Shown here: positions 1 to 64,000 of the stretch, in pieces
Layout: each line of letters begins with the position of its first letter
How positions within the stretch are numbered: position 1 is the stretch's first letter
Source: Stenotrophomonas indicatrix
GTDB lineage: Bacteria > Pseudomonadota > Gammaproteobacteria > Xanthomonadales > Xanthomonadaceae
NCBI RefSeq assembly: GCF_002750975.1
Contig: NZ_PEJS01000001.1
Location: forward strand, 2,976,001-3,040,000
DNA: 64,000 bases
Direction: 5' to 3'
Position numbers and translations under genes: made by a program
Notes under the pieces: model-generated
Database searches by the model: none
Seen by the model: the letters and a program-made list of their open reading frames with translations, nothing else
What the model was told of the DNA's origin: nothing

Positions 1-3
1 CAT

Positions 4-25
4 GCCAACCAAGGTTGGCACCTAC
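4..25 (-). repeat. SMAG/REP palindrome, GCCAACC class
   Basis: GCCAACC-AA-GGTTGGC stem followed by the CTAC (GTAG on the minus strand) terminus typical of Stenotrophomonas SMAG elements. It lies just beyond the prpD stop codon. Confidence 0.8.
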
Positions 26-36
26 CAAAGTGCCCC

Positions 37-1497
37 CTACCCCGGCAGGTACAGGTCCACGTAGTCGGTCACCGGCATCGCCGCCAAGGCCACCGGGTCC
101 AGCGAGGCGGCCAGGATGCGCTGCTGCTGGGCGGTGGGGAAGCGGTGCGCCAGGTGCCGGCGGAACTTGTCCATCAGCAGCGGGATACCCTCTGCGCGCC
201 GGCGTGCGTGGCCCAGCGGGTACTCCACCAGCATCTCCGGCAGCGCGCTGCCGTCGTTGAAGCGCACCGTCAGCCCGTTGGCGATGCTGCGCTTGTCCGG
301 GTCCAGGTAGTCGGCGCTGAGCTGCGGGTCTTCATGGCAGGTCATCTTCGCGCGCAGCGCGTCAATGCGCGGATCGGCCGCCATGTCGTCCTCGTAATCC
401 TCGGCCACCAGCCGCCCATGCAGCAGTGCGATGGCCACCATGTACTGCACGCAGTGATCGCGGTCGGCCGGGTTGTGCAACGGCCCCTGCTTGTCGATGA
501 TGCGGATGCAGGCTTCCTGGGTACGGATCGCGATGTGCTCGATGTCCTCGGCCGTTCGCCCCTGCGCGCGCAGCTGCTGGTGCAGGATGATCGCCGCCTC
601 CACCGCCGTCTGCCCGTGGAATTCGGCCGGGAAACTGATCTTGAACAGCACGTTCTCCATCACGTAGCTGCCGAAGGGGCGGCCGAGGGTCAGCGCCTGG
701 CCATGCATCGATACCGCCTCGAAGCCCCAGGTCGGTGCACTGAGCACGCTGGGGTAGCCCATCTCGCCGGTGGCGGCCATCAGCGCCAGGCGTACGCCAC
801 GGCTGGTCGCATCACCGGCTGCCCAGCTTTTGCGCGAACCGGTGTTGGGCGCATGCCGGTAGGTGCGCAGCGCCTGTCCATCCACCCAGGCCAGCGACAC
901 CGCATTGAGCATGCGCTCGCGGTCCAGACCCAGCATCTGTGCGACGACGGCGGTGGTGGCCACCTTGACCAGCAGCACGTGATCCAGGCCGACCCGGTTG
1001 AAAGAGTTGCGTAACGCCAGCACGCCCTGGATCTCGTGCGCCTTGATCATCGCCAGCAGCACGTCATGCACGGTCGGCGGCGGGCGTCGCAACGCCGCCG
1101 CGTTGCGGCCAAGCCAGTCGGCCACGGCGAGGATGCCACCGAGGTTGTCCGAGGGGTGGCCCCACTCTGCGGCCAGCCAGGTGTCGTTGAAATCCAGCCA
1201 GCGCACCATCGCGCCGATGTTGAAAGCCGCCTGCACCGGATCGAGCACGAAGTTGGTGCCGGGGACGCGCGCGCCGTTGGCCACGCTGATACCCGGCACC
1301 AGCGGGCCCAGCAGCTTGCTGCAGGCGGGGAAGGACAGCGCTTCCAGCCCGCAGCCCAACGTGTCGAGCAGGCAGTGATGCGCGGTCTGGAACGCCAGCG
1401 GCGAGTCGATGCGCGTGTCACGCACGTAGTCGACGATGTCCACCAGCAGCGCATCCCAGGCTGCACGGGCGTTGGATGGGGTGTGGCTGTCGGACAT
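37..1497 (-). CDS. prpD: 2-methylcitrate dehydratase PrpD
   Basis: A 486-residue MmgE/PrpD-family protein. PrpD dehydrates 2-methylcitrate to 2-methylaconitate in the cytosolic propionate-degrading 2-methylcitrate cycle. The length fits the family, and the family-like stretch HCLLDTLGCGLEAL is seen near the N terminus. The open frame extends 54 codons upstream, but the start at 1497 is preferred because GAGGAGA lies just upstream and the extension is SMAG repeat sequence. It is the last gene of the prp operon, 186 bp after prpF. The operon also encodes AcnD and PrpF, an alternative route for the same step, so PrpD may be partly redundant here. Confidence 0.93.
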   Translation of the reverse strand: MSDSHTPSNARAAWDALLVDIVDYVRDTRIDSPLAFQTAHHCLLDTLGCGLEALSFPACSKLLGPLVPGISVANGARVPGTNFVLDPVQAAFNIGAMVRWLDFNDTWLAAEWGHPSDNLGGILAVADWLGRNAAALRRPPPTVHDVLLAMIKAHEIQGVLALRNSFNRVGLDHVLLVKVATTAVVAQMLGLDRERMLNAVSLAWVDGQALRTYRHAPNTGSRKSWAAGDATSRGVRLALMAATGEMGYPSVLSAPTWGFEAVSMHGQALTLGRPFGSYVMENVLFKISFPAEFHGQTAVEAAIILHQQLRAQGRTAEDIEHIAIRTQEACIRIIDKQGPLHNPADRDHCVQYMVAIALLHGRLVAEDYEDDMAADPRIDALRAKMTCHEDPQLSADYLDPDKRSIANGLTVRFNDGSALPEMLVEYPLGHARRRAEGIPLLMDKFRRHLAHRFPTAQQQRILAASLDPVALAAMPVTDYVDLYLPG

Positions 1498-1538
1498 TGT
1501 TCGGTCTCCTCGTGGGGTTGCACGCTGCGACAAACCCG

Positions 1539-1560
1539 GTAGTCGCCAACCTTGGTTGGC
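1539..1560 (+). repeat. SMAG/REP palindrome
   Basis: GTAG followed by a GCCAACC/GGTTGGC palindrome. It forms an inverted pair with the copy at 1593-1614, in the gap between prpF and prpD. Confidence 0.8.
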
Positions 1561-1592
1561 GCTGGGCCTTACCCGCGCGATGCCGCTTCCAT

Positions 1593-1614
1593 GCCAACCA
1601 AGGTTGGCACCTAC
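1593..1614 (-). repeat. SMAG/REP palindrome
   Basis: GCCAACC/GGTTGGC palindrome ending in CTAC. Second of three copies in the prpF-prpD gap. Confidence 0.8.
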
Positions 1615-1654
1615 CAGAGCAGGTGCAGCGCCACCCGCGCAATGCCGGCGCCAT

Positions 1655-1676
1655 GCCAACCAAGGTTGGCGACTAC
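1655..1676 (-). repeat. SMAG/REP palindrome
   Basis: Same palindrome ending in CTAC, 7 bp from the prpF stop codon. Third copy in this gap; the cluster could act as an RNA processing or stabilising structure inside the operon. Confidence 0.8.
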
Positions 1677-1683
1677 CAGGCCA

Positions 1684-2862
1684 TCACCCGGCCGGCACGC
1701 GCACCTTGCCTTCCATCAGCACGCGGGCGCTGCGGCTCATGATGGCCTTGGACACCGTCCACTGGCCGTCAACGAGTGCGGCCTGCGCACCCACGCGCAA
1801 CGTGCCCGACGGATGCCCGAAGGTCACGGCCTCGCGCTCGCCGCCGCCAGCAGCACGGTTGACCAGCGTGCCGGGGATCGCCGCGGCGGTACCGATCGCT
1901 ACTGCAGCGGTGCCCATCATCGCGTGGTGCAGCTTGCCCATCGACAGCGCGCGGGCATGCAGATCGATGTCCGCGGCCGGGATCGCCTTGCCGCTGGACG
2001 ACACGTAATCCTGCGCGGGGGCGACGAAGGCTACCTTCGGCGTGTGCTGGCGGGTCGCCGCGTCTTCCAGTTTCTGGATCAAGCCCATGCGCAGCGCGCC
2101 GTAGGCACGGATCTTCTCGAAGCGCTCCAGCGCGGCTTTGTCTTCATTGATCGCCGGCTGCAGTTCGGTGCCGGTGTAACCGAGGTCGGCGGCGTTGAGG
2201 AAGATGGTCGGGATGCCGGCGGTGATCATCGTCACCTCGAAACTACCCACGCCCGGCACGTCCAGCATATCGATCAAGTTGCCGGTGGGGAACATCGCAC
2301 CGGCGTCACCATCGTCGGACGGATCGAGGAATTCCAGCTGGATCTCGGCAGCGGGGAAGGTCACGCCATCCAGCTCGAAATCGCCGATCTCCTGCACCTG
2401 CCCATCGCGCATCGGCACATGGGCAATGATGGTCTTGCCGATGTTGGCCTGCCAGATGCGCACGGTGCACAGGCCATCGCGCGGCACGCGGGCCGGATCG
2501 ATCAGGCCGTTGGCGATCGCGAACGGACCAACGGCGGTGCTGAGGTTGCCGCAGTTTCCGCTCCAGTCCACGAACGCGGTATCGATCGACACCTGGCCGT
2601 ACAGGTAATCCACGTCGTGATCCGGCACCGAGGCGGTGGAGATGATCACGCACTTGCTGGTGCTGGACGTAGCCCCACCCATGCCGTCGGTCTGCTTGCC
2701 ATACGGGTCGGGCGAGCCGATCACGCGCATCAGCAGCGCATCGCGTGCGGCGCCCGGCACCTGCGCGGCCTCGGGCAGGTCCTGCAGGCGGAAGAACACG
2801 CCCTTGCTGGTACCACCGCGCATGTAGGTGGCGGGAATACGGAGTTGCGGGAGAAATACCAT
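1684..2862 (-). CDS. prpF: PrpF, methylaconitate isomerase accessory to AcnD
   Basis: A 392-residue PrpF-family protein. PrpF isomerises trans-2-methylaconitate to the cis form and is required when AcnD replaces PrpD. The N-terminal MRGGTSKGVFF signature and the GKQTDGMGGATSSTSK stretch are characteristic of the family, which has a diaminopimelate-epimerase-like fold. The start ATG is preceded by AAGGAA at suitable spacing. It sits between acnD (51 bp upstream) and prpD (186 bp downstream), the same order as in Pseudomonas aeruginosa. Confidence 0.94.
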   Translation of the reverse strand: MVFLPQLRIPATYMRGGTSKGVFFRLQDLPEAAQVPGAARDALLMRVIGSPDPYGKQTDGMGGATSSTSKCVIISTASVPDHDVDYLYGQVSIDTAFVDWSGNCGNLSTAVGPFAIANGLIDPARVPRDGLCTVRIWQANIGKTIIAHVPMRDGQVQEIGDFELDGVTFPAAEIQLEFLDPSDDGDAGAMFPTGNLIDMLDVPGVGSFEVTMITAGIPTIFLNAADLGYTGTELQPAINEDKAALERFEKIRAYGALRMGLIQKLEDAATRQHTPKVAFVAPAQDYVSSSGKAIPAADIDLHARALSMGKLHHAMMGTAAVAIGTAAAIPGTLVNRAAGGGEREAVTFGHPSGTLRVGAQAALVDGQWTVSKAIMSRSARVLMEGKVRVPAG

Positions 2863-2884
2863 GGAACGGTTCCTTGCAATGAAA

Positions 2885-2906
2885 GACGGCCCGTTGCCGG
2901 GCCGTC
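2885..2906 (-). other. Intercistronic hairpin, acnD-prpF
   Basis: Perfect 9-bp stem GACGGCCCG / CGGGCCGTC with a 4-nt loop in the 51-bp acnD-prpF gap. There is no T tract, so it is more likely an mRNA processing or stability element than a full terminator. Confidence 0.5.
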
Positions 2907-2913
2907 GGATGCC

Positions 2914-5532
2914 TTACGCCACCTTGGCGCCTTCCAGGAAGTCCTGCGCGAAGCGCTGCAGCACGCCGCCGGCCTCGTAGATCGCCACTTCCTCGTCACT
3001 GTCCAGGCGGCAGGTGACCGGCACGATCACGTCCTGGCCGTCGCGGCGGTGGATGACCACGCGCAACTCGGCGCGCGGCGTACGTTCACCGATGACGTCG
3101 AAGGTTTCGGTGCCATCGATGCCCAGGGTCAGGCGCGTGGTGCCCGGCTTGAACTCCAGCGGCAGCACGCCCATGCCGATCAGATTGGTGCGGTGGATGC
3201 GCTCGAAGCCTTCGGCAACGATGGCCTCCACGCCAGCCAGGCGCACGCCCTTGGCGGCCCAGTCACGCGAAGAACCCTGCCCGTAGTCGGCACCGGCGAT
3301 GATGATCAGCGGCTGCTTGCGCTCCATGTAGGTCTCGATGGCTTCCCACATGCGCATGACCTTGCCTTCCGGCTCGACGCGCGCCAGCGAACCCTGTTTC
3401 ACGCTGCCGTCTTCATTGCGCACCATCTCGTTGAACAGCTTCGGGTTGGCGAAGGTGGCACGCTGCGCGGTCAGGTGGTCACCGCGATGGGTGGCGTAGG
3501 AATTGAAGTCCTCTTCCGGCAGGCCCATCTTCGCCAGGTATTCGCCGGCCGCACTCGAGGCCAGGATCGCGTTGGACGGCGACAGGTGGTCGGTGGTGAT
3601 GTTGTCGGGCAACACCGCCAGCGCACGCATGCCGGCCAGCGAGCGCTCACCGGCCAGTGCACCTTCCCAGTACGGCGGACGACGGATGTAGGTGCTCTGC
3701 GGGCGCCAGTCGTACAGCGGGCTCACCGCTGCGCCGTGTTCGACGCGTACGTTGAACATCGGGTTGTAGACGCTGCGGAACTGCTCCGGCTTCACCGCCG
3801 CCTTCACCACCGCATCGATCTCGGCGTCACTCGGCCAGATGTCCTTCAGGCGCACTTCATTGCCTTCGGTGTCCACGCCCAGCACATCCTTCTCGATGTC
3901 AAAGCGGATGGTGCCGGCGATGGCGTAGGCGATCACCAGTGGCGGCGAGGCCAGGAACGCCTGCTTCGCATACGGATGGATGCGGCCGTCGAAGTTGCGG
4001 TTGCCCGACAGTACCGCCGTGGCGTACAGGTCACGGTCGATGATTTCCTGCTGGATCTTCGGATCCAGCGCGCCGCTCATGCCATTGCAGGTGGTGCAGG
4101 CGAAGGCGACGATGCCGAAGCCCAGCTTCTCCAGGTCCGGCAGCAGGCCCGCTTCTTCCAGGTACAACTGCACTGCCTTGGAACCGGGTGCCAGCGACGA
4201 CTTCACCCAAGGCTTGCGCAGCAGGCCGCGCTCGTTGGCCTTGCGTGCCAGCAGGCCGGCGGCGATCACGTTGCGCGGGTTGGAGGTATTGGTGCAGCTG
4301 GTGATGGCGGCGATGATCACCGCGCCATCCGGCATCAGGCCCTGTGCCTGCTCGGCCTTGCCGGCTTCCAGTTTGGCGGCATCGGCGATGCCGCGCTCGA
4401 CCAGTTCCGATACCGGCAGGCGGCGATGCGGATTGCTCGGGCCGGCCATGTTGCGCACCACCGTCGAGAGATCGAAGTGCAGTACACGCTCGTACTCCGC
4501 AGTGGCCAGGTCATCGGCCCACAGGCCGGTGCTGCGCGCGTAGTTTTCAACCAGTGCGACCTGCTTTTCCTCGCGCCCAGTCAGGCGCAGGTAGTCGATG
4601 GTCTGGCCGTCGATGTAGAACATCGCGGCGGTTGCGCCGTATTCGGGGCACATGTTGGAGATGGTGGCGCGATCACCGATGGTGAGTGCAGCGGCACCTT
4701 CGCCGAAGAATTCAAGCCAGGCGCCGACCACGCGCTCCTTGCGCAGGAATTCGGTCAGGGCCAGCACCACGTCGGTGGCGGTGATATCCGGCTGCGGCCG
4801 ACCGGTCAGCTCGACACCGATGATGTCCGGCAGGCGCATCCACGACGCACGGCCCAGCATCACGTTCTCTGCTTCCAGGCCGCCCACGCCGATGGCGATC
4901 ACGCCCAGCGCATCCACATGCGGGGTGTGGCTGTCGGTGCCCACGCAGGTATCGGGGAAAGCGACGCCGTCCTGCACGTAGATCACCGGCGACATCTTCT
5001 CCAGGTTGATCTGATGCATGATGCCGTTGCCAGGCGGAATCACGTCCACGTTCTCGAAGGCCAGCTTGGTCCAGTCGATGAAGTGGAAGCGGTCCTCGTT
5101 GCGGCGGTCCTCGATGGCGCGGTTCTTCTCGAACGCCTGCGGATCGAAACCACCGCATTCCACTGCCAGCGAGTGATCGACGATCAGCTGCACCGGCACC
5201 ACCGGGTTGACCTTGGCCGGATCACCGCCCTTGTCGGCGATCGCATCGCGCAGGCCGGCCAGATCGACCAGTGCGGTTTGGCCGAGGATGTCATGGCACA
5301 CCACCCGCGCCGGGAACCACGGGAAGTCCAGGTCGCGACGGCGCTCGATCAGTTGCTTCAGCGAGTCGGTCAGCGTGGCCGGATCGCAGCGACGCACCAG
5401 GTTTTCGGCCAGCACGCGCGAGGTGTACGGCAGCGTGGCGTAGGCACCGGGCTGGATCGCGTCGACGGCGGCGCGCGCATCGAAATAGTCCAGCGAGGCG
5501 CCGGGGAGGGTCTTGCGGTAATCGGTATTCAT
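2914..5532 (-). CDS. acnD: Fe/S-dependent 2-methylcitrate dehydratase AcnD
   Basis: An 872-residue aconitase-superfamily enzyme that converts 2-methylcitrate to 2-methylaconitate, with PrpF isomerising the product. The 4Fe-4S cluster cysteines are visible in AITSCTNTSNP and AFACTTCNGMSG. The C-terminal swivel domain has the GSSRDWAAKG motif. The length fits AcnD/AcnA. The start at 5532 (MNTDYRKTLPG) is chosen over an upstream in-frame ATG (5571) because it matches the usual N terminus. The neighbouring prpF supports AcnD rather than housekeeping aconitase. Confidence 0.95.
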   Translation of the reverse strand: MNTDYRKTLPGASLDYFDARAAVDAIQPGAYATLPYTSRVLAENLVRRCDPATLTDSLKQLIERRRDLDFPWFPARVVCHDILGQTALVDLAGLRDAIADKGGDPAKVNPVVPVQLIVDHSLAVECGGFDPQAFEKNRAIEDRRNEDRFHFIDWTKLAFENVDVIPPGNGIMHQINLEKMSPVIYVQDGVAFPDTCVGTDSHTPHVDALGVIAIGVGGLEAENVMLGRASWMRLPDIIGVELTGRPQPDITATDVVLALTEFLRKERVVGAWLEFFGEGAAALTIGDRATISNMCPEYGATAAMFYIDGQTIDYLRLTGREEKQVALVENYARSTGLWADDLATAEYERVLHFDLSTVVRNMAGPSNPHRRLPVSELVERGIADAAKLEAGKAEQAQGLMPDGAVIIAAITSCTNTSNPRNVIAAGLLARKANERGLLRKPWVKSSLAPGSKAVQLYLEEAGLLPDLEKLGFGIVAFACTTCNGMSGALDPKIQQEIIDRDLYATAVLSGNRNFDGRIHPYAKQAFLASPPLVIAYAIAGTIRFDIEKDVLGVDTEGNEVRLKDIWPSDAEIDAVVKAAVKPEQFRSVYNPMFNVRVEHGAAVSPLYDWRPQSTYIRRPPYWEGALAGERSLAGMRALAVLPDNITTDHLSPSNAILASSAAGEYLAKMGLPEEDFNSYATHRGDHLTAQRATFANPKLFNEMVRNEDGSVKQGSLARVEPEGKVMRMWEAIETYMERKQPLIIIAGADYGQGSSRDWAAKGVRLAGVEAIVAEGFERIHRTNLIGMGVLPLEFKPGTTRLTLGIDGTETFDVIGERTPRAELRVVIHRRDGQDVIVPVTCRLDSDEEVAIYEAGGVLQRFAQDFLEGAKVA

Positions 5533-5584
5533 GGGCTGGCGGAATGCTCGTGGCGGGCCGGGTGCCGGCAATACGGCGGTGACG

Positions 5585-5615
5585 GCATCCGGCCGGCACG
5601 GGGCCGGCCGGATGC
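5585..5615 (-). other. Intercistronic hairpin, prpC-acnD
   Basis: Perfect 13-bp stem GCATCCGGCCGGC with a 5-nt loop in the 109-bp gap between prpC and acnD. There is no T run. It may protect the upstream prpBC message or dampen read-through. Confidence 0.55.
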
Positions 5616-5641
5616 ATGCAGCAGTGCAACAGTGGCGATGA

Positions 5642-6799
5642 TCAGGAACGCTTGTCGATGGCCACGAAGTCGCGATCTTCCGGGCCGATGTAGTTGGCGC
5701 TCGGGCGGATGATCTTGCCGTCGATACGCTGTTCGACGATGTGCGCGCTCCAGCCGGCGGTGCGGGCGATCACGAACAGGGGGGTGAACATCGCGGTCGG
5801 CACGCCCATCATGTGGTAGCTGACGGCGCTGAACCAGTCCAGGTTCGGGAACATCTTCTTGATGTCCCACATCACCGTTTCCAGGCGCTCGGCGATGTCG
5901 TACATCTTCATGCTCGACTGCTCTTCGGACAGTTCGCGGGCGACGTCCTTGATCACCTTGTTGCGCGGATCGGACACGGTGTAGACCGGGTGGCCGAAAC
6001 CGATCACCACTTCCTTGCGCTCCACGCGGGCCTTGATGTCTTCCTCGGCTTCGTCCGGATTGTCATAGCGCTTCTGCACTTCGAACGCCACTTCGTTGGC
6101 GCCGCCGTGCTTGGGGCCGCGCAGCGCGCCGATGCCACCGCAGATCGCGCTGTACATGTCGCTGCCGGTGCCGGCAATGACGCGGCAGGCGAAGGTCGAG
6201 GCGTTGAACTCGTGCTCGGCGTACAGGATCAGCGACGTGTGCATCGCCTTCACCCACGAATCCTGCGGCTTCTCGCCATGCAGCAGGTGCAGGAAGTGGC
6301 CACCGATGGAGTCATCGTCGGTCTCTACGTCGATCGCGCGGCCGTTGTGGCTCCAGTGGTACCAGTACAGCAGCATCGAACCGAGGCAGGCCATCAGCTT
6401 GTCGGCGATGTCGCGCGCGCCCGGATGGTTGTGGTCGTCCTTCTCCGGCGCCACGCAGCCGAGCACGGACACGCCGGTGCGCATCACATCCATCGGGTGC
6501 GCCGACGGCGGCAGTTCTTCCAGCGCGGCCTTCACCGCGGCCGGAATGCCACGCAGCGACTTCAGCTTGGCCTTGTACGAAACCAGCTCGGCGCGGGTCG
6601 GCAGCTTGCCATGCACCAGCAGGTAGGCGATTTCCTCGAACTCGCTGGTGTTGGCCAGGTCCAGGATGTCGTACCCACGGTAGTGCAGGTCGTTGCCACT
6701 GCGGCCGACGCTGCACAGCGCGGTGTTGCCGGCAGCGGTGCCGGACAGGGCGACGGACTTCTTCGGCTTGAAGGTCGGGGTTGCGGTCGTATCGTTCAT
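5642..6799 (-). CDS. prpC: 2-methylcitrate synthase PrpC
   Basis: A 385-residue citrate-synthase-family protein that condenses propionyl-CoA with oxaloacetate to 2-methylcitrate. The short type-II-like length and the motifs KHGGANE and [14 protein letters not shown] (catalytic histidine region) are visible. It lies 35 bp after prpB and before acnD, so the operon context picks 2-methylcitrate synthase over citrate synthase GltA. Confidence 0.95.
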
Positions 6800-6834
6800 G
6801 TTTCCCTCCGAAACTTGATGGTGCAGGGTACTGC

Positions 6835-7728
6835 TTATTTCTTGGCGGCGAACAGCGCATCGAGCTGCTGCTCGAAGGCGTGGTAGCCGATACGGTCATA
6901 CAGCTCCTCGCGGGTCTGCATGCTGTCGATCAGGTTGCGCTGGTGGCCCTCACGGCGGACCGTCTGGTAGACGTTCTCGGCGGCCTTGTTGGCGGCGCGG
7001 AAAGCGGACAGCGGGAACAGCTGGATGGCCACGCCGGCCGAGGCCAGCTCGTCGCGGCTGAACAGCGGGGTCGCGCCGAATTCAGTGATGTTGGCCAGCA
7101 CCGGCACCTTCACCGCATCAACGAAGCGACGGTAGGTATCCAGGTCATAGGCGGCCTCGGCGAAGATGCCGTCGGCACCGGCTTCGACGCAGGCGATGGC
7201 ACGCTCGATGGCCTTGTCCACGCCGTCCACCTGGATGGCGTCGGTGCGCGCGATCAGGAAGAAGTCCGGATCGGTCCTGGCATCGGCAGCGGCCTTCACG
7301 CGGTCGACCATTTCGCCCTGCGAGACGATCTCCTTGCCCGGGCGATGACCGCAGCGCTTGGCGCCGACCTGGTCTTCGATATGGCAGGCGGCCGCGCCAG
7401 CCTTGATCAGCGACTTCACCGTGCGCGCGATGTTGAACGCGCTGGGCCCGAAGCCGGTGTCGATGTCGACCATCAGCGGCAGGTCGCAGACGTCGGTGAT
7501 GCGGCGCACGTCCACCAGCACGTCTTCCAGGGTGTTGATGCCGAGGTCCGGCAGGCCCAACGAGCCGGCGGCCACGCCACCGCCGGACAGGTAGATGGCA
7601 CGGAAACCCGCGCGCTTGGCCAGCAGCGCATGGTTGGCGTTGATCGCGCCGATCACCTGCAGCGGCGATTCGGCAGCCAGCGCCTCGCGGAAGCGGGCAC
7701 CGGCGGAAGAGAGGTTCGAAACGGTCAT
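6835..7728 (-). CDS. prpB: 2-methylisocitrate lyase PrpB
   Basis: A 297-residue isocitrate-lyase-superfamily enzyme that cleaves 2-methylisocitrate to pyruvate and succinate. The catalytic KRCGH motif is present, as are the MVDIDTGFG metal and substrate loop and the FLIARTDA segment. The start at 7728 ([10 protein letters not shown]) is the family N terminus; the upstream in-frame extension crosses the sigma-54 promoter. It is the first gene of the operon, 35 nt downstream of the promoter at 7763-7777. Confidence 0.96.
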
Positions 7729-7762
7729 GCGGCGATCCAGGTTGAAGGACACAGGGGTAAGC

Positions 7763-7777
7763 GCAAACACCGTGCCA
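7763..7777 (-). promoter_or_regulatory. Sigma-54 promoter of the prp operon
   Basis: On the minus strand the sequence reads TGGCAC-GGTGT-TTGC, an exact -24/-12 match to the RpoN consensus (TGGCAC N5 TTGC). It lies 35 nt upstream of the prpB start. The divergent PrpR is a sigma-54 activator, which makes a functional promoter very likely. Confidence 0.88.
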
Positions 7778-7821
7778 ACCTGCAAGCGGTTGATTTCACG
7801 GAGATGACCGGCCCGCAACAC

Positions 7822-7862
7822 TGAAACATATGAAACATTGAAACAGATGTATCATGAAACAT
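7822..7862. promoter_or_regulatory. Candidate PrpR upstream activating repeats
   Basis: Three copies of TGAAACAT (7822, 7831, 7855) and one of TGAAACAG (7839), all in the same orientation. They lie 45-100 bp upstream of the sigma-54 promoter, a fitting place for an enhancer. The repeats are seen; PrpR binding is inferred. Confidence 0.6.
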
Positions 7863-7881
7863 CGCTTCCCGGTATCCATGC

Positions 7882-9465
7882 ATGTACCTGCCCCGCTCGC
7901 CCCTGCGCCACGCCGATGCCGACCCCGGCCGCCCGGTGATCTGGACGGTCAGCGTCTCGCGCCTGACCGGCCTGCTGGGCGATGTCATTCCCGAATTCGA
8001 CCGCCGCGCGCGCATCGAGCAGATCAACCTGGGCTTCGAGGAGGCCGTGGAAGTGATCGGCCAGCGCCTGCGCCGCGAGCACTGCGACGTGGTGATTGCC
8101 GGCGGCTCAAACGCGGCCTGGTTGCGCGGTCGCCTGGACCTGCCGCTGGTACCGATCCACGCCAATGGCTTCGACCTGATGGAAGCGCTGGCGCGCGCCC
8201 GCCGCATCGCCCCACGCATCGGCCTGGTCACCCATGCCAGCGACGTGCCGGTGTTCAGCAGCTTCCAGCAGAGCTTCGGCCTGGACATCGAGCACCGCCG
8301 CTTCGTCACCCGCGAAGATGCCCGCGACTGCATCGCCGACCTGCGCGCCAACGGTATCGAAGTGATCGTCGGCACCGGCATGGCCATCGACCATGCCGAA
8401 CAGGCCGGACTGCCCGGCGTGCTGCTGTACTCGGCTGATTCGGTGCGGCAGGCGTTCGAGCATGCGCTGGAGCTGACCCAGGCCATGGCCCGCTCCGGCG
8501 GCAGCCGGCCTGCTCCGCGCCGCCGCACCGCCGCACGCAACGATGCGCATGCCCTGCTCGGCGACAGCAATGCGATGGCCGACGTGCGCGCACAGATCGC
8601 GCTGTACGCCCCGCACGACAGCACCGTACTGGTTACCGGCGAGACCGGCACCGGCAAGGAACTGGTTGCACGCCAGCTGCACGCCGCCAGCGGTCGTCGC
8701 GGTCGCTTCGTTGCGCTGAACTGCGGTGCGATCAGCGAATCACTGCTGGAAGCGGAGCTGTTCGGCTACAGCGACGGCGCCTTCACCGGTGCGCGTCGCG
8801 GGGGGCGCGTCGGCCTGGTCGAGGCAGCCGATGGCGGCACGTTGTTCCTGGACGAGATTGGTGAACTGCCGCTGCCGCTGCAGACCCGTCTGCTGCGGGT
8901 TCTGGAAGAACGCGAAGTGCTGCGCGTGGGCGCCACCGAACAGACCCCGGTCGACCTGCGCGTGGTCGCCGCCACCCTGCAATCGCTGGAACAGCGCGCG
9001 GCGGCAGGCAGCTTCCGTCGCGACCTGTATTACCGGCTGGCCGCGCTGCGCATCGAACTGCCCACTCTGCGTGCACGGCGAGGCGATATCCCGCTGCTGA
9101 CCACGCACTTCTTCCGCGAGCTGCGCGGCATCGATGCACCGCTGGATGCAGAAGCGCTGGCCCTGCTCAGCGCTGCCGACTGGCCGGGCAACGTACGTGA
9201 ACTGCGCAATCTGGTGGATAGGCTGCGCATCCACTGGCAGCCCAGCGAAGGGCTGATCGATGCAGCGCGCCTGCTGCAGCTGGCGCCGGAGCTGGTGAAC
9301 GAAGGCGCCGCCACACTGCCAGTGGAAAGCAACGGCAAGCGCCCGCCGCGTGCGCAACTGCAAGCGCTGCTGCAGGAACACCGCAATGACCGCGAAGGCA
9401 TGGCGCAGGCGCTGGGTGTGTCACGCACCACGCTGTGGCGATGGCTGCGCGCGGAGGGGCTGTAA
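7882..9465 (+). CDS. prpR: Propionate catabolism regulator PrpR (sigma-54 activator)
   Basis: A 527-residue enhancer-binding protein. The N-terminal PrpR_N sensor domain (about residues 20-180) binds 2-methylcitrate in characterised homologues. The AAA+ domain follows, with Walker A GETGTGKE at about 253, the sigma-54 contacting GAFTGA loop at 299-304, and Walker [15 protein letters not shown]-terminal Fis-type HTH ([17 protein letters not shown]) completes the protein. It is divergent from prpB and should activate the RpoN promoter there. No clear Shine-Dalgarno sequence precedes the chosen ATG, so the exact start is less sure. Confidence 0.93.
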
Positions 9466-9591
9466 CGTCCTGCCGTCTGGTTGGTGCAGAACCGATGCAA
9501 GGCAGCGGGCGAACCGCCGATGTCTGTTGAGGGCAGACCGATGCCTGATGGGTGCGAACCTTGGGTCGCACCGCATTTTCCCAAGCACCCC

Positions 9592-9614
9592 ATCCACGCA
9601 TGGCGTGGATCTAC
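9592..9614 (-). repeat. SMAG/REP palindrome, ATCCACG class
   Basis: ATCCACGCATGGCGTGGAT followed by CTAC. The TAG of the minus-strand GTAG is the stop codon of the DoxX-like frame ending at 9611. Confidence 0.8.
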
Positions 9615-10074
9615 TGGAGCGCCGCGCGCGCTTCGATGGCGAACCGTCCACTGCCCACGGCCGCAACCCATAGCAGCAGCACGCCCAGCGGCACTTCGCT
9701 CAGGTAGAAGAACCAGCTCAGCCAATCCGGCACGCTCAGCCCCGCAGGGATACGCGCGATGCCATCGGTCAGCGCCGCCACCGCGCAGATCGCCGCCAGC
9801 AGCAGTGCCGATGGGCGGCTGAGCAGGCCCAGTACCAGCAGGCCTCCGGCGACCCACTCGATCGCTCGAGCACCGGCGCACTGACTACTGGAAATGGAAT
9901 GCCCGCATCGACCAGCGTGTGCACCATCCGCTCGCGCCCGGCGTCGGTGAATACCTTGTTCCAGCCCGATACGCAGAACATCACCCCGGCGACGACACGG
10001 GCGAGCAGCAACAGGAACGCCTCCACGCCGTGGCGCGGCGGTGGCACGGTAAACAGGCAACGCCAGGAGGGCAT
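9611..10074 (-). pseudogene. DoxX-family membrane protein, frameshifted
   Basis: The first half starts at 10074, with GGAG 5 nt upstream, and encodes MPSWRCLFTVPPP, then the membrane segment AFLLLLARVVAGVMFCVSGW and GIPFPVVSAP. The second half (AIEWVAGGLLVLGLLSRPSA and two more membrane segments) is in another frame and ends at 9611. The frames join around 9865: CTCGAGCGATCGAGTGG would read L-E-A-I-E-W if one more G followed CTCGAG, so a single base is missing. The restored protein would be about 154 residues with four membrane helices, normal for DoxX. This is either a real recent mutation or a sequencing error. Confidence 0.75.
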
Positions 10075-10241
10075 GGCGACTCCGGATTTCGAGGGCATCG
10101 GTCGGAGTGTGCCGTTTGCTGGCCTGCTCGCAGATGAAGCGGGCTGGTCCGTTCGCGACAAACGGCTCTCGCAGTGGTACGCGTTGGAACAATGGCAGCC
10201 GTACAGGCTCGACCCTACGATGCAGGTGTACCGACCTTTCC

Positions 10242-10264
10242 ATCCACGCATGGCGTGGATCTAC
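10242..10264 (-). repeat. SMAG/REP palindrome, ATCCACG class
   Basis: Identical palindrome to that at 9592-9614, ending in CTAC. Its TAG is the stop codon of the NIF3/YqfO-like gene. Confidence 0.8.
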
Positions 10265-10608
10265 CCGGCCAGCAGCAGCTCGATCTCTTCCACCTGCACC
10301 ACCGGCACCTGCCACGGGTGATGCGGCACGATGCCGTGCTCGAGGATGCGCTGTAGCCGCTGCGGATCGCGCGGCAGGCAGAACTCCAGCCGCACGCTGT
10401 CGACCACCTCGGTCTGCCCCGCCTCGCCCTGCGTGGGGATCGCACCCACACGTGGCCGGAACTGTTCGGACCCCGGCGCGGACCACCACATGCCGTGCTC
10501 GTAATCGCCGGCCACCAGTGCATCCACCGAAAGGATGCCCTGCTTCACCGCCTCCAGGGCAGGCACCGGCACGAACACCACCACGCGATACAGCGGCACG
10601 CGTTGCAT
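10261..10608 (-). CDS. NIF3/YqfO-like small protein (PII-like fold)
   Basis: A 115-residue protein resembling the stand-alone insert domain of NIF3/YqfO proteins. The features that suggest this are an N-terminal YRVVVFVPVPALEAVKQGIL, a central GDYEHGMWW and FRPRVGAIPTQG, and a C-terminal PWQVPVVQVEEI. The function is not established. The ATG at 10608 is chosen; a GTG one codon upstream is also possible. The stop codon is provided by the SMAG palindrome. It starts 10 bp after pdxH ends and is probably cotranscribed with it. Confidence 0.75.
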   Translation of the reverse strand: MQRVPLYRVVVFVPVPALEAVKQGILSVDALVAGDYEHGMWWSAPGSEQFRPRVGAIPTQGEAGQTEVVDSVRLEFCLPRDPQRLQRILEHGIVPHHPWQVPVVQVEEIELLLAG

Positions 10609-10617
10609 CACGGTGCC

Positions 10618-11217
10618 TTACGGGTACAACAAGCGCTTGCTCCAGCGACCCTCGGCACCGGCTTCATAGCACCAGCGCTCGTGCAGGCGGAACTGCGCGC
10701 CGTACCAGAACTCGATGCGGTCAGGCACCACCCGCAGTCCACTCCAACCGTCCGGACGCGGCACGTCCTTGCCCTCGAAGCGCGCCTCGACCTCGGCCAC
10801 GCGCGCGTCGAACTCCTCGCGCGAGTTCAACGTCTTCGACTGCAGCGACGCCCACGCGCCGATCTGGCTCATGCGCGGACGGCTGGCGAAATAGGCGTCG
10901 GCCTCGGCATCGGCCACCTGTTCCACGCGTCCCTCGATGCGCACCTGGATGCCGGCCTCGCGCAGGCTGCGCCACAGGAACAGCAGCGCCGCCTGCGGAT
11001 TGGCCTGCAGCTCGTTGCCCTTGTGGCTGTCCAGGTGGGTGTAGAACACGAAGCCGCGCTCATCGAACGCCTTCAACAGCACGGTGCGCGCCGATGGCCG
11101 GCCCTGCACATCGGCGGTCGCCACGGTCATCGCATTGGGCTCGACTTCGCGGCTCTGTTTCGCTTCTTCGAATAGGGCGGCAAAGGTCGACAGGGCTTCG
11201 GCGTACAGGTCGCTCAT
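10618..11217 (-). CDS. pdxH: Pyridoxamine/pyridoxine 5'-phosphate oxidase
   Basis: A 199-residue FMN-dependent oxidase that makes pyridoxal 5'-phosphate, the last step of vitamin B6 synthesis and salvage. Family features include [22 protein letters not shown], the [13 protein letters not shown] segment with the catalytic region, and the C-terminal RLLYP ending. The length is slightly short, with the N-terminal disordered tail trimmed. It is divergent from the kinase gene at 11258 across a 40-bp gap. Confidence 0.95.
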
Positions 11218-11257
11218 GACAGCATTCTTCTCACACGGTTTGGGCTATTGTGGCGGC

Positions 11258-12085
11258 ATGGTCGCCGCTGCGTACATGCCCCAGGTGAAAGGATTCCCCG
11301 AAACAGTGGTCGAGCAGGCGCTGGATGACGCGCTGGGCAGCAGCACAGCCGTTCCAGTATTGGCGATCAGCGGCCTGCAGGGGAGCGGCAAATCGACGCT
11401 GGCCGCGCAGGTGGTCGCCCGTGCCCAGGCGCGTGGCCTGAACGCCGCAACGCTGTCCATCGACGATGTCTACCTGACCCGCGCACAACGCCAGCGCCTT
11501 GCCCGGCAAGTACATCCGTTGTTGATCACCCGTGGTCCACCGGGCACCCACGACCTGCCGCTGGCACATGCGGTACTGGACGCAGTGGCCGCACGACAGC
11601 CCCTGGCCCTGCCCCGCTTCGACAAGCTGGCCGACGAGCGCCTGCCCGAAGCGCAGTGGCCGCAGCTGCAAACGCCGCTGGACCTGCTGGTGTTCGAGGG
11701 CTGGTTCCTGGGAACCCCGGCGCAGGACGATGCCGAACTGGATGTCCCGCTCAACGCCCTGGAGCGCGAGGCCGATGCCGATGGCCGTTGGCGGCGCTGG
11801 TGCAACCAGGCGCTGGCCCGCGACTATCCGGCGCTGTGGCAGCGTTGCGACCGCTTGTGGTTCCTGCAACCCCCTGATTTTTCGGTGGTGCCGCGTTGGC
11901 GCTGGCAGCAGGAGCAGAACCTGCAGGCGGCCCAGCCGGGGCGCCACGGCATGAACCGACCCCAGCTGGAGCGCTTCGTGCAGTACTACGAGCGGGTCAG
12001 CCGGCAGGCGTTGCGTGCGCTGCCGGCCATTGCCGACCGGGTAGTGGCGCTGGATGCCCAGCGCCAGGTGCAAGGGCTGCGCTGA
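11258..12085 (+). CDS. P-loop kinase, D-glycerate 3-kinase-like
   Basis: A 275-residue P-loop protein of the plant-type glycerate kinase/uridine kinase-like group. Walker A is LQGSGKST (about residue 48), followed by the LSIDDVYLT segment. RGPPGTHDLPL and FEGWFLG are hallmarks of the COG4240-type kinases. The likely reaction is phosphorylation of D-glycerate to 3-phosphoglycerate, but the substrate is inferred. The start at 11258 fits the short intergenic gap to divergent pdxH; an ATG six codons further in is an alternative. Confidence 0.8.
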   Translation: MVAAAYMPQVKGFPETVVEQALDDALGSSTAVPVLAISGLQGSGKSTLAAQVVARAQARGLNAATLSIDDVYLTRAQRQRLARQVHPLLITRGPPGTHDLPLAHAVLDAVAARQPLALPRFDKLADERLPEAQWPQLQTPLDLLVFEGWFLGTPAQDDAELDVPLNALEREADADGRWRRWCNQALARDYPALWQRCDRLWFLQPPDFSVVPRWRWQQEQNLQAAQPGRHGMNRPQLERFVQYYERVSRQALRALPAIADRVVALDAQRQVQGLR

Positions 12086-12091
12086 GCAGCC

Positions 12092-12295
12092 TCACTCCAC
12101 CAGGAAGGTGACCCGCAGGTTCACCCGCCATTCGGTGATCTCACCGTTGCCGTCGGTGACCACCTTGGTCTCGTTGATCCAGGCGCCCTGGATGCCCTTG
12201 ACCGTCCCGGACACCTTCTTCAAACCGCTGCGCACTGCGTCCTCCACGCTCTTGGGCGAGGACGCATTGATTTCGATGACCTTGGCAACCGACAT
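12092..12295 (-). CDS. Dodecin family flavin-binding protein
   Basis: A 67-residue protein matching dodecins, small proteins that form hollow dodecamers storing flavins. It shows the usual MSVAKVIEINASSPKS start, the GIQGAWINETKV segment and a beta-strand C terminus ending in NLRVTFLVE. It ends 6 bp from the convergent kinase gene and is divergent from aroK. Confidence 0.9.
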   Translation of the reverse strand: MSVAKVIEINASSPKSVEDAVRSGLKKVSGTVKGIQGAWINETKVVTDGNGEITEWRVNLRVTFLVE

Positions 12296-12393
12296 GGCAG
12301 GCACTCCATCAGGCGCGGGATACCCCGCAGGAACCTCCACCCTGACGTGAAGAACGTAAAGGCCAAGGCACGGAGGTGTTAGCATCAGAGGGC

Positions 12394-12936
12394 ATGAATC
12401 CCGCTCCGAACCTGATCCTGATCGGCCCGATGGGTGCCGGTAAAACCTGCATCGGCCGCCGCCTCGCCGAGCGCTTCACGCTGGACTTCGTCGACGTCGA
12501 CCAGGCCATCGTCGATGCGACCGGGGCCAGCATCCCCACGATCTTCGAGCATTCCGGCGAAGCCGGTTTCCGCGCGCATGAGCGCCAGGCGCTGGCGCAG
12601 GTGCTGGCCGGCCGTGGCCAGCTGGTGTCCACCGGCGGCGGTGCCGTGCTTGACCCGGACAATCGCGCCCTGATCGCCAAGCGAGGCTTTGTCGTCTACC
12701 TGCGGGTCAGCGTCGCAGCCCAGCTGGAGCGTCTGTCACGCGACAAGGCCCGGCCACTGCTGCAGCGGCCGGACCGCGAACAGGTGCTGCATGATCTGGC
12801 CGCGCATCGCGACCCGCTGTATCGCGACCTCGCCGATGTCACTCTTGATACCGACCCGTTTACCGCCGCCGATGCCACTGCCCAGCTTGTCGTCAAGCTG
12901 GCCACGCACTGGCAGCGACAGGACCCCACTGCATGA
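12394..12936 (+). CDS. aroK: Shikimate kinase
   Basis: A 180-residue kinase that phosphorylates shikimate in the pathway to chorismate and aromatic amino acids. It has Walker [13 protein letters not shown], the DVDQAI magnesium and substrate motif, the STGGGAVL shikimate-binding glycines, and the RPLLQ lid. The ATG at 12394 follows AGAGG. Its end overlaps the aroB start by 4 bp (ATGA), so the pair is translationally coupled. Confidence 0.96.
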
Positions 12937-14045
12937 CCTCCCCTGCCCTGCTGCAGGTCGCCGTTGGCGGCGACCGCCCCTATTCCATCACCATCGGTGC
13001 CGGCGCCCAGGCCGACGGCGCTGCATTGGCCAGCCATGTGCGTGGCCGCCATGTCTTGCTGGTCAGCGACAGCGAGGTTGCGCCACGCTATCTGGATGCC
13101 ACCAAGCAGACCCTGCTGGCCGCACGCCCGGACCTGATCCTGGCTGAGCATGTGCTGGCCGCCGGCGAAGCCTCCAAGACCCTGGCCGAGTTCGGCTCGG
13201 TCATCGAAGCGCTGGCCGCGCTCGGCGCGACCCGCGATGCCTGCGTGTTCGCCCTCGGTGGTGGTGTAGTCGGCGATCTCGCCGGCTTTGCCGCGGCCTG
13301 CTGGATGCGCGGCATCGACTGCGTGCAGCTGCCGACCACGCTGCTGGCGATGGTCGACTCCTCGGTGGGCGGCAAGACCGCCGTGGATATCCCGGCCGGC
13401 AAGAACCTGGTCGGTGCGTTCCACCCGCCGCGTGCGGTGATCGCCGATACCCGCGTGCTGGCCACCCTGCCGCCGCGTGAACTGCGCGCAGGCCTGGCCG
13501 AAGTGGTCAAGTACGGCGCGCTGGGCGATGCGGTGTTCTTCGAGTGGCTGCAGCAGCATGCCGACGCACTGGTGGCCGGCGAAGATGCGGTCATCGCCGA
13601 GGCCATCGCCCGCAGCTGCCGGCACAAGGCCGCCATCGTCGAGCGCGATCCCTTCGAGAAGGGCGAACGCGCCCTGCTCAATCTTGGCCATACCTTCGGC
13701 CACGCGATCGAAACCGAACAGGGCTACTCCGCACCGGGGCGCGATGCGCTGAACCACGGTGAGGCCGTAGCGGTGGGCATGGTGCTGGCGGCCCGCCTCG
13801 CCACCCACCTGGGCCTGGCCGACGACGCCGACCGGGTGCGCCTGCAGGCGCTGCTTGAACAGCTTGGCCTGCCGGTGGCAATCCCCGCCGGGCTGGACCC
13901 GCAGGCCCTGCTCGGCCGCATGCGCCTGGACAAGAAGAACGTGGCCGGTCGCCTGCGCCTGGTGCTGTGGCGTGGCATGGGCCGCGCCGAAGTCGTACCG
14001 GACGTGGATGAAGCGGCGGTACTGAAGGTGCTGGGCGCAGGCTGA
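12933..14045 (+). CDS. aroB: 3-dehydroquinate synthase
   Basis: A 370-residue NAD- and metal-dependent enzyme that makes 3-dehydroquinate from DAHP in the shikimate pathway. [13 protein letters not shown], the [18 protein letters not shown] stretch, and the metal-binding [11 protein letters not shown] and [11 protein letters not shown] segments are all present. It is in an operon with aroK (4-bp overlap). Two SMAG elements follow the gene. Confidence 0.97.
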
Positions 14046-14058
14046 CCGCTTCCGCGTT

Positions 14059-14081
14059 CGCCGGGTATGGCCCGGCGCTAC
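14059..14081 (-). repeat. SMAG/REP palindrome, CGCCGGG class
   Basis: CGCCGGG-TATGG-CCCGGCG followed by CTAC, just downstream of aroB. Confidence 0.75.
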
Positions 14082-14100
14082 CTGGGAGGTTTCATGAGGT

Positions 14101-14123
14101 TGCCGGCCAGCGGCCGGCACTAC
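14101..14123 (-). repeat. SMAG/REP palindrome, TGCCGGC class
   Basis: TGCCGGCC-AGC-GGCCGGCA followed by CTAC. Same orientation as the preceding element, 20 bp away. Confidence 0.75.
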
Positions 14124-14173
14124 CGGATCAGCGTTGCGGCAGGGCTCACCTCGCCCCCGCTACAATCGGCGCC

Positions 14174-14413
14174 ATGCACGTCCACCTGCAACAACCCGCC
14201 GACGGTGCCCAGGCACCGCGCTTCCTGCGCCTGACCCTGGTCCCGGACCTGTTCGGCGGCTGGGAACTGCTGCGTGAATCCGGCCGCGTCGGCGCCCGCT
14301 CGCAGCTGCGGCGCGAGCTGTACCTGACGGCCGACGAAGCCCGCCACGCCTACGACAAGGCCCGCGATGCCGAACTGCATCGGGGCTTCCAGATTCTTTC
14401 GCACGGCGACTGA
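14174..14413 (+). CDS. WGR domain small protein
   Basis: A 79-residue protein consisting of a single WGR-like domain. [25 protein letters not shown] contains the W-x-L-x-R-x-x-G-R-x-G pattern, and a helix rich in basic and acidic residues follows. WGR domains bind nucleic acid in larger proteins, but the role of the stand-alone bacterial form is unknown. It lies between aroB and hemE, in the same direction, 37 bp before hemE. Confidence 0.8.
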
Positions 14414-14450
14414 CTGCGCCGCTGCTCTTTTCGCCCAAGGAATGCCCACT

Positions 14451-15524
14451 GTGACCAGCCCTCTCCGCAACGATCGCCTGCTGCGCGCCCTGCGCCGCGA
14501 ACCGGTGGACTGCACCCCTGTCTGGCTGATGCGCCAGGCCGGCCGCTACCTGCCGGAATATCGCGCCACCCGGGCCAAGGCCGGCAGCTTCCTGGCCATG
14601 GCCAAGAACCCGGAGATCGCCTGCGAAGTCACCCTGCAGCCGCTGCGCCGCTTCCCGCTGGACGCGGCCATCCTGTTCTCGGACATCCTCACCATTCCCG
14701 ATGCCATGGGCCTGGAGCTGTACTTCGTCGAAGGCGAAGGCCCGAAGTTCCGCCACCCGGTACGCGATGAAGCGGCCATCGCCAGGCTGGCGGTGCCGGA
14801 CATGGAGCAGGATCTGGGCTATGTGATGGACGCGGTGCGCCTGATCCGCCGCGAACTGGATGGCCAGGTGCCGCTGATCGGTTTCTCGGGCAGCCCGTGG
14901 ACGTTGGCCTGCTACATGGTCGAAGGCGGCGGCAGCAAGGATTTCGCGCGCATCAAGGCGATGGCGCTGAACCATCCGCAGGCCCTGCACCGCCTGCTGG
15001 AGGTAACCACCGACGCGGTGATTGCCTACCTCGGCGCACAGCGCGCGGCCGGTGCGCAGGCCCTGCAGGTGTTCGACACATGGGGCGGCGTGCTGTCGCC
15101 GGCGATGTACCGCGAGTTCTCGCTGCGTTATCTGCAGCGCATCGCCGAAGGCCTGGAGCGCGGCGAAGGCAGCGAGCGCACGCCGCTGATCCTGTTCGGC
15201 AAGGGCACCGGCCTGCACCTGGAAGCGCTGTCGCAGACCGGCGCCGATGCGCTCGGCCTGGACTGGACGCTGGACCTGGACGAAGCGCTGCGCCGCACCG
15301 GTGGCCGCGTAGCGCTGCAGGGCAACCTGGATCCGACCACGTTGTATGCCTCGCCTGATGCGATCGCCGCGGCGGCCGCACGCGTGCTCGATACCTATGC
15401 CGCCGGCAACGGTGGTTCGCGCGAGGGCCATGTGTTCAACCTCGGCCACGGCATGTCGCCGGACATGGACCCGGCCCATGTACAGGTGCTGGTCGACGCA
15501 GTGCACGCACACAGCCAACGCTGA
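14451..15524 (+). CDS. hemE: Uroporphyrinogen decarboxylase
   Basis: A 357-residue enzyme that removes four acetate carboxyls from uroporphyrinogen III to give coproporphyrinogen III in heme synthesis. The signatures [16 protein letters not shown] and [16 protein letters not shown] are visible, as is the C-terminal [20 protein letters not shown] start at 14451 is preferred because AAGGAA lies 8 nt upstream. The ATG at 14442 overlaps that Shine-Dalgarno sequence and is the alternative. Confidence 0.96.
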
Positions 15525-15615
15525 GCATCGCGCAGGCAATCACGGCGCGATGTTGATCGCGCCGTGACCCGCAGTGCGCGATCATGGCGCCCCCACGTTG
15601 CACCGGCCACGCCCC

Positions 15616-17025
15616 ATGTCCACAGCGCCATCGACCTACACCCGCCAGCGTCCCCTGCTGTGGCTGGTTTCGCTGGCGATCTTCATGCAGATGCTGGACT
15701 CGACCATCGTCAACACGGCCTTGCCGGCGATGGCGGCCAGCCTCGGCGAAAGCCCGCTGCAGATGCAGTCGGTGGTCTTCAGCTACGCGCTGGCAGTGGC
15801 CACCTTCATTCCCGCCTCCGGCTGGATCGCCGACCGCTACGGCACCCGACGCACCTTCCTGGTGGCGATCATCCTGTTCACCCTCGGCTCGCTGGCCTGC
15901 GCAATGGCGCAGCAGCTGCATCAGCTGGTGGCCGCGCGCGTACTGCAGGGCATCGGCGGCGCGATGCTGCTGCCGGTCGGGCGCCTGGCGGTGATGCGCT
16001 CGGTGCCACGCGAGGACTTCCTGCGTGCGATGAGCTTCATCGCCATTCCCGCACTGGTGGGTCCGCTGATCGGCCCCACGCTGGGTGGTTGGCTGGTCGA
16101 GATCGCCTCGTGGCACTGGGTGTTCCTGATCAACCTGCCGATCGGCGTCATCGGCTTCATCGCGGCGATGAAGATCATGCCCGACCACTACGCCAGCCAC
16201 CGCACCCGGTTCGACCTTCGCGGCTACGCCATGCTGGCGTTTGCGATGGTGGTGCTGTCGCTGGCACTGGATGGGATTTCCGGGCTCGGCACACCACACG
16301 CGCTGGTGATGCTGATGACCGTGGCCGGCCTGGCCGCGCTGGTCGGTTACTGGCTGCACGCGGCAAATTCAACGGCACCGCTGTTCTCCCTGGCACTGTT
16401 CCGCGTGCCCAGCTACCGCATCGGCATTCTCGGCAACCTGTTCTCGCGCATCGGCAGCAGTGCCATGCCGATGCTGATTCCGCTGCTGCTGCAGGTCGGC
16501 CTTGGCCTCGGGCCGATGAACGCCGGCCTGATGATGGTGCCGGTGGCCGCCGCAGGCATGGTGTCGAAGAAGCTGGCGGTGAAACTGGTTGAACGCTACG
16601 GCTATCGCCGCGTGCTGATGACCAACACCGTGCTGGTCGGCCTGGCGATGGCCAGCTTCATCCTGATGACACCGGGCCAGCACCTGGCCGTGCGCCTGCT
16701 GCAGCTGGCGTTCTTCGGTGCGGTCAATTCGCTGCAGTTCACCGTGATGAACACCGTCACCCTGCGCGACCTCGACCGCGAGTTCGCCAGTTCCGGCAAC
16801 AGCCTGCTGTCGATGGTGATGATGCTCGCCGCCGGCTTCGGTGCAGCCGCCGCAGGCAGCCTGCTGGCCGCATTCGGCACGCAGCTGGAAGGCCACGGCG
16901 CTACGGCTGCGCTGCACGCCACGTTCCTGTGCGTGGGCGCGATCACGCTCACGTCGACGCTGATCTTCTGGCAGTTGCCCGACACCAAGCCCGAGCCGCG
17001 CCAGGTAGAAGAAGTAGCGGAATAG
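15616..17025 (+). CDS. DHA2-family multidrug exporter, MdtD-like
   Basis: A 469-residue MFS protein with about 14 predicted membrane helices. The family markers LDSTIVNTALPAMA (helix 1, DHA2 motif D1), GWIADRYGTRRTF (motif A) and LVGPLIGPTLGGWL (motif C of drug exporters) are visible. The length and motifs resemble E. coli MdtD, but the substrate is unknown. It is monocistronic and convergent with the sensor kinase gene across a repeat-rich gap. Confidence 0.88.
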   Translation: MSTAPSTYTRQRPLLWLVSLAIFMQMLDSTIVNTALPAMAASLGESPLQMQSVVFSYALAVATFIPASGWIADRYGTRRTFLVAIILFTLGSLACAMAQQLHQLVAARVLQGIGGAMLLPVGRLAVMRSVPREDFLRAMSFIAIPALVGPLIGPTLGGWLVEIASWHWVFLINLPIGVIGFIAAMKIMPDHYASHRTRFDLRGYAMLAFAMVVLSLALDGISGLGTPHALVMLMTVAGLAALVGYWLHAANSTAPLFSLALFRVPSYRIGILGNLFSRIGSSAMPMLIPLLLQVGLGLGPMNAGLMMVPVAAAGMVSKKLAVKLVERYGYRRVLMTNTVLVGLAMASFILMTPGQHLAVRLLQLAFFGAVNSLQFTVMNTVTLRDLDREFASSGNSLLSMVMMLAAGFGAAAAGSLLAAFGTQLEGHGATAALHATFLCVGAITLTSTLIFWQLPDTKPEPRQVEEVAE

Positions 17026-17111
17026 AGGGTTCGGCAGGGCTGCGCCCTGCACCTGCAGATGCCGAAGCAAGGGCGACGGCAACAGCAACAGCAGGTATTC
17101 CGTGGGATGGC

Positions 17112-17286
17112 GGGGCGGTGTCGAATTGCGGGGACGCCGCAAGTACGTCCCTGTAGGCTTGGCAGCCGCTTGCTCGTGTGCGCTTTCCTGCGCACACGGC
17201 AAGACCGGGGTTGGGCGTCCTGCCCAACCCGCCCGAGGCATGCCTCGGGCCCATGCGGCTGACACCCCGCAATCCGACACCGCCCC
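17112..17286 (+). repeat. Variable-stem hairpin element, copy 1 (expanded)
   Basis: Arms GGGGCGGTGTCG-A-ATTGCGGGG at 17112-17133 pair with 17265-17286. The core contains ACGCCGCAAGTACGTCCCTG and TAGGCTTGG. Extra nested hairpins sit where other copies have only a CATCCATG palindrome: CGTGTGCGC/GCGCACACG, GGTTGGGC/GCCCAACC and CCCGAGGCATGCCTCGGG. CTGACAG follows on the inner side. Convergent intergenic region. Confidence 0.8.
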
Positions 17287-17378
17287 ACCTCTGACAGTTT
17301 TCCGGTGGCTGATGGGTCCACGCCATGCGCGGATGCTGTTCTTTCAATTGTCGAAATATTCGATTTCGACGGAGATTC

Positions 17379-17401
17379 ATCCACGCATGGCGTGGATCTA
17401 C
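17379..17401 (-). repeat. SMAG/REP palindrome, ATCCACG class
   Basis: ATCCACGCATGGCGTGGAT followed by CTAC, lying between hairpin copies 1 and 2. A related palindrome GTCGACC-AA-GGTCGAC follows at 17404-17420. Confidence 0.75.
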
Positions 17402-17471
17402 GTGTCGACCAAGGTCGACACCCACCAAGAGCAGGCCATGCCATTCCGAGAGTTCGCGGAAATCTGTCGAA

Positions 17472-17573
17472 GGCGGGGTGGGTCCGGTTGCGGGGGCGTG
17501 AGCCGCATGGATGCGGCGACCGAGCTTACATGGACATACTTGCAGCGTCCCCCGCCACCGGACCCACCCCGCC
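17472..17573 (-). repeat. Variable-stem hairpin element, copy 2
   Basis: Inverted relative to copy 1. Arms at 17472-17498 and 17546-17573 (GGCGGGGTGGGTCCGGT and its complement) pair almost perfectly. The core on the minus strand reads GCAAGTATGTCCATGTAAGC and CCGCATCCATGCGG. Together with copy 1 it fills most of the 629-bp gap between the exporter and the sensor kinase. Confidence 0.8.
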
Positions 17574-17654
17574 ATCCCACGGAATGCCAGCTTTTGCTTT
17601 TGCTTTTGCTTTGCCGTTGATTCGGCGGGTGCAGGGCGCAGCCCTGCCTAACCC

Positions 17655-21185
<3,531 letters not shown>

Positions 21186-21281
21186 CGATGGCCTCCTCAC
21201 GCTGCTGTTGATGATGCCCACGCCGTGGGCGTCGGCATGGTAAACCGAAAGCTGCGCGATTCACGCCGCAGGATGCCGTAC

Positions 21282-24200
21282 TCAGCTGATGATCTGGCGT
21301 TTGCTGCGTGCCTGGGCGATGGCTGCCACCAGCAGATCGCCGGTCACCGGCTTGCGCAGGAAACCATCGAATCCGGCCGCAAGCACCTGCGCCTCGGCAT
21401 AGGCATCCGAGCGCGCGGTAACGGCCACCAACGGCAGTTCGTAGCCCATCGCGCGCAGTTGGCGGGCGATGGCGGTGCCATCGAGTGCCGGCAGGTCGAG
21501 GTCGAGCAGGCCGACGTCGAACCCCTCGGTGGATATTTCCGACAGTGCGCCCAGGCCATGCAGCACGTGCACCACCTCATGGCCACGGCTGCGCAGCAGA
21601 CCGGCGATGACCTCGGCAACGGTGGCATCGTCCTCGACCAGCAGGATGCGCAGTGCAGGCAGCATCGGCGACGCTGCCTCGCCAGGGCTGGAGGCCTGCT
21701 GCCGGCTCCACGGCAGCGGCAGCCGCACGGCGAAGCGTGCGCCACGCCCCGGCTGGCTGTCGACATCGATGCGGCCGCCCATCGCCACCGCCAGCTCCTG
21801 GCAGATCGCCAGGCCCAGCCCGCTGCCACCATAGCGCGAGGCGGTACGCGGGCCATCGGCCTGTTCGAAGCGGTGGAACAGGCGCTGCTGCTGCTCGGCA
21901 TTGATGCCCGGCCCGCTGTCGCTGACCTCGAACGTCACCGCGCCACCGTCGTCGTCCAGGCGCGCCGCCAGGCCGACATGCCCACGCTCAGTGAACTTGA
22001 TCGCGTTGCCCAGCAGGTTCAGCAGGATCTGGCGGACGCGCATCTCATCGCCACTGACGCAGATCGGGCCTGGCAATGCCTCCCCGCGCTGGAACGCCAG
22101 CCTGCGCTGTTGTGCCATCGGCTGCATCAACGCCTGCACCTGGTCCAGCAGTCCGCCCAGGTCGAACGGGCGGATGTCCAGTTCAAGCCGGCCGGCCTCG
22201 ATCCGTGCCAGGTCCAACGCATCGTTGACCAGGCGCAGCAGATGGCTGCCGGCCTGCTGGATCGAACCGGCATAGCTGCGCTGCACCGGGTCCAGTTCGG
22301 TGGACAGCAGCAGTTCGCTCATACCCAGTACACCGGTCATCGGCGTGCGTACTTCGTGGCCCAGGGTCGCCAGGAAGCGGCTCTTGGCCTGCGATGCCTG
22401 CTCGGCGATCTGCTGCTTGTGCACCGTCAACTGCCACTGCTGGCGTCGCCGCAGCCGCCTGCGGATCGACCACAGCAGTGCCAACAGCAACAGCGAGCCC
22501 AGCATTGCATAGCCGAAGATCGCCATGCCGCTGCGCCACCAGGGGGGCAGTACCTTGATGTGCAACTGCTGCGAGGGCGTCCACGGACCACTGGCCGTCG
22601 CGGCCTGCACCTCGATGGCGTAGGTGCCGGGCGGCAGCCGCGACAACGTGCGTTGGCCGTCTCCGCCCTGTTCCACCCAGTTCTGGTCGTATCCCTGCAC
22701 GCGGAACCGGTAGCGGTTGCCCTGCGGGTTGGCGTAGGACAGCAGCCGTGCATCGATCTGCAGATCACGGTCGTCGGGCCCCAGCAACAGCAGGCCGGAG
22801 GTCGGCAAGGGCTGCCAGCCGCGCGCATCATCGCGACGGACGCGAACCTGCGCGATCACCAGCTGCGAGGGTGGCAGCTCGGCGTCGGCAGCATTCGGAT
22901 CGAAGCCCACCATGCCGGTCTGGGTAACGGCCAGCACCCGCCCATCGGCATCGATTGCCGGTGGGCGTCCGGTGAACTCGGCATCAAGCAGGCCGTCGCG
23001 TTCATTGAAGATCTGCAGGCGACGCTGTTTCGGATCCCAGCGCAGCAGGCCGCGGGGCGTCGTCGCCCACAACTGGCCGTTCCGGGCCAGGGCCAGCCCA
23101 CCCATGCTGACCGGCGGCACGCCGGCACTGGCATCGACGCGCTGGATCAGGCGCAGGCTCAGGCCATCCCACTGGTAGCGCTCGAATGCGCCCTGGCGTG
23201 CGATCCACAACTGCCGGGGATCGATCCATACCAGATCGTAGATGGGCCCCCTGGAAACGCCGGGCACCGCTTCGAAGCGATCTCCCTGCTCGCGCCAGAT
23301 GCCCATTTCCCCGACCACCCAGGCGTGCCCGCCGGCATCGAAGCGGATCTGCTCGACCGGCGCGTCGGTGCTGCCTCGCAGCGTAGCGCCGTCGAAACTG
23401 CGCAGCAGGCGGCCGTCGGCACTGCGCTGTTGCAGGCCCAGGTTCATCACCGATACCCAGACCGTGCCATCGGGGGCCTGCCGCATCAGATCGATCCGCT
23501 GCCGAAGGTCGGCGCCACCGCCAATGCGCCAGTCGCGCAGCACACCGGTGGCGGGGTCGTAGACGCTGATGCGCCCCGCGCGGCCGAGCCACAGCCTGCC
23601 GTCGGGACGTGGCAGCACCGACCACACCGCGCCGCTGCCCAGTTCGCGGTCGCTGACCAGCAGGCTCAACGTCCCCTGTGCATCGATCTGGTAGACGCCA
23701 TGCGCAGAGCCGACGTAGTAGCTGCGACCGTCGCTGGCAGCACTCAACAGGTACTGGCTGTCCAGCGGCTTGCCATCGAACTGGTACCAGGTTGAAAAGC
23801 GTCGCCAGTCGGGCGGCAGGTAAGCCAGGCCCTGGGTCAGCAGTGCGACCCACAGCCCTCCCTCATGGTCCTGCATCAGGTCGAGCACGCCACTGTGGCC
23901 GGTCAGGAAACCACTGCCACGGTCGCCTTCCAGCCTGCGCAGCACCTGGCCGTCACCACGCAGCAGGCCATCGGAAGTTCCCGCCCAGTAGCCTCCGTGG
24001 CTGTCGGCCAGGACCAGTGCCGAGCGCAGGCGGGCACTGTCGGCCCAGGCCGGTCGCGTCACCCGATCCTGCGCATCGATGCGATACAGGCCGTCGTTCT
24101 GCGTACCGACCCAGATCGCGCCATCGGCATCGCGGCTCAGCCTCAGCACGCTCACCGCCGCCAGTTCGCGCGGCGCCACGGCTTCGAAGGCGTGGCCGTT

Positions 24201-24827
24201 CCAGCGCGCCACACCGGCTTCGGTGCCCACCCACAGCCGTCCCTGCGCATCCACCAGACTGCTGAAGACGGTGTCACTCGGCAGACCGCCGGGCTGCGCC
24301 CGATCATGCTGGAAATGGCGCAGCGAGCCATCTTCGCCGACGCGGCAGACCCCATGGCTGCTGCTGCCGACCCATAGCGCATCCTCGGCGTAGGCCAGGG
24401 TCCAGAACTGTCCCTGGCACCCTTCAGTGACGGAATCGAAGGTCTTGAAGCGTTCGCGGTCGGCATCCAGCCGGGCCAGCCCCTTGCCGTTGATGCCCAC
24501 CCATACCCGGTCGAGCGGGTCGACCAGCAGGGTTTCGATCTCGTTGCCGGGCAGCGAATCCGGTTGTGCCGGGTCGTGCTGCCAGACCCGCAGCTCACCG
24601 CCGTCATAGCGGGCCAGGCCGCCGTCGGTGGCGGCCCACACGCGGCCCTGTCGGTCTTCGGCCAGCGCCACCACCATGCGCGAGGGCAATCCCTCGGCCG
24701 CGCCGAAACGGCGCAGGCGCGGTGTTTCACCGGCCATGTCCAAGGTCGCCGCTGCAGCCGAAAGCGCCAACAGCACCAGACCTGCTCCTGCAATGCCTTG
24801 GCACCACCGGCGCCAGCCGCTCTTCAT
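21282..24827 (-). CDS. Hybrid sensor histidine kinase with two-component propeller (paralogue B)
   Basis: 1181 residues with the same architecture as its downstream neighbour: signal peptide ([16 protein letters not shown]), periplasmic propeller blades such as [16 protein letters not shown], and a Y_Y_Y domain ([13 protein letters not shown]). A membrane helix, HisKA with [10 protein letters not shown] (His about 824), HATPase ([16 protein letters not shown]) and a C-terminal receiver ([20 protein letters not shown]) follow. The kinase halves of the two paralogues are much more alike than the propellers, which suggests duplication followed by sensor divergence. No cognate output regulator is adjacent. 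It is divergent from the YceI operon. Confidence 0.9.
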
Positions 24828-24875
24828 CCTGAACCCCCTGTCCTGTGCCGATTGTCACACAGGGCTGCAGCCATC

Positions 24876-24924
24876 GCTGCAACAGCCTGTTTCCGGCCAC
24901 ATCGGCACCACGAACTGTTGCAGC
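24876..24924. promoter_or_regulatory. Candidate operator, inverted repeat
   Basis: Perfect 10-bp inverted repeat GCTGCAACAG (24876-24885) and CTGTTGCAGC (24915-24924), in the divergent gap between sensor kinase B and the YceI operon. The arm centres are 39 bp apart, about four helical turns. Regulator unknown. Confidence 0.35.
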
Positions 24925-24992
24925 CGTGCACACAGCGTTGCGCGGGGGCTATGGGTATGATCGAACGGTCTTTTTCCCGGAGCCCCCCGCCG

Positions 24993-25637
24993 ATGCGCCA
25001 CTGCCTGGCCCTGCTGCCGATGCTGCTTGCCGTGGCCCCCGCCTGGGCAGGCAACGAGGCCTACCGCATCGATCCGGTGCACACCCGTGTGCTGTTTGCG
25101 ATCGACCATGCCGGCTACTCGCAGGCGCTGGGTACGATCTCCGGAAGCCAGGGCCAGTTGCAGTTCGATAGCGACAACTGGCGCGATGCGACACTGGACG
25201 TCGAGATTCCGGTGTCGCGATTGGACCTTGGTGATGCCAAGTGGAACCAGGCAACCCTGGCGCGCAGCCTGCTCGATGGCGAACGTTTCCCCACCGCCCG
25301 CTTCGTCTCCCGCCATGTCGAACCGATCGATGCCCGCCATGCGCGCGTACTGGGCACCCTGACCCTGCGCGGGGTCAGCCAGGAAGTCGCGCTGGAGGTG
25401 ACATTGAACCAGGTCAAACGCTATCCACTGCCACCCTTCCGGCGTACGGCCGGCTTCTCCGCCACCACCACGCTGAGCCGGCGTGCCTTCGGCATCACCG
25501 CCTGGCCGGGCGTGATCGGTGATGCGGTGCAGGTGCGGATCGAGGCTGAAGCCACGCTCGACCGCAGCGATTCTCCGGGAACTCCCCCGCCCCAACCCCA
25601 CTCCGACAGCCAGACGGCCACCAAGGACCCTTCATGA
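24993..25637 (+). CDS. YceI family periplasmic protein
   Basis: A 214-residue exported protein with a signal peptide (CLALLPMLLAVAPAWAG) and a YceI lipocalin-like barrel. The barrel shows AYRIDPVHTRVLFAIDHAG at the start, then DVEIPVSRLDLGDAKWN and LTLRGVSQEVALEVTLN, the usual YceI landmarks. YceI proteins bind isoprenoid-type lipids. A proline-rich tail follows the barrel. The ATG at 24993 is chosen because it begins the signal peptide; ATGs at 24951 and 24957 are alternatives. The stop overlaps the next start (ATGA), so it is coupled to the cytochrome b561 gene. Confidence 0.88.
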   Translation: MRHCLALLPMLLAVAPAWAGNEAYRIDPVHTRVLFAIDHAGYSQALGTISGSQGQLQFDSDNWRDATLDVEIPVSRLDLGDAKWNQATLARSLLDGERFPTARFVSRHVEPIDARHARVLGTLTLRGVSQEVALEVTLNQVKRYPLPPFRRTAGFSATTTLSRRAFGITAWPGVIGDAVQVRIEAEATLDRSDSPGTPPPQPHSDSQTATKDPS

Positions 25638-26206
25638 CCGCCAAGAACACCCCTGCCGCCTGGGGGAGTGTCAGCCAGACCCTGCACTGGCTGATCGCAC
25701 TGCTGATTCTCGCCCTGGGCATCGTCGGCCTGACCATGGGCGAGCTGCCGAAGACGCCCAAGTATTTCTGGGTCTATACCGCGCACAAGTCGATCGGCAT
25801 CACCGTACTGGCACTGGTGGTGCTGCGCCTGGGCTGGCGCCTGTATGCCGGTGCCCCCAAGCCGGTACCCGGCGTGCCGGGCTGGCAGGAGCGCATCGCC
25901 AGCGCCACCCATGTGCTGCTGTATGTGCTGATGTTCGCCATCCCGTTGTCGGGCTGGCTGTACGACTCGGCCAGCGGCCTGCGTCCGTTCCGCTGGTTCG
26001 GTCTGGTCGATGTGCCCAAGCTGAGCGGACCGGATCCGCAGATCGTGGCGGTATCCCATGCCCTGCACGAATACGGCTTCTGGCTGTTGATCGCGGTGGT
26101 GCTGGCCCATGCCGGTGCCGCCTTCTACCACCACCTTTTCCAGCGCGATGCCACCCTGTCCCGGATGTTGCCGCGTGGCTGGCTCGCCTCTCCCCAGAAG
26201 GACTGA
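25634..26206 (+). CDS. Cytochrome b561 family membrane protein
   Basis: A 190-residue four-helix diheme membrane protein of the CybB type, which moves electrons between quinol and periplasmic acceptors. Heme-ligand histidine candidates are in QTLHWLIALLIL, YTAHKSIGIT, ATHVLLYVLMF and LHEYGFWLL/VLAHAGAAFYHH. It sits between two YceI genes with a 4-bp overlap upstream and 3 bp downstream. The YceI-b561-YceI arrangement is common and suggests joint work on a lipid-soluble quinone-like molecule; that role is inferred. Confidence 0.92.
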   Translation: MTAKNTPAAWGSVSQTLHWLIALLILALGIVGLTMGELPKTPKYFWVYTAHKSIGITVLALVVLRLGWRLYAGAPKPVPGVPGWQERIASATHVLLYVLMFAIPLSGWLYDSASGLRPFRWFGLVDVPKLSGPDPQIVAVSHALHEYGFWLLIAVVLAHAGAAFYHHLFQRDATLSRMLPRGWLASPQKD

Positions 26207-26209
26207 CCG

Positions 26210-26782
26210 ATGAACCTGAAACTGACCACCCCGGCCGCTGTGGCCGCCGCCCTTGCCGGCATGCTGGCCACCGCACCGGCGCTCGCCGCCGATTACGCCC
26301 AGGCGCCGGGTGCCGGTTCGTTCCTGGCCTTTGCCACCAAATACGACGGTGAAGTGTTCACCGGCAGCTTCCCGGGCTTTGCCACCAAGCTCAGCTTCGA
26401 CCCGGCCAATCCGTCCGCAGGTTCGCTGGACGTGGTGATTCCGCTGGCCGGCGCCAAGAGCGGCAACAGCGACCGCGACTCCACCCTGCAGGGCGCGGAT
26501 TTCTTCAACGTCGGCAAGTTCGCTACCGCACGCTACACCGCCAAGGGCTTCCGCGCGCTCGGCAACGACCAGTTCGCCGCCGACGGCACGCTGGAACTGC
26601 GCGGCGTGAGCAAGCCGGTCACCTTCACTTTCACCTGGAAGCCCGGCGCGCAGCCGGTGCTGACCGGCAAGGCCACGGTCAAGCGCCTGGACTTCGGTGT
26701 CGGTGGCGGCGACTGGGCTGATACCAAGACCATCCCGGACGAAACCGCGATCAGCACGATCGTGAAGTTCGACGCGAAATAA
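26210..26782 (+). CDS. YceI family periplasmic protein
   Basis: A 190-residue protein with a signal peptide (AVAAALAGMLATAPALAA) and a YceI barrel (FLAFATKYDGEVFTGSFPGF, LDVVIPLAGAKSGNSDRDST, LELRGVSKPVTFTF). It differs markedly from the first YceI protein of the operon. It probably binds a long hydrophobic ligand in the periplasm. It starts 3 bp after the b561 gene, so it is the third gene of the operon. Confidence 0.9.
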   Translation: MNLKLTTPAAVAAALAGMLATAPALAADYAQAPGAGSFLAFATKYDGEVFTGSFPGFATKLSFDPANPSAGSLDVVIPLAGAKSGNSDRDSTLQGADFFNVGKFATARYTAKGFRALGNDQFAADGTLELRGVSKPVTFTFTWKPGAQPVLTGKATVKRLDFGVGGGDWADTKTIPDETAISTIVKFDAK

Positions 26783-26797
26783 GACGCCTTCGTCCTG

Positions 26798-26819
26798 GCA
26801 GCGCCGGGCCATGCCCGGC
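26798..26819 (+). repeat. SMAG/REP-like palindrome (GCAG variant)
   Basis: GCAG then CGCCGGGC/GCCCGGC. Partner of the inverted copy at 26850-26871, in the convergent gap after the YceI operon. Confidence 0.6.
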
Positions 26820-26849
26820 CGCTTCCACCGCTGGCCGCGCTTCGCGCTC

Positions 26850-26871
26850 GCCAGGCATGGCCCGGCGCTAC
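26850..26871 (-). repeat. SMAG/REP palindrome
   Basis: GCCAGGCATGGCCCGGC then GCTAC. The TAG on the minus strand is the stop codon of the glutaredoxin-like gene. Confidence 0.7.
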
Positions 26872-27098
26872 CTGCCCGCTGACAGCCAGGCCTGCACCGT
26901 GGCCGCATCGAACGGCCAGTCCAGCTCCCGCCCACCGCGCTCATCGCGCAGCACCGGCACCCGCGCCCCATAGCGCGCCTCCAGCGCCGGCTGGTCATCG
27001 AGGAACACCGATTCGAACTCAGGCGCCCGCGCTCTGGCCAGTTCGGCCAGGGCCATGTCACACAGATGGCAGTCGTCACGCTGGAACAGGGTCAACAC
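26868..27098 (-). CDS. Glutaredoxin-like protein
   Basis: A 76-residue thioredoxin-fold protein. MLTLFQRDDCHLCDMAL holds a CxxC redox motif (C-H-L-C), and RVPVLRDERG gives the cis-proline. It belongs to the short DUF836/glutaredoxin-like group. It is probably a cytosolic thiol-disulfide protein of unknown partner. The stop codon comes from a SMAG element, so the last residues (SAGR) may have been set by that insertion. Divergent from sdaA. Confidence 0.8.
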   Translation of the reverse strand: MLTLFQRDDCHLCDMALAELARARAPEFESVFLDDQPALEARYGARVPVLRDERGGRELDWPFDAATVQAWLSAGR

Positions 27099-27199
27099 CG
27101 GGGTTTGCTCCCTTGGCGGAAATGCTGCGCCGCAGTCATGGAAGTGCGGCGTGAACCGCTAGAATAGCGGTCTCTCCCGGTACCCGCAGTACGGCAACC

Positions 27200-28582
27200 A
27201 TGGCTGTCAGCACGTTCGACGTTTTCAAGATCGGCATTGGCCCGAGCTCCTCGCACACCGTCGGGCCGATGAGGGCCGCCGAGCGCTTCATCCATCGGTG
27301 GCTGCTCGACCCGGGCAAGCTTGCGCAGGTCGCGCGCATCCGTGCCGACGTGTACGGCTCGCTGGCACTGACCGGTCGCGGCCACGGCACCGACAAGGCG
27401 ATCCTCCTCGGCCTGGAAGGGCAGCGTCCGAACCTGATCGACCCGGACATCATTCCGTCCACGCTGGAGCGCATCCGCAGCAGCAAGCGGATCATGCTGA
27501 TGGGCCAGCACGAGATCGCCTTCGACGAAAAGCGCGACCTCGGCCTGAACAAGCGGCAGAAGCTGCCCTACCACACCAACGGCATGCGCTTCACCGCGTA
27601 CAACGCCGATGACGAAGTGCTGGCCACCCGCGATTACTACTCGGTCGGTGGTGGCTTCGTGGTCAACCAGGACGATGCGGCCGATGACCGTATCGTGCCT
27701 GACGAAACGCCGCTGCCCTACCCGTTCAAGAGCGGCGACGAGCTGCTGGCGCAGACCGCGCGCAGTGGCCTGAGCATCGCCCAGTTGATGTTCGAGAACG
27801 AGAAATGCTGGCGCAGCGAGGACGAGATCCGCGACAACCTGCGCGAGATCTGGAGCGCAATGCAGGCCTGCGTGGCGCGCGGCATCCGCGAGGAAGGCGT
27901 GCTGCCGGGTGGCCTGAAAGTGGGCCGCCGCGCGCCGGCGCTGTACCGCGAGCTGTCGTCGAAGCCGGAAGCGGCGATGCGCGACCCGTTGACCACGCTG
28001 GACTGGGTCAACCTGTACGCACTGGCCGTGAACGAAGAGAACGCTGCCGGTGGCCGCGTGGTCACCGCACCCACCAACGGCGCGGCGGGTGTACTGCCGG
28101 CGGTGCTGCACTACTTCGACCGCTTCTGCCCGGGCGCGAACGAACAGCGGGTGTTCGACTTCCTGCTGACCTCGGCGGCGATCGGCATCCTGTACAAGGA
28201 AAACGCCTCGATCTCCGGCGCCGAAGTGGGCTGCCAGGGCGAGGTCGGCGTAGCCTGTTCGATGGCCGCCGGTGGCCTGGTCGCGGCGCTGGGCGGCAAC
28301 CCGAGCCAGATCGAGAACGCCGCGGAAATCGGCATGGAGCACAACCTGGGTCTGACCTGCGATCCGATCGGTGGCCTGGTGCAGATTCCGTGCATCGAGC
28401 GCAACGCGATGGGTGCGGTGAAGGCGATCAACGCCTCGCGCATGGCCATGCGCGGCGACGGCAAGCACAAGGTGTCGCTGGACAAGGTCATCAAGACCAT
28501 GCGCGATACCGGCCGCGACATGCAGGACAAGTACAAGGAAACCAGCCGCGGCGGCCTGGCGGTGAACGTCATCGAGTGCTGA
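27200..28582 (+). CDS. sdaA: L-serine ammonia-lyase (L-serine deaminase)
   Basis: A 460-residue single-chain iron-sulfur serine deaminase converting L-serine to pyruvate and ammonia. The N-terminal [20 protein letters not shown] and the catalytic domain segments [16 protein letters not shown] and [21 protein letters not shown] are visible. The cluster cysteines lie in these two segments and in the C-terminal tail. The length equals E. coli SdaA/SdaB. It is divergent from the glutaredoxin-like gene. Confidence 0.96.
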
Positions 28583-28592
28583 TGGTCTGCAG

Positions 28593-28615
28593 GGCCAGGC
28601 ATGGCCTGGCTCTAC
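28593..28615 (-). repeat. SMAG/REP palindrome
   Basis: GGCCAGGC-AT-GGCCTGGC ending in CTAC, 10 bp after the sdaA stop. It may act as a 3' hairpin. Confidence 0.7.
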
Positions 28616-28621
28616 TGCAGG

Positions 28622-28643
28622 GCCGGGCATCGACCCGGCTCTG
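28622..28643 (-). repeat. SMAG/REP-like palindrome, degenerate
   Basis: GCCGGGCATCGACCCGGC followed by TCTGC in place of CTAC. Tandem with the preceding element, with a CTGCAG either side. Confidence 0.5.
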
Positions 28644-28720
28644 CAGTGCCGTTCTCGACCGGACAACACCGTCACCGTTTTCCGGTTAGGCTCGGGCATC
28701 CCCCTGCCCCGGAATGTCCC

Positions 28721-29716
28721 ATGCGCGTGATCGCCACCGCCCTGCTCGCCTGCCTTCCGCTGTCCGCTCTCGCTGCGCCAACCTACGGGCCGCGGCTGGA
28801 GGGCTTCGACTACGGCTATCCAGTGAAGACCTTTGCACTGGAATCGCAGCGCCAGGCCTTGGAGATGGCCTATCTGGATGTTGCGCCGAAGAAGAAGCCG
28901 ATCGGCGTGGTGGTGCTGCTGCATGGCAAGAACTTCTGCGCGGCAACCTGGAAGGAGACGATCAAGCCGCTGGTGGCGGCAGGCTACCGGGTGATCGCGC
29001 CGGACCAGGTGGGTTTCTGCAAATCCAGCAAGCCCGAGCGCTACCAGTATTCGTTCGGGCAGCTGGCCGACAATACCCATGCGCTGCTGCAGCAGCTGCA
29101 GCTGGGTGATGTACCGGTGCACGTGGTCGGCCATTCGATGGGCGGCATGCTGGCCATCCGTTATGCGCTGATGTATCCGCAGGACATGCGCAGTCTTTCG
29201 CTGGTCAATCCGATCGGGCTGGAAGACTGGAAGGCGCTGGGCGTGCCCTGGCGCAGCGTGGACGCGTGGTATGCCGGCGAAATGAACATCAGCTATGACA
29301 GCATCCGCCGCTACCAGCTGGATGTGTACTACGACGGCAAGTGGAAGCCGGCGTACGAACCGTGGGCGCGCATGCAGTCGGGCATGTACGAAGGCGCGGG
29401 CAAGCAGCAGGTGGCCTGGAGCCAGGCACTGACCTCGGACATGGTGTTCAACCAACCCGTCGTCTACGAACTGAAGAACCTGCAGGTGCCGACCACCTTG
29501 TTCATCGGCCAGAAGGACCGCACGGCGATCGGCCGTGACCAGGCATCGCCCGAACTGAAGTCGACGCTGGGCAACTACCCGGCACTGGGCAAAGCGGCAG
29601 CGGCGGCGATACCCGGCTCGACCCTGGTCGAGTTCGCGGCACTGGGCCATTCGCCGCAGGTGCAGGACCCGAAGCAGTTCAATGCCGCATTGTTGAAGGC
29701 ACTCAAAGCGCGTTGA
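28721..29716 (+). CDS. Exported alpha/beta hydrolase
   Basis: A 331-residue hydrolase with a signal peptide (VIATALLACLPLSALA). The nucleophile elbow is GHSMGG, and the oxyanion region is VVLLHGKNFCAATW. The aspartate is in FIGQKDRTAIG and the histidine in FAALGHSPQVQDP. The substrate is unknown. A Sec signal points to the periplasm or outside the cell. The start at 28721 is chosen because it begins the signal peptide. Confidence 0.87.
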   Translation: MRVIATALLACLPLSALAAPTYGPRLEGFDYGYPVKTFALESQRQALEMAYLDVAPKKKPIGVVVLLHGKNFCAATWKETIKPLVAAGYRVIAPDQVGFCKSSKPERYQYSFGQLADNTHALLQQLQLGDVPVHVVGHSMGGMLAIRYALMYPQDMRSLSLVNPIGLEDWKALGVPWRSVDAWYAGEMNISYDSIRRYQLDVYYDGKWKPAYEPWARMQSGMYEGAGKQQVAWSQALTSDMVFNQPVVYELKNLQVPTTLFIGQKDRTAIGRDQASPELKSTLGNYPALGKAAAAAIPGSTLVEFAALGHSPQVQDPKQFNAALLKALKAR

Positions 29717-29728
29717 AGTTCCATAACC

Positions 29729-29750
29729 GCCGGGCATGGCCCGGCGCTAC
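29729..29750 (-). repeat. SMAG/REP palindrome
   Basis: GCCGGGCATGGCCCGGC then GCTAC. Inverted partner of 29765-29787 in the convergent gap between the hydrolase and hom. Confidence 0.75.
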
Positions 29751-29764
29751 GAGGATCGGCGTGG

Positions 29765-29787
29765 GTAGCGCCGGGCCACGCCCGGCG
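29765..29787 (+). repeat. SMAG/REP palindrome
   Basis: GTAG then CGCCGGGC-CAC-GCCCGGCG. With the preceding copy it could fold into a long bipartite hairpin serving as a bidirectional 3' end. Confidence 0.75.
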
Positions 29788-29806
29788 AGCGCAGCAGCGG
29801 CCGGGC

Positions 29807-30874
29807 TCACCCCACGATCCGCAGCACGTCATCCAGCAGCGCCGCTGCGGTCACTTCCGCACCCGCGCCCGGCCCCTGGATCAACAGCGGCTGCGCGCGG
29901 TAGCGATCGCTGTGGATGGCCACGCGGTTGTCGGTGCCCGCGCCCTGCGCCAGCGGATGGTCGGCAGCCAACTCACGCAGGCCCACCTGCGCACCCTCGC
30001 CATCGACGCGCCCGACAAAACGCAGCACCCGGCCGTTGTCGCGCGCCCGCTGCCAACGTGCCTGCAGCGGTGCATCCAGCTGCTCCAGCGCATTCACTGC
30101 ATCTTCCAGCGGCAGCGCAGCCAGCGCATCCGGCACCAGTGAGTCGACCTGCACCTGCGACGCGTCCAGCGCCAATCCGCTGCTGCGGGCCAGGATCAAC
30201 AGCTTGCGGCGCACATCCTCGCCGGAAAGATCCAGCCGCGGGTCCGGCTCGGTGTAGCCGGCCGCCAGCGCTTCACGCACCGCCGCCGAGAACGGCGACT
30301 GGCCGTCATAACGATTGAACAGCCACGCCAGCGAACCGGAAAGCACGCCCTCGATGGCATGGATGTGATCGCCACCGGCAACCAGCGCGCGCAGGCTGCT
30401 GAGCAACGGCAGGCCGGCGCCGACGGTGGCGCTGTCGCCGTAACGCGCACCACTGTCGGCGCAACGATCGGCGATGGCCTGCGCGCGCGACAGCTGCGCA
30501 CCGCGGCCAAGCTTGTTGGCGGTCACCACGTGCACACCGCGCGCCAACCACTGCACGTGGCGCGCCGCTACATCTTCGCTGGCGGTGGCATCGACCACCA
30601 CGTCGCCACGCTCCAGCCCTTCAGCGCTGGCCCACGGCGGCGAACTCTGCCCATCACGCGGCGCACGCCGTGCCAGTTCCAGCGGCAACGCCAGATCGCG
30701 GTCGATCGCCAGCGCGGTGCGTGAATTGGCCAGCCACTGCACGCTGGGCAGGTCCAGCCCACGCGCCTGCAACGCCTGGTAGCGCTGCACGAAGGCCGAA
30801 CCGACGGTGCCGGTTCCGAGCAGCGCCAGGCGGCCGGTACCCAGCAGCGGAATCTCGACAGGCAAAGCGCTCAT
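29807..30874 (-). CDS. hom: Homoserine dehydrogenase
   Basis: A 355-residue NAD(P)-dependent enzyme reducing aspartate semialdehyde to homoserine. LLGTGTVGSAFVQRYQ is the Rossmann motif, and NKLGRGAQ, GDSATVGAGLPLLSSLR and GVLSGSLAWLFNRYDG are family segments. There is no aspartokinase or ACT domain, so it is the short, monofunctional form. It is the third gene of metX-metB-hom, overlapping metB by 4 bp, and feeds homoserine to MetX. It is presumably controlled by the SAM riboswitch upstream of metX. Confidence 0.94.
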   Translation of the reverse strand: MSALPVEIPLLGTGRLALLGTGTVGSAFVQRYQALQARGLDLPSVQWLANSRTALAIDRDLALPLELARRAPRDGQSSPPWASAEGLERGDVVVDATASEDVAARHVQWLARGVHVVTANKLGRGAQLSRAQAIADRCADSGARYGDSATVGAGLPLLSSLRALVAGGDHIHAIEGVLSGSLAWLFNRYDGQSPFSAAVREALAAGYTEPDPRLDLSGEDVRRKLLILARSSGLALDASQVQVDSLVPDALAALPLEDAVNALEQLDAPLQARWQRARDNGRVLRFVGRVDGEGAQVGLRELAADHPLAQGAGTDNRVAIHSDRYRAQPLLIQGPGAGAEVTAAALLDDVLRIVG

Positions 30875-32106
30875 GCGTCTGCCACCTGTTTGCCGCGCGC
30901 CACCGCATCGATCACCGCCTCGGCGCGCGCCAGAGCGCTGCCCAGATCGGCCAGCAGGTCGCGCTCGCCCTCGATACCGACCGACAGACGCAGCAGACCT
31001 TCACTGATGCCCGCAGCCGCGCGTGCTTCGGCAGTCATTGCCGCGTGGGTCATGGTCGCCGGGTGTGCGATCAGACTTTCCACGCCTCCCAGCGACTCGG
31101 CCAGCGTGAAGTAACGCAGACCATCGACAAACGCACGTACAGCAGCATGCGGATCATCGCCGGCACAGCTGGCCAGTTCGAAGGACAGCATCGCGCCGAA
31201 ACCACTCTGCTGACGCGCGGCAACGGCGTGGCCCGGATGATCGGCCAGGCCCGGGTAGTAGACCTTGGCCACCACAGGATGCGCATCAAGCAGCGCCACG
31301 ATCGCGGCGGTGTTTTCCTGGTGCGCGCGCAGGCGTGCATCCAGCGTACGCAGGCCACGCAGGGTCAGGAACGCATCGAACGGCGAGCCGGTAAGGCCCA
31401 GGGCATTGCCCCACCACACCAGCTGTTCATGCACGGCGGGATCGCGGGCAATCACCGCACCACCGACCACGTCGCTGTGGCCGTTGATGTACTTGGTGGT
31501 GGAGTGCAGCACCAGGTCCGCGCCGAACGACAGCGGTTGCTGCAATGCCGGCGACAGGAACGTGTTGTCGACCACCACCAGCGCACCGGCTTTGTGCGCC
31601 GCGTCGATCACGAAGCGCAGGTCAGTGATGCGCAGCAGTGGGTTGGACGGGGTTTCCACCAGCACCAGCTTCGGCTGCGTGGCCAGGGCCTGGGCCAGCG
31701 CGCGCGGGTCGGTCAGGTCGGCAGTGACCAGTTCGAAATGGCCCTTCTTCGCCAGCGCATTGAACAGGCGCCAGCTGCCACCGTACGCATCGTGTGGCAC
31801 CACCAGGGTGTCGCCGGGCTGCAGCAGCGCGTTCAGCACCAGGTTGATCGCGCCCATGCCGGTGGCGGTCACCACACCGCCGGCGCCGCCTTCCAGTTCG
31901 GCCAGCGCCTCACCCAGCAGGTCGCGCGTGGGATTGCCACTGCGGGTGTAGTCGTACTGGCGCTTGTTGCCGAAGCCTTCAAAGCTGAAGTTCGACGACA
32001 GCACGATCGGCGGCGTGACCGCGCCATGGGCGGTGTCGCGATCGATGCCGGCGCGGACGGCGGCGGTGGTGCGACAACAGGACGGTTCAGCGGCGTGCAG
32101 GCTCAT
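30871..32106 (-). CDS. metB: Cystathionine gamma-synthase or O-succinylhomoserine sulfhydrylase
   Basis: A 411-residue PLP enzyme of the Cys/Met metabolism family. The PLP-lysine motif LHSTTKYINGHSDVVGG is seen, as are the YTRSGNPTR and VVDNTFLSP segments. It uses the activated homoserine from MetX to make cystathionine (or homocysteine directly), and sequence alone does not separate these. It overlaps metX and hom by 4 bp each, so the three genes form a tight operon. Confidence 0.93.
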   Translation of the reverse strand: MSLHAAEPSCCRTTAAVRAGIDRDTAHGAVTPPIVLSSNFSFEGFGNKRQYDYTRSGNPTRDLLGEALAELEGGAGGVVTATGMGAINLVLNALLQPGDTLVVPHDAYGGSWRLFNALAKKGHFELVTADLTDPRALAQALATQPKLVLVETPSNPLLRITDLRFVIDAAHKAGALVVVDNTFLSPALQQPLSFGADLVLHSTTKYINGHSDVVGGAVIARDPAVHEQLVWWGNALGLTGSPFDAFLTLRGLRTLDARLRAHQENTAAIVALLDAHPVVAKVYYPGLADHPGHAVAARQQSGFGAMLSFELASCAGDDPHAAVRAFVDGLRYFTLAESLGGVESLIAHPATMTHAAMTAEARAAAGISEGLLRLSVGIEGERDLLADLGSALARAEAVIDAVARGKQVADA

Positions 32107-33134
32107 GCGGACTCTCCAGAAGTGCGGAAGGCGGTGGCGAGGATCGCGTCGATGCGATCGGTTTCTTTCAGGAAGGCGTCGTGACCGTAGGGCGAGCGCA
32201 GCACGCGCAGGCTGCCGCGTGGGCCCAGTCCCTCGACCAGGCCGACCAGGTCGGCAAGCGGAACCAGGCGGTCGCCTTCAACGGCAACCACCACGGTCGG
32301 CGGCAGGATCGCGCTCGGGTCCACGCGATGCAGGTCGATCGACTCGGACAGGCGCAGGTAGGCATTGACCGGCGTGCGCGCGACGTACTGCGCACCAGCC
32401 GCGTCGAGATAGTCTTCGGCCGCGACACGGACGCGGCCATTGACCACCTCCGGTGCTGCATCGAAGCGTTCGCCGAATTCTTCCGGTGTGCGGTAGCTGA
32501 GCATGGCGAACTGGCGGGCCAGCGCCAGGCCGTGGTCTTCGCCACACTGCAGCTGGCCCAGCGCCACGGCACGGCGCTGCAGCGCACGCCAGGCGGCGGC
32601 ATACGGATGCGGGCGGTGCGCACCGCTGGCCAGCACCAGCTGGCGTACCCGGGCACGGTGGCGGATCGCGAACTGCTGGCCGACCAGCGCGCCGTAGGAA
32701 TAGCCGACGAATGCCTTCAATGCGCGGATGCCGAGGTGATCCAGCAGCAGCGCCAACGCATCGGCCTGGTCGGCGGTATCGATCGGCACATCCAACGCAC
32801 CGTCGGCGCCGATGAAATCGAACGCGAGCACACGCAGCTGCTGCGGATCCAGCGCGCGGCCACTGCCGACCAAGCCTTCGGCCCAGCCCTTCTCGCTGAA
32901 CTGCGCATTGGAGGCCACATGGCGGTGCGCGGAAATGCCGCCGGCCAGCACCACCACCGGTGCGTTGACCGGACCGACCCACTCATAGCGCAGGCGCACC
33001 GGGCAGGGGCCGGCATGACGCATCGACAGCACGGCGGCGAACTCGCCGCGCTCGGCGTGCACGCGGTCATCGACCGGCACGCTGACGGGGACAAAGGGTT
33101 CGGGGCGAAGCACGGTGCTGGTGGCGAAGCTCAT
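32103..33134 (-). CDS. metX: Homoserine O-acyltransferase, MetX family
   Basis: A 343-residue alpha/beta-hydrolase-fold acyltransferase. The nucleophile is in GYSYGALVGQQ, the aspartate in VVAVEGDRLVPL and the histidine in YGHDAFLKE. In Xanthomonadales this type is assigned as homoserine O-succinyltransferase; acetyl versus succinyl preference cannot be read directly. It commits homoserine to methionine synthesis. It is the first gene of the operon, with a SAM-I type riboswitch in its leader. Confidence 0.92.
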   Translation of the reverse strand: MSFATSTVLRPEPFVPVSVPVDDRVHAERGEFAAVLSMRHAGPCPVRLRYEWVGPVNAPVVVLAGGISAHRHVASNAQFSEKGWAEGLVGSGRALDPQQLRVLAFDFIGADGALDVPIDTADQADALALLLDHLGIRALKAFVGYSYGALVGQQFAIRHRARVRQLVLASGAHRPHPYAAAWRALQRRAVALGQLQCGEDHGLALARQFAMLSYRTPEEFGERFDAAPEVVNGRVRVAAEDYLDAAGAQYVARTPVNAYLRLSESIDLHRVDPSAILPPTVVVAVEGDRLVPLADLVGLVEGLGPRGSLRVLRSPYGHDAFLKETDRIDAILATAFRTSGESA

Positions 33135-33212
33135 GGCGGGTTCCGGTAGGGAAATCGGCCATCGAGCCTTCGCGGGGCTCGCGTTCGAAGTGCACGTTGG
33201 GTGCAGGTTCGA

Positions 33213-33327
33213 ACCATCTTTCGGTGGACGCCACGGTCCCCGCAGGATTTGGCACCTACGCAGGCGCTTTCGCGTCTGCGGGCTGCCCCGGCTTCAAAGG
33301 GCCTGTCCCTCTGCCGGTCTCGATGGT
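33213..33327 (-). ncRNA. SAM-I (S-box) riboswitch upstream of metX
   Basis: The minus-strand leader reads CAGAGGGACAGGCCC, then TTTGAAGCCGGGGCAGCC and GGTGCCAAATCC, the conserved S-box core in the right order. Stem P1 closes as ACCATC (33322-33327) with GATGGT (33213-33218). A further GC stem (CGAGCC/GGCTCG, about 33164-33182) lies between it and the metX start. It has no U tract, so control may be translational or by an uncertain terminator. It should switch off metX-metB-hom when S-adenosylmethionine is plentiful. Confidence 0.88.
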
Positions 33328-33466
33328 GGAGCCACGATGCCAGTCCTTTCCGGACATGTCAATCCCTTCATGCGGATAAAGAGATGGATGAATGCGAAGC
33401 CCCCACCCTTCCCCCGTCCCGACAGCTTGCGTAGAGTCCCGGCGGTCCATGTCGCTGGAGCCTTCG

Positions 33467-34351
33467 ATGCGCCGCCTGCCCCTGCCCTGCCTCCTGCTGC
33501 CCCTGTTGGCGAGCGCCCCCGCGAACGCTGCCGACTGGCGCCAGGGCTGGGGACTGGTGCCACAGACGCCGGCCGCGCGCACGGCCGACGCCACGCCGCA
33601 CGCGGCGCCGATGGCCCGCCTGCGCCTGCAGTCGCTGGGCGACCAGTGGCAGGCGCGGATCGACAATCCACTGTCCGGCCCGGTGCAGATCGAGCTGCGC
33701 GCGGCCCCCGGCACACAGGTGGAGGGCCTGCCGCTGCAGTCACTGGTGCAGGCCACCGGCAGCCTGGTGGTGGGCCATCTTCCCTCTCCTGCCAACGGCA
33801 AGGCACTGGATCTTCGTCTGCAGTCGGTGCCGGGCAATCCGGCCGCGCGCGCCGAAGACGTCGCCTATCGCCTGCCGTTCCAGGCTGCCCAGCTGCGCGT
33901 GGATCAGGCCCCGCAGGGCCGGTTCAGCCACGATGACGAGGAGAACCGCGACGCCATCGACTTTGCCCTGCCCGAAGCAACGCAGGTCCTGGCCGCCCGC
34001 GAGGGTACGGTGATGCAGGTACAGGACGGTTTCCGCGGCAATGGCCTGGACCGTGAACGCGATGCCGGACGCGCCAACTTCGTTCGTATCCTGCACAGCG
34101 ACGGCAGCATGGCGATGTACGCCCACCTGCAGACCGGCGGCATGCGCGTGCGTCCCGGCCAGGCCGTGCAGGCCGGGCAGCCGATCGGCCTGTCCGGCAA
34201 CAGTGGCTACAGCACCGCACCGCACCTGCACTTCGTGGTGCAGCTCAACCGGGGCATGGGGCTGCGTTCGGTGCCGGTGCGCATCCTCGCCCCGCAGGGC
34301 GAATTGCACTTCGCCCGTGAGGGCAGCGGGGACGCCAGCGCCGGGCGCTGA
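33467..34351 (+). CDS. M23 family peptidase (LytM domain)
   Basis: A 294-residue exported protein with a signal peptide (LPLPCLLLPLLASAPANA). A beta-rich N-terminal half (SLGDQWQARIDNPLSGPVQI) precedes a C-terminal LytM/M23 domain. In that domain, YAHLQTGGMRVRPGQ and STAPHLHFVVQ carry typical zinc-site histidines. However, the usual H-x(n)-D start of the site appears as NRDAIDF, so activity should be checked. Likely peptidoglycan-related in the periplasm. The ATG at 33467 has GGAG 9 nt upstream; 33449 is an alternative. Divergent from metX. Confidence 0.85.
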   Translation: MRRLPLPCLLLPLLASAPANAADWRQGWGLVPQTPAARTADATPHAAPMARLRLQSLGDQWQARIDNPLSGPVQIELRAAPGTQVEGLPLQSLVQATGSLVVGHLPSPANGKALDLRLQSVPGNPAARAEDVAYRLPFQAAQLRVDQAPQGRFSHDDEENRDAIDFALPEATQVLAAREGTVMQVQDGFRGNGLDRERDAGRANFVRILHSDGSMAMYAHLQTGGMRVRPGQAVQAGQPIGLSGNSGYSTAPHLHFVVQLNRGMGLRSVPVRILAPQGELHFAREGSGDASAGR

Positions 34352-34373
34352 CCCGCCGACGCCGGCAGGCCGG

Positions 34374-34410
34374 TATAATCGGGCGCTTATCTCTTTGAAA
34401 AGCGCCCCGT
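34374..34410 (+). promoter_or_regulatory. prfC -10 box and leader hairpin
   Basis: A consensus TATAAT at 34374-34379 is followed by GGGCGCTT/AAGCGCCC, which can form a hairpin in the leader just upstream of prfC. The -35 is weak. Confidence 0.5.
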
Positions 34411-34425
34411 GCGGGCGCCACTGCC

Positions 34426-36030
34426 ATGTCCGAAGTCGCCACCGAAGCGTCGCGTCGCCGCACGTTCGCCATCATTTCCCACCCTGACGCCGGCAAGACC
34501 ACGCTGACCGAAAAGCTGCTGCTGTTCGGAGGCGCGATCCAGATGGCCGGCTCGGTGAAGGGCCGCAAGGCTGCCCGCCACGCCACCTCGGACTGGATGG
34601 CGCTGGAAAAGGAGCGCGGCATCTCCGTCACCTCCTCGGTGATGCAGTTCCCGTACGAAGGCAAGATCATCAACCTGCTCGACACCCCGGGCCACGCCGA
34701 CTTCGGCGAGGACACCTACCGCGTGCTGACCGCGGTGGACTCGGCGCTGATGGTGATCGACGTGGCCAAGGGCGTGGAAGAGCGCACCATCAAGCTGATG
34801 GAAGTGTGCCGCCTGCGCGACACGCCGATCATGACCTTCATCAACAAGCTCGATCGCGAGGGCAAGGAGCCGATCGACCTGCTGGACGAGGTTGAAAGCG
34901 TGCTCGGCATCCAGTGCGCACCGGTCACCTGGCCGATCGGCATGGGCCAGCGCCTGAAGGGCGTGGTCCACCTGATCACCGGCGAAGTGCATCTGTACGA
35001 GCAGGGCCGCAACTTCACCCGTCAGGATTCGACCATCTTCCCGTCGATCGATTCGCCCGGGCTGGCCGAGAAGATCGGCGAGCGGATGCTGGCCGACCTG
35101 CGCGACGAACTGGAACTGGTGCAGGGTGCCAGCCACCCGTTCGACCTGCAGGCCTACCGGGCCGGCAAGCAGACCCCGGTATTCTTCGGTTCGGGCGTGA
35201 ACAACTTCGGCGTGCAGCCGCTGCTGGACTTCTTCGTCGAACACGCACCGTCGCCGCAGGCGCGCTCCACCACCGGCCGCGACGTCGCCCCGCAGGAGCC
35301 GAAGCTGACCGGCTTCGTGTTCAAGATCCAGGCCAACATGGATCCGCAGCACCGTGACCGCGTGGCGTTCATGCGCGTCTGCTCGGGCCGGTTCACTGCC
35401 GGCATGAAGACCCTGCACGTGCGCACCGGCAAGGACATGAAGCTGGCCAATGCGCTGACCTTCATGGCCAGCGACCGTGAAATCGCCGCCGAGGCGTGGC
35501 CGGGCGATGTCATCGGCATCCACAACCACGGCACGATTTCCATCGGCGACACCTTCACCGAAGGCGAGGCGATCACCTTCACCGGCATCCCCAACTTCGC
35601 CCCGGAACTGTTCCGTCGCGCCCGCCTGCGCGATCCGCTCAAGCTCAAGCAGCTGCAGAAGGGCCTGGCACAGCTGTCCGAGGAAGGCGCGACCCAGTTC
35701 TTCCGTCCGCTGACCAGCAACGACCTGATCCTGGGTGCGGTGGGCGTGCTGCAGTTCGATGTGGCTGCCTACCGGCTGAAGGACGAATACGGCGTGGAAG
35801 CCACCTTCGAGCAGGTCAGCGTGACCACGGCGCGCTGGGTCCACTGCAGCAACGAGAAGAAGCTGGAGGAGTTCCGCGAGAAGAACGCGCTGAACCTGGC
35901 CCTCGACGCCGCCGGCCACCTGGTCTACCTGGCGCCGACCCGGGTCAACCTCCAGCTGGCGCAGGAACGTGCGCCGGACGTGCGTTTCTCGGCAACCCGT
36001 GAAGCCGCGCATACGGTCACCGGCAACTGA
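34426..36030 (+). CDS. prfC: Peptide chain release factor 3
   Basis: A 534-residue translational GTPase that recycles RF1/RF2 from the ribosome. G1 is [15 protein letters not shown]. The switch II region is [14 protein letters not shown], and G4 is INKLDREG. The length is normal (about 530). It is cytosolic and appears monocistronic, with its own TATAAT box. Confidence 0.97.
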
Positions 36031-36126
36031 TTCCAGCGACCATACGGTGGCGGGGGTGCACGCGCCCGCCATCGCGGCGATGATAGGGGGGTGCAGGTCC
36101 CCCTCCCTGCAGACGATGCCCATGCC

Positions 36127-36765
36127 ATGTCCACGACTTCCGTTGATTCGATCCGCGAAGAAATTGCCAGCGCCCTGACCCACGGGCTGGGTGCGGTGCT
36201 TGCCCTGGCCGCCAGCGCGGTGTTGATCACCCTGGCCGCGATCTACGGCGATGGCTGGCAGCTGGCCAGTGCGATCGTGTTCGGCATCGCCCTGCTGCTG
36301 CTGTACACCGCCTCCACGCTGTACCACGCCATCCAGCACCCGCAGGCCAAGGGCCGCCTGAAGGTGTTCGACCATTGCGCGATCTATGTGCTGATCGCCG
36401 GTACCTATACCCCGTTCACCCTGATCGGCCTGCGCGGCCCCTGGGGCTGGGGCATGTTCACCGCGATCTGGGCGCTGGCGCTCGGCGGCGTGGTGTTCAA
36501 GCTGTTCTACACCGGCCGCTTCAAGCTGCTGTCCACGGTGATCTACATCGCCATGGGCTGGCTGGTGGTGGTGGCGATCAAGCCGATGTGGGCCTCGATC
36601 GATGGTGGGACGCTTGCCTGGCTGTTCGGCGGTGGCCTGTCCTATACGCTGGGCACGTACTTCTACCACCGCGAATCCATCCCCTATTCGCATGCGATCT
36701 GGCATCTGTTCGTGATCGGTGGCAGCGTCTGCCACTTCGTCGCCGTGACTCGACAGGTGCTGTGA
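36127..36765 (+). CDS. Hemolysin III family (PAQR-like) membrane protein
   Basis: A 212-residue seven-helix inner membrane protein of the YqfA/hemolysin III group. Signatures are IASALTHGLGAVLA, TASTLYHAIQHP, LKVFDHCAIYVLIAGTYTPF and HAIWHLFVIGGSVCHFVA, with conserved histidines and aspartate that may bind zinc. The function in Gram-negatives is unclear; despite the name it need not be haemolytic. Start at 36127. Confidence 0.9.
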   Translation: MSTTSVDSIREEIASALTHGLGAVLALAASAVLITLAAIYGDGWQLASAIVFGIALLLLYTASTLYHAIQHPQAKGRLKVFDHCAIYVLIAGTYTPFTLIGLRGPWGWGMFTAIWALALGGVVFKLFYTGRFKLLSTVIYIAMGWLVVVAIKPMWASIDGGTLAWLFGGGLSYTLGTYFYHRESIPYSHAIWHLFVIGGSVCHFVAVTRQVL

Positions 36766-36878
36766 CCCCGTATTGAGGGTAACGCCAGGCCCCTGGCCGG
36801 CGAGCAGGCACCGGCTCTGCACACGATGCACATGATCGCTTCGCGCCCCGTCCACCCCGACGGGGCAACCATGGCGGT

Positions 36879-38852
36879 GTGAATGCTGCCTCTGCTCCTG
36901 CTGCTCCCAAGGCGTCGCGCTGGCGCCTGCGTCGCCCCGGTCGCCGCGGGCAGCGCTGGCTCGCCGTGCTGGTGTTCCTGTTCGCGGCACTGCTGGTCCT
37001 CATCGCCCTGTGGGACTGGAACTGGTTCAAGGGCCCGGTCGAACGTTCGGTACAGGCGCGCACCGGCCGCGCCCTGCACATCGGCAACCTGGATGTCGAC
37101 CTCGGCCGCACCAGCACCGTGCGCGCCGATACCCTCACCTTTGCCAATGCGCCCTGGGCGAAGCAGCCCACCATGGTCAGCGCCGACCGGGTCGAGATCG
37201 ACGTACGGGTGTGGCCGCTGCTGCGTGGCAGCGTGCAATTGCCCGAAGTGCGCCTGACCCGTCCGGACGTACTGCTGGAAACCGCCCCGCGCAAAGGTGA
37301 CCCCGGCAATTGGGACTTTCTCGGCGACAGCAAGGGGGGCGCCACGCCGCAGCTCAAGCGCCTGCTCATCGACGACGGTCGCCTGCAGTTCCTCGACGCA
37401 CTCGGCCGCACCGACATCCTGGTGAACGTGCGCAGCGGGCAACCGAAACAGGCCGACGCCGCACCACCGTTGCTGGTGGCCGGCAAGGGCCGCTGGCAGG
37501 GCAATCCCTTTACCCTGAGCGGCGGCACCGAATCGCCGCTGGAACTGACCGACAGCGCACACCCCTTCCGCATCCATCTGGATGGCCGCGCCGGGGCCAC
37601 CCATGCCGTTGCCAGCGGCACCTTGACCAACCCGTTCCAGCTGCAGGTATTCGATCTGCAGTTCGCGCTGAGCGGTCAAGACCTGGCCGACCTGTATCCA
37701 TTGCTGGGCATCGCCATTCCGCCTTCCCCGCCCTACGCACTGGATGGCCGCCTGAAGCGCGATCACCAGGTGTGGCGTTACGAGCGCTTCACCGGCAAAG
37801 TCGGCGACAGCGACCTGGGCGGTGATGTGCAGTTCGATGTCTCCAGGGAACGCCCTCGGATGACCGCGAACCTGGTGTCGCGCCGCCTCGATTTCGATGA
37901 CCTTGCCGGCTTCGTCGGTGCCCCCCCGAAGACCGGTGGCGGCGAGACCGCCAATGCAGAACAGCGGGCCGAGGCTGCGCGCGTAGCCGCCAGCGCCAAA
38001 GTGCTGCCGGCCACGCCGTACAACCTGGGCAAGCTGCGCGCGATGGATGCCGACGTGCGCTGGAAGGCCCAGCGCATCAATGCACCCAAGCTGCCGCTGG
38101 ACGACATGGATGCACACCTGCTGCTGGACGATGGTGTACTGCGGTTGGACCCGCTGAACTTCGGCGTTGCCGGCGGCGACATCCGCAGCACGATCCGCAT
38201 GGACGCACGTCGCCCGCAGATTGCAACCTCGTTGAAGGCCAGCGTGCGCGGTGTGCAGCTGGGCCAGTTGTTCCCCGACGCCAAGCTGGCCGAACAGGCC
38301 AAGGGGGGTATCAGCGGCGCCATTGACCTGACCGGCAACGGCAACTCGATCGCAGCGATGCTCGGCAGCAGCAGCGGCAACGTGGCGCTGGGCATGGGCC
38401 GCGGCCACGTCGGCAACCTGCTGATGGAAGTAGCGGGACTGGACATCACCGAATCGTTGAAATTCCTGTTCACCGGCGACAAACAGATTCCGCTGCGCTG
38501 CGCCTTCGCCGACTTCGGCGTGCGCGAGGGCCTGATGCATACCCGGTCGATGGCAGTGGACACCACCGATACGATCATCCTCGGCGAGGGAGATGTCAGC
38601 CTGCGCGATGAAACGCTGGACCTGCTGCTGAAGCCACGACCGAAGGACAGGAGCATCCTGGTGCTGCGCTCGCCGCTGCGCATCGGCGGCACCTTCAAGG
38701 ACCCGTCGTTCCGCCCGGACTTCAAGGCGCTGGGTATCCGGGGTGCGGTGGCGTTGACGCTGGGCAGCATCGCGCCGCCGGCGGCACTGCTGGCCACCAT
38801 CGAACTGGGTCCGGGCAAGGATGCCGACTGCGGTGGGCAGTATGCGAAGTAG
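36879..38852 (+). CDS. AsmA family protein
   Basis: A 657-residue AsmA-like protein. A basic N terminus is followed by one membrane helix (WLAVLVFLFAALLVLIALW), then a long periplasmic beta-rich region opening with a chorein-like segment (VERSVQARTGRALHIGNLDV). The typical AsmA C-terminal pieces NLLMEVAGLDITESLKF and RSILVLRSPLRIGGTFKDP are present. The family is thought to help move phospholipids to the outer membrane. The only suitable start is GTG at 36879, since the nearby ATG at 36871 hits a stop after three codons. Confidence 0.88.
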   Translation: MNAASAPAAPKASRWRLRRPGRRGQRWLAVLVFLFAALLVLIALWDWNWFKGPVERSVQARTGRALHIGNLDVDLGRTSTVRADTLTFANAPWAKQPTMVSADRVEIDVRVWPLLRGSVQLPEVRLTRPDVLLETAPRKGDPGNWDFLGDSKGGATPQLKRLLIDDGRLQFLDALGRTDILVNVRSGQPKQADAAPPLLVAGKGRWQGNPFTLSGGTESPLELTDSAHPFRIHLDGRAGATHAVASGTLTNPFQLQVFDLQFALSGQDLADLYPLLGIAIPPSPPYALDGRLKRDHQVWRYERFTGKVGDSDLGGDVQFDVSRERPRMTANLVSRRLDFDDLAGFVGAPPKTGGGETANAEQRAEAARVAASAKVLPATPYNLGKLRAMDADVRWKAQRINAPKLPLDDMDAHLLLDDGVLRLDPLNFGVAGGDIRSTIRMDARRPQIATSLKASVRGVQLGQLFPDAKLAEQAKGGISGAIDLTGNGNSIAAMLGSSSGNVALGMGRGHVGNLLMEVAGLDITESLKFLFTGDKQIPLRCAFADFGVREGLMHTRSMAVDTTDTIILGEGDVSLRDETLDLLLKPRPKDRSILVLRSPLRIGGTFKDPSFRPDFKALGIRGAVALTLGSIAPPAALLATIELGPGKDADCGGQYAK

Positions 38853-38895
38853 GTTTACAGCGTTGTTCGCAGCGCCTCGTTCTCCCGCGCGTAGA

Positions 38896-38997
38896 GCCGG
38901 AGCAAGGCGACAGGCAGGACACGCCGTAAATACGTCCCTGTAGGCTCGGTCGGCGCATCCATGCGCCTCACGGTCCTGCCTGCCGCCTTGCTCCGGC
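38896..38997 (+). repeat. Variable-stem hairpin element, copy 3
   Basis: Arms at 38896-38920 and 38973-38997: GCCGGAGCAAGGCG-A-CAGGCAGGAC pairs with its complement with one mismatch. The core has ACGCCGTAAATACGTCCCTG, TAGGCTCGG and GCGCATCCATGCGC. GGACAG follows on the inner side. It lies in the convergent gap asmA/CBS. Confidence 0.82.
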
Positions 38998-39073
38998 TTC
39001 GGACAGTTCCCTGCGCGCGCGGAACAGGAGCAGGAATTCAAAATCAAAAGAAGAAAGCAGAATCAAAAGCAGT

Positions 39074-39095
39074 GCCAACCAAGGTTGGCATCTAC
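39074..39095 (-). repeat. SMAG/REP palindrome, GCCAACC class
   Basis: GCCAACCAAGGTTGGC followed by ATCTAC, between hairpin copies 3 and 4. Confidence 0.75.
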
Positions 39096-39148
39096 CAACG
39101 GCAGATAGTCAGGGTGAAGGCCGCCGCGCTCGCAGGAACGTGTCCTGA

Positions 39149-39250
39149 GGCGGAGGGCATGGCCGTGCAGGACCGTTGGCGCCATGGATGGCGCCATCGA
39201 GCCCCCATGGACGGGTTTACGGCGTGTCCTGCACGGCCATGCCCTCCGCC
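39149..39250 (-). repeat. Variable-stem hairpin element, copy 4
   Basis: Perfect 25-bp inverted repeat, 39149-39173 with 39226-39250 (GGCGGAGGGCATGGCCGTG and onward). The core, inverted relative to copy 3, contains GGCGCCATGGATGGCGCC and, on the minus strand, ACGCCGTAAACCCGTCCATG. The stem sequence is unrelated to copy 3. Confidence 0.85.
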
Positions 39251-39345
39251 TCCCCGGCATGCCAGGCAGGCGCTGCCCTGGCTTTGGCTTTGGCAGCTGC
39301 TTGAAAAAGCGGGCCGGCGGGCCGCAGGCCCGCCAGCGACAGAAC

Positions 39346-39777
39346 TCACCCCGCCACGATGTACTGCTGCAGCTGATCCAGCTCGCGCCGCTGCGCATCG
39401 ATCACCGACTTCACCAGGTCACCGATGGAAATCACCCCCAGTACCTGCCCGCCCTCGACCACCGGCAGATGGCGGATGCGGTAATCGGTCACCAGCTGCA
39501 GGCAGTGTTCCACCTGCTCACCGGGACTCACCGTCACTACTTTCGCGGTCATGATTTCCGACACTGCGGTGTCACGCGACGAACGATCGTGGAGCACGAT
39601 CTTGCGTGCGTAATCACGCTCGGAGAGGATCCCGACCAGTCGCGGGCCATCCATCACCAGCACCGCGCCGATGCCCTTCTGCGCCATCAACCGGATCGCA
39701 TCGATCACCGCCGCGCCTGGCGCGACCGCATGCACTTCAGGGGACTTGCCGTCCAACAGTTGCCGTACCGACGTCAT
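39346..39777 (-). CDS. CBS domain pair protein
   Basis: A 143-residue protein made of two CBS motifs (about 10-65 and 75-130). IGAVLVMDGPRLVGILSERDYARK and YRIRHLPVVEGGQVLGVISIGDL are typical CBS halves that bind adenosyl nucleotides. Such stand-alone proteins sense energy state, but the partner is unknown. The ATG at 39777 has a strong GGAGGGC upstream. The start lies 41 bp inside the end of the glycosyltransferase gene, so the two are overlapping and probably cotranscribed. Confidence 0.9.
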   Translation of the reverse strand: MTSVRQLLDGKSPEVHAVAPGAAVIDAIRLMAQKGIGAVLVMDGPRLVGILSERDYARKIVLHDRSSRDTAVSEIMTAKVVTVSPGEQVEHCLQLVTDYRIRHLPVVEGGQVLGVISIGDLVKSVIDAQRRELDQLQQYIVAG

Positions 39778-40756
39778 CTGCCTGCCCTCCCAGGGTGGGT
39801 TGCAGCTCCGAGTCTGCCACGGAAGGGGCCAACCATGCGTCAACCAGGTACAACGGCCGTTGCTTGGACTCCTCGTACAGGCGTCCCAGGTACTCGCCGA
39901 TAAGCCCCAGCGCGATCAACTGCACGCCCCCGAGGAACAGGATCACCGCCATCATGGTCGGCCACCCGGCCACCCGGTCGCCGTACAACGCTGCCTTCGC
40001 AATCACCCAGATGGCAAACACGAAGGCCACGCCTGCGGTGGCCAGCCCCATGTAGGTGGCCGCCCGCAGCGGGACCGTCGAGAAGCCGGTGATCCCTTCC
40101 AGTGCGAAGTTCCACAGCCGCCACAGGCTGAACTTGCTGCTGCCGGCCAAACGGGCATGCCGGTGATACGGCACCGCCACGCGGCGGAAACCGACCCAGC
40201 TGAAGAGCCCCTTCATGAACCGGTGCCGTTCGCGCATCTCGCGCAGGGCGCTCAGCGCGCGCGGCGACAACAAGCGGAAATCGCCGGTATCGGCCGGAAT
40301 GGGCGTCCGCGAGAGGCGACCAATCACCCGGTAGAACACCGATGCGGCAGCGCGCTTGCTCCAGCTCTCACCGTCACGGACCAGGCGCGTACCGTAGACG
40401 TTGTCGTAGCCCTGCCGCCAACGTTCGACAAAGTGCGGCACCAGTTCCGGCGGGTCCTGGCCATCAGCGTCGAGGATCATCGCCGCGCCTTCGCGCACAT
40501 GGTCCAGGCCGGCGGTCAGCGCCGCCTCCTTGCCGAAGTTGCGCGACAGCTTCAGCGCCGATACCCGCGGGTCGGCCTGGGCCAGCGAGGCGATCAACGA
40601 CCAGGTCGTGTCACTGCTGCCGTCATCCACGTACAGGATGTGACCATCGATTCCGGCCAGGCCGTCCAGTACCGCGCACAATCGCGGATGCAGCTGGGGC
40701 AGCACCAGCTCTTCGTTGTGTGCGGCGATGACGAAGGTAAGACGCTCACGAGTCAT
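39737..40756 (-). CDS. Glycosyltransferase family 2 (GtrB/DPM-like)
   Basis: A 339-residue membrane-anchored GT2. The catalytic domain spans about 1-230, with LTFVIAAHNEE, LYVDDGSSDTTW, the DADGQDPPEL metal motif and GDFRLLSPRAL. Two C-terminal membrane helices follow (ATAGVAFVFAIWVIAKAAL; MMAVILFLGGVQLIALGLIG). Proteins of this type load sugars onto undecaprenyl phosphate for lipopolysaccharide or glycan modification. The sugar and acceptor are unknown. The tail overlaps the CBS gene. Confidence 0.9.
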   Translation of the reverse strand: MTRERLTFVIAAHNEELVLPQLHPRLCAVLDGLAGIDGHILYVDDGSSDTTWSLIASLAQADPRVSALKLSRNFGKEAALTAGLDHVREGAAMILDADGQDPPELVPHFVERWRQGYDNVYGTRLVRDGESWSKRAAASVFYRVIGRLSRTPIPADTGDFRLLSPRALSALREMRERHRFMKGLFSWVGFRRVAVPYHRHARLAGSSKFSLWRLWNFALEGITGFSTVPLRAATYMGLATAGVAFVFAIWVIAKAALYGDRVAGWPTMMAVILFLGGVQLIALGLIGEYLGRLYEESKQRPLYLVDAWLAPSVADSELQPTLGGQADDVGTATVGRQVP

Positions 40757-40861
40757 CGCCGGATTGTACGTCGTTGACGGGGATGCAGCCCGTCAGTCCA
40801 GCGTTCGAAATACCCGCTTCCCGCATCGGAAGGCACCACGGACACCTGGTGTCGTGGCCCC

Positions 40862-41611
40862 TCAGTCCTCCGCCAGGTACCCCGCTCCACCCAGCTGCCG
40901 TGCCTGCCGCTGGATCCACGCCGCACGACGCTGCACGTAGGGGCCTGGCTTGGACGCGTTGTAGCGGCGCGGCGCCGGCAGCACTGCCGCCAGACGCGCG
41001 CTCTCGGCAGGGCTCAGCCGCGCGGCGTCCTTGCCCCAGAATGTTTGCGCCGCTGCCTGGGCGCCATACACACCGTCGCCGAACTCGGCGATGTTGGCGT
41101 ACATCTCCAGGATCCGCTGCTTCGGCCAGAAGGCTTCGATCAGCACCGTGTACCAGACCTCCAGGCCCTTGCGGATCCAGCTGCGGCCCTGCCACAGGAA
41201 CAGGTTCTTGGCCACCTGCTGGCTGATCGTGCTGGCCCCGCGCAGGCGCCCGCCCCGCGCGTTGTGGTCGCGCGCCTTTTCAATGGCCTGCAGGTCGAAC
41301 CCGCTGTGGTCGGGGAAGCGCTGGTCTTCTGCGGCCACCAGCGAAATCGGCAGGCTCGGCGCCATCTGGTCAAGGTCCCGCCACTGGTAGTGCAGCCGGT
41401 AGGACCAGTCGCCTTCACCCAGTGCCTCACCGAAACGCCAGACCATCACCGTGGACAGCGGCGGATCGATGAAACGCAGCACCAGCACCTGCAGGCAGCT
41501 GAAGGCCACGAACAGCACCGGCAGCCACAGCAGCCGCTTCCAGCGCCAGCGCCTGCGCGGTGCCGCGTCGGCGGCGGCCACTACCTTGTCCTGCTCTCCC
41601 CCTGCCCCCAT
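40862..41611 (-). CDS. mtgA: Monofunctional biosynthetic peptidoglycan transglycosylase
   Basis: A 249-residue GT51 enzyme with one N-terminal membrane helix ([19 protein letters not shown]) and a periplasmic domain. The catalytic glutamate is in [17 protein letters not shown], and [15 protein letters not shown] and [16 protein letters not shown] are standard GT51 motifs. It polymerises lipid II glycan chains. The start at 41611 is preferred because AAGGA lies upstream; an upstream in-frame ATG at 41659 is less likely. Divergent from hslO. Confidence 0.94.
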
Positions 41612-41688
41612 TACTGGTGCATCCTTCTTATGCCTGGTTGTCGGCGCATTATCCGGCAACCATCCCCGTTTCCGCGCGATGTGAGCCG

Positions 41689-42582
41689 ATGACCGCCCAA
41701 TCCGATTCCCTTATCCGTTTCCTGCTCCCCGACGCCGGTGTCCGTGGCGTCCACGTGCGCCTGCAGGCCACCTGGCAGGACATCCAGTCCCACGGCGAGT
41801 ATCCGGACAGCGCCACCGAACTGCTCGGCGAAGCCTGCGTGGCATCGGCCCTGTTCACCGGCCACACCAAGGTGGACGGCCGCCTGTCGATCCAGCTGCG
41901 CAGCAATACCGCTCTGCGTACCCTGTTCGCCGAATGCACCGCCGCCGGCACCCTGCGCGGCATCGTCCAGATTGCCGAGGGCGGTGACGCCCCCCGTGAC
42001 CTGACCGACCTGGGCCGGGACGCCCTGCTGGCCATCACCATCGAGAATCCCGGCCTGGACCCGCGCGAACCGCAGCGCTACCAGAGCCTGGTCGCACTGA
42101 CCGCGCCGGAACTGGATGAAGCATTCGAAGACTACTTCCGCCAGTCCGAGCAGCTGCCGACGCGACTGCTGCTGGCCGCCGGCCGCGACGGCACTGCCGG
42201 CCTGCTGCTGCAGAAGCTGCCGGGCGACGAGGGCGACGACGACGGCTGGGCCCGCGCCAGCGCGCTGTTCGACACCCTGGGCAAGGCGGAGCTGCTGGCC
42301 ACCCCGGCCGAGGAACTGCTGCACCGGTTGTTCCACGAGGAGAAGGCGGAACTGGTGGGTGACAAGGCCCTGTCCTTCGCCTGCTCCTGCTCGCGTGAAC
42401 GGGTTGCCTCGATGCTGGTCTCGCTGGGCGAGGAAGAGGCCCGTGCGGCTGCCGAAGACACCGGCGCCGTGGACGTGCGTTGCGAATTCTGCGGACAGGA
42501 GTATCACTTTCCGTTGACGGAGTTCGGCATACTGTTCCACGGTGCCCAGGGGGCTGTGCCGGCACCTGAACGCCTTCAGTAA
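41689..42582 (+). CDS. hslO: Redox-regulated chaperone Hsp33
   Basis: A 297-residue chaperone that unfolds and activates when its zinc-binding cysteines are oxidised. The N-terminal domain begins with [19 protein letters not shown]. The C-terminal zinc centre is complete, with C-S-C in [11 protein letters not shown] and C-E-F-C in [12 protein letters not shown]. Length and motifs are normal. The start at 41689 matches family N termini. Confidence 0.96.
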
Positions 42583-42618
42583 TACCCAATGAGTCTTGTA
42601 TCTGGGGAGGAACAAGGC

Positions 42619-42670
42619 TTGTTAAGAATTCATAAACACCCTAGGATCGAGTTCCCGCCCCAGCGGGAAC
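42619..42670 (+). promoter_or_regulatory. Promoter and 5' hairpin of the 42703 gene
   Basis: TTGTTA (42619-42624), a 17-bp spacer, then TAGGAT (42642-42647). A perfect stem GTTCCCGC/GCGGGAAC (42651-42670) falls at the predicted transcript 5' end, where it could stabilise the mRNA. It could equally be the hslO 3' hairpin. Confidence 0.45.
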
Positions 42671-42702
42671 TTTCACTGCCCGTCCCTGTCTGAACTGGTC
42701 CG

Positions 42703-43557
42703 ATGCGTACCTTCCTGCGTCTACCGCTGGCCCTGCTGATCGCCCTTGGCGCGATCACGGGCGTGCATGCGCAGAGCAAGGACACCCGCACTGTCATTCC
42801 GGTCTGGAACAAGGGCAGTGGCAAGGTCGAGGCCCTGCTGTACCTGGAACCGACCGGCGAGCAGGCCGTGGGCGCACGCTGGCATTTCGGCCGCAATTCG
42901 CTCGATGCTGCGTTCGGCCTGTCTTCAGGCGACTCGCTGGGCCTGCTGTGCAACAGCAGCAGCGGCTCCAGCATCAGCGGCTTGGCCAGCCATTGCATGC
43001 TGGCCAGCCTGGGCGACGACGACGATGCCATCGGCTCCAACCGGCGTCTGACCGGCACCGCCGCGCTCAACCGTGGCACCGGCCGCCTGGGAATCACTGC
43101 CGGCACCGGCCGCGAGACCCTGCCCGCCTGGCTGGCCGCGCCCAGCAAGACCCCATCGCTGCGCGCCGAACAGAATGACCTGACCGTGTTCGCACAGAAG
43201 AACATCGGTCGCGAAGGCTTTGTCTCCATCGCCGGCACCTATGCCAAGGCACGCCTGGTACCCCTGGCTGACGCCTCACCGGCCATCGTTGACCGCTGGG
43301 ACAGCAAGAGCCTGAGCCTGGGCGCCGGCTACGGCAATTTCAGCGGCAGCATCATCGGCCGCGTGGTTGACGTTCCCGGCAAGCCCGGCAAGTGGGAAGG
43401 CCTGGGCATCGGCCTGACCTGGCGCACCCCGTGGTCCGGCCAGCTCACCGTCGGCGCGGAAAACGTCATCAGCCGCGGCAAGAACCCGTTCTCCCCGCGC
43501 AACGAAAGCAACGATGACGGCACCGTGCCGTACGTGCGCTACGAGCAGGATCTGTAG
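42703..43557 (+). CDS. Exported protein of unknown function, probable outer membrane barrel
   Basis: 284 residues with a signal peptide (FLRLPLALLIALGAITGVHA). No family is recognised with confidence. The mature part is rich in short amphipathic strands with alternating small and polar residues (GARWHFGRNSLDAAFGL, SLSLGAGYGNFSGSIIGRV, GLGIGLTWRTPWSGQLTVGA), which suggests a small beta-barrel in the outer membrane. A serine-rich loop with two cysteines (LCNSSSGSS...HCM) may form a disulfide. It has its own promoter and a strong terminator. Confidence 0.75.
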   Translation: MRTFLRLPLALLIALGAITGVHAQSKDTRTVIPVWNKGSGKVEALLYLEPTGEQAVGARWHFGRNSLDAAFGLSSGDSLGLLCNSSSGSSISGLASHCMLASLGDDDDAIGSNRRLTGTAALNRGTGRLGITAGTGRETLPAWLAAPSKTPSLRAEQNDLTVFAQKNIGREGFVSIAGTYAKARLVPLADASPAIVDRWDSKSLSLGAGYGNFSGSIIGRVVDVPGKPGKWEGLGIGLTWRTPWSGQLTVGAENVISRGKNPFSPRNESNDDGTVPYVRYEQDL

Positions 43558-43591
43558 TCGCTCATCGACTGCGAACAAGCTGTGTTGAACA

Positions 43592-43620
43592 TCGGGCGCC
43601 CAGGGGCGCCCGAATTGTTT
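43592..43620 (+). terminator. Rho-independent terminator of the 42703 gene
   Basis: TCGGGCGCC-CAGG-GGCGCCCGA stem followed by ATTGTTT, 35 bp after the stop codon. Confidence 0.75.
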
Positions 43621-43932
43621 CTGGACACATCTGTCAAGTGCGAAAAGCACCCATCCGTTACAAACGGATACATCACGACATGCATCAACTGAAACTTTTT
43701 TGTGCGTTGAGGGCAGGCAGGCGCGGTTGCGTCCCTTCCCACATCCAGATAACTCCTTGAACTAAAAGAAATCAGAGCGCATTCATGTGTAACCACAGCG
43801 TGAATTAACGCAGCTTTAATTTTTGGCTGGGGGCCGTTACTATCGATTCAGCCTCGCGATTTTGGAGCCTTCTTTTTTGGCACCGCCGCGCAGGCACTAC
43901 CCCAGCCAAGATTTCTTGGAGAGAGAGAGCCA
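43621..43932 (+). promoter_or_regulatory. AT-richer promoter region of the TonB receptor gene
   Basis: About 310 bp with no gene, noticeably richer in A/T than its surroundings, ending in AGAGAGAGAG just before the receptor start. TACTAT at 43838-43843 is a possible -10, but no convincing -35 is seen. Confidence 0.35.
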
Positions 43933-46695
43933 ATGAATTTCCAGTCCAACAAGCTGCGTGACGCTGTCGTCGTCGCGCTGATCGCCGGTGCGGCGACGTC
44001 CGTAACGGCCCAGGCGCAGGAAGCGACCAACCTGGATCGCATCTCGGTGACCGGTTCGCGCATCAAGAGCACCGACATCGAAACCTCGCAGCCGGTCCTG
44101 AGCCTGACCCGCGCCGACATCGAAAAGCAGGGTGTGACCTCGGTCGCCGACATCCTGCAGCGCGTTGCCGCCAACGGTGCCGCCCTGAACCGCACCTTCA
44201 ACAACGGCGGTGACGGCTCGGCCGGGATCAGCCTGCGCAACCTCGGCTCGGACCGTACCCTGGTGCTGGTCAATGGCCGTCGCTGGACCACTGGTCTGGA
44301 CGGCAGCGTCGACCTGAACACCATCCCGACCGCGATGATCGAGCGCATCGACATCCTGAAGGACGGCGCTTCGACCATCTATGGTTCGGATGCCATCGCC
44401 GGCGTGGTGAACATCATCACCAAGCAGAACTTCGACGGCGCCGAAGCGAACTTCTACAAGGGCCAGTACAGCGACGGTGACGGCGAGCGTGAAGCAGCCG
44501 ATTTCACCATCGGCACCACCACCGATCGCGCATCGCTGATGCTGGGTGTCTCCTACGTCAAGGAAGGCAAGGTCATGGCCGGCGATCGCAAGATCTCCGC
44601 CGGTGGCCCGCCGTTCTTCGACGGCCAGAGCAGCACCGGCATGCCGGGCTCCTACATCCGCAACGACGAGCGCTATGTGCTGATCAACGGCGTGGAGACG
44701 CCGTTCAACGCCAACGTCCACGGCTACAACACCGCCCCGGACAACTACCTGTTGACCCCGCAGGAACGTACGTCGCTGTTCGCTTCTGGTTCGTACAACG
44801 TTACCGACAACATCACCTTCCGTACCGAGGCGATGTACAACGAGCGCAAGTCCGAGCAGCTGCTGGCGGCCATGCCGGTCACCAGCATGCGCCTCAGCGC
44901 CAACAGCATGTACAACCCGACGGGTGAAGACCTGACCGGCGTCAACCGTCGTTTCAATGAAAGCGGCGGCCGTTCGTTCAACCAGAACGTCAAGAACTGG
45001 CACTTCTACGGTGGCTTCGAAGGCTTCTTCGAATTCGCGGACCGTAACTTCGACTGGGATGTCGGCTACCGCTACGACAAGACCGACCAGAACGACCTGA
45101 CCTACGGCCTGTTCAATCTGGCCAACCTGCGCAACGCTTACGGCCCGTCCGAAATGCGTGGCGGCGTGCCGGTCTGCGTCACCGCCCCGGGCGGCGACAT
45201 CATTCCGGAGTGCGTGCCGGTCAACGCTCTGGGCCCGGAAGGCTCGATCAGCCAGGCCGCGCTCGACTACACTTCGTTCACCGCACACGATTCGGCCAGC
45301 CTGGTGTCCAAGGGCTACTACGCCAACATCTCCGGTGAAATCGTGCAGCTGCCGGCCGGCGCTCTGGCCTTCGCTGCCGGTTACGAGTACCGCAAGGAGA
45401 CCGGTCAGTTCGATCCGGACGCCTTCATCGCTGCAGGCCTGAGCACCGGCAACGGCGCAAAGCCGACCAAGGGCGGCTACGACCTGGATGAAGTCTTCCT
45501 GGAACTGTCGATCCCGGTGCTGGCCGACCTGCCGGGCGCCAAGCTGCTCGACTTCAGCGCGGCGACCCGCTACTCGAAGTACAGCAACTTCGGCAATACC
45601 ACCAACAACAAGTTCGGTTTCCGCTGGAAGCCGATCGACGACCTGATGATCCGCGGCAACTACTCGGAAGGCTTCCGCGCGCCGAGCATCAGCAACCTGT
45701 ATGGCGGTGACGGCGACTCGTTCGAAACCTACGCCGATCCGTGCGCGGCTGCCAACGGCCCGACCGGTGCGGTGCTGGCCCAGTGTATCGCCCAGGGCGT
45801 TCCGGCTGGCTTCGTCCAGCCCAACACCAAGGACGACGATGGCGTTCCGCAGTCGGGCGCGGCCCAGACTGCCGAGCCGTTCACCTGGAAGTCGAACCCG
45901 AACCTGAAGCCGGAAACCTCGACCAGCAAGACGCTGGGCCTGGTGTGGAGCCCGAGCTTTGTCAGCGGCCTGAACGTGACCCTGGACTGGTGGCAGATCA
46001 AGATCGAAGACGCCATCACCCGTCCGGCGATCCAGGACATCATGAACTACTGCTACGGTGGTTCCCCGGCAGAACAGGCCGCGTACTGCGGTCTGATCAC
46101 CCGTGATCCAGCCTACGGCACCATCGAAGAACGCTACACCATCACCAACGTCGACATGCCGCTGCAGAATCTGGCGTCGTACAAGGTGGAAGGCTGGGAT
46201 CTGGGCGTGCTGTACCGCCTGCCGGAAACCTCGTTCGGCCAGTTCACCGTCAGCTGGGACAGCACCTACCTTTCCAAGTGGGAAACCAAGGCCACCGAAG
46301 ATTCCGAGGTGGAAGGCCGCCAGGGTCGCTATCTCGACCAGGATCCGTACTGGCGCATCCGCTCCAACCTGTACGTCGACTGGTCCTTCGGCGACTTCGG
46401 CGTCAATTACGGCCTGCGTTACAAGTCCGGCATGACCGAAGACTGCCTGCTGGGCGGCGCACTGCGCAGCTACTGCTCCGATCCGGATGGCCGCAAGAAC
46501 CACATGGGCTCGACCACTTACCACGACATCCAGGTGCGCTACAACACCCCGTGGAAGGGCACGATCATGCTGGGTCTGAACAACGCATGGGACAAGCAGC
46601 CGCCGGTCTCTTACTCGACCTCGTACAACATGTTCGACCCGCAGTACGACCTGCCGGGCCGCTACATGTACATGCAGTACAAGCAGAAGTTCTGA
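43933..46695 (+). CDS. TonB-dependent outer membrane receptor
   Basis: A 920-residue receptor. It has a signal peptide (ALIAGAATSVTAQAQ), a TonB box-like LDRISVTGSRI and a plug domain (SVADILQRVAANG, GISLRNLGSDRTLVLVNGRR, GSDAIAGVVNIITK). A 22-strand barrel follows, ending in the aromatic YKQKF. The plug style is that of the expanded receptor set of Xanthomonadales, often for peptides or plant glycans. The substrate cannot be told from sequence. Extracellular loops carry cysteine pairs (residues about 420-435 and 700-720). It is a single gene with its own promoter and terminator. Confidence 0.94.
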   Translation: MNFQSNKLRDAVVVALIAGAATSVTAQAQEATNLDRISVTGSRIKSTDIETSQPVLSLTRADIEKQGVTSVADILQRVAANGAALNRTFNNGGDGSAGISLRNLGSDRTLVLVNGRRWTTGLDGSVDLNTIPTAMIERIDILKDGASTIYGSDAIAGVVNIITKQNFDGAEANFYKGQYSDGDGEREAADFTIGTTTDRASLMLGVSYVKEGKVMAGDRKISAGGPPFFDGQSSTGMPGSYIRNDERYVLINGVETPFNANVHGYNTAPDNYLLTPQERTSLFASGSYNVTDNITFRTEAMYNERKSEQLLAAMPVTSMRLSANSMYNPTGEDLTGVNRRFNESGGRSFNQNVKNWHFYGGFEGFFEFADRNFDWDVGYRYDKTDQNDLTYGLFNLANLRNAYGPSEMRGGVPVCVTAPGGDIIPECVPVNALGPEGSISQAALDYTSFTAHDSASLVSKGYYANISGEIVQLPAGALAFAAGYEYRKETGQFDPDAFIAAGLSTGNGAKPTKGGYDLDEVFLELSIPVLADLPGAKLLDFSAATRYSKYSNFGNTTNNKFGFRWKPIDDLMIRGNYSEGFRAPSISNLYGGDGDSFETYADPCAAANGPTGAVLAQCIAQGVPAGFVQPNTKDDDGVPQSGAAQTAEPFTWKSNPNLKPETSTSKTLGLVWSPSFVSGLNVTLDWWQIKIEDAITRPAIQDIMNYCYGGSPAEQAAYCGLITRDPAYGTIEERYTITNVDMPLQNLASYKVEGWDLGVLYRLPETSFGQFTVSWDSTYLSKWETKATEDSEVEGRQGRYLDQDPYWRIRSNLYVDWSFGDFGVNYGLRYKSGMTEDCLLGGALRSYCSDPDGRKNHMGSTTYHDIQVRYNTPWKGTIMLGLNNAWDKQPPVSYSTSYNMFDPQYDLPGRYMYMQYKQKF

Positions 46696-46720
46696 TCGCT
46701 CCACTGATCAGCTGATGCAG

Positions 46721-46750
46721 CAACGGCCCCGCAAGGGGCCGTTGTTTTTT
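46721..46750 (+). terminator. Rho-independent terminator of the TonB receptor gene
   Basis: CAACGGCCCC-GCAA-GGGGCCGTTG followed by TTTTTT. Confidence 0.92.
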
Positions 46751-46780
46751 GTGCGCTCGTTGCTGGCGTCAACACCAACG

Positions 46781-46810
46781 AAAAAGGCCGCGGCACTGCC
46801 GCGACCTTTC
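46781..46810 (-). terminator. Rho-independent terminator of the TetR regulator gene
   Basis: On the minus strand the stem GGTCGCGGCA/TGCCGCGGCC is followed by TTTTT. It stands back to back with the receptor terminator. Confidence 0.85.
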
Positions 46811-46832
46811 TGCGTCCAGCGATGAAGAACGC

Positions 46833-47435
46833 TCAGCCGTTCGGAATCAGCGTGTCGATCAGGTGTTCGACATACGCTTCGAAATCCTCGCGCGCCTGCT
46901 TGGGCTGCTGCAGCTGCAGCGACAACTGCAGGAAGCCCACATACGCTGCATACGCAAGGCGTGCGCGATGGCGTGCATCGGTCGAGCTCAGGCCCGCCTG
47001 GCGGAATGAGGCGATCAGGTAATCGAGCCGTCGCTGCGACACTCGGTCGATCACCGGCCGCACCATCGGATGGTCCAACGCTTTCAGCAGCTCGCTGTAG
47101 ATGATGTGCGGCTGCACTTCGTGCGCCACCATCTGGAACAGCTGGCGCAGGCGCACGCGCGGATCCGGCACGTCTTCCAGGCTGCCGAACACCTGTTCCT
47201 GCTCGAACAGTTCCCAGCGTTCCAGCGCGGCCTGCAGCAGTGCATCACGCGAGGGGAAATGCCAGTAGAAACTGCCCTTGGTCACGCCAAGGCGGCGCGC
47301 CAGCGGCTCCACCGCGACGGCGCTCACACCTTGCTCGGCAATCAGATCGAGGGCCGCCTGGGCCCAGTCTTCGGCACTCAGGCGGCTGTTGCGGCCGGCA
47401 CGCGGTTCGCCGGCGGAAGCGTCAGGTTGATTCAT
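46833..47435 (-). CDS. TetR family transcriptional regulator
   Basis: A 200-residue repressor-type protein. The N-terminal HTH (about 20-65) is AALDLIAEQGVSAVAVEPL followed by GVTKGSFYWHFPSRDALL, a very typical TetR signature. The rest is the helical ligand domain. It is divergent from a hydrolase-fadE operon, so it probably senses an acyl-CoA or fatty acid and represses that operon; the ligand is inferred. The ATG at 47435 is preferred over long upstream extensions that run through the promoter region. Confidence 0.9.
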   Translation of the reverse strand: MNQPDASAGEPRAGRNSRLSAEDWAQAALDLIAEQGVSAVAVEPLARRLGVTKGSFYWHFPSRDALLQAALERWELFEQEQVFGSLEDVPDPRVRLRQLFQMVAHEVQPHIIYSELLKALDHPMVRPVIDRVSQRRLDYLIASFRQAGLSSTDARHRARLAYAAYVGFLQLSLQLQQPKQAREDFEAYVEHLIDTLIPNG

Positions 47436-47542
47436 GTGCTGATTTAACCATACGCCGGGGTTCGTTGCAGTACGCGGTTGCGGCCGAAACCGTCGGCAGC
47501 CGGGCCGAGAGGCATTTCCGCAGCAAACCATACCCTGCAGTA

Positions 47543-47581
47543 TTGACATCCCGCCGAACCCATCCATACTAGCGAGTATGG
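47543..47581 (+). promoter_or_regulatory. Promoter with overlapping palindromic operator, leaderless start
   Basis: TTGACA (47543-47548), a 17-bp spacer and ATACTA (47566-47571) form a near-consensus promoter. The palindrome CCATACT-AGCG-AGTATGG (47564-47581) covers the -10 and the start codon. Transcription would begin about at the ATG (47578), so the mRNA is likely leaderless. The palindrome is the obvious TetR operator candidate. Confidence 0.7.
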
Positions 47582-48495
47582 TTACGTCCCCTACTCCCGC
47601 TGCATTCCATGACCTGCGCCTGGAGGCGGCCCACGGTGCCTCGCTGGCGGCAACCGCCAGCACCTCCGGCCGTCGCGGGCGCGTATTGTTCGCGCATGGA
47701 TTTGGCCAGACCCGCCATGCCTGGACGACGACGGCCAAGGCATTGTCGGCTGCCGGCCTGCAGACCCTGGCTTACGACGCCCGGGGTCACGGCGATTCCG
47801 ACTGGAATGCGGCCGATCTGGCGTACCACGGTGAGCAGTTCGCCGATGACCTGATCGTGCTGGCCGGCGAACAACCGCGACCGCCGGTGCTGGTGGCTGC
47901 CTCGATGGGCGGCCTGTTCGGCCTGCTGGCCGAATCACGCTGGCCAGGCCTGTTCTCGGCCATGGTGCTGGTGGATATCACCCCGCGCTGGGATACCGCT
48001 GGCGTCGAGCGCATCCTTGCCTTCATGACCGCGCATCCGGAAGGATTCGCCTCGCTGTCGCAGGCTGCCGATGTGATTTCGGCCTATGTGCCGCATCGCC
48101 CGCGCAAGTCCGAAGACTCGCTGCGCGCCCTGCTGCGCGAAGATGGCCACGGTCGCTGGCGCTGGCACTGGGACCCGCGCCTGGTGGCCGAACTGGCCCG
48201 TGACAGCGAGCAGCACCAAGACGCACTGGCCGAAGCCGCGCGCCAGGTGAAGTGCCCCCTGCTGCTGGTCAGCGGTGGCCGCAGCGATCTGGTCACCCCG
48301 CAGACGGTGGCCGAATTCCTGGCATTGGCGCCACACGCGCGCCACGTACAGTTGCCGCAGGCCACGCACATGGTCGCCGGTGATGACAACGACGCCTTTA
48401 CCGCTACTGTGTTGGACTATCTGGACGTGTTGCCCGCAGCGGATGCTGCAGCTTCGTCCGCCATAAACGAGCACGTCACCGGAGCACGCTCATGA
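47578..48495 (+). CDS. Alpha/beta hydrolase
   Basis: A 305-residue cytosolic hydrolase. The oxyanion loop is VLFAHGFGQTRHAW, the nucleophile elbow VAASMGGLFG (A-S-M-G-G), the acid is probably in SGGRSDLVTP, and the histidine in LPQATHMVAGDD. No Shine-Dalgarno sequence precedes the ATG; the promoter places the transcript start at the ATG. The stop overlaps fadE by 4 bp, so it probably cleaves an ester or thioester linked to fatty acid use. The substrate is unknown. Confidence 0.88.
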   Translation: MVTSPTPAAFHDLRLEAAHGASLAATASTSGRRGRVLFAHGFGQTRHAWTTTAKALSAAGLQTLAYDARGHGDSDWNAADLAYHGEQFADDLIVLAGEQPRPPVLVAASMGGLFGLLAESRWPGLFSAMVLVDITPRWDTAGVERILAFMTAHPEGFASLSQAADVISAYVPHRPRKSEDSLRALLREDGHGRWRWHWDPRLVAELARDSEQHQDALAEAARQVKCPLLLVSGGRSDLVTPQTVAEFLALAPHARHVQLPQATHMVAGDDNDAFTATVLDYLDVLPAADAAASSAINEHVTGARS

Positions 48496-50969
48496 GCCTC
48501 GTCATTCCCTTCCTCGCCCTGCTGCTGGCAGGCGCGTTCGTCGCCTACCACCGCATGCGCCTGCTGACCTGGACGCTGATCAGCGTGGCCCTGCTGGTGG
48601 CCTGCTGGTTCATCCCCTACGTCAACCAGACCGCCACGATCGTCGCTGCCGCGATACTGGCCGTGATCGTCGTGCCGCTGCTGCTGCCGTTCATCCGCAA
48701 GCCGCTGCTGACCGGCCCGATGATGAAGGTGTTCCGCAAGGTGCTGCCGCCGCTGTCGCAGACCGAGCGCATCGCCCTTGAAACCGGCTCGGTCGGCTTC
48801 GAAGGCGAACTGTTCACCGGTGATCCGGACTGGAACATCCTGCTGAACTACCCCAAGCCGCAGCTGACCGCTGAAGAACAGGCCTTCCTCGATGGCCCGG
48901 TCGAACAGCTGTGCACGATGGTCAACGACTGGGAAATCACCCACGTCCATGCCGACCTGCCGCCGGAACTGTGGGCCTTCATCAAGAAGAACAAGTTCTT
49001 CGGCATGATCATTCCGAAGGAATACGGCGGCCTGGGCTTCTCCGCGCTGGCCCACCACAAGGTGATCCAGAAGCTGGCCTCGGTGTCTTCGGTGGTCAGT
49101 TCGACCGTCGGCGTGCCCAACTCGCTGGGCCCGGGTGAACTGCTGGTGCATTACGGCACCCAGGAACAGAAGGACCAGTACCTGCCGCGTCTGGCCGATG
49201 GCCGTGAAGTGCCCTGCTTCGGCCTGACCGGTCCGTTCGCCGGCTCCGACGCGACCTCGATTCCCGACTATGGCATCGTCTGCAAGGGCGAGTGGAACGG
49301 CGAGCAGGTGCTCGGCGTCAAGCTGACCTTCGACAAGCGCTACATCACCCTGGCGCCGGTCGCCTCGCTGATCGGCCTCGCCTTCCGCATGTACGATCCG
49401 GATGGCCTGATCGGCCAGACCCGCGACATCGGCATCACCCTGGGCCTGCTGCCGCGCGAGACCGCCGGCGTCGAGATCGGCCGTCGCCACTTCCCGCTGA
49501 ACTCGACGTTCCAGAACGGCCCGATCCGCGGCAAGGACGTGTTCATTCCGCTGACCCAGCTGATCGGTGGCGCTGCGATGGCCGGCAAGGGCTGGAACAT
49601 GCTCAACGAGTGCCTGGCCGTGGGTCGTTCGATCACCCTGCCTTCCACCGCCAGCGGCGGTGCCAAGGCCGGTGCCGCAGTCACCGGCGCCTATGCGCGC
49701 ATCCGCAAGCAGTTCGGCCTGTCGGTCGGCCGCTTCGAAGGCGTGGAAGAAGCGCTGGCCCGCATCGGTGGCAAGGCGTACAAGATCAGCGCGCTGTCGC
49801 AGGCCACCGCCGCTGCTGTGGACCGCGGTGACGTGCCGTCGGTGCCGTCGGCGATCGCCAAGTACCACTGCACCAACATGAGCCGCGAAGTCATCTCGGA
49901 CATGATGGACGTGATCGGCGGCAAGGGCATCATCCTGGGGCCGCGCAACTTCGCCGGCCGCAGCTGGCAGGCCGCGCCGATCGCCATCACGGTGGAAGGC
50001 GCCAACATCATGACCCGCAGCCTGCTGATCTTCGGCCAGGGTGCGATCCTCTGCCACCCGTGGGTGCTGAAGGAAATGAAGGCCGCGCAGGACCCCGACA
50101 CCCGTGCGGGCCTGCAGGACTTCGACCGCAGCCTGTTCGGCCACATCCGCTACGGCATCTCCAACGCCGTTCGTTCGTTCTGGTTCGGCCTGACCGGCGC
50201 ACGCTTCGGCGCTGCCCCGGGCGACGCCTACACCCGCCGCTACTTCCGCAAGCTGGACCGTTACTCGGCCAACCTGGCGCTGATGGCCGACATCTCGATG
50301 ATGACGCTCGGCGGCAAGCTGAAGTTCAAGGAATCGCTGTCCGGCCGCCTGGGCGACGTGCTGAGCCATGTCTACATGACCAGCGCCATGCTCAAGCGTT
50401 ACCACGACGAAGGCGCGCCGCAGGCGGACCAGCCGCTGCTGGCCTGGGCCTTCCATGACAGCGTGCACAAGATCGAGGAATCGCTGTCGGCTGCCCTGCG
50501 CAACTTCCCGATCCGTCCGATCGGCTGGTTGATGTGGGCACTGATCTTCCCGCTGGGCCGTCGTGCCGAGGCCCCGGGCGACCGCCTGAGCCGTCGCGTG
50601 GCTGCGCTGCTGATGGCCCCGAACGAAGCCCGCGACCGCCTCGCCAGCGGCGTGTTCCTGACCCCGTGCGAGAACAACCCGGGTGGCCGCATCAACAGCT
50701 ACCTGAGCAAGGCGATCATGGCCGAGCCGGTGGAGCGCAAGTTCCTGAAGGCGCTGAAGAGCAAGGGCATCGAGGCGCTGGACTTCAACAGCCAGCTCGA
50801 CGAGGCCGTGGCCGAAGGCGTGATCACCCAGGACGAGCGCAGCCTGCTGGAAGAGCTGCGTACGCTGACCCTGGACACCATCACCGTGGATGACTTCGAC
50901 ACCCACGAACTGCGTGCGGCCAGCTACTACGACCGCCAGAACAAGGACCCGCACTCGCAGGCGGCCTGA
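48492..50969 (+). CDS. fadE: Acyl-CoA dehydrogenase FadE
   Basis: An 825-residue enzyme for the first step of beta-oxidation, close in length to E. coli FadE (814). It starts with hydrophobic helices (LALLLAGAFVAYHRM, LISVALLVACWFIPYV, AAAILAVIVVPLLLPF) that tie it to the inner membrane. The FAD-binding dehydrogenase domain follows (FGMIIPKEYGGLGFS, CFGLTGPFAGSDATS, GGKGIILGPRNF), then the long FadE-specific C-terminal domain. It is coupled to the hydrolase by an ATGA overlap and probably repressed by the TetR protein. Confidence 0.96.
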   Translation: MSLVIPFLALLLAGAFVAYHRMRLLTWTLISVALLVACWFIPYVNQTATIVAAAILAVIVVPLLLPFIRKPLLTGPMMKVFRKVLPPLSQTERIALETGSVGFEGELFTGDPDWNILLNYPKPQLTAEEQAFLDGPVEQLCTMVNDWEITHVHADLPPELWAFIKKNKFFGMIIPKEYGGLGFSALAHHKVIQKLASVSSVVSSTVGVPNSLGPGELLVHYGTQEQKDQYLPRLADGREVPCFGLTGPFAGSDATSIPDYGIVCKGEWNGEQVLGVKLTFDKRYITLAPVASLIGLAFRMYDPDGLIGQTRDIGITLGLLPRETAGVEIGRRHFPLNSTFQNGPIRGKDVFIPLTQLIGGAAMAGKGWNMLNECLAVGRSITLPSTASGGAKAGAAVTGAYARIRKQFGLSVGRFEGVEEALARIGGKAYKISALSQATAAAVDRGDVPSVPSAIAKYHCTNMSREVISDMMDVIGGKGIILGPRNFAGRSWQAAPIAITVEGANIMTRSLLIFGQGAILCHPWVLKEMKAAQDPDTRAGLQDFDRSLFGHIRYGISNAVRSFWFGLTGARFGAAPGDAYTRRYFRKLDRYSANLALMADISMMTLGGKLKFKESLSGRLGDVLSHVYMTSAMLKRYHDEGAPQADQPLLAWAFHDSVHKIEESLSAALRNFPIRPIGWLMWALIFPLGRRAEAPGDRLSRRVAALLMAPNEARDRLASGVFLTPCENNPGGRINSYLSKAIMAEPVERKFLKALKSKGIEALDFNSQLDEAVAEGVITQDERSLLEELRTLTLDTITVDDFDTHELRAASYYDRQNKDPHSQAA

Positions 50970-50991
50970 TCGCCCGCGACACGCGTTGCCT

Positions 50992-51020
50992 CGACGGCGG
51001 GCCTGGCCCGCCGTCGCTTT
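50992..51020 (+). terminator. Hairpin after fadE
   Basis: CGACGGCGGGC-CTG-GCCCGCCGTCG followed by CTTTGT, in the 72-bp gap between fadE and the hotdog gene. The short T run suggests partial termination. Confidence 0.55.
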
Positions 51021-51041
51021 GTCCGCCGACCGGAAACCGCC

Positions 51042-51509
51042 ATGTCCACGCCCCTGCTTTCGCTCTACCACCGCCTGCAGCGCTGGCCTGCCGGTACCTG
51101 GCTGTTCTCGCGCGCGGTGTGCTTCAAGGCGCCCTATTTCGCCAGCATCGCCCCGCGCATCACGCGCCTGGAGAACGGCCGCTGCGAGGGCACGCTGGCC
51201 GACCGCCGCAAGGTGCGCAACCACATCGGCACGGTGCACGCGATCGCAATGTGCAACCTGGCCGAACTGACCGCCGGGCTGATGGTCGATGCGTCGCTGC
51301 CCAAGGGCATGCGCTGGATCCCGAAGGGCATGCAGGTGCAGTACCTGGCCAAGGCGCGCGGCACGCTGCAGGCGACGGCATTGCCGGCGCAGCCGATCGT
51401 GGTGGCGACCGAAGGCTATGCGTTGCCGGTGACGGTGAGTGTGCGCGACCGCGCGGGAACGGAGGTGTTCAGCGCGGTCATCGACATGTGGGTGTCGCCG
51501 GCGAAGTGA
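51042..51509 (+). CDS. DUF4442 hotdog-fold protein (thioesterase-like)
   Basis: A 155-residue protein with the hotdog-fold DUF4442 pattern. IGTVHAIAMCNLAELTAGLM lies in the central helix, and GMQVQYLAKARGTLQA in the sheet. It is related to acyl-CoA thioesterases such as PaaI, but the catalytic residues are not certain. It follows fadE, probably as part of the same lipid-degradation cluster behind a leaky hairpin. Confidence 0.82.
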   Translation: MSTPLLSLYHRLQRWPAGTWLFSRAVCFKAPYFASIAPRITRLENGRCEGTLADRRKVRNHIGTVHAIAMCNLAELTAGLMVDASLPKGMRWIPKGMQVQYLAKARGTLQATALPAQPIVVATEGYALPVTVSVRDRAGTEVFSAVIDMWVSPAK

Positions 51510-51568
51510 TGTTGCCGCGAACGGCGCAGCCCCTCGTGGGTGGATGCTGAAAAGCGGTTCATCGGTTG

Positions 51569-51672
51569 GGCCGGAGGGGTGGGATGCCCAGGGGACGCCG
51601 TGAATACGTCCCTGTAGGCTCGGGCGCGCCATCCATGGCGCTTACGCCCCTGCGCATCCCACCCCTCCGGCC
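51569..51672 (+). repeat. Variable-stem hairpin element, copy 5
   Basis: Perfect 19-bp arms 51569-51587 (GGCCGGAGGGGTGGGATGC) and 51654-51672, continued inward by CAGGGG/CCCCTG. The core has ACGCCGTGAATACGTCCCTG, TAGGCTCGG and GCGCCATCCATGGCGC. CTCTGACAG follows. It lies in the convergent gap between the hotdog gene and the DUF1304 gene. Confidence 0.85.
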
Positions 51673-51726
51673 TCTGACAGATCTCTGCGGCGTCCACCCA
51701 CGCAAGAGAAAAAGAAGAGCAAAAGC

Positions 51727-51754
51727 AAAAAAGCGGCCCGGCGGCCGCTTTTTT
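51727..51754. terminator. Bidirectional terminator
   Basis: AAAAAAGCGGCC-CGGC-GGCCGCTTTTTT: perfect 12-bp arms with A and T tracts, centred between hairpin copies 5 and 6 and between convergent genes. Confidence 0.9.
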
Positions 51755-51846
51755 CATGCGCACAGAACCCACGAGCGCAGCGACCTGCTGTTGCTCTTGA
51801 TCTTCTTTTCTTCTCCGTGGGCTGGCCGCGCACGGAACCTGTCAGG

Positions 51847-52030
51847 GGTCGGGCGGGTGGGCGGTGCAGGGGCGTTGGCGCCATGGATGGCGCCAACGAG
51901 CCTACAGGGGTGAGGGCGCTTTGCTTGCGAAGCATTGCTTCGCGAGCGACCGAACGCACAGCCGCCAGCGGCTGGGCCGGGCCCCGGAGGGGTACTTGCG
52001 GCGTCCCCCGCGAACCCAACCCGCCCGACC
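51847..52030 (-). repeat. Variable-stem hairpin element, copy 6 (expanded)
   Basis: Outer arms GGTCGGGCGGGT (51847-51858) and ACCCGCCCGACC (52019-52030), with a less perfect inner stem. The inverted core has GGCGCCATGGATGGCGCC and, toward the right arm, GTACTTGCGGCGTC. About 80 extra bases with their own small hairpins (GCTTGCGAAGC, GCCGCCAGCGGC) separate GCCTACAGG from GTACTTGCGG, as in copy 1. Confidence 0.75.
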
Positions 52031-52087
52031 AACCCCATGACAGCTCTACGCGACCAACCCACGAGGGGCTGTGCCGTTGGCCGGAAA

Positions 52088-52438
52088 TCACGCCAGTGCG
52101 CGAAACACCAACGCCAGGATCGCCGGCACCGCCTGGATCATGAAGATGCGTCGGCTCACGCTGTAGGCGCCATAGCACCCCGCCACCACCACGCACATCA
52201 GCGAGAACGTCACCAGCACCGGCTGCGCCAGCACCAGCCCCACCACGATGCCCGCCGCCAGGAAGCCGTTGTACAGGCCCTGGTTGGCCGCCAGCACGCG
52301 CGTGGTCTCCGCCTTCTCCGGTGAATTGCGGAACGTCTTCAGGCCCAGCGGCCGGGTCCACAGGAACATCTCCAGCACCAGGAAATAAACGTGCAGCAGA
52401 GCGACCAGCAGGGTCAGGGCGAGCGCGATCCAGTACAT
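52088..52438 (-). CDS. DUF1304 membrane protein
   Basis: A 116-residue protein with four membrane helices and the DUF1304 pattern: LHVYFLVLEMFLW, then a polar loop KTFRNSPEKAETTRVLAANQGLYNGFLAAG, then three helices. The function is unknown. The ATG is preceded by AAGGAA. It lies 76 bp downstream of the MFS-like gene and is separated from it by a strong hairpin at 52468-52508. Confidence 0.9.
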   Translation of the reverse strand: MYWIALALTLLVALLHVYFLVLEMFLWTRPLGLKTFRNSPEKAETTRVLAANQGLYNGFLAAGIVVGLVLAQPVLVTFSLMCVVVAGCYGAYSVSRRIFMIQAVPAILALVFRALA

Positions 52439-52467
52439 GGGCAGTTCCTTGGACAGGGATGGAGAAT

Positions 52468-52508
52468 GGGGTCGGATCCCTTACCCTGTGGGAAAGGGAT
52501 CCGACCCC
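52468..52508. repeat. Long palindrome, GGGGTCGGATCCC family
   Basis: 18-bp arms GGGGTCGGATCCCTTACC (52468-52485) and GGAAAGGGATCCGACCCC (52491-52508), pairing with one mismatch. A related copy is at 60753-60789. It may end transcription from the MFS-like gene. Confidence 0.75.
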
Positions 52509-52514
52509 GGAAAA

Positions 52515-53843
52515 TCAACGGTCGCGCGGCAGCTTCTTCTCTTCGCGCAGCACACCGAACGCCGCCAGGGTCATCAAGCCGGCGACGACCACGCCACCGA
52601 CGAACACCACGTGCGAACCGAACAGCGACAGCCCCTTGTGCAGCCAGGCGAAGGTCAGGTCGGCGCCGCGGTACACCACCGTGTCGATCGCTGCGCCGGC
52701 CTTGTAGCGCCACTGCCGGTCCACGCGGGTGTAGATGGTTTCGCGGGCCGGCTTGGCCAGGGCGAACTCGCTGGCGCGGGTCATCACCTGCACCACCGCC
52801 ACCATCAGCGGCATCGGCGATGCGGCCAGCACCGAGAAGCCGATCAGGATCGCAAAACCGGGAATCAGCAACGCCGGGGCGATGCCGTGGCGCGACAGCA
52901 ACCAGCGGGTCAGCCCGAGCTGCATCAACAGCGCCAGCGCGTTCACCGCCAGGTCGATGCGCGAGAAGAAGGCGGTGGCAGCGCCTGCATCGTTGAACGA
53001 GGCACGTACGATGCTGGCCTGCTGGTTGTACAGCAAGGTGCCGACACCCACGCCGAACACCACCATGATCGCCAGCCAGCGCAGCAGGGGCTCGCGCACG
53101 ATCAGCTTCAGGCCATCGAGCACGCTGCCGCCCATCGGCTGCTCACCCGACACCAACTGCTGCTCACGCTCGCGCAGCACCGCCCAGTGGCGCAGGCGCC
53201 AGATGCACAACAGGCATACGACCAGGAAGCCGGCCGAAACCAGCATCAGGTTGGCGATGCCCACCCGCTGCACCAGCGCACTGGTGATGATCGGGCCGAG
53301 GAAGGCGCCAACAGTGCCGGCCGCACCGATGTAGCCGTAGTAGGCCCGCGCCTGCGCATTGGAGAACACATCGGCCATGAAGCTCCAGAACACCGCGACC
53401 GCAAACAGGTTGAACACGGTGATCCAGAAGAAGAACGCCATGCCCCGCCCGGGTACGCCGCTGTCGAACAGTGCGTAGAAGCCCAGCAGGGTGGCGATGA
53501 AGAAGCCGTACACCGCCGGCAGGAACACCCGCCGCGGGAAGCGGCTGACCAGCCAGCCATAGACCGGCTGCAGCACCAGCATGATCACGAATACGCAGGA
53601 GAACAGGAACTGCAGGACGAAGTCCTTCAGGGCGATGCCATGGCTGGCGAACCAGGCGATCAACGCCGCCGGGAACACCGTCTCCAGGTCGGCCGAAGCG
53701 GCCATCGCCTCGCGTACCGGCCGCAGCACGTAGTAGCCGCTGAGCAGGCAGAAGAAGTACAGGAACGACCACCACAGCGCCGGCGACTCGCGCAGCGCGG
53801 CCAGCAGGCCCTTCAGTGCCCCGCTCTCCCGCGCCGCGCTCAC
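52515..53843 (-). CDS. MFS-like / NTP-NDP exchange-type transporter
   Basis: A 442-residue membrane protein with about 12 helices. YYVLRPVREAMAASADLETVFPAALIAWFASHG at the start and RASEFALAKPARETIYTRVDR later are typical of bacterial relatives of ATP/ADP translocases annotated as MFS or NTP/NDP exchange transporters. The real substrate is unknown. Translation probably starts at GTG (53843), with GAGGGGAG just upstream. Divergent from the serine hydrolase gene. Confidence 0.85.
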   Translation of the reverse strand: MSAARESGALKGLLAALRESPALWWSFLYFFCLLSGYYVLRPVREAMAASADLETVFPAALIAWFASHGIALKDFVLQFLFSCVFVIMLVLQPVYGWLVSRFPRRVFLPAVYGFFIATLLGFYALFDSGVPGRGMAFFFWITVFNLFAVAVFWSFMADVFSNAQARAYYGYIGAAGTVGAFLGPIITSALVQRVGIANLMLVSAGFLVVCLLCIWRLRHWAVLREREQQLVSGEQPMGGSVLDGLKLIVREPLLRWLAIMVVFGVGVGTLLYNQQASIVRASFNDAGAATAFFSRIDLAVNALALLMQLGLTRWLLSRHGIAPALLIPGFAILIGFSVLAASPMPLMVAVVQVMTRASEFALAKPARETIYTRVDRQWRYKAGAAIDTVVYRGADLTFAWLHKGLSLFGSHVVFVGGVVVAGLMTLAAFGVLREEKKLPRDR

Positions 53844-54068
53844 GCGGCTCCCCTCGCCCGCAAACGGCGGTTGGACAGCGGCATGGCAGGCTCCGGGGGC
53901 AGTGAAGCGCGTACGTTATCCAATGCACTGCAACATCGCCAGCGCAGGCGGCGCCGATGGCTGCAACGCAGTGTCACGGACTGGCCCGGCGGACACCTTG
54001 TGATACACGCTTTTCTGGCGTCAAAAATCCAACTTTTTCAACGAGATGCGCATTCATCTTCGCTTTGT

Positions 54069-54098
54069 TTGTGCACAGGCGAAAAGCGGCGCTAGAAT
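54069..54098 (+). promoter_or_regulatory. Promoter of the serine hydrolase gene
   Basis: TTGTGC (54069-54074), an 18-bp spacer and TAGAAT (54093-54098), 33 bp upstream of the start codon. The rest of the 287-bp divergent gap (53844-54130) shows no gene. Confidence 0.5.
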
Positions 54099-54130
54099 CA
54101 TCCCCAGCAGTCGCGCACGGGTTCCAACCG

Positions 54131-55531
54131 ATGAAAAAGAACAGCCTGCGTCGTCCGATCCGTTCGGCGGCCACCGGTTTGCTGGGCATGTTGATGCCCC
54201 TTGCCTTGTCCACCACCGCGCAGACCCCGCCGGCGTTGCCGCCGATGCCGACCAACATCGAAACCGCCACCGGTGGCGCCGTCGCTCACACCCAGCCTGC
54301 GGCCTACCGCACCGGGCTGGTGCCGCAGGTGCAGTTGCCCGCTGCCGGTTTCAACGTCGCCAACATCGAATCGATGGCGCAGCAGCTCACCTATGGCGAG
54401 CGCGTGCCCGGCATGGCAGTGGCTATCGTGCAGGGCGGCCGCGTGCTCAGCGCGCGCGGCTACGGCGTCACCGACGTCAACAACCCGTTGCCGGTCGACG
54501 CCCACACCGTGTTCCGTCTGGCGTCGCTGTCCAAGGCCTTCGCCGGCACCATGGCCGGCCTGCTGGTCAACGATGGCACCCTGCGCTGGGACAGCAAGGT
54601 CACCGACTACGTGCCGGGCTTCCGCCTGAACTCGCCGGAGGCCACCGACCGCCTGACCGTGGCCGATGTACTCAGCCACCGCGTCGGCCTGCCGTACAAC
54701 GCCTATGACCGCGACATCGAAGGCAATGCCGAGTACTACGCGCTGACCCAGAAGCTGGCCAACACCAGCCTGAAGTGCCTGCCGGGCGACTGCTACGCCT
54801 ACCAGAACGTGGCCTTCAGCCTGATCGGCGACGTCGTGTATGCGGCCTCCGGCAGCTTCTACGAGCAGTCGGTCGAACGCCGCATCTTCAAGCCGCTGGG
54901 CATGAACGATGCCAGCCTCGGCCTGGCCGGCATCCAGGCCAGCTCGCGCTGGGCGCGCCCGCACGTGCGCAGCCGCAATGGCTGGGTATCGCTGACGCCG
55001 AAGCCGACCTATTACCGCGTCGCCCCTGCTGCCGGCGTCAACGCCAGCGCCAGTGACATGGCGCAGTGGTTGCTGGCCCATACCGGCCACCGTCCGGACG
55101 TGCTGCCGGCGCCGCTGCTGGCCACGCTGCACTCCAGCCTGATCAACACACCGGGCGAGATGCGTTCGGGCTGGCGCCGCGAACGCCTGCACTCGGCCGG
55201 CTACGCGCTGGGCTGGCGCACCTTCGACTACGCAGGTCACGATGTCGTGTTCCATGCCGGCGCGGTGCAGGGCTACCGCGGCCTTGTTGCACTGGTGCCC
55301 GAGCGCGACCTCGGCATCGCCATCATGTGGAACGGTGAAAGCGGCCTGCCCAGCGGTCTGCTGCCGACCGTGCTCGACGCAGCCCTCGGCCTGCCGTCGC
55401 AGCGTTGGCTGGACGTGGACACCGACTTCGGCAGCGACAACCTGATGGCCGAGGGCGCCACCCCGGCACAGCAGGACAAGCGCAAGGGCAAGGGTGCCTC
55501 GGGCAACCGCGCGGTGGCCTCGCCGCGCTGA
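54131..55531 (+). CDS. Serine hydrolase, beta-lactamase/PBP (class C-like) family
   Basis: A 466-residue exported protein. A signal peptide is at the start (SAATGLLGMLMPLALSTTAQ). The three active-site motifs are S-x-x-K in LASLSKAFAG, Y-x-N in CYAYQNVAFS and H-x-G in VVFHAGAVQG. This is the pattern of esterases and penicillin-binding-like proteins in the Beta-lactamase (PF00144) family; H-x-G instead of K-x-G makes true beta-lactamase activity less likely. The tail is basic and low complexity. The start at 54131 (MKKNSLRR) begins the signal peptide. Confidence 0.9.
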   Translation: MKKNSLRRPIRSAATGLLGMLMPLALSTTAQTPPALPPMPTNIETATGGAVAHTQPAAYRTGLVPQVQLPAAGFNVANIESMAQQLTYGERVPGMAVAIVQGGRVLSARGYGVTDVNNPLPVDAHTVFRLASLSKAFAGTMAGLLVNDGTLRWDSKVTDYVPGFRLNSPEATDRLTVADVLSHRVGLPYNAYDRDIEGNAEYYALTQKLANTSLKCLPGDCYAYQNVAFSLIGDVVYAASGSFYEQSVERRIFKPLGMNDASLGLAGIQASSRWARPHVRSRNGWVSLTPKPTYYRVAPAAGVNASASDMAQWLLAHTGHRPDVLPAPLLATLHSSLINTPGEMRSGWRRERLHSAGYALGWRTFDYAGHDVVFHAGAVQGYRGLVALVPERDLGIAIMWNGESGLPSGLLPTVLDAALGLPSQRWLDVDTDFGSDNLMAEGATPAQQDKRKGKGASGNRAVASPR

Positions 55532-55555
55532 GCTGGCGAGCTCGACGTTAAGCAG

Positions 55556-55582
55556 AAGGGCGGCCCTCGGGTCGCCCTTTTT
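55556..55582 (+). terminator. Rho-independent terminator of the serine hydrolase gene
   Basis: AAGGGCG-GCCCTCGGGT-CGCCCTT followed by TTT, 24 bp after the stop codon. Confidence 0.85.
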
Positions 55583-55639
55583 CGTATGCGCTTGCGCGTC
55601 TTCCACGTGACGCCAAGCCCTTGCCGTTCGTGCCGGAGG

Positions 55640-56398
55640 TTAGTGGGCGAAGTAGTGCATTCCGCCATCCACCGGAATCACCGCCCCGGTGATGTACCCC
55701 GCCAACGGCGACGCCAGGAACGCAACCAGGTGCGCGACCTCCTCTGGTTCGCCGAAACGCCCCATCGGGATGTTGCGGGCGATGAACTCACGCCGGCTCT
55801 CTTCCGTGGGATGCAGCCGATCCAGGATCTGCGCGCTGTTGATCCGCCCCGGCGCGATCGAGTTGATGGTGATGCCCTCGCCCGCCACATCGCAGGACAG
55901 CCCCTTGCTCCACAGATGCAGCGCCGCCTTCGCCGGGCTCGCGGCATTCACCGCACGCGGCTCCATCGACCCGCTGAGGTTGATCACACGCCCCCAGCCA
56001 TTGGCCCGCATCGACGGCAGCAACGCCTGCGTCAGCCGTCGTGCCGCCGAGAAGTTCAGTGCCATCGCCTCGTCCCACACCTCGTCTGCTGCGGCCACCC
56101 CGGCCAACCGTGCGCCACCGGCCGCGTTGACCAGGATGTCCACGTGCTGCAGCGCCTGCAGCGAAGCGCTGGCGATGCGCTGCACATCGTCGGCGTCGGT
56201 CAGATCGCCCACCAACACGACGGGTACCGGTACACCCGCCGCCTCGATTGCGGCCGCCACAGATTGCAACGGCGCCTGCTGCCGCGCGGTGATCGCCACG
56301 CGCACACCCTGCGTCGCCAGTACCCGCGCAACACCTGCGCCGATGCCACTGCCTGCGCCGGTGACCAGCGCGGTACGTCCTTCAAGATCCAATTTCAT
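55640..56398 (-). CDS. SDR family oxidoreductase lacking the catalytic tyrosine
   Basis: A 252-residue short-chain dehydrogenase/reductase. The cofactor motif is TGAGSGIGAG, then VNAAGGA and the serine region INLSGSMEP are seen. At the Y-x-x-x-K site the sequence is AASPAK, so lysine is kept but tyrosine is replaced by alanine. The C-terminal NSIAPGRI and GYITGAVIPVDGG are normal. It may be catalytically altered or belong to a divergent subgroup. It is divergent from a LysR regulator that probably controls it. The start at 56398 fits the fold. Confidence 0.9.
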   Translation of the reverse strand: MKLDLEGRTALVTGAGSGIGAGVARVLATQGVRVAITARQQAPLQSVAAAIEAAGVPVPVVLVGDLTDADDVQRIASASLQALQHVDILVNAAGGARLAGVAAADEVWDEAMALNFSAARRLTQALLPSMRANGWGRVINLSGSMEPRAVNAASPAKAALHLWSKGLSCDVAGEGITINSIAPGRINSAQILDRLHPTEESRREFIARNIPMGRFGEPEEVAHLVAFLASPLAGYITGAVIPVDGGMHYFAH

Positions 56399-56510
56399 GT
56401 GTTGCCCTGTCAGGTTCTGCCGGCCCATCTGGCCGTGCGGACATGCTCTTTGAACACCCTCGATTGATAAACTCCGGCGAGGTTTCAACATTCAGAACCC
56501 GGGGTGTCAG

Positions 56511-57431
56511 ATGAACCTGTTGGAGAGCATGCAGGTCTATGTGCTGGCCGTGGAAAAGGGCAGCCTCAGTGCCGCGGCATCGGCACTGGACATCTCCGCG
56601 ACGATGGCCGGCAAGCACCTGCGCGCCCTGGAAGAACGGCTGGGCATGCAGCTGTTGAACCGCACGACCCGTCGGCAGCACATGACCGCTTTCGGTGAGG
56701 CCTACTACGGCCGCTGCAAAGAGATCCTGCGCCTGGTGGAGGAAACCGATGCGCAGGCCCAGCATCACCATCTGGCACCGGCGGGCACGCTGCGGATCAG
56801 TGCACCGGTGATCTTCGGCACGCATGCGCTGGTGCCGGCACTGTCGACCTACATGGACCGCTACCCCGAGGTCAGTGTCGAACTGGTCCTGACCGATCGC
56901 GTGGTCGAACTGGCCGATGAGGGATTCGAGGCCGCCATCCGCATCGGCACGCTTGCCGACGCCACGCATCTGGTGGCGCGCCCGCTCAGCCCCTACCGGC
57001 TGACCCTGTGTGCATCACCGGCCTATCTCGCACGGCATGGCACGCCGCACAACGCGCAGGAGCTGCAGCAGCATCAATGCCTGTCGCTGGATCCGGCTGC
57101 GCTGTCGCACTGGCTGGGCAACGAAGTGGCATTGCCAGCGCCGCCTTCGGGACGGTTGCAGATCAACAACGGCGAAGCGTTGCGACTGGCCGCGCTGCAG
57201 GGCCTGGGCATCATCCTGCAGTCGAGCCTGCTGCTGGCAGCGGACATCGATGCGGGTGGCCTGGTCCCGTTGCTGCCGGAACATGGCCGGCGCGGTCGTC
57301 CCATGCACGTGGTCTATCCGCACGACCGTTATCACTCGACCCGGCTGCGCAGCTTCGTGGATTTCCTGGTCGAGCGGTTTCCCTGCGACGCACCGGGTGA
57401 ACGCAGCTGGCCAGGCGCAGGCAGCCCATAA
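56511..57431 (+). CDS. LysR family transcriptional regulator
   Basis: A 306-residue regulator. The N-terminal winged HTH is MQVYVLAVEKGSLSAAASAL, with KHLRALEERLGMQLLNRTTR. The effector-binding domain starts about residue 90 (GTLRISAPVIFG). It resembles the CrgA/DmlR-like subgroup. It is divergent from the SDR gene across a 112-bp gap, the classic arrangement for LysR control of the neighbour. The ligand is unknown. Confidence 0.93.
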   Translation: MNLLESMQVYVLAVEKGSLSAAASALDISATMAGKHLRALEERLGMQLLNRTTRRQHMTAFGEAYYGRCKEILRLVEETDAQAQHHHLAPAGTLRISAPVIFGTHALVPALSTYMDRYPEVSVELVLTDRVVELADEGFEAAIRIGTLADATHLVARPLSPYRLTLCASPAYLARHGTPHNAQELQQHQCLSLDPAALSHWLGNEVALPAPPSGRLQINNGEALRLAALQGLGIILQSSLLLAADIDAGGLVPLLPEHGRRGRPMHVVYPHDRYHSTRLRSFVDFLVERFPCDAPGERSWPGAGSP

Positions 57432-57467
57432 AAAAACCCCCTCCCCGCTGGGCAGTCGGGGAAGGGG
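57429..57467 (-). terminator. Rho-independent terminator of the histone-like gene
   Basis: On the minus strand, CCCCTTCCCCG/CGGGGAGGGG is followed by TTTTTTT. It also covers the end of the LysR gene. Confidence 0.85.
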
Positions 57468-57494
57468 TCTCAGGGTACGGCTATCGGGAAGTAC

Positions 57495-58022
57495 TTAGAT
57501 CAGCGGTGCCGGAGTTGCCGGAAGGGCCACCGGAGCGGCCTTCTTCTTGCGGGCGGCCGGCTTGCGCTTAGCAACCTTCTTGGCAGCCTTCTTCGGGGCA
57601 GCCTTCTTGGTCGCCTTCTTCGCAGTCTTCTTCACTGCCTTCTTGGCGGTCTTCTTTGTCGCCTTCTTCACTGCCTTCTTGGCGACCTTCTTGGCCGGCT
57701 TGCGGGCAGTGGTCTTCTTGGCGGCTTTCTTGGCAGTCTTCTTGGTGGCCTTCTTGGCTACCTTCTTGACGGCCTTCTTCGCGGTCTTCTTTACGGCCTT
57801 CTTGGCAGCGGACTTCTTGGCTACCTTCTTGGCCGCCTTCTTCACTGTCTTCTTCGCCGTGGCCTTCTTGGCGACCTTCTTGGCAGCCTTCTTCACTGCC
57901 TTCTTGGCAGTCGCCTTCTTCGCGACCTTCTTCACTGCCTTCTTGGCAGCGGCCTTCTTGGCGACCTTCTTCACCGCTTTCTTGGCGGCGGGCTTTTTCT
58001 TCGCAGCTTTCTTGGTTGCCAT
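57495..58022 (-). CDS. Histone H1-like lysine/alanine repeat protein
   Basis: A 175-residue protein made almost wholly of lysine, alanine, valine and threonine in short repeats of the KKAVKKVAKKA type, ending in a neutral PVALPATPAPLI tail. This resembles the C-terminal domain of histone H1, AlgP of Pseudomonas and HctB of Chlamydia. It is expected to bind DNA non-specifically and compact or regulate it. The repeats make copy-number change likely between strains. GAGGAG precedes the ATG. Confidence 0.92.
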   Translation of the reverse strand: MATKKAAKKKPAAKKAVKKVAKKAAAKKAVKKVAKKATAKKAVKKAAKKVAKKATAKKTVKKAAKKVAKKSAAKKAVKKTAKKAVKKVAKKATKKTAKKAAKKTTARKPAKKVAKKAVKKATKKTAKKAVKKTAKKATKKAAPKKAAKKVAKRKPAARKKKAAPVALPATPAPLI

Positions 58023-58308
58023 GGTGATGGCTCCTCGTCAGTGATAGGGAGTTGAAACGCCCAGGTGGATCAAACCCGCCCATGCTGCGTGCGGGGACCG
58101 CCGGCGCGTCGGGCGCGCCGTTACGGATGCGGTGATGCCCGCCACGATCGGCGGAGCAGGCATCGGAACAGGGGTCGCCTTGCATTTCTCCGGGGGAAGC
58201 GGAGCCATGTCCACCGTCTTGAGGATCGCGGTGGTCTTCGAGGGGCTGCTTCGCATCGGACGATTGATTCTGCGCACTCGGTTTGGCAGGCAAGGTCTGC
58301 TGAGGCGA

Positions 58309-58337
58309 AACCTAATCACGGTTTTTTTTACTGTCAA
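58309..58337 (-). promoter_or_regulatory. Candidate promoter of the histone-like gene
   Basis: On the minus strand TTGACA (58332-58337), a 17-bp spacer containing an A tract, and TAGGTT (58309-58314). This gives an untranslated leader of about 280 nt, unusually long. Confidence 0.5.
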
Positions 58338-58365
58338 CAACCCCCGCGAAAAATTTTCACATCCG
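58335..58365 (+). repeat. Direct repeat, copy 1
   Basis: CAACAA, about 10 nt, then AAAAATTTTCACATCCG. Matched by a copy at 58585-58612. The rest of the 58023-58748 gap shows no convincing gene. Confidence 0.5.
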
Positions 58366-58584
58366 CCGCGTCCCGGAAGCCCTTCCCGCGCCTGCCGATG
58401 TTCCTCCGCGAGCGCCGGCAAACACCGCATCGCGCATCGTCGCTGCCATCAACTGGGCACGAACAGCGAAGAAAAAACACTTGAAATAAGCACTCTGCGT
58501 CATGTAGGGGCCTGAAGCGGAACGCTACGCGGCGGCGCGGCCATGCATGGCAACGCACGCGCCAACGCCAGCACAACGGACCTG

Positions 58585-58612
58585 CAACAAGGCCAAAAAC
58601 TTTTCACATCCG
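58585..58612 (+). repeat. Direct repeat, copy 2
   Basis: CAACAA then CCAAAAACTTTTCACATCCG, same orientation as copy 1, 250 bp away. Possibly a protein-binding or promoter-associated site. Confidence 0.5.
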
Positions 58613-58748
58613 GGCGCGCCGCCGCGGGGGTGGAAACGCGGATTTGCGCAAAACTGCGCACGCCTTTTGCCCGCGCTCAACACCGACTGATGCCATGGCG
58701 ATGGCATGCGGCGAACCGGCCGGCATAAGTTCGAAGCCTCCTCCAAAA

Positions 58749-58780
58749 CGAAAACGGCCACCCGAGGGTGGCCGTTTTCG
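58749..58780. terminator. Rho-independent terminator of gcvH
   Basis: Perfect 15-bp arms CGAAAACGGCCACCC and GGGTGGCCGTTTTCG with a 2-nt centre, 18 bp after the gcvH stop. It could work in both directions. Confidence 0.88.
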
Positions 58781-58798
58781 TACCGGGGAAACGACGAC

Positions 58799-59194
58799 TC
58801 AGTGCTCGTCGTCTTCCAGGCCTTCGGCGTACGCGTCCGGGTCCAGCAGCTCGTTGAGCTCGTCGCTGTTGGACACTTCGACGACGAACATCCAGCCATC
58901 GCCGTAGGCGTCTTCGTTGATGGTTTCCGGCTTGTCGGCCAGTGCCGAGTTGACCTCGACGATGGTGCCGCTGATCGGGCTGTAGACGTCGGAGGCGGCC
59001 TTCACCGACTCGACGACCGCGATCTGCTCGTTGGCCTTGGCGGTCGCGCCGACTTCGGGCAGCTCGACGTAGACCAGGTCACCCAGCAGGCCCTGGGCGT
59101 GGTCGGAAATACCGACGGTCACGCGGCCATTGCCTTCGACACGGGCCCACTCATGGGACTTGAGGAACTTGAGGTCGCCGGGGATCTCGCTCAT
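58799..59194 (-). CDS. gcvH: Glycine cleavage system H protein
   Basis: A 131-residue lipoyl carrier of the glycine cleavage system. The lipoylated lysine is in [14 protein letters not shown], and [14 protein letters not shown] and [14 protein letters not shown] segments ([23 protein letters not shown]) are typical. It shuttles the methylamine group between GcvP and GcvT. It is 94 bp downstream of gcvT and probably in the same operon. gcvP is not in this window. Confidence 0.97.
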
Positions 59195-59288
59195 GGGACT
59201 GCTCCAGAGATATGCAGGGGGTGGAAAAAACGGGGCTAGTGTAACCAACCGGCCGCCACTGCTGGCAGTGACGACCGGCATGTTTGGA

Positions 59289-60401
59289 TCAGGCGTCGCC
59301 AAGCACGCCGGGCTGGGCCTGGCCTTCGCGCACGAACGGGAACTTGACCACCCGCACCGGCACCTGACGGCCGCGGATGTCGACGGTGACCTGGCCGAGT
59401 TCACCGCCCGGCACGCGTGCGAATGCGATGCCCTTGGCCAGGGTCGGCGAGAAGGTGCCGGACAGGATCTCGCCCTGGCCGCCGGCAGTGGTGACCGCCT
59501 GGCCATGGCGCAGCACGCCCTTCTCATCCATCACAAGGCCGATCATCTGACGTGCGTTGCCAGCCGCCTTCTGCGCCTCCAGCACGTCGCGGCCGATGAA
59601 GTCGCGGCCCTCGTCCAGCGACACCGTCCAGGCCAGCGCCGCTTCGTAGGGGCTGATTGCTTCGTCCATGTCCTGGCCGTACAGATTCATGCCGGCTTCC
59701 AGGCGCAGGGTATCGCGCGCGCCAAGACCGGCCGGCTTCACGCCGGCAGCAAGCAGGCGGTTCCAGAACGCGACCACGGCATCCTGCGGCAGCAGGATCT
59801 CGAAACCGTCTTCGCCGGTGTAGCCGGTGCGGGCAACGAACAGTTCAACGCCGTCGTCGGACTGCACCTGCAGCGCGGCGAAACGGCCGAGCTTGCCCAG
59901 CGACTCACGGTCGGATTCGCGGGCCAGGCCGATGACGATGTCGCGCGCCTGCGGCCCCTGCACGGCGAGGATCGCCAGGTCCGGACGCTGTTCGACCGAG
60001 ACGTTGAACGGCGCAGCCTGCTCGCGCAGCCACGCCAGATCCTTCTCGCGGGTGGAGGCGTTGACCACCATGCGGAAGAAGTCCTCGCCCAGGTAATAGA
60101 CGATCAGGTCGTCGATGACGCCGCCCTGCGGATTCAGCATGCACGAGTACAACGCCTTGCCGGTGGCCTTGAGCTTGTCGACCGAGTTGGCCAGCAGGCG
60201 GCGCAGGAACGGCTTGACCTGGTCGCCGCGCAGGTCGACCACGGTCATGTGGCTGACGTCGAACACGCCCGACTCACGACGCACCAGGTGGTGCTCGTCC
60301 AGCTGCGAGCCGTAGTGGATGGGCATGTCCCAACCCCCGAAATCGACCATCTTGGCGCCAAGGGCGCGGTGGGTATCGTTGAGCAGCGTCTTCTGGGTCA
60401 T
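59289..60401 (-). CDS. gcvT: Glycine cleavage system T protein (aminomethyltransferase)
   Basis: A 370-residue tetrahydrofolate-dependent enzyme releasing ammonia and making methylene-THF from the H-protein-bound intermediate. [37 protein letters not shown] and [15 protein letters not shown] are family signatures. The start at 60401 ([11 protein letters not shown]) is standard. A GATAAT-like -10 lies at about 60436-60441. No glycine riboswitch was seen in the leader. Confidence 0.96.
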
Positions 60402-60584
60402 GACCGGGTCCGGCAGCAGAGGAAACAAGAACGCGCATTATCCCAGATCGGTCGGCCGCAGGTCGCGCCGCAGCGCAGCGGGGGGATGTTGGCCGGCCTG
60501 CGGCCGGCGGGCGCTTTCTACAAGCCAGGGCGCAAAGCGCAAAGCCGAAGCGCGTCGGCTCTGGGTTCTCTCGGCTTGGTCGGA

Positions 60585-60676
60585 GCAGCGTGGGCACGCG
60601 GGGGACGCCGTAAACCCATCCCTGGGGGCTTGGCCGCCGCATCCATGCGGCGGACACCCCCGCGCGCCCACGCTGC
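60585..60676 (+). repeat. Variable-stem hairpin element, copy 7
   Basis: Arms 60585-60604 (GCAGCGTGGGC-A-CGCGGGGG) and 60657-60676 pair with one mismatch. The core has ACGCCGTAAACCCATCCCTG, GGGCTTGG and CCGCCGCATCCATGCGGCGG. It lies upstream of gcvT, so it is the one pair not in a convergent gap. Confidence 0.82.
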
Positions 60677-60752
60677 CCCTCCCTTCCGGAGTTCCCGGTG
60701 ACGGGACGGAAGGCAAGAGCGGTTGTGGATGTCGATACATATATGGAGAGAA

Positions 60753-60789
60753 GGGTCGGAGCCTTTCCTGCGGAAAGGGATCCGACCCC
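60753..60789. repeat. Palindrome, GGGTCGGATCCC family
   Basis: GGGTCGGAGCCTTTCC then CTGC then a complementary GGAAAGGGATCCGACCC, imperfectly paired. Related to 52468-52508 and lying between hairpin copies 7 and 8. Confidence 0.6.
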
Positions 60790-60872
60790 GGGCACACAGA
60801 GCGCAGCGACCGGCGTTTGCTTCCCGCTTTTGATTTCTTTTCCGTGGTCTGGACGCGCACGGAAACTGTCGG

Positions 60873-60950
60873 GGGTCGGGCGGGTGGGCTGGGCAGGGGT
60901 GTCCGCGGCATGGATGCCGCGGCCAAGCCTACAAGGACGTACTTGCGGCG

Positions 60951-60957
<7 letters not shown>
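60873..60957 (-). repeat. Variable-stem hairpin element, copy 8 (truncated)
   Basis: The left arm GGGTCGGGCGGGTGGGCTGG and core (CCGCGGCATGGATGCCGCGG, GCCTACAAGGACGTACTTGC) are present, inverted relative to copy 7. The matching right arm is missing because the sequence turns into the C tract at 60951. Confidence 0.75.
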
Positions 60958-61068
<111 letters not shown>

Positions 61069-61069
<1 letters not shown>

Positions 61070-61470
61070 TGCACCGCCACCACCCGAACCAGCGTGCCGG
61101 CCGGCAACTCCGGCCCACCCACCTGCCACGACGCGTCGTCGATGCTGACCCTGCCCTGTCCGGCAACGATGGCCTGCTGCAAGGGCACCACCCGCCCGAC
61201 CAGTTGTTCAGCGCGGCGGTTCAGCAGCGGCGCGTCGCTCTGCCGCGCACGCGGCTTGCCCCAGTGCCGGTAGCACTGGATCGACAGCACGCTCAGCACC
61301 ACTAAAGCGACCACCTGCCACAGCACCGGGATATCGGCGAACACCGCTACCAGCGCGAACACCGCCGCCGCACCGATGCCGATCCACAGCATGAACGCGC
61401 CGGGCGCCAGCGCTTCGGCGGCGAACAGCAGCAAGGCCAACGCACCCCAGGCAACGACTTCCCAGCGCAT
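61069..61470 (-). CDS. NfeD family membrane protein, 3' end lost
   Basis: 134 codons are readable. Two to three N-terminal membrane helices (VVAWGALALLLFAAEALAPGAFMLWIGIGAAAVFALVAVF) precede the NfeD OB-fold domain (LNRRAEQLVGRVVPLQQAIVAGQGRVSIDDASWQV...LVRVVAV). About ten more residues and a stop are expected, but the frame runs into poly-C. It starts 1 bp after the stop of the SPFH gene, its usual partner. Together they form a membrane raft-type or membrane protein quality-control module. Confidence 0.85.
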
Positions 61471-61471
61471 G

Positions 61472-62431
61472 TCAGCCTCCGATCGGTGGCGGCCGCTTTG
61501 CCGGCGGCCGGGTTTCCTGGTTGGACAGGGCCTGCTTGGCCAGCTCGGCCACGCCGGCGATCGAACCAATCACTCCGCTGGCCTCCATCGGCATCAGCAC
61601 CAGCTTCTGGTTCGGCGACGTGGCCAGTTCCTTGAACGCTTCCACATACTTCTGGGCGATGAAGTAGTTGATGGCCTGGACGTCGCCGTCGGCGATCGCC
61701 GCCGACACCACCTGGGTCGCCTTGGCTTCGGCTTCGGCCAGGCGCTCGCGCGCTTCGGCGTCGCGGAATGCGGCCTCGCGCCGCCCCTCCGCTTCCAGCA
61801 CCGTGGCCTGCTTCTCGCCTTCGGCACGCAGGATCTCGGACTGCCGCGAACCTTCCGCCTCGAGGATCTGCGCGCGCTTCTCGCGCTCGGCCTTCATCTG
61901 CCGTGCCATCGCATCGAGCAGGTCGCGCGGCGGCTGGATGTCGCGGATCTCGATGCGGTTGACCTTCACGCCCCACGGGTTGGTCGCATGATCGACCACG
62001 CTGAGCAGCTTGGCGTTGATCACCTCGCGCTGGCTGAGCGATTCATCCAGGTCCATCGAGCCGATCACGGTACGGATGTTGGTCTGCACCAGGGCGATCA
62101 TCGCCACTTCCAGCACCGATACCTCGTAGGCGGCCTTGGCCGCGTCCAGTACCTGGAAGAACACCACGCCATCGACGCGCACGGCGGCGTTGTCCTTGGT
62201 GATCACTTCCTGGCCGGGCACGTCCAGCACCTGTTCCATCATGTTCACCTTGCGCCCCACCCCGTAGACGATCGGGATCAGGAAATGCAGGCCGGGCGAC
62301 ATGGTGTGGGTGTAACGGCCGAACCGCTCGACGGTCCATTCATAGCCCTGTGGCACCATCCGCACTGCCTTGAACAGGATGACCACGGCCACGAAGGCCA
62401 GCACCGCGCTGAAGAACATGGTCGGGAACAT
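61472..62431 (-). CDS. SPFH/band 7 (paraslipin-like) membrane protein
   Basis: A 319-residue protein with one N-terminal membrane helix (FFSAVLAFVAVVILFKAV), then the SPFH domain (VPQGYEWTVERFGRYTHTMSPGLHFLIPI ... NIRTVIGSMDLDESLSQRE). An alanine/glutamate-rich coiled coil follows (AEREKRAQILEAEGSRQSEILRAEGEKQ) with a short tail. Similar to E. coli QmcA and slipin-2. It is coupled to nfeD (TGACATG), the classical SPFH-NfeD pair. The start at 62431 is chosen because upstream in-frame codons overlap the neighbouring GntR gene. Confidence 0.94.
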   Translation of the reverse strand: MFPTMFFSAVLAFVAVVILFKAVRMVPQGYEWTVERFGRYTHTMSPGLHFLIPIVYGVGRKVNMMEQVLDVPGQEVITKDNAAVRVDGVVFFQVLDAAKAAYEVSVLEVAMIALVQTNIRTVIGSMDLDESLSQREVINAKLLSVVDHATNPWGVKVNRIEIRDIQPPRDLLDAMARQMKAEREKRAQILEAEGSRQSEILRAEGEKQATVLEAEGRREAAFRDAEARERLAEAEAKATQVVSAAIADGDVQAINYFIAQKYVEAFKELATSPNQKLVLMPMEASGVIGSIAGVAELAKQALSNQETRPPAKRPPPIGG

Positions 62432-62517
62432 CGCGCTTTCCTTATGGGAGACGTCCGGAGCCCAGCATAGCGCGTGGATGCAGGCGATGCGGGTACCGCA
62501 CGTTCCAGCCGAAAGCA

Positions 62518-62539
62518 GCCGGGCGTGGCCCGGCGCTGC
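62518..62539 (-). repeat. SMAG/REP-like palindrome, degenerate
   Basis: GCCGGGCGTGGCCCGGC then GCTGC instead of GCTAC, between the GntR and SPFH genes. Confidence 0.5.
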
Positions 62540-62552
62540 AGGATAAACCCGG

Positions 62553-63296
62553 TCAGATCCGGGTCGTGGCCAGGAAGCGCTCGCGGTCCTGCTGGGTCTG
62601 CCGGCGGATCTCGGCCAGCGCCTGGCTTTCGGTCGCCTCCAGCATCGCCTCGAACAGGCGCTGGAAGTGATGGCGCATCGCATTGCGTGCAGCGACGGGA
62701 TCGCGCGCGCGCAGCCCCTCGAAGATCGCCATGTGCTCGTCGGCGCGGCTGGCACCATCGTCATGGCACACCCGTGCGTAGACCTCGGTCACCCGCGGCA
62801 GCTCGCTGCGCATGCGCCAGATCTGCTGCACGAAATACTCGACCACCGGGTTGCCCGACAGGCGGGCGATGGCCAGGTGGAAGCGGCGGTCGTAGTCGCC
62901 GGCCTCTTCATCGGTAAGGTCACGACGGCACAGCGCTTCAGCCAGCACCTGCAGCTCGGCGATGCCGGCCTCATCGATATTGCTTGCCGCCAGCGCTGCA
63001 GCTTCCGCTTCGAACACGGCACGCGCCGCGGTCAGGTCGAAGGCGCTGATATCGGGCAGCCCGCCGGCAGCCTGGGCCGGGCGCGGCTTCACATAGACGC
63101 CCGAACCGATACGGATCGCGATCCAGCCCTGCGCTTCCAGGGCGATTTCCGCCTCACGGATGGTGACCCGGCTGACGCCGAAGCGTTCGGCAAGTTCACG
63201 TTCGCCCGGCAGGCGCGAACCCGACGGATATTCGCCATCCTCGATCAGCTTGCGGAGCTTGGCGGCGATGGTCTGGTAGAGACGGTTGGCGGACAT
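62553..63296 (-). CDS. GntR family regulator, FadR/FCD subgroup
   Basis: A 247-residue regulator. The N-terminal winged HTH (about 5-70) is LRKLIEDGEYPSGSRLPGERELAERFGVSRVTIREAEIAL. The all-helical FCD domain (about 90-220) has the metal-site pattern D-x3-H (DRRFHLAIARL), then H (ADEHMAIFEGL) and H (MRHHFQRLF). It is close in type to UxuR/ExuR-like sugar-acid regulators. The next gene on the same strand upstream is a TonB receptor, so it may regulate uptake or use of a sugar acid; this is inferred. Start at 63296. Confidence 0.9.
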   Translation of the reverse strand: MSANRLYQTIAAKLRKLIEDGEYPSGSRLPGERELAERFGVSRVTIREAEIALEAQGWIAIRIGSGVYVKPRPAQAAGGLPDISAFDLTAARAVFEAEAAALAASNIDEAGIAELQVLAEALCRRDLTDEEAGDYDRRFHLAIARLSGNPVVEYFVQQIWRMRSELPRVTEVYARVCHDDGASRADEHMAIFEGLRARDPVAARNAMRHHFQRLFEAMLEATESQALAEIRRQTQQDRERFLATTRI

Positions 63297-63398
63297 GCGG
63301 CTGACCCTTGGCGGTTCCCTCCGGGCCCGTCCCCGGCCACCGGGCACGGTGCGGGTCCGGTTGGAGCGACGGCGCGACCATTGGCCGCGCCGCCCTGT

Positions 63399-64000
63399 TC
63401 AGAACTTGTATCGTACACCGAAATACGCGCGCCGCCCGTAGCTCACCACCTCGCGGAAATTCCCGTAAAGCGGCTGGTACGCCACGCGTGGCTCGTCGGT
63501 CAGGTTCATCAGTTCCAGCGACAGCGACAGCTGCTTGTTCACCCGGTAACGCAAGCGCAGGTCGACGCTGGTGTTGTCATCGTAGTAGCGGTTCTGCTGC
63601 GCCGTGTTGCCGGTGAAGTCCTGGTAATAGTGCGAACGGAACTTGCCGATGGCCTGGATGTTGAAGCGGCCCACATCCCAGTAGAGGGAACCGGACAGCA
63701 CATGCCGCGAGAAGCCGCTCAGGCCGGCCGGCGGAACGATGGCCGGAATGATCGATCCATCGGCGGCCAACTGCTCGCCCAACCGCGAATCCTGCGTCTG
63801 GTAGTCGGCGTCGGCATAGTTGTAGCTGACCTTGAAGCCGAGGCCATCGAACGGCTTGGGCAGGTACGAGAACCGGTGGGTGGCACTGAGCTCGATACCG
63901 GTCAGGGTGCTGTCTTCATCGGTGGTCACCTGCTGGCGCACCGGCACGGTCACCGTCTGTCCGTTGAGGGTGTAGGTCTCCGGCACCAGCGCGGTAGCGG
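63399..64000 (-). CDS. TonB-dependent receptor, C-terminal part (runs off the window)
   Basis: About 200 C-terminal residues of an outer membrane receptor barrel. Segments such as LSATHRFSYLPKPFDGLGFKVSYNYADADY, LSGSLYWDVGRFNIQAIGKFRSHYYQDF and the terminal AYFGVRYKF (last-strand aromatic) are diagnostic of TonB receptors. The KQLSLSLELMNLTDEPR segment near the end is typical of Xanthomonadales TonB receptors. The N terminus lies beyond position 64000. The next gene downstream is the GntR regulator. Confidence 0.88.
   Translation of the reverse strand, partial: ATALVPETYTLNGQTVTVPVRQQVTTDEDSTLTGIELSATHRFSYLPKPFDGLGFKVSYNYADADYQTQDSRLGEQLAADGSIIPAIVPPAGLSGFSRHVLSGSLYWDVGRFNIQAIGKFRSHYYQDFTGNTAQQNRYYDDNTSVDLRLRYRVNKQLSLSLELMNLTDEPRVAYQPLYGNFREVVSYGRRAYFGVRYKF

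Follow-up and report, generated by a model that had tools for sequence, protein, structure and literature searches.

The window analyzed here, a 64,000-nt stretch that is part of a 4.56-Mb genome (G000), contains eight copies of a hairpin element, the first two of which form a pair flanked on one side by a gene of the MdtD transporter subfamily and on the other by a hybrid histidine kinase-like gene. An intact element measures ~105 nt and consists of an outer stem (P1) around a three-way junction with two small hairpins (P2 and P3). The initial annotation had placed eight copies in the window, and both their number and their positions were confirmed by direct reading of the sequence and by a covariance model of the 64-nt core (R1), which was trained on 59 sequences from the window's genome (alignment A2) and matched exactly these eight copies at E <1e-3. 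Four weaker R1 matches were obtained in the window, three of which are the reverse strand of copies 4, 6 and 8, and the remaining one (E 5.1) resembles chance. The arms of each copy, described as matching each other, are indeed complementary, with matching arms of 15-28 nt per copy. The copies and their parts are as follows.

Copy 1: 17109-17289, strand -; arms 17109-17133 and 17265-17289; R1 match 17128-17200 on strand -.
Copy 1, P2 loop: 17147-17152, strand -; reads AGGGAC on that strand.
Copy 1, P3 loop: replaced by an insert of ~80 nt, itself with two hairpins that carry AGGA in the loop.
Spacer of the first pair: 17290-17468, no strand assigned; palindrome pair 17317-17335 with 17378-17396.
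Copy 2: 17469-17576, strand +; partner of copy 1; arms 17469-17496 and 17549-17576; R1 match 17491-17554.
Copy 2, loops: strand +; P3 loop 17507-17512, ATGGAT; P2 loop 17530-17535, ATGGAC.
Copy 3: 38895-38998, strand -; arms 38895-38920 and 38973-38998.
Copy 4: 39147-39252, strand +; partner of copy 3; arms 39147-39173 and 39226-39252, 27 of 27 positions paired.
Copy 5: 51569-51672, strand -; arms 51569-51594 and 51647-51672.
Copy 6: 51847-52030, strand +; partner of copy 5; outer arms 51847-51861 and 52016-52030.
Copy 6, interior: strand +; insert in the P2 hairpin; P3 loop within 51882-51889.
Copy 7: 60582-60679, strand -; arms 60582-60604 and 60657-60679.
Copy 8: 60871-60968, strand +; partner of copy 7; intact core; poly-C from about 60956 in place of the right arm.

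Three of the eight copies are altered, namely those at 17112 (the ~80-nt insert, within its second hairpin), 51847 (the P2 insert) and 60873 (poly-C). The nearly pure run of C at 60956-61070, which engulfs the right arm of copy 8, appears to be an assembly or sequencing artefact. In the spacer of the first pair (17290-17468) CTGACAG / CTGTC adjoin the two stems; 46 of 71 elements of this genome have the CTGACAG-like flank (CTGTC on the other strand), which had been ascribed to all copies, no more than 20 nt from the stem. Outside the stems, for example at window positions 17078-17094 and 17590-17612, the flanks of many elements carry AACAGCAACAGC / GCTTTTGCTTTTGC runs, one strand of which is an ARN-repeat of the kind bound by Hfq and the other U-rich.

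On the strand that reads ANGGA, the P3 hairpin, whose loop AUGGAU is closed by C-G, is followed by a single A and then by P2, which reads GCC UAC ANGGAY GUA, a 5-nt bulge (as a rule UUUAC, UUCAC or CUUGC) and GGC, after which two bases lead back into P1. The outer stem spans 19-29 bp in 71 elements, with 25-26 the usual length, and most intact copies fall within 22-28 bp; the GGA motifs of P3 and P2 stand 23 nt apart (columns 19 and 42 of A2). The shared core that had been noted in the window is real and is made up of two small hairpins. Variation of P2 among 80 elements of this genome consists almost wholly of compensated changes, the upper stem being TAC/GTA in 51, TCC/GGA in 14 and CCC/GGG in 13, with two others, and the lower stem GCC/GGC in 63, GCT/AGC in 12 and GGC/GCC in 3, again with two others. 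At the base of P3 two pairs are GA/GA in 20 of the 59 rows of A2, AA/GC in 3 and Watson-Crick in 36.

The proposal that selection has kept the fold rather than the sequence is strongly supported by the covariation of the core. Double changes occur in 17 of 21 core pairs, the double-change cells numbering 178, as against 54.5 for shuffles and 0-13 for slid pairings, and 95.6% of 1193 cells in the 21 pairs are paired, compared with 78.9% in shuffles and 38-51% for slid pairings; one of five covariation measures, the number of further pair types, was not above shuffles (22 vs 23.2). That a single-strand structure is under selection is near certain. Minimum-energy folding yields both ANGGA loops in 23 of 70 elements of this genome and 42 of 109 from others, figures that count against the RsmA reading set out below, and at least one ANGGA loop in 60 of 70 and 97 of 109, respectively. 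P2 is weak on its own and marginal in energy folding.

The identity of the folded strand can be read from the mismatches in P1, because a G·U pair is tolerated in RNA and its complement A·C is not. Among 97 usable elements (of 112 distinct elements from other genomes) P1 shows 166 G·T and 24 A·C mismatches on the ANGGA strand, with 71 elements leaning toward G·T and 6 toward A·C, and purine mismatches (A·G or G·A) number 30 as against 2 for their complements (T·C or C·T). The asymmetry recurs in the outer stem beyond the model, where 73 elements from other genera, one per stem type, gave 115 G·T vs 20 A·C (50 of these unlike stems leaning toward G·T and 5 toward A·C), and the window's own genome agrees in smaller numbers (22 vs 6). 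The folded strand is a single strand of ANGGA polarity, an asymmetry that fits RNA and single-stranded DNA alike.

On this strand both loops read C-ANGGAN-G, that is, an ANGGAN hexaloop closed by C-G, which we take to be the CsrA/RsmA binding-site consensus, and only the N columns vary freely. In the training set the P3 loop is fixed (AUGGAU in 59 of 59 rows of A2) and the P2 loop varies at its second base and less at its sixth, reading ANGGAY in 58 of 59 rows, with Y at the second place in just 21. Since R1 was trained on the window's genome, conservation of GGA among its matches is partly by construction, a bias that the comparison among equally invariant training columns is meant to offset. 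Cores of exactly 64 nt from other genomes were counted, 135 distinct ones in all. In their P3 loop the second base differs from that of the training set in 41.5%, with all four bases represented, and the sixth in 16.3%, mostly U to C, while the A, G, G and A columns depart in 2.2, 1.5, 3.0 and 1.5%; for the P2 loop the figures are 57.8% at the second base, 45.9% at the sixth (C or U in nearly every case) and 0-0.7% for A, G, G and A. The free columns are, in these 135 cores, the N columns of the CsrA/RsmA hexaloop. Extra GGA motifs within 25 nt of the stem are found 5' in 63 of 71 elements (34.7 in shuffles) and 3' in 40 of 71 (15.9 in shuffles), and the genome encodes a CsrA 88% identical to that of E. 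coli over 52 residues. Sites bound by CsrA are hairpins that carry GGA in their loop and as a rule come in pairs to suit the dimer (PMC4333381), and the 23-nt distance between the two GGA motifs means that one CsrA (here RsmA) dimer could grip both. From its loops the element is likely to bind CsrA/RsmA.

The eight copies of the window are a small part of the complement of this genome, for which R1 found at least 150 copies; all per-genome R1 counts are lower bounds, because a fixed number of candidates was scored (150, 86, 21 or 14). A pattern search allowing up to 3 mismatches located 63 places, and 80 distinct copies in loci fetched from this genome fit the core with up to 5 substitutions. 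One contiguous 400-kb block holds 34 elements in 21 clusters, and 800 kb in total (this block and a further 400 kb picked for known matches) hold 70 elements in 44 clusters. The claim that copies come as inverted pairs applies to 26 of these 44 clusters but not to the other 18, which have no R1-detectable partner and are singles, 14 of one orientation and 4 of the other; pair members lie 209-365 bp apart from start to start. The ANGGA sequence faces outward in all 26 pairs mapped and, therefore, a transcript that runs across a pair, whichever its direction, has a single binding face, always in its second element. No cluster midpoint (0 of 44) falls within a called gene, with genes called by a codon-usage script trained on the window, and among gaps of at least 100 bp clusters occupy 16 of 55 convergent, 4 of 94 divergent, and 13 of 88 and 11 of 73 codirectional ones. 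The mapped copies are intergenic and lie mostly on the downstream side of genes. The transcript of the nearest upstream gene reads its side of the pair as the opposite strand, which speaks against the RsmA reading. A promoter-like signal in the pair spacers, as judged by a simple consensus score, was not above shuffles (1 of 52 vs 2 of 52 shuffled), and by this score, and with no U-tract at the stem, the elements do not show the promoter and terminator of a stand-alone gene of the CsrB/RsmZ type. Two loci of one genome of the Xanthomonas genus group (L160 and L180, genome G077) carry head-to-tail tandem elements ~65-71 bp apart and not inverted pairs.

Searching Stenotrophomonas and Xanthomonas genomes with a covariance model had been suggested as a check, and the search did find elements. 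Among 61 relatives, the window's genome included, 32 have R1 matches, in three families of the order. Within the genus 9 of 37 genomes have no match and 2 have one, and the elements are therefore dispensable. At the level of the family 72 of 247 genomes have matches, representing 16 of 54 genera, and in a sample of the class 66 of 369 genomes do, representing 58 of 271 genera. Three genomes of the Xanthomonas genus group hold at least 129, at least 116 and at least 68 matches. Across 80 named comEA loci of ~20 kb each or less, 36 R1 matches fall in 18 of 29 loci (L229-L257), all of Xanthomonas, including X. hortorum, X. euroxanthea and X. arboricola; the remaining 51 loci, 12 of them from Stenotrophomonas, have no match. 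The ComEA protein of one group of genomes (g37) is identical to that of named Xanthomonas.

How the stems relate to one another differs among genomes. In 55 of 71 elements of the window's genome no other right arm is a better partner than the element's own, ties being counted in its favor, in line with the self-matching stems first noted; nine of the 80 elements were left out of this test, their second loop being absent or altered. The further statement that the outer stems differ completely from copy to copy fails in this genome, where stem types recur and 14% of pairs among 70 elements are at least 80% alike; in some other genomes the stems are private to their locus. In one of these, G628, 18 element pairs share at least 97% identity in the core, yet in 17 of them the outer stems are below 50% identity, and the stems pair with themselves at 95% on average, as against 55% crosswise. 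Unrelated stems on identical cores also mark 25 of 94 pairs in genome G103, and just 1 of 16 in G388, where whole stems are shared. Identical cores with unrelated stems imply that compensated drift alone is insufficient, so that the copying mechanism initially invoked is needed in places such as G628. Two routes would give this outcome: at each site the core inserts into a palindrome or creates one, or else the cores are homogenized while stems drift.

Comparison of single loci gives a glimpse of how such elements change. One locus, downstream of a transporter gene, was compared in 30 of 61 genus members; R1 copies are present in 25, and the relatives display whole-element replacement, losses and inserts. 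At a site in Xanthomonas (site A) some forms have the hairpin and others lack it in its entirety, the difference lying beside GCAAGG, and since similar flanks recur at a second site (B), loss of the hairpin at site A is as likely as insertion. No clean empty site was found among the loci compared, which leaves insertion into ready palindromes and fold-back copying without such a case. At one intergenic site in genus g70 two copies (L100 and L112) differ, by eye, by paired changes, and in locus L138 the interior appears by eye to be inverted within the same stem. Pairs whose two members have like stems (at least 80% alike) number 0 of 26, against 2.74 expected, in a list in which four arms derive from inserts; as ~5% of shuffles were as low, this signal is too weak, and avoidance of like stems within pairs was left aside.

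The initial annotation regarded the family as undescribed, a view that did not survive comparison with the catalogs: TwoAYGGAY and, on the other strand, Ysr224 are its kin in Rfam, and YPAL/RU-2 in print. At the gathering score Rfam reports nothing in the window except a SAM riboswitch (RF00162, 74.1 bits; 33211-33329, strand -), and a scan of seven loci at E <=10 returned generic long hairpins (microRNA models) and weak Ysr224 matches. The TwoAYGGAY model (RF01731) applied to the whole genome gave at least 27 matches at E <=10 (150 of 288 candidates scored), of which 26 coincide, as checked by hand, with R1 elements on the same ANGGA strand, 22 of these 26 at E <0.2. Its best score was 43.2 bits against a curated cut-off of 43, with all other matches below, and one of 14 control genomes responded, none above the cut-off. 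A gathering-level Rfam scan of the four best places with the default filter returned nothing, not even the 43.2-bit match; a full Rfam scan of one place had TwoAYGGAY as its top family by bits (38.8), on the same strand and in clan CL00106, although this place was absent from the seven-locus scan at E <=10, and TwoAYGGAY was not among the matches of 20 loci scanned at E <=0.5. Copy 6 of the window is also a weak TwoAYGGAY match (E 0.87).

Clan CL00106 groups TwoAYGGAY with CsrB and RsmV. The family was introduced by Weinberg in 2010 (PMC2864571), its binding of CsrA was predicted by Gardner and Eldai (PMC4333381), and the available descriptions record it for human gut, Gammaproteobacteria and Clostridiales. 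Two AYGGAY-type loops, tandem G·A in one stem and a poorly conserved outer stem are its hallmarks (PMC4333381), and the present elements likewise have the tandem G·A (GA/GA in 20 of 59 rows) and an outer stem that is variable yet paired. They differ in that the loop rule found here is ANGGAY (P2), with any base at N, rather than AYGGAY, and in being a high-copy repeat, which the available descriptions of TwoAYGGAY do not mention. Among the matches listed for TwoAYGGAY in open-licence papers, none concerned Xanthomonadaceae by title.

RU-2, which is YPAL, the Yersinia palindromic sequence, is a 168-bp element whose sequence has been printed (PMC2759123). It is dispersed and contains a core with P3, P2 and the bulge, reading GCGCC-AAGGAT-GGCGC followed by GAGCC-TAC-ATGGAT-GTA-TTTAC-GGC. 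Over the 29 bases CGAGCC..GGCGTC it shares 22-28 identities with the copies of A2 (best 28, with L017); without gaps over 64 nt it shares at most 33 with the elements, because its P3 is shorter. YPAL is longer and has other flanks, and the available text of PMC2759123 describes no CsrA role for it. No paper joining YPAL with CsrA was found in the open-licence literature, and for CsrA binding together with repetitive extragenic palindromic elements that literature yielded, in the parts available, just one general review. Ysr224 (RF02770) has the same core as the elements and aligns, residue by residue, with their opposite strand, with 15 matches in 13 of 20 loci and a best score of 44 bits against a cut-off of 70. 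The two Rfam families RF01731 and RF02770 seem to describe a single kind of element from opposite strands. Kinship with TwoAYGGAY and YPAL is very likely, and the best explanation is that the element belongs to, or is a close branch of, a class-wide family comprising TwoAYGGAY, Ysr224 (reverse strand) and YPAL/RU-2. This assignment links three catalog entries that no available text was found to connect, and it supplies the strand that probably works as well as a likely binding partner.

SMAG and other GTAG REPs, as well as ERIC, resemble the elements in being dispersed palindromes, and with ERIC there may be some resemblance around GTGAATCC. SMAG, a 23-bp GTAG-tagged palindrome typical of Stenotrophomonas (PMC2613905), has neither a three-way junction nor ANGGA loops. 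Identity with SMAG/REP was rejected: the elements are not 20-40 bp GTAG palindromes but ~105-nt three-way junctions, and the SMAG consensus differs. Allowing one substitution, the window has a single SMAG, and 36 of 101 loci from this genome also contain the repeat.

In Xanthomonas campestris the 3'UTR of comEA gives rise to an sRNA, RsmU, for which binding to RsmA is reported both in vitro and in vivo (PMC7694677). RsmU carries loops of like kind (ACAAGGACGU, ACAGGAUGU), and Xanthomonas comEA loci carry GACAGGAUGUC and GACAAGGACGU. Downstream of comEA in the window's genome (L221 from 1755) several CAGGAUG-type loops are followed by a terminator-like hairpin, and this stretch, which Rfam assigns to CsrB at just 13.8 bits, is probably the counterpart of Xanthomonas RsmU. 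RsmU shares with the elements, as do sRNAs of the CsrB/RsmY/RsmZ type, the GGA hairpin loops, but it has a single locus and its own terminator, and no shared fold was detected. That RsmU might be a copy of the element was rejected, as R1 finds no match on the RsmU region, and RsmU is therefore a different RNA with the same kind of loop. Changing all four GGA motifs of RsmU did not abolish RsmA binding or the overexpression phenotype (PMC7694677), and GGA loops alone are therefore not proof of binding.

We favor, with moderate confidence, the prediction that the element is a dispersed structured RNA, located mostly downstream of genes, that binds RsmA/CsrA and titrates RsmA. P1, which varies between copies, would present P3 (ANGGAU as a rule) and P2 to RsmA, and one RsmA dimer would grip both ANGGA loops. 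Provided that the ANGGA strand is transcribed, the copies may load RsmA onto the 3' regions of mRNAs and together titrate it, beside the RsmU-type sRNA downstream of comEA. A distributed sponge made up of many copies is plausible. If RsmA binds as predicted, genomes with many copies would contain a large additional reservoir of binding sites, one that current Csr/Rsm models omit, and if the sponge is real, RsmA activity would depend on bulk transcription past gene ends.

It is unlikely that the copies are instead a mobile DNA palindrome (a MITE or REP-like element) whose single-stranded DNA hairpins, ANGGA loops and bulge included, act as a transposase signal with no RNA role, the fold being retained for the sake of movement. 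The copies are dispersed, patchy and modular, with identical cores at many loci, and the same locus is filled differently in sister species; moreover, mobility has been ascribed to YPAL, with 3-26 bp of target sequence duplicated near dyad symmetry (PMC2229807), and single-stranded DNA of one strand would also favor G·T over A·C and tandem G·A. Such an element does not account for the coincidence of the free loop positions with the N positions of the CsrA consensus, for the extra GGA in the flanks, or for kinship with an RNA family that Rfam groups with CsrB, and searches with two cores against 72,556 plasmid records and with one core against 50,697 phage records found no copy at the sensitivity used.

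Improbable, too, is a bidirectional terminator or mRNA 3'-end stabilizer acting through the long stem alone, despite the great stability of the element (z about -9 vs mononucleotide shuffles) and its enrichment in convergent gaps (16 of 55) over divergent ones (4 of 94). Neither strand has a U-tract directly at the stem in 71 elements, U prevailing on the reverse strand just 9-11 nt away (33, 51 and 31 of 71), and the long stem leaves the two conserved loops, the bulge and the strand asymmetry unexplained.

A selfish or neutral repeat, whose arms are matched by template-switch repair of imperfect palindromes and whose cores are homogenized by gene conversion, would fit the whole-stem swaps at one locus between species, the core-identical copies with unrelated self-matching stems and the remnants that resemble hairpin loss. 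Template switching is, however, strand-blind and restores Watson-Crick pairs, so that 115 G·T vs 20 A·C is not expected, and because of this asymmetry it is insufficient as the whole story; we rate it very improbable as such, although template-switch repair may operate beside selection. That the reverse (TCC) strand is the working RNA is scarcely credible, for although Ysr224, the sole sRNA annotation met and given as temperature-responsive in a review (PMC9029176), matches that strand in every one of its 15 hits, which lie in 13 of 20 loci, all strand tests favor the ANGGA strand and the tandem G·A in 20 of 59 rows of A2 would become C·T mismatches.

Beyond the RsmA-titrating RNA that we favor, a broader reading is possible but on balance doubtful, namely that of a class-wide family that spreads by its fold, with a near-fixed two-clamp core copied to hundreds of sites, private local stems and a sponge coupled to transcription, in which the private self-matching stem would be gained at each site from or with local DNA. 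Private stems on identical cores pose a clean question, that of how palindromes are made, and the copy number, the spread and the locus-specific stems raise new questions that can be tested.

The ~80-nt hairpin-rich insert seen in copy 1 (window 17171-17250) recurs at the P3 loop in several copies, and another recurs at P2. Copies of the insert elsewhere are visible as R1 matches of 138-144 nt in loci L194, L196 and L212. In the P3 insert AGGA is retained in the loops while the adjacent loop bases vary.
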